From the IMG/VR virus record IMGVR_UViG_3300035670_001332, positions 1 to 22,348 of that record: a stretch of 22,348 bases of DNA. The stretch is one strand, 5' to 3'. The notes beneath the pieces are model-generated. The model was not told where the DNA came from, ran no database searches, and was given only the letters and a program-made list of their open reading frames with translations. This document shows, piece after piece, positions 1 through 22,348 of the stretch. This stretch comes from a virus. Every line of letters begins with the position of its first letter. Within the stretch, counting starts at the first letter, position 1. A program made the translations under genes and the position numbers.

Positions 1-44
1 GCTCGAAAGTACCTACGTTGCAGGGTGCAGGAAGGACCCGCAAT

Positions 45-88
45 TGAGAATCATTCTCATTTCTGTCTCATGGTGAGAACGGTTCTCA
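45..88. promoter_or_regulatory. Two Fur-box-like palindromes, left set
   Basis: Two 15-bp palindromes with 7-1-7 geometry are visible: TGAGAATCATTCTCA at 45-59 and TGAGAACGGTTCTCA at 74-88. Isolated ATTCTCA half-sites follow at 111-117, 117-123 and 164-170. The form resembles Fur boxes (TGATAAT-n-ATTATCA type). Binding by host Fur, or by a phage regulator using the same site, is inference. No gene is seen in 1-182. Confidence 0.6.
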
Positions 89-182
89 TTCCCGCCAATT
101 CCTGCGATTGATTCTCATTCTCACCAGCCACGGCCGCCCCTAGGGTCGTTGCAATTGCGACGCATTCTCAGCAAGGGCAGAC

Positions 183-210
183 AAAAAAAAGACCCGACCG
201 AATGGCCGGG
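183..210 (-). terminator. Intrinsic terminator of the left leftward cluster
   Basis: Read on the minus strand, a 7-bp stem (193-199 pairing with 204-210, one G-U pair) closes a 4-base loop. It is followed after two bases by eight Ts (183-190). It lies 22 bases beyond the stop of the Cys-rich gene, so it ends the leftward cluster that starts near 1850. Confidence 0.8.
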
Positions 211-231
211 CGATTGTGGTTTGTCGTTGGG

Positions 232-936
232 TTAGGCGAGCGGTTCTCGCTTGCGGATGGCTTCACTTGCACGACGCTTGCCGGTGCCATGCGCGATAAA
301 TGCGATTATGAGATTGCGTGGCCGGTGGTGGCAGAGTTTGCAATCGGCGCAAGTTGTAGTGTCGCTCCGCTGCGCAGGGCAGACAACAACGCGATTGCCG
401 GCCGGCGTTTGCCAAGCGGTTCCCTTCTCATCGGATGGCACAGCCAGCACGGCGGGCAAACCGGCGGCGATGGCTGAATCAGCAGCGGCCATGGATTCGG
501 TCGACACGTTAACGGTGAAGCCGTTTCGATTGGCCGAACGGATCAGCGACGCATTCTCGCCAATGGCCAAGCTGTGATGCGTGTACGTGTAACCGTTGCG
601 GCCACGGTTTGCGGCGATGATCGCCCGCATGAATCGGCGGCTGATTCGGCCGGCAGTGTGGGGCAGATCGCCCGCCTGATTGTGTCGCCAGATCTGGCCA
701 ACGGGCAGGGCGGCGATTGCGGCAAGGAAGCGGGGCAACGATTCGCCGCGTTCTGCTGCTGTAACTTTTTGCCAATGCAGGGCAAGCGGTCCTGATTCGG
801 CATAGCATCCGTTGCCAGCAAACGGGCAAGACGCGGGGCAGGTAACGCGGGATGAAGTGCTAACCGGTATGGGTCCCGTTTTTACGTTTGAACTGACGCG
901 GGTTAGGTGGAATCTAAGATCCGAGAGTTTTGCCAT
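232..936 (-). CDS. Cys-rich conserved phage protein, DUF7227-like
   Basis: A 234-residue protein starting at ATG 936. Near the N-terminus it has the motif KTGPIPVSTSSR followed by Cys33-x3-Cys37-x6-Cys44. Near the C-terminus lie Cys186, Cys196, Cys199 and Cys202 (CADCKLC). Between them hydrophobic strands alternate with helices (NGYTYTHHS, FTVNVSTES, PAVLAVPSDE, LIIAFIAHG), which suggests an alpha/beta barrel-like fold. I recall this N-terminal signature as DUF7227; the number should be verified. The seven cysteines suggest metal or Fe-S binding, which is inference. It is the last gene of the leftward GC-rich cluster, 22 bases before the terminator, with no clear Shine-Dalgarno sequence. Confidence 0.8.
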   Translation of the reverse strand: MAKLSDLRFHLTRVSSNVKTGPIPVSTSSRVTCPASCPFAGNGCYAESGPLALHWQKVTAAERGESLPRFLAAIAALPVGQIWRHNQAGDLPHTAGRISRRFMRAIIAANRGRNGYTYTHHSLAIGENASLIRSANRNGFTVNVSTESMAAADSAIAAGLPAVLAVPSDEKGTAWQTPAGNRVVVCPAQRSDTTTCADCKLCHHRPRNLIIAFIAHGTGKRRASEAIRKREPLA

Positions 937-960
937 TGTGTGGGTTGCGATTGGAGATGA

Positions 961-1206
961 TCAAACGGGCGAAAATCGCAGTGCTTGCTGCCCTTGCCGC
1001 AACAGTGAGCGGTAGGTTGCTTGGCTGACGGCGATTGCGTCACAGCCGGCGGCGATGGTGCGCAGTTCAGGCGGCACGGCATGATGCCCCGAATAGCCTT
1101 CATCCCACGCGCCGGTGATCCGGCCGAATTCATCGAATGCGGCAAACACGCGGCAAGGGTTGCCGTTGCGGTCGTTTGTGGCTTTGAACAGTAGAACGGT
1201 TTGCAT
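961..1206 (-). CDS. Hypothetical protein, 81 aa
   Basis: An 81-residue protein starting at ATG 1206, just after the stop of the 51-residue gene upstream (stop at 1209). The N-terminal half (LLFKATNDRNGNPCRVFAAF, then ITGAWDEGYSGH) reads like a compact domain of beta hairpins. The C-terminus (LRTIAAGCDAIAVSQATYRS) looks helical. I do not recognise a named family, though similar small proteins occur in phages. It sits directly upstream of the Cys-rich protein in the same leftward cluster. No membrane segment or catalytic motif is visible. Confidence 0.65.
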   Translation of the reverse strand: MQTVLLFKATNDRNGNPCRVFAAFDEFGRITGAWDEGYSGHHAVPPELRTIAAGCDAIAVSQATYRSLLRQGQQALRFSPV

Positions 1207-1208
1207 TG

Positions 1209-1364
1209 TCAGAATTCGTAAGGTTCAGTGTCGCGGTGCCACCATGGCGCCACATCTTCCGGATCGGGCAACCAGCCATCCGGCAACTCAGGGTGAGCGG
1301 CCATGAAGTCGCCGTCCTGTTGCTGGAATTCATCGGCAGCACTTGGCCAGAGTCTGGGATTCAA
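1209..1364 (-). CDS. Small hypothetical protein, TTG start, 51 aa
   Basis: This reading frame ends in PELPDGWLPDPEDVAPWW and HRDTEPYEF. It is acidic and Trp/Pro-rich and looks coding rather than antisense. The best start is TTG at 1364, which overlaps the TGA stop of the upstream gene (1361-1363). The alternative ATG at 1304 would give 31 residues. Function unknown. It is part of the tightly packed leftward cluster and is followed after two bases by the 81-residue gene. Confidence 0.55.
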   Translation of the reverse strand: MNPRLWPSAADEFQQQDGDFMAAHPELPDGWLPDPEDVAPWWHRDTEPYEF

Positions 1365-1585
1365 TGGAACTCTCGCGGCAGGTTGGCAACTTGCGGATGC
1401 GCTGGCGGCTCCCAGTTAATGGGCAACTGCACAGCCAGTGGGACACTGTGAAGCAATCGCAGCAGCGAGCGGCGACGGATCAGCACGGTGTGGCGGGCGT
1501 CATCGCTCCAGAGTTTGGCCAATAGGCGGTTACACTTTGCGACCTCAGCAGCAATGGCGGCCGCTTGCGATTCGGTGAGAGGCAT
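1361..1585 (-). CDS. Small hypothetical protein, 74 aa
   Basis: Starting at ATG 1585 (MPLTESQAAAIAAEVAK) it gives 74 residues. A helical N-terminal part (AAEVAKCNRLLAKLW) precedes a basic stretch (IRRRSLLRLL) and a Pro-rich tail (INWEPPAHPQVANLP). No family is recognised. The frame stays open upstream of 1585, and a neighbouring frame starting at ATG 1668 joins it if one copy of a 5-bp repeat is removed. The original protein may therefore have been longer at its N-terminus. The downstream gene starts within its stop codon. Confidence 0.6.
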   Translation of the reverse strand: MPLTESQAAAIAAEVAKCNRLLAKLWSDDARHTVLIRRRSLLRLLHSVPLAVQLPINWEPPAHPQVANLPREFH

Positions 1586-1668
1586 GGCAGGGCGGTTGTA
1601 GTGGTAACGGGTGACGGAACGGAACGGATCAGGGCGACGGATTCGCCGGGCAGGATGGGTCCGATCAT
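1586..1668 (-). other. Out-of-frame N-terminal piece, possible frameshift
   Basis: ATG 1668 overlaps the stop of the HTH gene by 4 bases (ATGA) and encodes MIGPILPGESVALIRS, which looks coding. At 1615-1628 the sequence CGGAA is repeated in tandem, almost three copies. Removing one copy would continue the frame as RSVTRYHYNRPAMPLTESQ into the 74-residue gene. As it stands, this frame runs to 1480 through unlikely sequence. It may be a recent slippage mutation, an assembly error or a real short overlapping gene. Confidence 0.35.
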
Positions 1669-1847
1669 GCGAGCGCCTGCCGGACGCGGTAACGGCTACA
1701 ACCGAGGCGGGCAGCAATGGCCGATTGCGACATACCGGCGCTGCGCAGCAAACGGACGCGGCGGGTCTGGCTCATTGTGGCCAGATCAATCAGGGCAACC
1801 ACAGCCAGCAAGGGCAGCAGCAGCCACAGCAAAGCGGTCAGGGTCAT
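1665..1847 (-). CDS. Membrane-anchored helix-turn-helix protein, 60 aa
   Basis: Residues 3-24 form a strong hydrophobic helix (LTALLWLLLPLLAVVALIDL). From residue 28 a compact homeodomain-like helix-turn-helix follows: RRVRLLRSAGMSQSAIAARL then GCSRYRVRQALA, ending the protein. The pattern (AGMSQ, IAARLGCS) is typical of DNA-binding HTHs. An internal ATG at 1775 (MSQTRRVRLL) would give a soluble HTH of 36 residues without the membrane helix. It is the first gene of the leftward cluster, with the Fur-like palindromes and dyads upstream, so it may regulate the cluster. That role is inference. Confidence 0.65.
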   Translation of the reverse strand: MTLTALLWLLLPLLAVVALIDLATMSQTRRVRLLRSAGMSQSAIAARLGCSRYRVRQALA

Positions 1848-1944
1848 TTTTCTGGGGTCGCCCGGTGAGCGATTGGATCCGGGCGATGCATGAATGATAC
1901 CGCCTACCCATAGGTGGCAACCGTGCCGTGCTGAAAGTTAGGAC

Positions 1945-2057
1945 GGTTTGCCAATTGGCACAGCATGCCGCACGGTGATCCGGTTTGGCGGTTTGGCGCA
2001 TTGTCTGGCACAGCAGCGCCGGGCGACCGTGTGGTTTGCACCTAGGCAAACGGTCGC
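1945..2057. repeat. GGTTTGC-type dyads and tandem repeats
   Basis: This non-coding stretch holds GGTTTGCC at 1945-1952 overlapping the perfect palindrome TGCCAATTGGCA (1949-1960), and a tandem CGGTTTGG repeat at 1981-1996. A hairpin at 2023-2057 pairs GCGACC with GGTCGC and GTTTGC with GCAAAC around a 5-base bulge. The shared GGTTTGC core suggests protein-binding sites or an origin-like region upstream of the leftward HTH gene. No convincing open reading frame covers it. Confidence 0.5.
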
Positions 2058-2137
2058 GCCTTTGCGACCCATATATAAGGTCAACCGCTCGCAGTCTCGC
2101 AGCGATTCTCACCCAGGACGCGTGCGCCTACCGCTGT

Positions 2138-2286
2138 TGCGAATGATTCGCAATTGCAATGATTCCGGGTGATCGTGTGGCGGCGTGAGAATGATTCTCA
2201 TTCTCGGGATTTCATGCGCCTTCCAGCATATTGAGAATGATTCTCATTATCAGTAGTACAAACGTACCCTTTGAGAACGATTCTCA
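2138..2286. promoter_or_regulatory. Four Fur-box-like palindromes, right set
   Basis: Four 15-bp 7-1-7 palindromes occur: TGCGAATGATTCGCA (2138-2152), TGAGAATGATTCTCA (2186-2200 and again 2232-2246) and TGAGAACGATTCTCA (2272-2286). Centre spacings are 48, 46 and 40 bp. A half-site ATTCTCA lies at 2105-2111. They form a multi-site operator-like array upstream of the leftward GC-rich cluster and match the two sites at 45-88 beyond its other end. Confidence 0.65.
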
Positions 2287-2295
2287 TTTTCACCC

Positions 2296-2416
2296 TAAAC
2301 CGACCTCGATCCGGTACATAGCCCTTTAAACCGACCCCTTGCAAGAACTTCGAGGTTTTTAAACCGACCCCTTGCAGGAACTTCGCCCTTTAAACCGACA
2401 CCCCGCAAGAACTTCA
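2296..2416. repeat. Iteron-like direct repeat array
   Basis: Three near-identical 28-bp direct repeats (TTTAAACCGACCCCTTGCAA, then GAACTTC) lie at 2325-2352, 2358-2385 and 2389-2416. A degenerate fourth copy (TAAACCGACC) starts at 2296. TAAACC recurs every 31, 33 and 31 bp, about three helical turns. The stop codon of the leftward tail-Z-like gene lies in the last repeat. Only 3-5 bp separate the units, so this is not a CRISPR array. An origin iteron or regulator-binding role is inference. Confidence 0.75.
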
Positions 2417-3250
2417 ACGCAAAATGATCGACGAGAAAACTTCATTGAATCGTTGTCTTGCAGCGTTTTCCGCGATTTCTGCAAATGGAAACTTACCCGC
2501 GTAAGTCGGAATCCTGCTTTCGGTCATAACCCTGTAATAGCGATTCTCCGAACGTTTTCTTTCTGGCACATAAACACGATCGACAAAGTAGATGCCGGGT
2601 TTGGGTGAATGCGTGAAGCGACGGCGGAAGTACGGCTCGTAAATGCTTTCTTCGTCAAGGTAGATGTACTTGCTGAGAGATTGATCGTTGACAGGTGCTT
2701 CACCTTGCCTGCGGACACCGTAAATGTCGGCGGAACTTATGTTTCCTTTTAATGCGGAGAGAATTTGACTGTATTGACCAGGGCGCATATTTCCGTATTT
2801 ATTTGTGCGCGTCATTGGACTTTGCAGGTTGGGAATCATGATTCTGCCCCGCTGACCAACTTGCACATTTCTGCCCGTTGCGTTTTGAACAACAGTGTTT
2901 AGCAGAGCGCCTTGAAATCGGGTTGGATAATGCGGTCCACCGGACATGCGCGGACCAATCAATTGAGGCGCAAGATATTTGGAAGGTGGATTACCTTTTG
3001 GCGCCTGATCGCGGATAAAAATCTTGGCTTCAACTGCTTCGCCTTTTTGTTCGGCCTTCTTGTACAAAAACGAATTGACAGTGAAGGGAACTGGATTGTT
3101 GAAGATGTTATCTGCTTGTGACTTCAATTCACGTGATGCTGTATAGACAGCTTGATTCAGAGCGATTGCACTGGCGCGTGGGATTTGCACCTTCTGCAGC
3201 TCGGTGATCTTCCCGATGATCTCTTCAGGTTTGAATACGATCTCGATCAT
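2414..3250 (-). CDS. Minor tail protein Z-like
   Basis: A 278-residue protein. The N-terminus (IPRASAIALNQAVYTASREL) has the helical pattern of phage minor tail protein Z (tail completion), in which this region carries a run of Ala/Asn-rich helix. The middle and C-terminal parts are soluble and rich in Arg/Tyr (RYYRVMTESRIPTYAGKFPF). The strong Shine-Dalgarno AGGAGG sits 5 bases before ATG 3250, unusual for this window. An intrinsic terminator lies 26 bases upstream, so the gene either has its own promoter or depends on readthrough. It stands apart from the other tail genes at 16.5-22.3 kb. The family call is by pattern recognition. Confidence 0.6.
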   Translation of the reverse strand: MIEIVFKPEEIIGKITELQKVQIPRASAIALNQAVYTASRELKSQADNIFNNPVPFTVNSFLYKKAEQKGEAVEAKIFIRDQAPKGNPPSKYLAPQLIGPRMSGGPHYPTRFQGALLNTVVQNATGRNVQVGQRGRIMIPNLQSPMTRTNKYGNMRPGQYSQILSALKGNISSADIYGVRRQGEAPVNDQSLSKYIYLDEESIYEPYFRRRFTHSPKPGIYFVDRVYVPERKRSENRYYRVMTESRIPTYAGKFPFAEIAENAARQRFNEVFSSIILR

Positions 3251-3275
3251 GCTGCCTCCTGCGTGATCACAGCAT

Positions 3276-3319
3276 AAAAAAATCGCCCCGGTGAGACCAC
3301 TGCCTCAGCTCAGGGCGAT
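3276..3319 (-). terminator. Intrinsic terminator after the RusA operon
   Basis: Read leftward, ATCGCCC (3319-3313) pairs with GGGCGAT (3288-3282). Inner TGAG/CTCA pairing extends the stem, and seven Ts follow (3282-3276). It closes the long leftward operon that ends with the RusA gene. Confidence 0.85.
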
Positions 3320-3344
3320 CCAATCGCAGGCAAATCATAGCACG

Positions 3345-3791
3345 TCAGGGGCGGAAGGGGAGATCGCTGCTGTCCATGACCGTGATGCTGACGCCTGGCT
3401 CCTCCTTCCCAACGCAATACCGTTTGTGCGCTGAGATGTTGTAGACCATGCTGTCGTCCTTGATCACACCGCCGTAGACAAGGGCATCAAGAACGGCTCT
3501 GGTGAGTTTGTCGATGTCAGGGCGTGTGGTTTTGTGTTTTGGTGCTTTGCCAAGCAGTTCACCCTTCCTGTTGAAGTGATTCTTGGGTCTTGGGAAGCAG
3601 AAGATCAATGAAATGCCAACTGGCGTATTGAGTGCTTCTGGCAGGTTCAGCTTCTTGCAGTCAGCAATGATCAGCTCACGCCAAGGCTTCAGGGCTTTGG
3701 ATGATTCGATCATGCGACCCAAGCCGACATGCCGTTTGCTGCCCTGTGGTGCTGGGATGCCAACGGTTTTCCACGAGTAGCACTGGTTCAT
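3345..3791 (-). CDS. rusA: RusA-like Holliday junction resolvase
   Basis: RusA-type endonucleases cut Holliday junctions as dimers during phage recombination and replication. From ATG 3791 the product is 148 residues, close to the family length (about 120-140). Visible hallmarks are the N-terminal GIPAPQGSKR, the acidic motif RPDIDKLTRAVLDAL (Asp92, Asp94) and the downstream IKDDSMV (Asp112, Asp113), which match the catalytic Asp/Lys set of RusA. ATG 3791 overlaps the stop of the zinc-ribbon gene (ATGA). The open frame continues upstream, but that extension looks unnatural. It is the last gene of the leftward replication operon, ahead of a terminator. Confidence 0.92.
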   Translation of the reverse strand: MNQCYSWKTVGIPAPQGSKRHVGLGRMIESSKALKPWRELIIADCKKLNLPEALNTPVGISLIFCFPRPKNHFNRKGELLGKAPKHKTTRPDIDKLTRAVLDALVYGGVIKDDSMVYNISAHKRYCVGKEEPGVSITVMDSSDLPFRP

Positions 3792-3985
3792 ATCTTGAGC
3801 CGAAGCTTGTAGGTGTTGTTGACGCGCTGCCAACTGTATTCCTCCTGTTTCATGATGTACTCATGCGTGAACAGATTCGTGCCGCATGAACGGCATTTAA
3901 GGTGCCGCAGGGTGTGATGCTCGCAAGGGTAGGTCTTGATAACTTTGAAGTTATCGCCGGAGCATTCAGGGCATTTGGTGTTCAT
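3788..3985 (-). CDS. Small zinc-ribbon protein, NrdR N-terminus-like
   Basis: A 65-residue protein. CPEC (Cys5, Cys8) and CRSC (Cys31, Cys34) form a four-cysteine zinc ribbon. The spacing and the flanking pattern VIKTYP then LFTHEY resemble the DNA-binding N-terminus of NrdR and similar phage zinc-ribbon regulators. The ATP-cone of NrdR is absent. A role as DNA-binding regulator or recombination accessory protein is inferred. It is coupled to both neighbours by 4-base ATGA overlaps: its start overlaps the stop of the NUMOD1 protein, and its stop overlaps the start of RusA. Confidence 0.7.
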   Translation of the reverse strand: MNTKCPECSGDNFKVIKTYPCEHHTLRHLKCRSCGTNLFTHEYIMKQEEYSWQRVNNTYKLRLKI

Positions 3986-4728
3986 AAGTTGATTTTTTCA
4001 AAGTGGTAGCCATTAGCTGAATGGCCACGGCGTACGGAGCGGGAGATGATGCTGCGATTGACGAACATTGCTTTTGCAGCGGCTGATTGTGACTCGTAGA
4101 TCTTCCCAGTTTCAATGCAACGCACCTTCATCGGCTTTCTGATGCAGGTGTTGCGTTTGGGGAAATTTCTGACGATGTAGTCGGTGAGGTCAGCGTCTTC
4201 AATGGCAAGGAACAATTGAGTACGCGGGATGCCACCAAAGAAGCGTGGATTGGCGCGTGCGAACTCACAGAGGTCTTCAGTTTTGATGTAGACAGGTGAA
4301 CGCGGCACATCACGGTTTTTGGTGCCTTTTAAACCGATCTGGAGCCAGTAACGAACCGCATCATTGGAGATACCAAGCACACGAGAGAAGCCACTGGCGG
4401 TCAGGTAACGGTATTTCGGTTCAAGGGAGATGTTTAGGTCATTGAGTTTGAGGCGAATTGAAACTGCTGAACGTTTGGGTCTGCCATTGCTGGTGTTTTG
4501 TGCGTTGAAGACCCGAATGAACTGATCAGATGGCATTGATTCTGCAAATTCATGCAGCAGTGCAATCTCATCGTCTGTCCAGGGTTTGCGGACACGTCCG
4601 TAGTAGACACCACGGCATTGCATCGAACAGGTACGACGGTTGGAGAGTCGATCTTTACTGATGATTTGTGGCGTGAAGGAGGTGCCGCAGATGATGCAGG
4701 AGCGAGTGTTTTTCTTACCTTGAGCCAA
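3982..4728 (-). CDS. NUMOD1/zinc-finger/HTH protein, homing-endonuclease-like
   Basis: A 248-residue protein with several DNA-binding parts. Residues 11-38 carry Cys11/Cys14 (CIICG) and Cys34/Cys38 (CSMQC), a zinc finger. Residues 47-100 start PWTDDEIALLHEFAE, Myb/SANT-like. Then comes an HTH (LTASGFSRVLGISNDAVRYW). The C-terminus (RCIETGKIYESQSAAAKAMF) matches NUMOD1, a DNA-binding module of homing endonucleases. I see no GIY-YIG, HNH or LAGLIDADG catalytic core, so it may be a regulator built from homing-endonuclease modules or a degenerate nuclease. The start is TTG 4728; no nearby ATG gives a full zinc finger. Its stop overlaps the zinc-ribbon gene start. Confidence 0.7.
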   Translation of the reverse strand: MAQGKKNTRSCIICGTSFTPQIISKDRLSNRRTCSMQCRGVYYGRVRKPWTDDEIALLHEFAESMPSDQFIRVFNAQNTSNGRPKRSAVSIRLKLNDLNISLEPKYRYLTASGFSRVLGISNDAVRYWLQIGLKGTKNRDVPRSPVYIKTEDLCEFARANPRFFGGIPRTQLFLAIEDADLTDYIVRNFPKRNTCIRKPMKVRCIETGKIYESQSAAAKAMFVNRSIISRSVRRGHSANGYHFEKINL

Positions 4729-4731
4729 TGG

Positions 4732-4959
4732 TCAAAAGAGGTATTCAGACGGTGTACGAGCGATCAGGCGAATGGCATTGACGACGGTGGCGCCATCAGG
4801 AACGAAGGGATCGTCAGGGTCGTTCATTGCCGCTTCAAGGATGTCTGCAAGTTTGTCCATTGCTGCTCTGGCTTGAAGGCGAAAGCGTTCTTTGGGATCC
4901 CAAGTGTGCTGACCTTGAATAGCAGCAGCGAGTTGATCAACAACATCAAGTTCAGTCAT
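4732..4959 (-). CDS. Hypothetical protein, 75 aa
   Basis: A 75-residue acidic, mostly helical protein starting at ATG 4959 (MTELDVVDQLAAAIQ). It contains ARAAMDKLADILEAAM and ends TPSEYLF. No family recognised. The start overlaps the stop of the upstream gene by 4 bases (ATGA). Three bases separate its stop from the next gene, so it is translationally linked to the NUMOD1 protein. Confidence 0.7.
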   Translation of the reverse strand: MTELDVVDQLAAAIQGQHTWDPKERFRLQARAAMDKLADILEAAMNDPDDPFVPDGATVVNAIRLIARTPSEYLF

Positions 4960-5306
4960 TCATTTAACTCCTTTTCCAAGACATCAGCGACGGTGGATTG
5001 ATTCCATCCGCCACGCTCCCGCATCCAAGTCGCTACCTCACGGATTGCGGCGCAGGCTTCGTTTTCCCAGCCGCCTTCGGCAACAGCTATTTCATCAGCC
5101 ACTCGCTGCACTAACGATCTGTTTAGTTTTTCTGGATAACTTTGCCGCACCTCTTTAGCCACAACATCACGGATGCCAGCACCCAACTCAAGCCTTTCAA
5201 TTCTTGAGCGAAGTTCAAGGAGGCAACAATCAGTTGACGACAAACCTTTATCGCAACACATTTGAACGACTTTCCACTCTTCAGGTTCCGCTTTGTAATC
5301 AGTCAT
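4956..5306 (-). CDS. Hypothetical protein, 116 aa
   Basis: From ATG 5306 (MTDYKAEPEEWKVVQMCC) the product is 116 residues. The open frame extends further upstream, but that part overlaps the 25-residue membrane gene and looks unnatural. The central part is helical (LELRSRIERLELGAGIRDVV). The C-terminus (EACAAIREVATWMRERGGWN) shares an Ala-aromatic-W-x-R/K-x-x-G-x-W pattern with the small protein at 15813-16004, suggesting a common short domain. Function unknown. ATGA overlaps link it to both neighbours. Confidence 0.7.
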   Translation of the reverse strand: MTDYKAEPEEWKVVQMCCDKGLSSTDCCLLELRSRIERLELGAGIRDVVAKEVRQSYPEKLNRSLVQRVADEIAVAEGGWENEACAAIREVATWMRERGGWNQSTVADVLEKELNE

Positions 5307-5380
5307 GACGTTGAGATGTAAAGTGCGCCGATCAGTGCAGCGATCAGGATGCACAGGGCGAGTGTGATTGTTGTTGTCAT
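5303..5380 (-). CDS. Tiny membrane protein, 25 aa
   Basis: ATG 5380 to TGA 5303 encodes MTTTITLALCILIAALIGAL followed by YISTS, a single transmembrane helix and little else. Its start overlaps the stop of the HNH gene (ATGA), and its stop overlaps the start of the 116-residue gene (ATGA). This exact stop/start chaining supports real translation. Function unknown; such minimal membrane peptides are common in phage early operons. Confidence 0.55.
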   Translation of the reverse strand: MTTTITLALCILIAALIGALYISTS

Positions 5381-5895
5381 GCTTGATTGATCCGAGCAAA
5401 TTCTTTAAATATATTTTTTGCAGCATTATTTCTAGCATTCACTGCATCCTGAAAAGAGGAAAAATGTCCAGAATAAACTTGTCTCCCGTTCATGCAAACT
5501 TTGGCAATATAACAATTGCTTCGTTTTGACCAGTAAACTCCAGTGGCACCGGTTTTATTATTACTGCGCAGCGGAGAATTAAATCTATTTTGCTGATAAG
5601 TGGCCAGCCTGAGATTTTCAATTTTATTATTAATTTTATTGCCATCTATGTGATCAACGCACATGCTTCCAGGATCTTCTTTGTAATAAAGCAGCCAGCA
5701 AAGGCGGTGTAGCTTGTAAGAATGCGATAAAAATCGTGTTTGATAATAACCAGTTGAATCAACTGAACCTACAGATTTTCCAGCTTTCATGTATCTGCTG
5801 GCATTGAATCTCCAAGTCACTGTTCCCGTCTCAAAATCGTAATTCATAAAATAATTAACCACTTCAAATGGTGGTAATTTTTTAAATCGCGTCAT
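5377..5895 (-). CDS. HNH homing endonuclease with AP2 domain
   Basis: A 172-residue free-standing HNH endonuclease. The HNH core is visible as HRLCW, CVDHIDGN and NKIENLRLAT. A C-terminal AP2 DNA-binding domain follows (GATGVYWSKRSNCYIAKV ... SGHFSSFQDAVNARNNAA). The base composition is clearly AT-richer than its neighbours, suggesting recent arrival. It is inserted between two genes with 4-base ATGA overlaps on both sides, so it sits inside a translationally coupled chain without disrupting it. A related gene lies at 16026-16505. Family members nick or cut DNA to promote their own spread. Confidence 0.92.
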   Translation of the reverse strand: MTRFKKLPPFEVVNYFMNYDFETGTVTWRFNASRYMKAGKSVGSVDSTGYYQTRFLSHSYKLHRLCWLLYYKEDPGSMCVDHIDGNKINNKIENLRLATYQQNRFNSPLRSNNKTGATGVYWSKRSNCYIAKVCMNGRQVYSGHFSSFQDAVNARNNAAKNIFKEFARINQA

Positions 5896-6233
5896 GCCCG
5901 CACCGTCCAGAAAGGAGTGCCAACCTTTTGTGTTGCTTGACCAAGGGCAACTGCCGTTGATTGCAGCTCTTTGAGGTTGTCCTGAGCAGCCATCACGTCT
6001 TCACAGTTGCTGTAATCGTAGGTGACGCGTCCAGCGGAGAAGACGTAGTTGATGTTGTCGTACTTGTAGGTGTTTTCAGACTCGCCCGCCAAATGCTCCA
6101 TATCACCAGCAGCGACATGAACGGTGAGTTTGGCTTGGACATCTTTGATGCGGAATTCAATAGCACGCTGTTCGTACTTGAGTTGGGCTAACTCGTTCAA
6201 CAACGTTTCGGCATTGCGTTGATAGCTGTCCAT
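5892..6233 (-). CDS. Hypothetical protein, 113 aa
   Basis: Best start ATG 6233 (MDSYQRNAETLLNELAQL). The first 45 residues form a likely coiled coil (ELAQLKYEQRAIEFRIKDVQ). The rest contains YVFSAGRVTYDYSNCEDVMA and ends GTPFWTVRA. The SAGR-x-TYDYS and PFWTVR elements look like a conserved phage family, but I cannot name it; a Gp157-like nuclease-associated protein is one possibility. Its stop overlaps the HNH gene start (ATGA). An extended start upstream would overlap a possible small membrane gene. Confidence 0.7.
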   Translation of the reverse strand: MDSYQRNAETLLNELAQLKYEQRAIEFRIKDVQAKLTVHVAAGDMEHLAGESENTYKYDNINYVFSAGRVTYDYSNCEDVMAAQDNLKELQSTAVALGQATQKVGTPFWTVRA

Positions 6234-6312
6234 CTGTAGTTGATTGGTGAAGTTGCAGGAAAGCAGAGAAGACAAGAGCAAGGATCAGGAAAGTGGATGC
6301 GTGGGAACCCAT
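6157..6312 (-). CDS. Possible small membrane or signal-peptide protein, 51 aa
   Basis: ATG 6312 opens a frame starting MGSHASTFLILALVFSAFLQ, a clear membrane or signal helix, ending after RTACY at 6157. It begins inside the end of the 91-residue gene and overlaps the 113-residue gene by 77 bases in another frame. The hydrophobic start exactly at the junction argues for a real gene. The long overlap argues against it. Confidence 0.35.
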   Translation of the reverse strand: MGSHASTFLILALVFSAFLQLHQSTTDGQLSTQCRNVVERVSPTQVRTACY

Positions 6313-6560
6313 TCTTGCCTCAAAAGTATTTCAAGAGGATGTGATTCATTTGCATTTGAGTTGTTTACTAAATGCACGTTTATTGGATATTCCGCAAACC
6401 TTGGATAGGCAAAAATTTCACCCGAAAGCTGCAGTTCGCCAACAGAGCAAACAGCAATTCCATCAGTTGAAATGCGGGTCAGGGAGTCTGCAAGTTTTTC
6501 ATGGGATTCGGCAAGTTGTGAGAGCGTTTCCAAGAGTTGATTAAATTGCTGTTCGTTCAT
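6285..6560 (-). CDS. Hypothetical protein, 91 aa
   Basis: A 91-residue protein from ATG 6560. The N-terminal 30 residues are an amphipathic helix or coiled coil (QLLETLSQLAESHEKLADSL). The rest is a small beta-like segment with AVCSVGELQLSGEIFAYPRF. No known family. It is part of the leftward early operon and follows its upstream neighbour after three bases. Confidence 0.65.
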   Translation of the reverse strand: MNEQQFNQLLETLSQLAESHEKLADSLTRISTDGIAVCSVGELQLSGEIFAYPRFAEYPINVHLVNNSNANESHPLEILLRQEWVPTHPLS

Positions 6561-6563
6561 GGC

Positions 6564-6770
6564 TCAGAAAAACAAACGGGCGCATTTTTCTTGCAGTTCT
6601 GTGGTGTCTTCAGTCGGTTCAGGATCTTTGGTGTTGTGCCAAACGATGTAATTCCAGAACTGGCTGTATTCAGCAAAGACACGCGCCTTGGCGTCGACGA
6701 AGCTGTACGCCTCGACGTAGTCAATGACGTTGTGACCGGGGATTTCAAAGTAGAAGCGTTTGGTGTTCAT
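6564..6770 (-). CDS. Hypothetical protein, 68 aa
   Basis: A 68-residue protein (MNTKRFYFEIPGHNVIDYVE) with an alternating aromatic pattern in its first half (AKARVFAEYSQFWNYIVWHN) and an acidic C-terminal helix. The start ATG 6770 overlaps the stop of the upstream gene (ATGA-type, 4 bases). The family is unrecognised, but the regular strand pattern and the coupling support a real gene. Confidence 0.65.
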   Translation of the reverse strand: MNTKRFYFEIPGHNVIDYVEAYSFVDAKARVFAEYSQFWNYIVWHNTKDPEPTEDTTELQEKCARLFF

Positions 6771-7024
6771 AGGAGGCTGATTTCAAGGAAGGATTTGGCG
6801 TCAGAAATTGACGTGAAGGTGCGTTTGTACGTCGCCATGAATGGCAGATCGCGGTCAGCCAGCCAAAGGGCGTAGCCGCCGAAGTCGTCAGTGATCTTGG
6901 CGATTGGGGTGCCGTTGAGGTGGGCGACGATTGGGAAGCCCGCCTTGGCACTCACATACTGTACACGACTGCCCGTAGGCGTCAAGGGTTCAGCATGCTG
7001 AAAGCGGTAATTCGTTGAGTCCAA
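6767..7024 (-). CDS. Hypothetical protein, up to 85 aa
   Basis: The frame contains KAGFPIVAHLNGTPIAKITD then GGYALWLADRDLPFMATYKR, a small beta-rich fold that looks conserved. The longest version uses TTG 7024 and overlaps the RecB-like gene by 43 bases. A TTG a few codons further in, at the start of TPTGSRVQYVSAKAG, would lie almost at the stop of the RecB-like gene and may be the true start. No function recognised. Its stop overlaps the next gene's ATG. Confidence 0.6.
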   Translation of the reverse strand: MDSTNYRFQHAEPLTPTGSRVQYVSAKAGFPIVAHLNGTPIAKITDDFGGYALWLADRDLPFMATYKRTFTSISDAKSFLEISLL

Positions 7025-7713
7025 TGAGTCTCATGGCGAGAAAGGTCTTTGCCTGCCGCTGCAACAGGGAAAGCCGGCTGATCAGGGAAGGCGTATAGGG
7101 CGATGAACCGCTGCACCTGGATGCCGTAGTTCTCAGCCAGACAGATCCGGTATGCCTGCATCTGGGTCATCGCCTCGTCGCTGATCTGCTTGGTTGGCTT
7201 GGCCTTGCCCGGTGCTTTGGTCTTCAGGTCAAGCAGGCAGAACTCACCGTTCAGCTTGACAAGGGCGTCCAGGGTGCCGGCGAAGGGGACAATGCCTTCA
7301 TCGCTGCAGACCTGATGCTCGGTGCAGACAACGTGATCAAGGTGCTTCCAGAGCGGAGCCTTGATGATGTTCTCGCACCAAGGAGCAATGTGTTCAGGAA
7401 TCTCAGGTGATTCTCGATTTAAGAATTGTTCAAACCAGTCATGGATCTGCGAGCCACGTTTGGCGGCTTGATCACGGGTCTCATCAGGATCACCACCTTC
7501 CGCGATGATCTTCGCCTTCCAGCGACGCAGTGCCATCTTGGTGGCTTCTGACTGCGTTGCAGACAGGATCGAGGTGATGCTGCTGTAGCGCAGGTCAGGA
7601 CGCCGTTCATTCCAGTAGTAGCGCGGCTGCCCTACAGGATTGCGCTGTATCAGTGGCAGACGCTGCAGAGGCACGAAGTCGCTACTGCTTTCTGGGATGG
7701 TAACGAAGATCAC
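6982..7713 (-). CDS. RecB/Cas4-like PD-(D/E)XK exonuclease
   Basis: A 243-residue nuclease of the RecB/YqaJ/Cas4 type. Motifs in order: AKRGSQIHDWFE (His91), CTEHQV (Glu132), FAGTLDALV (Asp149), LLDLKTK (Asp162, Lys164) and AMTQMQAYR (Gln185). These match the GxxxH, E, D, DxK and Q-x-x-x-Y motifs of phage exonucleases in this superfamily. It probably works with the annealing protein encoded at 9884-10621 in recombination or replication repair, which is inference from context. The start is GTG 7713, overlapping the stop of the upstream gene (GTGA). Confidence 0.88.
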   Translation of the reverse strand: MIFVTIPESSSDFVPLQRLPLIQRNPVGQPRYYWNERRPDLRYSSITSILSATQSEATKMALRRWKAKIIAEGGDPDETRDQAAKRGSQIHDWFEQFLNRESPEIPEHIAPWCENIIKAPLWKHLDHVVCTEHQVCSDEGIVPFAGTLDALVKLNGEFCLLDLKTKAPGKAKPTKQISDEAMTQMQAYRICLAENYGIQVQRFIALYAFPDQPAFPVAAAGKDLSRHETHWTQRITAFSMLNP

Positions 7714-7952
7714 AGGATGAAATCATCCTCAGGAATGTCTTCCGAATCACTGTGGTCACGTAGGAGGTTCCTGTAGGCAGGGAATTCACCCTTAAAGTTT
7801 GCAGCCATAGGGTGACGGCGAAATTCAGCAAGGTTCATGGCCGTGCCTGCTGGGGCGTGATCAAGGTCTTCCAGCGTCCAGCGGCCAGAGTCGATGCCCT
7901 TGCGCAATGCCTTGATGGCATCGGATTCGGTGAAGCGTTTGAGGCGGGACAT
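7710..7952 (-). CDS. Hypothetical protein, 80 aa
   Basis: An 80-residue charged protein from ATG 7952 (MSRLKRFTESDAIKALRKGI). A helical N-terminus is followed by RWTLEDLDHAPAGTAMNLAE and an acidic tail (SDSEDIPEDDFIL). Proteins of this kind often lie just upstream of phage RecB-like nucleases, so a nuclease accessory role is possible. No motif proves it. The stop overlaps the start of the nuclease gene. Confidence 0.7.
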   Translation of the reverse strand: MSRLKRFTESDAIKALRKGIDSGRWTLEDLDHAPAGTAMNLAEFRRHPMAANFKGEFPAYRNLLRDHSDSEDIPEDDFIL

Positions 7953-7954
7953 AA

Positions 7955-8587
7955 TTAGTAGGCGAATTCAAAGGTGTATTCAGACATTGTTTCGTGGTAC
8001 GAAAGCAAATCGGTGAACTTTTGGGTCAAAGATGCTTTTGGTATCAAGCCAAAAGGAGTCCCAGAGCCGCCACAATTTTCGCCGCCAATAATCCTGACGG
8101 TATGGCTTGGTATTTGTTCCAAGAACAGGTAATACCAGTCAGCGCAATTTTTACCGAGTGGAAAAACAAAGACCTTGTCAGTTAAGTTATGAAACTTGTA
8201 CAACACAGACCAGCCATAGCCACTCAACTCAAATGTGATGTTGGGATAATTGCCAATCTCCGACTTTACGTCGACATCAATAACGTCAACATTTTTGTAC
8301 TTACATAAAAAATCTGGGACGTATCTTTTCGCGCTTGGAATGCCCTTGTCCTTCAATCGGGTGTAATAAACGTCTTGCCATTCACTTGGCAAGCAATTTA
8401 AAAATTCTCGGCCTTTTTCGGTTTCAAATGGAATGAAAATTTGACGATCACGCATTTGCTCTTCGATTGGCAAATGACGCTGACCCATATCCTGTATCTC
8501 CCAATCCGGTCTTTCTTTCATGAAGGCTCGAAAAGCATCTTCAATTGCGTGACCGTGGCGAAGACGGGTAGTCGAGTCGAAGGCCAT
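7955..8587 (-). CDS. Putative PD-(D/E)XK nuclease-like protein
   Basis: A 210-residue protein of unknown family. Near the centre it shows KRYVPDFLCKYKNVDVID followed by VDVKSE. The PD pair (91-92) and D-x-K (Asp106, Lys108) have the spacing of a restriction-fold PD-(D/E)XK site, and Glu16 could be the helical acid. The C-terminal half contains GYGWSVLYKFHNLTDKVFVF, typical of the beta strands after the active site. It overlaps the upstream stop by one base (TGATG). The sequence is AT-richer than the next gene upstream. Nuclease activity is inferred from the motif only. Confidence 0.6.
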   Translation of the reverse strand: MAFDSTTRLRHGHAIEDAFRAFMKERPDWEIQDMGQRHLPIEEQMRDRQIFIPFETEKGREFLNCLPSEWQDVYYTRLKDKGIPSAKRYVPDFLCKYKNVDVIDVDVKSEIGNYPNITFELSGYGWSVLYKFHNLTDKVFVFPLGKNCADWYYLFLEQIPSHTVRIIGGENCGGSGTPFGLIPKASLTQKFTDLLSYHETMSEYTFEFAY

Positions 8588-8907
8588 CAGAACTCCGTCT
8601 CCTTGTAAGAACCAAACGAGTCCAGCCGACCCCAGACCTTTTCCTTGACAGCCTTGCGCTGCTCCTCTTCGGCTAAGGGGTGTTTGCTGAAGCGGCCAGA
8701 ACGCGGGGATCTGGGATCTTCCTCGCCAGCCATCGGCACGAACGTCCAGTACAGGCCGTCGCTGTCGTACTTGCCCAGCGGGTGGCCGTGAACGGCATCA
8801 GGCGGTGGGGAGGTGCTGTTGTTGGCCGTGTAGCTGACAGAGCGTGTCTTGGCGTCAGCAACCTGCCAGACGTGCTTGCCGGCATGCTCGGGTGCGAATA
8901 GTTTCAT
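8587..8907 (-). CDS. Hypothetical protein, 106 aa
   Basis: A 106-residue hydrophilic protein from ATG 8907 (MKLFAPEHAGKHVWQVADAK). It contains LGKYDSDGLYWTFVPMAGEE and a basic helix near the end (AEEEQRKAVKEKVWGRLDSF). No family recognised. It follows the replication-type gene in the leftward operon after 32 bases and overlaps the next start by one base. Confidence 0.65.
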   Translation of the reverse strand: MKLFAPEHAGKHVWQVADAKTRSVSYTANNSTSPPPDAVHGHPLGKYDSDGLYWTFVPMAGEEDPRSPRSGRFSKHPLAEEEQRKAVKEKVWGRLDSFGSYKETEF

Positions 8908-8939
8908 CGTGAGACTCAGATGGGATAAACGAACAAGGA

Positions 8940-9569
8940 TCAGTCCTCAACCCAGCAGCGGTTCCCTTCGTCCCACCACCGGCCAGCACGCTGCGGTTTG
9001 TGTTCTTCCAGGTAGACCTCGTACTTGCCATCCCGAAGCCAGCGAAACAGGTCAGGAAGGCTCCCCACGAACTCGTCGGCACTCTTCTTGCGCTTCTGCT
9101 CCTCAATCGCCCTTCTAGCGGCTTCCAGGAGCCTCTCAGCGCCATCGAACGCCACGATCTGCTTCCACTCGTGAAACGCCTTCGGCTTGGTCTGCGATGA
9201 CACCCGATCAGGCGCTGACTGGTACAGCTTCCAGAAAGTTTCGAACTCTTCGGAATACTCCGTTTTTGTGTATCGCTTCGAACTTTTTCGCTTTTTAGGA
9301 TTTTGAAATTCGACCGTATTATTTATATTATTAGAAAGTAATTCTTCTTTAATAGAAGAAGAAGAATAAGAAGAAGAGGCTTCGCTCGCTTTAGCTCGCT
9401 CCGCCAGCATAACGGGCGTGTCAAGCACCAACTCGATCAGCAAGGCGCAAAACGTAGCCGTGGGAAGGGATCTGGGTTTTTCGAGCAGCAGTTTTTCGGC
9501 GGTGAAGGCGTCCAGGGTCAACTTGATGACCATTGAAGCGTCTGAACCTGTGGTGGTCTCGGGTTCCAT
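8940..9569 (-). CDS. Putative phage replication protein
   Basis: A 209-residue protein, first gene of the leftward operon. The N-terminal 55 residues are helical, followed by a Ser/Asn-rich linker (SSSYSSSSIKEELLSNN) and a Lys-rich stretch. The C-terminus (EFETFWKLYQSAPDRVSSQT, then KAFHEWKQIV and PDLFRWLRDGKYE) resembles the C-terminal tail of phage replication initiator or O-like proteins, with the pattern FW-x-x-Y then K-x-A-x-x-x-W and a final W-L-x-x-G. A typical winged helix is not evident at the N-terminus, so the call is tentative. A good promoter candidate lies upstream at 9591-9619. Confidence 0.55.
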   Translation of the reverse strand: MEPETTTGSDASMVIKLTLDAFTAEKLLLEKPRSLPTATFCALLIELVLDTPVMLAERAKASEASSSYSSSSIKEELLSNNINNTVEFQNPKKRKSSKRYTKTEYSEEFETFWKLYQSAPDRVSSQTKPKAFHEWKQIVAFDGAERLLEAARRAIEEQKRKKSADEFVGSLPDLFRWLRDGKYEVYLEEHKPQRAGRWWDEGNRCWVED

Positions 9570-9590
9570 GAAGTGCGTGAAAGCGGCTCG

Positions 9591-9619
9591 AGGTTATGGC
9601 CATTCCCGAGTCCCGTCAA
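9591..9619 (-). promoter_or_regulatory. Candidate sigma70 promoter for the leftward operon
   Basis: On the minus strand TTGACG (9619-9614) and TAACCT (9596-9591) are separated by 17 bases. This is a good -35 and a partial -10 (T, A and final T conserved). It would start transcription about 15 bases before the replication-type gene. No equally good promoter was found for the divergent rightward operon. Confidence 0.4.
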
Positions 9620-9698
9620 GTAACTTCAGGTGCGTCTCAAGGAATTTGTTTGAGACTCGCCCCGAACGCCAAAATGTGGGTATGGTGTTCAGGTACTC

Positions 9699-9884
9699 AT
9701 GCCATTTCCCATGGCCATCCAACTGACCGCCAAAGCTTCCACCCTGAAGACTGTGATGCTTCAGATCGATCCCGACCTCTACACCCGCATCAAGGCCGCC
9801 GCCAAGAAGCACAACCTGCCCGCCGCTGTCGCCATGCGTCAGATCCTTGAGCAGGGCATTGAAGAGGTTGAGGCCAACGCCTGA
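9699..9884 (+). CDS. Small ribbon-helix-helix-like DNA-binding protein
   Basis: A 61-residue protein. A short strand (LKTVMLQIDPDLYTRIKAAA) is followed by two helices (KKHNLPAAVAMRQILEQGIE), the usual shape of ribbon-helix-helix regulators. ATG 9699 follows AGG by five bases; ATG 9711 (MAIQLTAK) is an alternative. It is the first gene of the rightward operon next to a divergent promoter region, so it could act as an autoregulator controlling both directions, which is inference. Its stop overlaps the next start (TGATG). Confidence 0.6.
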   Translation: MPFPMAIQLTAKASTLKTVMLQIDPDLYTRIKAAAKKHNLPAAVAMRQILEQGIEEVEANA

Positions 9885-10621
9885 TGAGCGACATCACTCC
9901 CGTCTATCCCAAGCTGGCGGGAGTCATCACTCTCTCTGATGTCAAGCAGAAAGGGTCTGGCTCCTACGCCGCTGACTACATCCCTTGGGCGAAGGTGATG
10001 CAACTGCTGAACGAGCATTGCAACGGCTGGCTGCCTGAGCTGATCGCTGCTGATGGTGGTGGTCCGATTCACAAAGCACCCAATGGCACTGGTTACATCT
10101 GTCTTGTTTTCATGAAAGGCGAGGCAACAACAACCATCTGGCCATACGCGATCACCGACAACCGGAACAACCCAATTCCGTTTGACAAGATCAGCGCCCG
10201 CGATCTGGCCGATTCCCACCGGCGAGGCATTTGTTCTGCAGCCGCAGCGTTCTTCTCGCTTGGTTTTGAGCTGTGGGCAAGGGAAGAGGTGGCAGCCTCT
10301 GTTGAATCAGTTGAGACTCAACCTGAGACGCAACTGCAGGAAGCCTCAAAGCCTGCACCAAAGCAGCGCAAGAAGGATCCTGAGCCGACCAAGTTGCCGC
10401 CGTCAGCCGACAGCGAAGCCAACATCAAGCAAGGTCTCATCGACAACTGCGTCGATCTGATCCAACGCAAACTTGATCGCACCCAGCAAATCGCCTGGAT
10501 CGCGGACAAGGCCACCAAGTGGGATCTTGATGAAAGCGGCAGTAAGCTTGCGCAAATGTCCGTCGATCAGCTCCAGAGCTGCATTGATGAATTGGGCAGT
10601 AAACCCGACCTGAAACAGTGA
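9884..10621 (+). CDS. DUF1071-type single-strand annealing protein
   Basis: A 245-residue protein. The first 135 residues match the DUF1071 (Rad52-like/Sak) annealing family pattern: YIPWAKVMQLLNEH, GTGYICLVFMKGE, the ITDNRNNPIPFDKISARDLA stretch and RRGICSAAAAFFSLGFELWA. A Lys/Pro-rich linker (APKQRKKDPEPTKLPPSA) leads to a helical C-terminal domain (NCVDLIQRKLDRTQQIAWIA) like those that recruit single-strand-binding proteins. It anneals ssDNA in phage recombination, probably together with the RecB-like nuclease encoded leftward at 6982-7713. It is joined to its neighbours by one-base TGATG overlaps. Confidence 0.8.
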   Translation: MSDITPVYPKLAGVITLSDVKQKGSGSYAADYIPWAKVMQLLNEHCNGWLPELIAADGGGPIHKAPNGTGYICLVFMKGEATTTIWPYAITDNRNNPIPFDKISARDLADSHRRGICSAAAAFFSLGFELWAREEVAASVESVETQPETQLQEASKPAPKQRKKDPEPTKLPPSADSEANIKQGLIDNCVDLIQRKLDRTQQIAWIADKATKWDLDESGSKLAQMSVDQLQSCIDELGSKPDLKQ

Positions 10622-10806
10622 TGGCTACTCCCGCAGGAAACAAAATGCGGGTGCAAGTACTTCTTGACCCGGAAGCATTGCAACTGATGGAGCGTGAAGT
10701 CGCGCTGCGTTACAACACTGCTTCACGGGTCACTGTTTCTTCTCTCGCCAACGAGATCATCAAATCTCACTACGCAATCCTTGAGTCTCAAGATGAGCAA
10801 CTTTGA
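10621..10806 (+). CDS. Small RHH-like protein, 61 aa
   Basis: ATG 10621 overlaps the stop of the annealing protein by one base. The product (MATPAGNKMRVQVLLDPEAL) has a strand followed by two helices (QLMEREVALRYNTASRVTVS, then SLANEIIKSHYAIL), again ribbon-helix-helix-like but distinct from the protein at 9699. It could be a regulator or an annealing-protein partner. It overlaps the next gene by 14 bases. Confidence 0.6.
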   Translation: MATPAGNKMRVQVLLDPEALQLMEREVALRYNTASRVTVSSLANEIIKSHYAILESQDEQL

Positions 10807-11089
10807 ATCGGCGTTCGACGCCAAGTTTTCACTGTTCAACGTGAAACAAAAAAAGAGCGACAAAGCTCCCGACAAAACCGGCACCATCGAGCTGGAACTG
10901 TCTGAAGCGATGAAGCTGGCCGAGTACCTCACCGCCCATCCGGGTGAAGAAGGCTATGGCGGCAAGACCGTGATCAAGCTGGCCATTTCGGCTTGGGATC
11001 GCTGCTCCACCACCGGCACCGAATACACCAGTGGCACCGTCTGGGCAAAGAAGCCTGAAGCCGGAGTGAACGACGTTCCAATGTTCTGA
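10793..11089 (+). CDS. Hypothetical protein next to annealing protein, 98 aa
   Basis: From ATG 10793 (MSNFESAFDAKFSLFNVKQK) the product is 98 residues. It contains GTIELELSEAMKLAEYLTAH, then GGKTVIKLAISAWDR and YTSGTVWAKKPEAGVNDVPM. The strand-rich core and its place beside an annealing protein suggest an OB-fold or ssDNA-binding accessory, but no ssDNA-binding family is clearly matched. An earlier in-frame ATG at 10694 would run through the upstream gene and is unlikely. TGATG coupling links it to the next gene. Confidence 0.7.
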   Translation: MSNFESAFDAKFSLFNVKQKKSDKAPDKTGTIELELSEAMKLAEYLTAHPGEEGYGGKTVIKLAISAWDRCSTTGTEYTSGTVWAKKPEAGVNDVPMF

Positions 11090-11340
11090 TGGACTTTGCT
11101 GCTCTGTTTCCTGAGCATGTCGAGCCGAATTGCGGACCAGGCATCTCCTATTGCGTCGCACCTAATGCACGTATGTTCGACTATGAACTGGTTTTGCCTG
11201 GCGAGCGTCGGTTGCGTGGTTGCTTACGTGCTATCAACAAGAAGGACGCGGAGCGGATCCTACAAAATCGGCATCCAAGTGCCACCAACATTGACATTGG
11301 AGAAGGACGCAAAATCATTGCTGCTCCACAGAAGACTTGA
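11089..11340 (+). CDS. Hypothetical protein, 83 aa
   Basis: An 83-residue protein from ATG 11089 (MDFAALFPEHVEPNCGPGIS), with MFDYELVLPGERRLRGCLRA then KKDAERILQNRHPSATNIDI. The end looks like a small alpha-beta unit of the kind seen in many phage accessory proteins. No function recognised. Start and previous stop overlap by one base. Confidence 0.65.
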   Translation: MDFAALFPEHVEPNCGPGISYCVAPNARMFDYELVLPGERRLRGCLRAINKKDAERILQNRHPSATNIDIGEGRKIIAAPQKT

Positions 11341-11343
11341 TCC

Positions 11344-11499
11344 ATGTTGAACAACAGGGCATACGTGCCTGACAAATTCAAGCCACTGGTGCCACCGCCA
11401 CCGCCAATTCACAGAAACCCATTAATTGACCGTGAATTGATGATGGCTTACGCCCGTAAGCGTTATTACGCACAACTTACTATTGACATCAACGATTGA
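11344..11499 (+). CDS. Small hypothetical protein, 51 aa
   Basis: ATG 11344 to TGA 11499 encodes MLNNRAYVPDKFKPLVPPPP, then a helix LIDRELMMAYARKRYYAQLT. It starts three bases after the previous stop, and its own stop overlaps the next ATG (TGATG), so it fits the operon exactly. The Pro-rich core suggests a short linear or binding peptide. Function unknown. Confidence 0.6.
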   Translation: MLNNRAYVPDKFKPLVPPPPPIHRNPLIDRELMMAYARKRYYAQLTIDIND

Positions 11500-11711
11500 T
11501 GAAAAACAAATTTAGCGTCAAGAAATTGGCGCTTTTGTGTGCAACGTTGCTGGAAACGCAACCACGCAAACCGGGTGCTGAGGACTTCGATGTGATGGAC
11601 AACCGCCAGTACATCCTTGATGCGCTGTACGTCATTGATGGCCGCGACAAGCCGAGCCACAAGATGCACAGCCTCTATACAGGCTTGTTCACGAAGTACT
11701 TCAAGGGTTGA
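11499..11711 (+). CDS. Hypothetical protein, 70 aa
   Basis: A 70-residue protein from ATG 11499 (MKNKFSVKKLALLCATLLET). It is basic and helical, containing DNRQYILDALYVIDGRDKPS and ending LYTGLFTKYFKG. No family recognised. It is coupled on both sides by TGATG overlaps. Confidence 0.65.
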   Translation: MKNKFSVKKLALLCATLLETQPRKPGAEDFDVMDNRQYILDALYVIDGRDKPSHKMHSLYTGLFTKYFKG

Positions 11712-12151
11712 TGAAGGCTTTTGATCGTATGCCCCGCTACCGTCATGGCAGATGGGTTCCCGTGATGGCTGCTCCCAACGCTGACTTCGAATTCACGGAA
11801 GGACACATCAGGATCCTGCTCTGGATGTGCGATTCACATCAGGAATGGGTGGATAACGCCTGCGCCAAGATCATGCAGAACGGTGAGATGCCGTCTGATA
11901 ACTTGATGCGCTGCCGTGAAGGCATTGCAGATTTGAAGTGTTGGGGATTACGTCTGCTTGAAATTGTCGAAGCGACTCCCGATGATGAGGAGTACGACGA
12001 TGATGATGAGGACGACGATGACGATTCACCGGAATTGGCGCGTTTCGCAGGTGATCTCGAAGCCGAATGGAGCGTATATCGACGTGCTGGAAGACGGTCC
12101 GCACATCCTTTACAGAAGCTGCGCCGGTGGCTTGTGTCGCTACTCGGATGA
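11711..12151 (+). CDS. Acidic hypothetical protein, C-terminal frame uncertain
   Basis: ATG 11711 (MKAFDRMPRYRHGRWVPVMA) gives 146 residues. Residues 20-90 look structured (EGHIRILLWMCDSHQEWVDN). A very acidic run (DDEEYDDDDEDDDDD) follows, encoded by a GAT/GAC low-complexity stretch near 11980-12027. After about 12050 this frame becomes Arg-rich and unnatural, while another frame becomes clearly coding. Either the gene overlaps its neighbour by 101 bases or a frameshift has split one longer protein. Confidence 0.55.
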   Translation: MKAFDRMPRYRHGRWVPVMAAPNADFEFTEGHIRILLWMCDSHQEWVDNACAKIMQNGEMPSDNLMRCREGIADLKCWGLRLLEIVEATPDDEEYDDDDEDDDDDSPELARFAGDLEAEWSVYRRAGRRSAHPLQKLRRWLVSLLG

Positions 12152-12218
12152 CCTCTGGCAGGCTGAGATCTACATTGATCACCTGCTGGCCAGAATGATG
12201 CCTAACCCGTCTGAATGA
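12051..12218 (+). CDS. Hypothetical protein with GTG start or frameshifted C-terminus
   Basis: This frame encodes NGAYIDVLEDGPHILYRSCA, GGLCRYSDDLWQAEIYIDHL and ends MPNPSE. It looks strongly coding, unlike the competing frame. GTG 12051 is the first reasonable start (55 residues). It may instead be the true C-terminus of the acidic protein upstream after a frameshift. It overlaps the end of the leftward gene at 12202 by 17 bases (convergent). Confidence 0.55.
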   Translation: MISKPNGAYIDVLEDGPHILYRSCAGGLCRYSDDLWQAEIYIDHLLARMMPNPSE

Positions 12219-12450
12219 TTGACTTCTGGAGGATGTCATCCTCAAGGTCAGGGCGTCCAAGGTTGCGAGCGGCTTCACCAGCCAGCCATTTCGTGATCGT
12301 CCGCTGCTGATGCAGCATCGTGTTCAGCAGGAGTGCCGCGTTGTATATCCCTTTGATATCTCCCTGCTTCAGCCATTCCTCAAGCATCTTGGCCGTAGCG
12401 ATCTCAGAGAACTGACTCTCCTGAGTGCGTTCAATCGGATGCCAGTCCAT
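12202..12450 (-). CDS. Hypothetical helical protein, 82 aa
   Basis: From ATG 12450 (MDWHPIERTQESQFSEIATA) the product is 82 residues, helical, with MLEEWLKQGDIKGIYNAALL and HQQRTITKWLAGEAARNLGR. A TTG start 14 codons upstream is possible but has no better signal. Small cyanophage proteins of this style exist, but I cannot name a function. Its upstream neighbour overlaps it by 20 bases. Confidence 0.65.
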   Translation of the reverse strand: MDWHPIERTQESQFSEIATAKMLEEWLKQGDIKGIYNAALLLNTMLHQQRTITKWLAGEAARNLGRPDLEDDILQKSIIQTG

Positions 12451-12613
12451 AAGCGGTCTGAGCAGCGGATACTGCCATACTCTCTGTATCAAAGCAGGTA
12501 GGAAGGTAAAACACCGTACTTTGCTTTAGAAACCACGCACGCCAATAACCACCGACGCCAAAGCGTACCCACACGGCACCATGGCCGTCACGTGAAAAAG
12601 CCGGTGGACCCAC
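12431..12613 (-). CDS. Small hypothetical protein, GTG start, 60 aa
   Basis: The frame reads VWVRFGVGGYWRAWFLKQST then FYLPTCFDTESMAVSAAQTA. This is a beta-hairpin-rich small fold with an aromatic pattern that looks coding. The start is GTG 12613 with a purine-rich AAAGGAAGAAG ahead of it. It overlaps the next gene by 20 bases. Function unknown. It runs divergently from the HNH gene at 12675. Confidence 0.5.
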   Translation of the reverse strand: MGPPAFSRDGHGAVWVRFGVGGYWRAWFLKQSTVFYLPTCFDTESMAVSAAQTAYGLASD

Positions 12614-12674
12614 TGGATTTCTTCTTCCTTTCGACTGCGATCTTCTCTACGATTTGTGCAAACGGGAGAGCGCC

Positions 12675-12989
12675 ATGCACTCTTGGATCGACGAGACCAG
12701 TCTGATTCCAAAGAGAGAAACAAGAGCGCGATTCAGGTTAAAAATTTTTGATGCCTTCTGTGGTAAATGTGCCTATTGCGATGAACCTGCGCAGTCGCTA
12801 GATCACATTATCCCACGTCATCGCGGTGGACAAACTGTGATAGAAAACCTAGCCCCAGCATGCCTGCGCTGCAATGGGTCCAAAGGATCAACAGAATGGA
12901 CGCTTTGGTATAGAGAGCAAGATTTTTATACACAAGATCGAGAGATTGCCATTTGGCGGTGGATGTATCAGTTCAAGGATTTACCTTAG
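12675..12989 (+). CDS. HNH endonuclease, McrA-like
   Basis: A 104-residue protein from ATG 12675, preceded by GGGAG at good distance. Hallmarks: CAYCDEPAQSLDHIIPRHRG, NLAPACLRCNGSKG and a Trp-rich C-terminal helix. The CxxC / DHIxPxxxGG / N / CxxCN order is the McrA-type HNH fold with a structural zinc. There is no AP2 domain, so it differs from the two HNH-AP2 genes in this window. It may be a homing or packaging-type HNH, or part of phage DNA processing. It is the only rightward gene in this part and overlaps dcd convergently by 17 bases. Confidence 0.9.
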   Translation: MHSWIDETSLIPKRETRARFRLKIFDAFCGKCAYCDEPAQSLDHIIPRHRGGQTVIENLAPACLRCNGSKGSTEWTLWYREQDFYTQDREIAIWRWMYQFKDLP

Positions 12990-13497
12990 AAGCTGATACT
13001 TTTGTGTCGTTGTTGTAATGCCCGACCTCGGCATAACTTTTCAATGGTTGTTCACTCATTTCAAAGAAGATTATCTGTCCAATTTTGAGTCCCGGATACA
13101 ACGGCAGTGAATGCATTTTGCGTGCATTCTGTAATTCAAGGGTCAGCTTTGAACCGTGCCACCCCGGATCGATCCAACCGGCCAGCATGTGGGAATAACC
13201 TTCCCTTGCCCTGCTGCTCTTCAGTGCAAACTGCCCGCTGATGTGTTCGGGGATGTCAAAGGTCTCGCGAGTTTCAGCCAGCACAAACTCGCCGGGTCGC
13301 AACCAATAAGGATCCTCCGCCGTATAGCCTTCGAGGCTGAGCAGCTTCATGCCTGTTTCAACCGGCGATTCGATCATCAGGTTGTCGCCCAGCAGCACGT
13401 CAATTGACGCGGGGTTGAGCAACTCCAAATCGAACGGCACGATCATGCCGCCGTCTTCACACAGAGAGCGAATCTGCCAGTCGCAAAGAACAGACAC
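12973..13497 (-). CDS. dcd: dCTP deaminase
   Basis: Dcd converts dCTP to dUTP, feeding dTMP synthesis in many phages. The 174-residue protein has the trimeric dUTPase-like fold markers: NPASIDVLLGDNL, then KSSRAREG (Ser94/Ser95, Arg98), LAGWIDPGWHGSKLTLELQN (catalytic Glu121) and GLKIGQIIFFEM. It lies at the end of the leftward late arm, directly after the endolysin stop. Length and motifs fit a complete enzyme. The canonical C-terminal Tyr-containing tail is represented by GHYNNDTKVSA. A bifunctional dCTP deaminase/dUTPase cannot be excluded. Confidence 0.9.
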   Translation of the reverse strand: MSVLCDWQIRSLCEDGGMIVPFDLELLNPASIDVLLGDNLMIESPVETGMKLLSLEGYTAEDPYWLRPGEFVLAETRETFDIPEHISGQFALKSSRAREGYSHMLAGWIDPGWHGSKLTLELQNARKMHSLPLYPGLKIGQIIFFEMSEQPLKSYAEVGHYNNDTKVSASKVNP

Positions 13498-14514
13498 TCA
13501 GTAATCCCAGCGAATACGAGGACGACCCAGCCGCATGCCTAGATGGACGAATCCTTTCGTCGCACCATAGCCAAGTGAATACGGCCAAGTCTGGTCACAG
13601 TACTCTTGCACCTCATAGATGTCCACATCCTTGACGTAAAAGTCAACGGCGCCAACACCGGTCATGTTGTACAAGTGTTCGCTGTTGGCCGCACCACCAA
13701 CCTGCTTGTTGATCGCTGGTGGCCGATAGCCGGATGTAATAATGATCGCCTTGCCGCCGAAATGGCTGCGGATTTTCTCCAAGTACTTGCACAACTCCAG
13801 AGCCGTATCGCACTGAGCTTGCACCTGAAAGCGGCGCTTCTCGTCAAACAGTGCCAGCTCGCCATAGGTGATATTAGGCGTCACCTTGAAGCTGAATGGT
13901 TTATCAGGTGTGAACTTGTCAGCCACCGGTTTGCCTTGCACATGCTGATCCATGAGTTTGATCAGCTTGAACGCGTATCCTGGATCCGTGGCGTAGCCAT
14001 CATTAACCAACCAATGAGCAGCCTTTTCGCGATCTGCCGCGTTGTTACAGCCCTTATAGATGTGATAGTCCTTGTACCAACGCTCAACCAAGTAATACAC
14101 ACACGTCTCAAGATCAGGGAAATCAAGGAACGTATCTTGAATCGTGATCCACTGCCCGTTGATGTACTCCTTCGTATTACGGTTCGTACCTGATCCTTTC
14201 AAGCCAAAGTAATTGTGTTCGCCTGATACGTGCTTGCCAAAGCCAGATTCCAATGCCCACTGTGCAGCAACAAGTTCGGGGAATTTGGCACCAGCTTTCT
14301 TGGCAGCAGCACAAACACCATCCCAGTTGTTATCAAATCTGTCCTGTTTGCCAGCTTGACTCCACGTCTTGAACCAAGTCTGATCCCTGTTCAAGATGCC
14401 CGGCTTTGCTTTTAATATCGCAGATTCCAATTCAAAGATTGCCGCCGTTTGATGCGGCAACTCCTTGTAATACTTGAACAGATCAACTAGCCGCAGGCGG
14501 TTCTGGGTCGTCAT
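13498..14514 (-). CDS. Endolysin: glucosaminidase plus M15 peptidase
   Basis: From ATG 14514 (MTTQNRLRLVDLFKYYKELP) the product is 338 residues with two peptidoglycan-cutting domains. The first (about 60-190) is a glucosaminidase/FlgJ-type domain: AAQWALESGFGKHVSGEHNY with Glu89, then YFGLKG. The second is a zinc M15 D,D-peptidase: IIITSGYRPPAINKQVGGAA, SEH (His280), VDF (Asp291) and FVHLG (His324). It cuts both glycan and peptide bonds, either as the lysin or as a virion-associated lytic enzyme. It overlaps the upstream gene by 32 bases and lies next to membrane proteins that may form the holin/spanin part. Confidence 0.88.
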   Translation of the reverse strand: MTTQNRLRLVDLFKYYKELPHQTAAIFELESAILKAKPGILNRDQTWFKTWSQAGKQDRFDNNWDGVCAAAKKAGAKFPELVAAQWALESGFGKHVSGEHNYFGLKGSGTNRNTKEYINGQWITIQDTFLDFPDLETCVYYLVERWYKDYHIYKGCNNAADREKAAHWLVNDGYATDPGYAFKLIKLMDQHVQGKPVADKFTPDKPFSFKVTPNITYGELALFDEKRRFQVQAQCDTALELCKYLEKIRSHFGGKAIIITSGYRPPAINKQVGGAANSEHLYNMTGVGAVDFYVKDVDIYEVQEYCDQTWPYSLGYGATKGFVHLGMRLGRPRIRWDY

Positions 14515-14827
14515 CGTTCCAAGGAGATGAGATGGACATTGGACCACCCAGAAGGCGGCTATCTCCAGTCTGCTCAGGCGTAGGCTCTTCGTGTTTAATT
14601 ACAGGCTGACGTTTGTTTCGCTCCATTTCAAGATCAATCACCTGATTGACCTTTTCAATTTCACGATCCAGTCGTGGCGTCAGAGTTGCATGAAACTTGG
14701 CTTGTTGAGCAGCACGCAGTAGGTGATGCCGCCAGTCACGCTTGTCGTAACGCCACAACCAAACAACGTCAGCGTTCAACGCTTTGGGAACAGAATCTTC
14801 AGCGCCTTCATAATGAGCTGCACCCAA
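14483..14827 (-). CDS. Hypothetical lysis-module protein, 114 aa
   Basis: A 114-residue hydrophilic protein. A Trp-rich N-terminus (NADVVWLWRYDKRDWRHHLL) leads to a long helix (LTPRLDREIEKVNQVIDLEM) and a Pro/Asp-rich tail. No membrane helix or lipobox is seen, so a spanin role is not supported. ATG 14827 overlaps the upstream 45-residue membrane gene by 52 bases, and the tail overlaps the endolysin start. Function unknown. Confidence 0.55.
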   Translation of the reverse strand: MGAAHYEGAEDSVPKALNADVVWLWRYDKRDWRHHLLRAAQQAKFHATLTPRLDREIEKVNQVIDLEMERNKRQPVIKHEEPTPEQTGDSRLLGGPMSISSPWNDDDPEPPAAS

Positions 14828-14913
14828 GAGTTTTCCTTGACGGGCAGCAGGGCAATGATTTCAGAGCCAGCAGCGATCACAATCGCAACAACAGCAGCAG
14901 TGGTAGGGTCCAT
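14776..14913 (-). CDS. Small membrane protein, 45 aa
   Basis: ATG 14913 to TGA 14776 encodes MDPTTAAVVAIVIAAGSEII followed by ALLPVKENSWVQLIMKALKI and a basic end. This is a single membrane helix plus an amphipathic basic helix. I recall very similar short proteins in cyanophages near the lysis region. A holin or holin-regulator role is possible but unproven. Part of its frame overlaps the 114-residue gene. Confidence 0.65.
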   Translation of the reverse strand: MDPTTAAVVAIVIAAGSEIIALLPVKENSWVQLIMKALKILFPKR

Positions 14914-14937
14914 GACGAAAGAGCGTCTGCTTCTAGC

Positions 14938-15168
14938 CTATCGCCTGATTTCCAACTTGATCAATCGCTGCTCGTGATCAAGGATACGATCATCCATCTT
15001 TCCAATCTTTTCTTCAAATTTGAGTTGATTTTGAAGTACATCATCAAGCTTGGTCGGGACTGTGTACACCAAGTAGAAGATGCCTGATGCCAGAGCGACC
15101 GTAGCTGCAACGCCAATGCCTGCAACGGTTTCTTGTTTGACTCCACGCCAGAAGCCGTTGTCAGCCAT
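14938..15168 (-). CDS. Membrane protein with coiled coil, holin-like candidate
   Basis: A 76-residue protein from ATG 15168 (MADNGFWRGVKQETVAGIGV). A hydrophobic helix (ATVALASGIFYLVYTV) is followed by a coiled coil (LQNQLKFEEKIGKMDDRILD). One membrane pass with a cytoplasmic or periplasmic coiled coil is the design of many holins, antiholins and spanins. Its position upstream of the endolysin supports a lysis role, which is inference. Confidence 0.6.
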   Translation of the reverse strand: MADNGFWRGVKQETVAGIGVAATVALASGIFYLVYTVPTKLDDVLQNQLKFEEKIGKMDDRILDHEQRLIKLEIRR

Positions 15169-15194
15169 TGCCCAACAACAAGTACCTTTAGATC

Positions 15195-15329
15195 TTACCG
15201 TCCCTGACCGCGAGTCAATTTACGACCGTGATTAGGCAAGGAATGTTTTCCATTTCCCTGTCGTGTTTTCTTGGGTGGGCGTGGAACGCGTTGAACGGCT
15301 TTGACGCCAACCTTACTTTTTACTGCCAC
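15195..15329 (-). CDS. Small basic phage protein, GTG start, 44 aa
   Basis: GTG 15329 overlaps the stop of the DUF7936-like gene and encodes MAVKSKVGVKAVQRVPRPPK, then KTRQGNGKHSLPNHGRKLTR and GQGR. The very basic KTRQGNGKHS ... GQGR pattern is one I associate with a small conserved protein in cyanophage structural regions. Function unknown. Confidence 0.65.
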   Translation of the reverse strand: MAVKSKVGVKAVQRVPRPPKKTRQGNGKHSLPNHGRKLTRGQGR

Positions 15330-15628
15330 GGCACACCAGCAGCCTTACTGGGATGACGCTGCTCATCCAACTGGCTCTGCAGGGCAGCCTCAATTTCGGC
15401 CACCTTCTCAGCGCCAAAGTTGTCCTTTACCCAGCCAATCACCATCTCCTCGGTGAGATCCGCATAGGGGATCAGCTTGTCGGGGCGCTCAAACCCAAGG
15501 CTGCCATAGGCGCCGCTGCTGTAGGTGCCGTCTTCGGCGCTGATGGTGTAGTGCGCCGTCATTACGAACCCATCGGCGGTTTCCCGCTCAAGGTTCGCGA
15601 TCCGCCAGGTGAAGGTGGTGCTGGGCAT
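15320..15628 (-). CDS. DUF7936-like phage protein
   Basis: A 102-residue protein (MPSTTFTWRIANLERETADG) with a beta-rich first half (FVMTAHYTISAEDGTYSSGA, YGSLGFERPDKLIPYADLTE) and a C-terminal helix (AEIEAALQSQLDEQRHPSKA). I recall this pattern as DUF7936, common in cyanophages and often near tail-fibre genes; the number should be verified. The start is ATG 15628. Confidence 0.75.
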   Translation of the reverse strand: MPSTTFTWRIANLERETADGFVMTAHYTISAEDGTYSSGAYGSLGFERPDKLIPYADLTEEMVIGWVKDNFGAEKVAEIEAALQSQLDEQRHPSKAAGVPWQ

Positions 15629-15800
15629 GATGATGTGATCCGTGGCTGAAGTTTAAGTGGGATGGCAAGTCAAGGCACTGCCGGATCTCCGCCTTGCGTT
15701 GTTCGATGCGCTCCCGGCGCTCAGGATCGAAATCCTTGGTGAGATCTGAGAAAGGACGCATCATCGGATTTTGTCCGATCTTTTCGCTGTTTTTGACCAT
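15588..15800 (-). pseudogene. Remnant of XRE/HigA-type antitoxin N-terminus
   Basis: The first part of this 70-residue frame (MRPFSDLTKDFDPERRERIE then QRKAEIRQCLDLP) matches the N-terminal arm of XRE/HigA-like antitoxins (F-x-x-L-T-x-x-F-x-P-E-R-R-x-R-I-x-x-R-K-A-E). The HTH domain that should follow is missing. Instead the frame runs into a His-rich stretch over the start of the DUF7936-like gene. It looks like a truncated relic, or a reused short peptide. The start is uncertain (ATG 15800, or the ATGs near 15763). Confidence 0.45.
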
Positions 15801-15812
15801 TAGGGAAGGTGA

Positions 15813-16004
15813 CTACTCAAGTTCGCGGTAATCACCGTTGATTTCGGAGATCAGCACATCGGCTGCTTGCCAGAAACCTTCTTTTCGCAGCCATGAGGCG
15901 GCGTAGCAGACAGCTTCCAAGGCGGTTTCCCTGAAGTGGTGGGCATCATCACCGTTGCTGATAACTTCGGTGATTGTGTCAAGAAGGGTGATTTTGTTGG
16001 ACAT
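15813..16004 (-). CDS. Hypothetical protein, 63 aa
   Basis: A 63-residue helical acidic protein (MSNKITLLDTITEVISNGDD) with ALEAVCYAASWLRKEGFWQA and a C-terminal ISEINGDYRELE. Its core resembles the C-terminus of the 116-residue protein at 4956-5306. No function recognised. It lies between the HNH-AP2 gene and the antitoxin relic. Confidence 0.65.
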   Translation of the reverse strand: MSNKITLLDTITEVISNGDDAHHFRETALEAVCYAASWLRKEGFWQAADVLISEINGDYRELE

Positions 16005-16025
16005 GGAAGTGGGAATGACTACTGG

Positions 16026-16505
16026 TTAGTGGCGAGCAAATTCGCCGTGAAGTTTTTCGCGCAGTTCTCGGACGGCCTTAGCGCACTCATCTTTGTCTTT
16101 GAAGTAGCCCGCACGATAGAGCTTGCCTTTGTGCCAAACCTGTCCAGCCCAGCGTTTGTGGGCATTGAGCCAGCTTACACCCTTGATGCCGGAAGTGTTA
16201 TCTTTCCGAAGTTTTTGATTGCGTTGATTTTGCGAGTTGGTGACTGGACGTAGATTTTCGATTTTGTTGTTGAGTTGATCGCCGTCAATGTGGTCAAGCA
16301 TTTCAACAGGATCGTTGCCGTGCATGATCCAGATCAGGCGATGCGCCATATATTTTCGATAGTTGATGCAAATACAGCGGTAACCACGGTTGCCAACCGA
16401 ACCCGCTTCTTTCTCATGCCTGCCCTTCCAGTACAGTTTGCCGTCTTCATAATCGAAAAGCGTATGCAAAAGATCTTGATTTAGTTGGGTGCTTTCCAGT
16501 GCCAT
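16026..16505 (-). CDS. HNH homing endonuclease with AP2 domain
   Basis: From ATG 16505 (MALESTQLNQDLLHTLFDYE) the product is 159 residues. The HNH core is MAHRLIWIMHG, MLDHIDGDQLNNKIENLRPV and NSQNQRN. A C-terminal AP2 domain reads GIKGVSWLNAHKRWAGQV and GYFKDKDECAKAVRELREKL. It is a relative of the gene at 5377-5895 but diverged. It starts immediately after the terminator that follows the tail fibre, so it may depend on readthrough. The TTG start proposed by the longer frame lies inside the terminator and is less likely. Confidence 0.92.
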   Translation of the reverse strand: MALESTQLNQDLLHTLFDYEDGKLYWKGRHEKEAGSVGNRGYRCICINYRKYMAHRLIWIMHGNDPVEMLDHIDGDQLNNKIENLRPVTNSQNQRNQKLRKDNTSGIKGVSWLNAHKRWAGQVWHKGKLYRAGYFKDKDECAKAVRELREKLHGEFARH

Positions 16506-16546
16506 AAAAAACAAGATGAGTCAGTTAGTATAGCTGACCCATCTTG
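16506..16546 (-). terminator. Intrinsic terminator after the tail fibre
   Basis: On the minus strand CAAGATG and GTCAG pair with CTGAC and CATCTTG (16512-16524 with 16534-16546, one mismatch) around a 9-base loop. Six Ts follow (16511-16506). It lies 18 bases beyond the tail-fibre stop and ends the structural operon. Confidence 0.88.
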
Positions 16547-16564
16547 ATCTTTGAGTAGGACTAA

Positions 16565-18484
16565 TCAGCAAGCCATCAGCACGCAAGGCACGCAGTAGCT
16601 GCCATCCTCGTAAGTGCAGGTGACGTGAGTGCTGGTCACTTTGGCGATGGTCTTGCTGCGGATGATGTCGTCGTCCTGAGGCTTAGCGGTGCCATCACCA
16701 GCGGACATCAGCAGGTCGCCCCGTTGCACCGTGACACCTTCGGCAATGCGGATGATGAAGTCACCCGTCATCGCGCAGTAGAAGTCGTTGGTGTAGGTGT
16801 CGTCGTCATCATCCCAGCTTTGGAACACGCCAGCCACGTTCCGGTCGCCTTCAACGTCGGAAACCTTCATGCGGTTGAGTTGTTCGTTATCTTGATCGCC
16901 CCATTCGCACATTTCATCCAGATTGCTCAGCACAGTGCCACGCAAAATGTCTTCGCGGGTTGCGCCACCGGGGAGTTGAGACCAGCGAGATAGGTGAGCG
17001 CCGTTAAGAGTAACAGTGGTGCCGGAAACGGAGATGGAGCCTTCAGCCGTCCCATCCTGATAAAAATTAATCAACGCACCATCGTTTGTTTTTCTGCCAA
17101 CTAACAAAGCAGCAAAACTATCACGATTAAAACTTGCGGTTCCAATGGTAGTAATGCCTTGAAACGTAATACCTTCTACGTTGTTTTCGGCGGGCGAACT
17201 GTTTGTGGTATTAAAACAAATGTCGGCATTAGCTTTAATCCTCATCCGCTCGGTCGGGCTGCTCGCTCCATCGGCGGTAGTGGAGAACACTAGGCGGCCT
17301 GGCATGTCATTGCTGCCAGGGGTGCCGTCAACAAAAGCGCGTATTTCAGCACCAGGAATTAAATTTGTTCCATCAGCCCCGGCAAACAGAATCGAGCCAA
17401 GACCGTCCGTATTCTGAACAGCAGTGTTGGAACCAACAGCAGAACCGCCTGTACTCCCAAGAAAAATAGATGGGTCGTAACGGCCAGGGCTGTTGTTAAT
17501 AACTGAAAGGCCAGTGTAAGAACTGGTGTTTATCTCAAATTGAGCAAACGGCGTCCGAGATACAACGTTACTACGCGCACTAGACGTGCCAACTAACAAG
17601 CGTCCCGAGCTGTCAATGCGGGCGCGTTCAGCAGAGCCGGTGTTGTCGTAGAAGCGAAGATCGCTGCCTGTTGCTTCAATCTTGTACGACCTACTGGTTG
17701 TTGCAAGCTGGTAATACGCAGCGCCAGTTGCATTGTTGTAGACGTTGATTCCGTCAGCGCCACCGCCAACGAGCAGATCTAACTTGTGGCTAACTGAAGT
17801 AGTGCCAATCCCTAAACGCCCTGAGGAGTCAATAACAACATCTTGGCTATTGGTGCCATCACTTCGGCTCATCTTGAAAGTAAGAGAACCGTTCGTGCTG
17901 GTATTTGGACCGTAGCAGCGAATCTGTGCGGCGCCAGAACCTTCTTCGCCAATACGAATTGAGTTGGCTGAATGATCTAGGTTCTGTCCCGTTACAGCCA
18001 GCGAGGCGGCGGCAACTGTTAGCTGAGCGCCAGCAACAGGGCTACTAGTCCCCAGACCTACCCTGTTATTGGCAGCATCAACGTAGAGCGTGTTGCTGTC
18101 AATATCGACGTTGCCGTTGGAGTCGATGGTCAGGCGAGCCGTGCCACCCGTCGTAATACCAACCTGATCAGTACCAGGAGAATAAAAACCAGTATCGGTG
18201 CCGCTGTCCTTGAAGTAGATCGACGGAGCGCCAGCCGTGCCGTTCTCCAGTGCAATCGTTGACCACTCGCCATCCAACTGGAACAGTGTGATCCAGCCCG
18301 AGTTCGCGGAATTGCGGAGCTTGAGGAGGTTGGTGGTTGTATCTGCCCACCACTGATAGGCGTAGGTGGTCGCTGGCTCAGTAGCGCCACTGTTTTGGCT
18401 GACGATTGCAGCCAGCGCGTTGTTGAGATCGGAACGGACGGCAGCGCCGGTGCCGTTAGCAATCACATAATCGTGTTGAGCCAT
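16565..18484 (-). CDS. Tail fibre protein
   Basis: A 639-residue fibre. The N-terminus (MAQHDYVIANGTGAAVRSDL, NNALAAIVSQNSG) is the usual virion-attachment region. The shaft contains repeats of the type RIDSSGRLLVGTSS and TIDSNGNVDI, with low-complexity Gly/Ser/Thr/Asn beta sequence. The C-terminal 130 residues (AGVFQSWDDDDDTYTNDFYC, VQRGDLLMSAGDGTAKPQDD, DIIRSKTIAKVTST) form a beta-domain common at the tips of phage fibres and related to the Peptidase_G2-type fold. It binds the host surface. The RBS AAGGA is part of a 14-bp palindrome (18490-18503) just ahead of the start. It is followed by a terminator. Confidence 0.88.
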   Translation of the reverse strand: MAQHDYVIANGTGAAVRSDLNNALAAIVSQNSGATEPATTYAYQWWADTTTNLLKLRNSANSGWITLFQLDGEWSTIALENGTAGAPSIYFKDSGTDTGFYSPGTDQVGITTGGTARLTIDSNGNVDIDSNTLYVDAANNRVGLGTSSPVAGAQLTVAAASLAVTGQNLDHSANSIRIGEEGSGAAQIRCYGPNTSTNGSLTFKMSRSDGTNSQDVVIDSSGRLGIGTTSVSHKLDLLVGGGADGINVYNNATGAAYYQLATTSRSYKIEATGSDLRFYDNTGSAERARIDSSGRLLVGTSSARSNVVSRTPFAQFEINTSSYTGLSVINNSPGRYDPSIFLGSTGGSAVGSNTAVQNTDGLGSILFAGADGTNLIPGAEIRAFVDGTPGSNDMPGRLVFSTTADGASSPTERMRIKANADICFNTTNSSPAENNVEGITFQGITTIGTASFNRDSFAALLVGRKTNDGALINFYQDGTAEGSISVSGTTVTLNGAHLSRWSQLPGGATREDILRGTVLSNLDEMCEWGDQDNEQLNRMKVSDVEGDRNVAGVFQSWDDDDDTYTNDFYCAMTGDFIIRIAEGVTVQRGDLLMSAGDGTAKPQDDDIIRSKTIAKVTSTHVTCTYEDGSYCVPCVLMAC

Positions 18485-18518
18485 GCCGAGTCCTTACAAG
18501 GACAGTATTTGTCCAACT

Positions 18519-21500
18519 TTAGCCGCCTCGGCCATAGCCAACCGCACTCCAGTTGAAATTACGGTTGACCGCCGTTCCACCCGAGTTTTTGAAGGTGACC
18601 GTAAAGCCGGTGCTGCTGATGCTGGTGACCTCAAAGTATTCGCCGCTTCCCATGTTCAAAGCCGTAATGCCGATGCTGGGAAGGTAGGTGTTGACGCCGC
18701 CCAAGCTGGCCGTACCAACGAAAAATGGCTTGTCGAAGGTGATGGCCTTGGCGCCTGCTCCACTGGCAATCGTGCCGTTGCTGTTTTCGGTGCGTCGCTG
18801 CAGCGTGGCGGTGTAGCCCAGCTCGTCGATCAGGATATTCTGCGCCACGTCATTGGACTGCAGCTCGGCTTGGAACTGAAGCGCCCGCGCCTTGTAGGTG
18901 CCGCTGATGAACTCCTGATAGGACGACCAAGTTGGCGTGCCAGTCGGATCGTCTTCTGTAGTTCGCACTTTGAGGACGGCGTTGACACGGTTCACGTCGG
19001 CGCCATCCCAGTTCAGCCAATCGTCAACTTCTCCCGTGCGGCCATCCATTGTGTCGTTCGGCAGGAAGCCACGGGTAACAAAATGGCGCGTCAGATCCAG
19101 CGAGAAGGTATTACCAAGGTCAAGCGTATTGGCAAAGCTGTAGGTGCCGGTGGACGTAATGTCGCCCATGAAGTCAAACGAGGTCAGCGTGTCAACGTCG
19201 GCAACATCGTCAAGAAATTCGGTGCCATCCAGCGTTAGAGCGTCGTAGCCGTCGTCGTAGAAAACATCAACTTGGCTGCCTTGGAACGGTGGACTGTCTT
19301 GGTCTTCGCGGCGCGTTTGGACAATCAGCTTGCCTTGGGTTTCAGGCAAGTCAATGATGATGCTGGTTTCGTTGGGGCTAAGGCGTCCGCCATCGTCAAT
19401 GAAGCGAACGAAGATTTCGCCTTCCACCAACGGGATTGTGGCGGTGGTTGCGTTTCCGGGAAGCGCAGGAACAAGGTCAACAGAATCGTTCCAGCTAGCG
19501 GAGCCGTCAGTCAAAGCGGAGTGACGAACATAAACAGCGCCACCGTTTACAACGTCAACTTCAAACGATGGTTCCCAACTAAGGCGTGCTGTGTTATCAC
19601 TCAGGACTTCAAGCTGCAGATTTTGAACGTCAGCAGGGTTAGCTGTTTTGCCAGCCAAGTTAAAAGTGGCGGTCGATACTGCGCCCTTTTTGCCGAGTGC
19701 ATTTTCAACTTGGATTTGAACATTAAGGGTGCCTTCACGTAGACGAGTTAAAGCAACTGATGGTGCAGTTGTATTGAGACGCTGCCAGTTATCGTTGTCC
19801 ATTCGATACTGAACAACGTAATTATTGATCGCACCAGCGGGCGGAATCCAGTCAAGTTGGAAGCCGACAAGTGCGCTATTTCCTTCGGCATAAATGTATT
19901 CGTAGCCGCTGATGCTACTTACAGGATTTGGAATTTCACTGAGGTTTGAAATGTCGGGCGTTGTGATGACAAGATCACTTTCAATCGAGTTGTAAATTGA
20001 CTGGTTATATGCCAGTGCAGTGACGCCGTAAATGCCATCTTCGGCTTCAGCGACATTCAGCACTCGGTATTGTTGAGCTTCAACGTCACTGGTTTGGATT
20101 AGCCAAATCGCGTTGGCGTTGGGTGCTTCGCTGAACGCGCTGCTGACGTTGATGGTGGTGCCGGAGATGCTGCTGATGGTTTTGGTTTCCACCAAGCCGG
20201 TTGGCATCAGCACTGAAATGGTTGGGCTATTTGACAGGTTGACGGTGAGGTTGGTGCTGCTGTCAACGGTGATGGCGGTTGTGGTGGCAGAACTGACGCG
20301 ACCACTGCGGCGTGTGCCAGCCTTCATCGGGTCGGCAACGTCAATCACCATCCCAGGGCGCAGGATGATGCCGCTGTCAATGGAGACCGAGAAGGTAACG
20401 GTTTCGGTCAGATTTTGTTCGCTCAGCAGCGCCCACTTACCAGCACGGTGCGCTTGACCTTGGCTGTAGCAACCCAGTGCCTTAATGTCCTTGTTAATGA
20501 TGCCGTATTTGGAAACGGCACTTGCGTCTTCAACGTATTCGTATTGAACTTCACCAAGCAATTCGTAGGTTTGATATGCAACAGTTGCAGTGGTGTGGCG
20601 TGCTTTTTGCGATGTGCCGCTGTAAACAAAGATGCCGTCAACAACGTTGCTTGGTCCCAACAGATATTGCGGATCACTGGGTTTGTCTTGTTGCAACACC
20701 AGCGAACCGGCGCCGTAATAGGCAATGCCACGAAACAGGCTGGTCATCTCTTGAATAACGTTGTAAACCTCGTCGCGGCTGTTGATCAGCAGGTTGCAAG
20801 AGAAACGAGGCTCCAAGCCGCCTTTACCGTTGTCAACAAGTTCGTTGCAGTATTGGCTGATGGAATAGAAGTCGTAGCGGTCAAGGCTGCTGGTAGGAAC
20901 ACTGGCGCCGTAGCGGGTATTGGTCAGCAGATCCCATAGACACCACGCTGGGTCGTTCGTCCATGTGGCTGCAGCAAACGTGCCGTCCCAGACACCGGCG
21001 TAGGTGATACGACCTGGATGCGTGGTGGTGTCAACCGTGGCGTTGCTCGGGATGGCAACTTTGATGCCGCGAACCAGATATTTGCGGCTTGGGATGTTAT
21101 TGAACTGGCGCGAGTCAAAGCGCAGGAATGCAAGCGCGGAGTTTGGATAGCGAAACCGCTGGTCAATAATTTCGGTGTAGCTGTACCAGTACAGTTCGTT
21201 TTGCGTTCTGGCAGATGTGGCGTCATCACTGGTACGAACAACTTTGACATCAACTGGGAACGCACCAGTCAATTCAAAAACGTAATCGCGCTGATAACGG
21301 CTGCTGGTTTTGCCTGCAATCGTGTCGGTTGCAACGGTATTAAAGCCACCGCCGTTGTATTGAACTTTGATTTCTAGCGAAACGCTCGTGGCAAGGATGT
21401 CGCCGTTGGTTTCAAATTGTTGAAGGTTTGGGACAACAATGGTGACGCGAATTCGGTCAATGTTGTTGTTGGCAATCGAGCGAGTTACAGGGAAGTCTTT

Positions 21501-22277
21501 GGTAACTTCAACATTGACAATGTTCTCGCTTTCGGTGCCAATGATGTCTGGGATAACCGCCTGATCCTGTGTGCCGTTGCGGGTGACGACGGTGTAGCCG
21601 GTGAAGTTGGGGCTGTCGTTGGAATCAACGATTGGGGTGCTATCGAGATAAATGCCCTTGGTGCCGTTTTCAATGCCATCAATCTCGCCTTCACCAAGGA
21701 GATCCAGCACATTGGCGTATTGGACGGATTGCAGCGAATCGTCAGCTTCCGTTGGGGTTCGTTGTGCAGCACCACCGCCAGCGCCCTTGCCACCGCCACC
21801 ACCGCCACCGCCAGCGCCAGCGATGCCAAGACCGAGGCCGGCATTGTGGACGCGAACACCGTTGGCAATGAAGGTGTGGTGACCTTCGACGGTCAGGTTG
21901 TAGACCGTGCCATTGCAGAACTCGGTCTTGCCGACAATGGGGCGGAGGTGGCCGTTGTGGTCAACGAGGCAGTCGTCAGAACCGAGCGTGTCGATTTCGA
22001 CGAAGGCATTGAACTGGTTGAGAACCCAGTGGTTCGGTGTGGCATCAAGATGCTGTCCGCCCCAGAGCGTGTAGCGGATGACGCGTTCGTTTTCGTGTTC
22101 GTGAACCTTAAGGATCTTGGCTTCGTGGACTTCGCCCGTGTGGTCAAAGCTCAGGACCAGATCGCCAGCCTGCAGTTCATCAATGCGGCGTTGGCCGCCT
22201 GGAACCGCGACAAGCGTATGCCCTAGGAAGCAACCGCCACCACCGCCGCCACCACCAGCGCCAACAATTCGTTTCAT
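18519..22277 (-). CDS. J: Tail-tip host specificity protein J with Hint domain
   Basis: A 1252-residue tail-tip protein. After a poly-Gly start comes a Hint domain (residues 16-145), then a second Gly-rich tract and the usual J start (RTPTEADDSLQSVQYANVLD, LLGEGEIDGIENG). Lambda J landmarks include SSYQRDYVFE, YWYSYTEIIDQRFRYPNSAL, WCLWDLLTNTRYGA and LGCYSQGQAHRAGKWALLSE. Two fibronectin III-like segments lie at roughly 795-985, and the C-terminal domain ends YGRGG. J forms the central tail tip and contacts the host receptor. ATG 22277 overlaps the stop of the upstream gene (ATGA). The inserted Hint domain makes this an unusual J protein. No break is seen in the frame. Confidence 0.93.
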   Translation of the reverse strand: MKRIVGAGGGGGGGGCFLGHTLVAVPGGQRRIDELQAGDLVLSFDHTGEVHEAKILKVHEHENERVIRYTLWGGQHLDATPNHWVLNQFNAFVEIDTLGSDDCLVDHNGHLRPIVGKTEFCNGTVYNLTVEGHHTFIANGVRVHNAGLGLGIAGAGGGGGGGGKGAGGGAAQRTPTEADDSLQSVQYANVLDLLGEGEIDGIENGTKGIYLDSTPIVDSNDSPNFTGYTVVTRNGTQDQAVIPDIIGTESENIVNVEVTKDFPVTRSIANNNIDRIRVTIVVPNLQQFETNGDILATSVSLEIKVQYNGGGFNTVATDTIAGKTSSRYQRDYVFELTGAFPVDVKVVRTSDDATSARTQNELYWYSYTEIIDQRFRYPNSALAFLRFDSRQFNNIPSRKYLVRGIKVAIPSNATVDTTTHPGRITYAGVWDGTFAAATWTNDPAWCLWDLLTNTRYGASVPTSSLDRYDFYSISQYCNELVDNGKGGLEPRFSCNLLINSRDEVYNVIQEMTSLFRGIAYYGAGSLVLQQDKPSDPQYLLGPSNVVDGIFVYSGTSQKARHTTATVAYQTYELLGEVQYEYVEDASAVSKYGIINKDIKALGCYSQGQAHRAGKWALLSEQNLTETVTFSVSIDSGIILRPGMVIDVADPMKAGTRRSGRVSSATTTAITVDSSTNLTVNLSNSPTISVLMPTGLVETKTISSISGTTINVSSAFSEAPNANAIWLIQTSDVEAQQYRVLNVAEAEDGIYGVTALAYNQSIYNSIESDLVITTPDISNLSEIPNPVSSISGYEYIYAEGNSALVGFQLDWIPPAGAINNYVVQYRMDNDNWQRLNTTAPSVALTRLREGTLNVQIQVENALGKKGAVSTATFNLAGKTANPADVQNLQLEVLSDNTARLSWEPSFEVDVVNGGAVYVRHSALTDGSASWNDSVDLVPALPGNATTATIPLVEGEIFVRFIDDGGRLSPNETSIIIDLPETQGKLIVQTRREDQDSPPFQGSQVDVFYDDGYDALTLDGTEFLDDVADVDTLTSFDFMGDITSTGTYSFANTLDLGNTFSLDLTRHFVTRGFLPNDTMDGRTGEVDDWLNWDGADVNRVNAVLKVRTTEDDPTGTPTWSSYQEFISGTYKARALQFQAELQSNDVAQNILIDELGYTATLQRRTENSNGTIASGAGAKAITFDKPFFVGTASLGGVNTYLPSIGITALNMGSGEYFEVTSISSTGFTVTFKNSGGTAVNRNFNWSAVGYGRGG
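21843..22232 (-). other. Hint (intein-like) domain inside J
   Basis: Codes for J residues 16-145. It starts with Cys16 (CFLGHTLVAVPGG, block A), has the block B T-x-x-H (ATPNHW, Thr80/His83), the block F sequence YNLTVEGHHTFIANG and ends VRVHN. Residue 146 is Ala, not Cys, Ser or Thr. This layout matches A-type bacterial intein-like domains more than a normal intein. There is no homing endonuclease. Poly-Gly tracts (GAGGGGGGGG on both sides) flank it. It may cleave at one or both ends, or splice weakly. Confidence 0.9.
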
Positions 22278-22348
22278 ATCAGTTGATCAACGTCGATGCC
22301 AACCGAGATTACAGACGATCCGGTGAAACACCGGCCATAAATAATTGG
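22274..22348 (-). CDS. Partial gene upstream of J, tail assembly I-like
   Basis: The last 24 codons (IIYGRCFTGSSVISVGIDVD, then QLI and stop at 22274) continue beyond the window edge. The stop overlaps the J start by 4 bases. In lambda order the gene before J is tail assembly protein I. The short G-x-x-x-T-G-S-x-V-I-S-x-G-I-D ending fits such small tail proteins, but 24 residues cannot prove it. Confidence 0.5.
   Translation of the reverse strand, partial: PIIYGRCFTGSSVISVGIDVDQLI

Follow-up and report, generated by a model that had tools for sequence, protein, structure and literature searches.

The tail-tip gene J of this virus probably carries a self-excising cassette, an A-type bacterial intein-like (BIL) domain or mini-intein, that enters the start of J by recombination between GGN tracts and carries no homing endonuclease. 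The window (the whole stretch of DNA analyzed, a virus record of 22,348 bases) encodes a J protein with a Hint domain near its N-terminus and ∼1100 amino acids of tail-tip J downstream of the Hint. The protein begins with MKRIVGAGGGGGGGG, continues with the Hint (CFLGH...GVRVHN) and then with AGLGLGIAGAGGGGGGGGKGAGGGAAQRTPTEADDSLQ; residues 146 onward read AGLGLGIAGAGGGGGGGGKGAGGG. The features are located as follows.

18519..22277, minus strand: gene J, lambda-type tail-tip protein, 1252 amino acids (PHROG 31, E 1e-229; FNIII-A_GpJ, 4.5e-38; Phage-tail_3)
22233..22277, minus strand: N-terminal peptide (N-extein) MKRIVGAGGGGGGGG, J residues 1–15, corresponding to the first residues of Hint-less J
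22234..22268, minus strand: direct repeat copy 1, 35 nt, GGN tract, 83% identical to copy 2
21843..22232, minus strand: Hint domain, J residues 16–145 (Cys16 to Asn145), from Pfam, NCBIfam, PDB sequence search, profile and predicted fold
22230..22232, minus strand: Cys16 (Hint position 1), predicted thioester former, invariant in 117/117 distinct J-Hints
22029..22040, minus strand: TPNH, residues 80–83 (block B TxxH), with T, N and H invariant in 117/117
21876..21878, minus strand: His134 (block F His, Hint position 119), invariant in 117/117
21843..21848, minus strand: His144-Asn145 (block G), predicted site of Asn cyclization, invariant in 117/117
21789..21842, minus strand: C-terminal flank AGLGLGIAGAGGGGGGGG, residues 146–163, with Ala146 at +1; its first part travels with the Hint and is absent from Hint-less alleles
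21790..21824, minus strand: direct repeat copy 2, 35 nt, GGN tract, 444 bp (148 codons) from copy 1

The Hint is 130 residues long and is a complete domain by Pfam, NCBIfam and PDB sequence searches. Domain searches and relatives confirmed what had first been noticed in the sequence, namely a Hint in J residues 16–145 with Cys1, TxxH, HN and Ala at +1, bordered on either side by GAGGGGGGGG tracts. The initial annotation gave the feature as 21843–22277, which is correct as a stretch of J (residues 1–145); the Hint proper covers 21843–22232. Pfam matches were to Intein_splicing (8e-9; 35.9 bits, cut-off 35.8), PT-HINT (6.7e-8) and Hint (1e-7), and NCBIfam matched TIGR01443, intein C-terminus (5e-7). 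When a profile of 35 relatives was searched against the PDB, the best match was CthBIL4 (2LWY, an A-type BIL of Clostridium thermocellum; 3.9e-16), with the Mtu RecA and gp41-1 inteins ranking behind it. In an AlphaFold model, 122 of 155 residues had a pLDDT of at least 90, and both Gly arms were of low confidence. Top Foldseek matches to this model were BIL and intein folds only, the best being Tetrahymena BIL2, Ssp DnaB and CthBIL4 (TM 0.87 normalised to 2LWY). The A-type BIL character first proposed for the domain is thus supported by C1, TxxH, HN, the +1 Ala and the rank of 2LWY as best profile match.

A DNA pattern for the empty site (Met, a short peptide and GAGGGG-K-GGGG, without the insert) returned 120 stretches, essentially all of them Hint-less J genes and many of them near relatives of carriers. 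One empty J (L412) has a core 96% identical to that of a carrier (L271), their DNA is 82% identical on the upstream side (679 nt) and 87% identical on the downstream side (2,003 nt), and the two differ by one clean insertion. The pairs L390/L281, L361/L242 and L346/L089 are likewise near relatives that differ by a clean insertion. Comparing J homologs with and without the insertion, a check suggested at the outset, therefore yielded near-identical J genes lacking the Hint at the same site. Carriers and non-carriers also share metagenomes (L281 and L305 in 3300037847, and several of each in 3300037961).

The inserted unit consists of the Hint plus ∼14 residues, AGLGxxIxGAGGGG, and therefore the two Gly tracts form a direct repeat. 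Normal J had been said to resume after the second tract. This needs a small correction: the insert includes the second copy of IxGAGGGG together with the preceding AGLG, because Hint-less J genes have the first copy only. The start of J is common to carriers and non-carriers, for example MTQTKYIQGAGGGG in both L281 (with Hint) and L321 (without). We rejected the reverse arrangement, in which the first Gly copy would be a duplicate and J would truly start at the second, because Hint-less alleles match the first copy, as the same pair illustrates.

Since close relatives exist without the Hint, J does not need the insert and an essential maturation switch is unlikely. A role in tail maturation had been suggested initially; a needed role is not supported, as near-identical J genes do without the domain. 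The corresponding explanation, that the Hint is a dedicated maturation or timing device that blocks J assembly until cleavage and makes processing a step of tail morphogenesis, would fit the strong selection on all catalytic residues. It would also fit one deep clade of the J tree in which 30 of 31 rows are carriers. Against it, carriers and non-carriers are interleaved and the same site is empty in near-identical genes, and we consider it rather unlikely.

At least 451 IMG/VR stretches encode relatives of the Hint, as found by a scan whose patterns contained neither Cys1 nor His-Asn. Among the best 80 of the 451 contigs, the Hint lies at the same J site with 84–97% identity. A second IMG/VR scan with a diverse profile found further J-Hints ∼50% identical to the first sequence of the profile. 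The Hint in J is far beyond chance, as judged from the best 80 contigs. Positions C1, T65, N67, H68, D87, H119, T120, H129 and N130 are invariant in all 117 distinct full-length J-Hints. A family with degenerate Hint residues, named beforehand as an observation that would speak against processing, was thus looked for and not found, all 117 copies being intact. For the same sequence pairs, the median dN/dS was 0.073 for the Hint versus 0.042 for the J core; the Hint is under strong purifying selection. Since its residues do not decay, probably either an unprocessed Hint is harmful or an active one is useful.

The residue at +1 was Ala in 123 of 124 loci scored. In a wider set, +1 was Thr (L204, L220), Ser (L283, L295) or Gly (L251, and L119 and L203, which have another J type). 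Note that the J-Hints with Thr or Ser at +1 have a natural nucleophile there and could splice like class 1 inteins. The most constrained stretch is the flank from +1 to about +10 (AGLGxxIxGA), with pN/pS of 0.003–0.024, which speaks for a genuine reaction site at the C-side junction. Conservation of C1 alongside HN argues that both junctions matter. Two further tests were set aside. Relaxed selection on the N-terminal peptide, as proof that it is discarded, was not decisive (pN/pS 0.39–0.47 with Hint versus 0.21–0.41 without), and a test for covariation between the IxG[AS] motifs on either side gave 10/26 matches with a permutation p of 0.03 that ignores relatedness.

The pattern of conservation bears on two other explanations. 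A Hint retained in J as a folded decoration, such as a surface or binding domain that performs no chemistry, is conceivable inasmuch as Gly-rich linkers would tolerate a folded insert and some other phage proteins have terminal Hint domains. This explanation is very unlikely, as it gives no reason for the invariance of C1, TxxH, the block F His and HN in 117/117 copies and leaves the extreme constraint just past HN unexplained. Still less probable is a thioester cross-linker, in which another tail protein attacks the Cys16 thioester and the N-terminal peptide is joined to this partner in the manner of Hedgehog. That first reaction requires C1 and TxxH alone, and the residue at −1 is Gly; however, HN is conserved as fully as C1, and the transferred peptide would be 15 residues only.

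We therefore return to the self-excising cassette. Because all the cutting residues are preserved, the Hint probably still removes itself. The residues for the thioester (Gly15-Cys16) and for Asn145 cyclization are all present and selectively kept; the class 1 +1 nucleophile alone is missing. After translation, Cys16 would form a thioester with Gly15 through an N-S acyl shift aided by TxxH, and Asn145 would cyclize, aided by the block F and block G His. With both of these predicted steps, J would be cut free of the Hint on either side. Because +1 is Ala, the branched ester of class 1 inteins could not form, so the products would be either cleaved or re-joined J. On balance, our analysis favors cleavage, in which J would begin at Ala146 and lose the 15-residue N-terminal peptide. 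Splicing, in which the free Ala amino group would attack the thioester and J would be re-joined as ...GGGG-AGLG..., is possible but doubtful, and the +1 Ala counts against it by lowering the chance of ligation. Some other outcome of J processing is quite unlikely. In the mechanism proposed for type A BILs, a thioester forms and Asn cyclizes, ligation follows if the newly freed amino group attacks that thioester, and cleavage products dominate (PMC4031507). By this course, the Hint would be expected to leave mostly by cleavage and sometimes with ligation. Either product would leave J with its usual Gly-rich N-terminal arm, and such a site could therefore tolerate an imperfect excisor, which would explain how the insert comes and goes without harm to J.

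The history of the Hint differs from that of J. The tree of 109 J cores requires the Hint to have been gained or lost 15 times or more (33 with shuffled labels), with 8 of these events forced by well-supported branches; the count is approximate due to recombination within J. AU tests on 66 carriers showed that the Hint data reject the J topology (p 7.6e-61) and that the J data reject the Hint topology. In sliding comparisons of DNA identity, the carriers L240 and L264 are ∼0.5–0.6 identical over most of the flanks, 0.93–0.98 in the Hint and 0.64 from ∼60 bp after it, the drop lying in the Gly tract, and their synonymous divergence is lower for the Hint (0.19) than for the core (0.67). Values for the window versus L004 run from 0.60 to 0.90–0.94 and then to 0.70 and ∼0.6. 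These comparisons indicate that the Hint has moved between distant J lineages as a cassette. Presence/absence pairs and sharp cassette boundaries support the earlier proposal that it entered by recombination in the Gly-rich repeat. The explanation that Hint-less alleles are assembly artefacts from collapse of the 35-nt repeats that flank the Hint, and that presence/absence is not real, is highly improbable because the window repeats are merely 83% identical, Hint-less J fills whole clades and occurs in isolate genomes, and Hint-less genes recur in separate contigs of a lineage (L355/L412; L302/L341/L361).

No endonuclease was found within the insert. From the position of the cassette boundaries, we infer that the GGN repeats are the exchange sites. 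Recombination genes such as those of the window, which encodes a Sak-like single-strand annealing protein (9884–10621, just below the Pfam curated cut-off) and a PD-(D/E)XK nuclease (6982–7713), could use these repeats. Three HNH endonuclease-like ORFs are also present in the window (16026–16514, 5377–5895 and 12654–12989), one of them located downstream of J, ∼2 kb from its end. Transfer via a neighboring HNH gene was considered and rejected, relatives of the three genes being found at 1/43 long carrier loci versus 1/42.

A-type BIL domains were reportedly described by Amitai in 2003 and Dassa in 2004. Like CthBIL4 (2LWY), the J-Hint has the Hint fold, Cys1, TxxH, a C-terminal HN and a non-nucleophilic +1 residue, and so has the sequence features of this type. 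Unlike known BILs, it occupies a fixed site in a conserved virion protein and has empty alleles. Known BILs are found where non-conserved bacterial proteins are hypervariable (PMC7765530), a setting that J does not provide and that is the usual one, not a structural criterion. Class 1 mini-inteins (gp41-1, Ssp DnaB, the Mtu RecA splicing domain) share with the J-Hint the fold, the catalytic blocks, the lack of an endonuclease domain, and a single insertion site with intein-less alleles and a history independent of the host gene. For the J-Hint, these last features are evident from the insert-less homologues and from the AU test and sliding identity. Class 1 mini-inteins differ in having Cys, Ser or Thr at +1, where the window has Ala146, and in lying at active sites, whereas the J-Hint is in a disordered Gly arm of a structural protein. 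By its active-site residues the J-Hint thus matches an A-type BIL, and by its genetics, as read from these sequences, it is intein-like.

PT-HINT and Hedgehog Hint domains belong to the same superfamily (PT-HINT by the Pfam match, Hedgehog 1AT0 by fold). The J-Hint differs from them in being internal, in having neither toxin cargo nor sterol-binding part and in retaining HN for C-side chemistry. PT-HINT domains lie just before the C-terminal toxin of a secreted protein, whereas here ∼1100 amino acids of J come next. Hint elements also occur in other phage genes, such as the inteins of phiCbK TerL, Mic1 TerL and the CL131 dCTP deaminase. Phage inteins in terminase, helicase and nucleotide enzymes have enzyme hosts and some have a homing endonuclease domain; the J-Hint has neither. 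The nearest Hint of a Vibrio phage helicase has Cys at +1, in contrast to Ala in the J-Hint. Reported cyanophage inteins are in terminase or dCTP deaminase (PMC7156551, PMC6293099).

Among 50,697 isolate phage records, no J-borne Hint was found. The nearest full-length matches in isolate phages are ∼30% identical and lie in other genes (hypothetical proteins, terminases and a helicase-like protein among them). Phage tail-tip proteins with a Hint or BIL domain were not described in the open-access literature searched. The host of the window phage is probably a picocyanobacterium, although the evidence is suggestive only: the window endolysin best matches Synechococcus phages S-CBS1 and S-CBS3, the best isolate match of J is Prochlorococcus cyanophage MED4-117, and one copy of the Hint (L206) is in a contig of a cyanobacterial MAG. 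The endolysin-like protein at 13498–14547 has glucosaminidase and peptidase M15 domains. In Prochlorococcus phage P-HS2 (MT490303.1; L083), the J frame is interrupted: its N-terminal part (P-HS2_00064) ends prematurely and what follows carries no annotation, whereas the J found at this place in MED4-117 is long.

Other arrangements of Hint and poly-Gly were also observed. Three ORFs of 441 or 398 amino acids (L105, L149, L199) encode an apparent lambda I-like tail-tip protein with a related Hint between poly-Gly tracts and Gly at +1, so the Gly tracts of a second tail gene have also received one. Two ORFs of 2072–2073 amino acids (L119, L203) encode a second, unrelated-looking J type with a Hint between poly-Gly tracts and Gly at +1; outside the Hint, no isolate phage matched this type. 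In a further group of phage proteins (L090, L103, L140, L157, L170, L179, L180, L184, L186), poly-Gly leads into a Hint at the C-terminus whose HN lies a few residues before the stop, an arrangement that differs from that of the J-Hint.

Inteins are usually found in DNA or nucleotide enzymes, many of them mobile via a homing endonuclease, and BIL domains have been described in variable bacterial proteins. New here are the size and invariance of the Hint family, the empty alleles, the movement of the cassette without an endonuclease and the absence from isolate J. Here, a BIL-type domain acts like an intein without an endonuclease, in a virion protein, and is present in hundreds of environmental phage contigs and in none of the isolate records searched. 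These copies may well belong to a family of mobile intein-like elements that lack an endonuclease and are widespread in the virion proteins of uncultured aquatic phages. Such elements would insert into disordered tail-tip Gly arms (J, the I-like gene and the second J type) by homologous recombination between GGN tracts and remove themselves through BIL chemistry, while the +1 residue drifts between Ala, Gly, Ser and Thr. If this is true, they stand between inteins and BIL domains as a living intermediate. The observations raise the questions of how inteins that lack an endonuclease can persist, whether the +1 nucleophile can be lost without harm where no ligation is needed, as in an intein-to-BIL transition, and whether self-cleavage processes the tail tips of aquatic phages. 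J N-termini predicted from Hint-carrying genomes probably differ from those of the mature protein.
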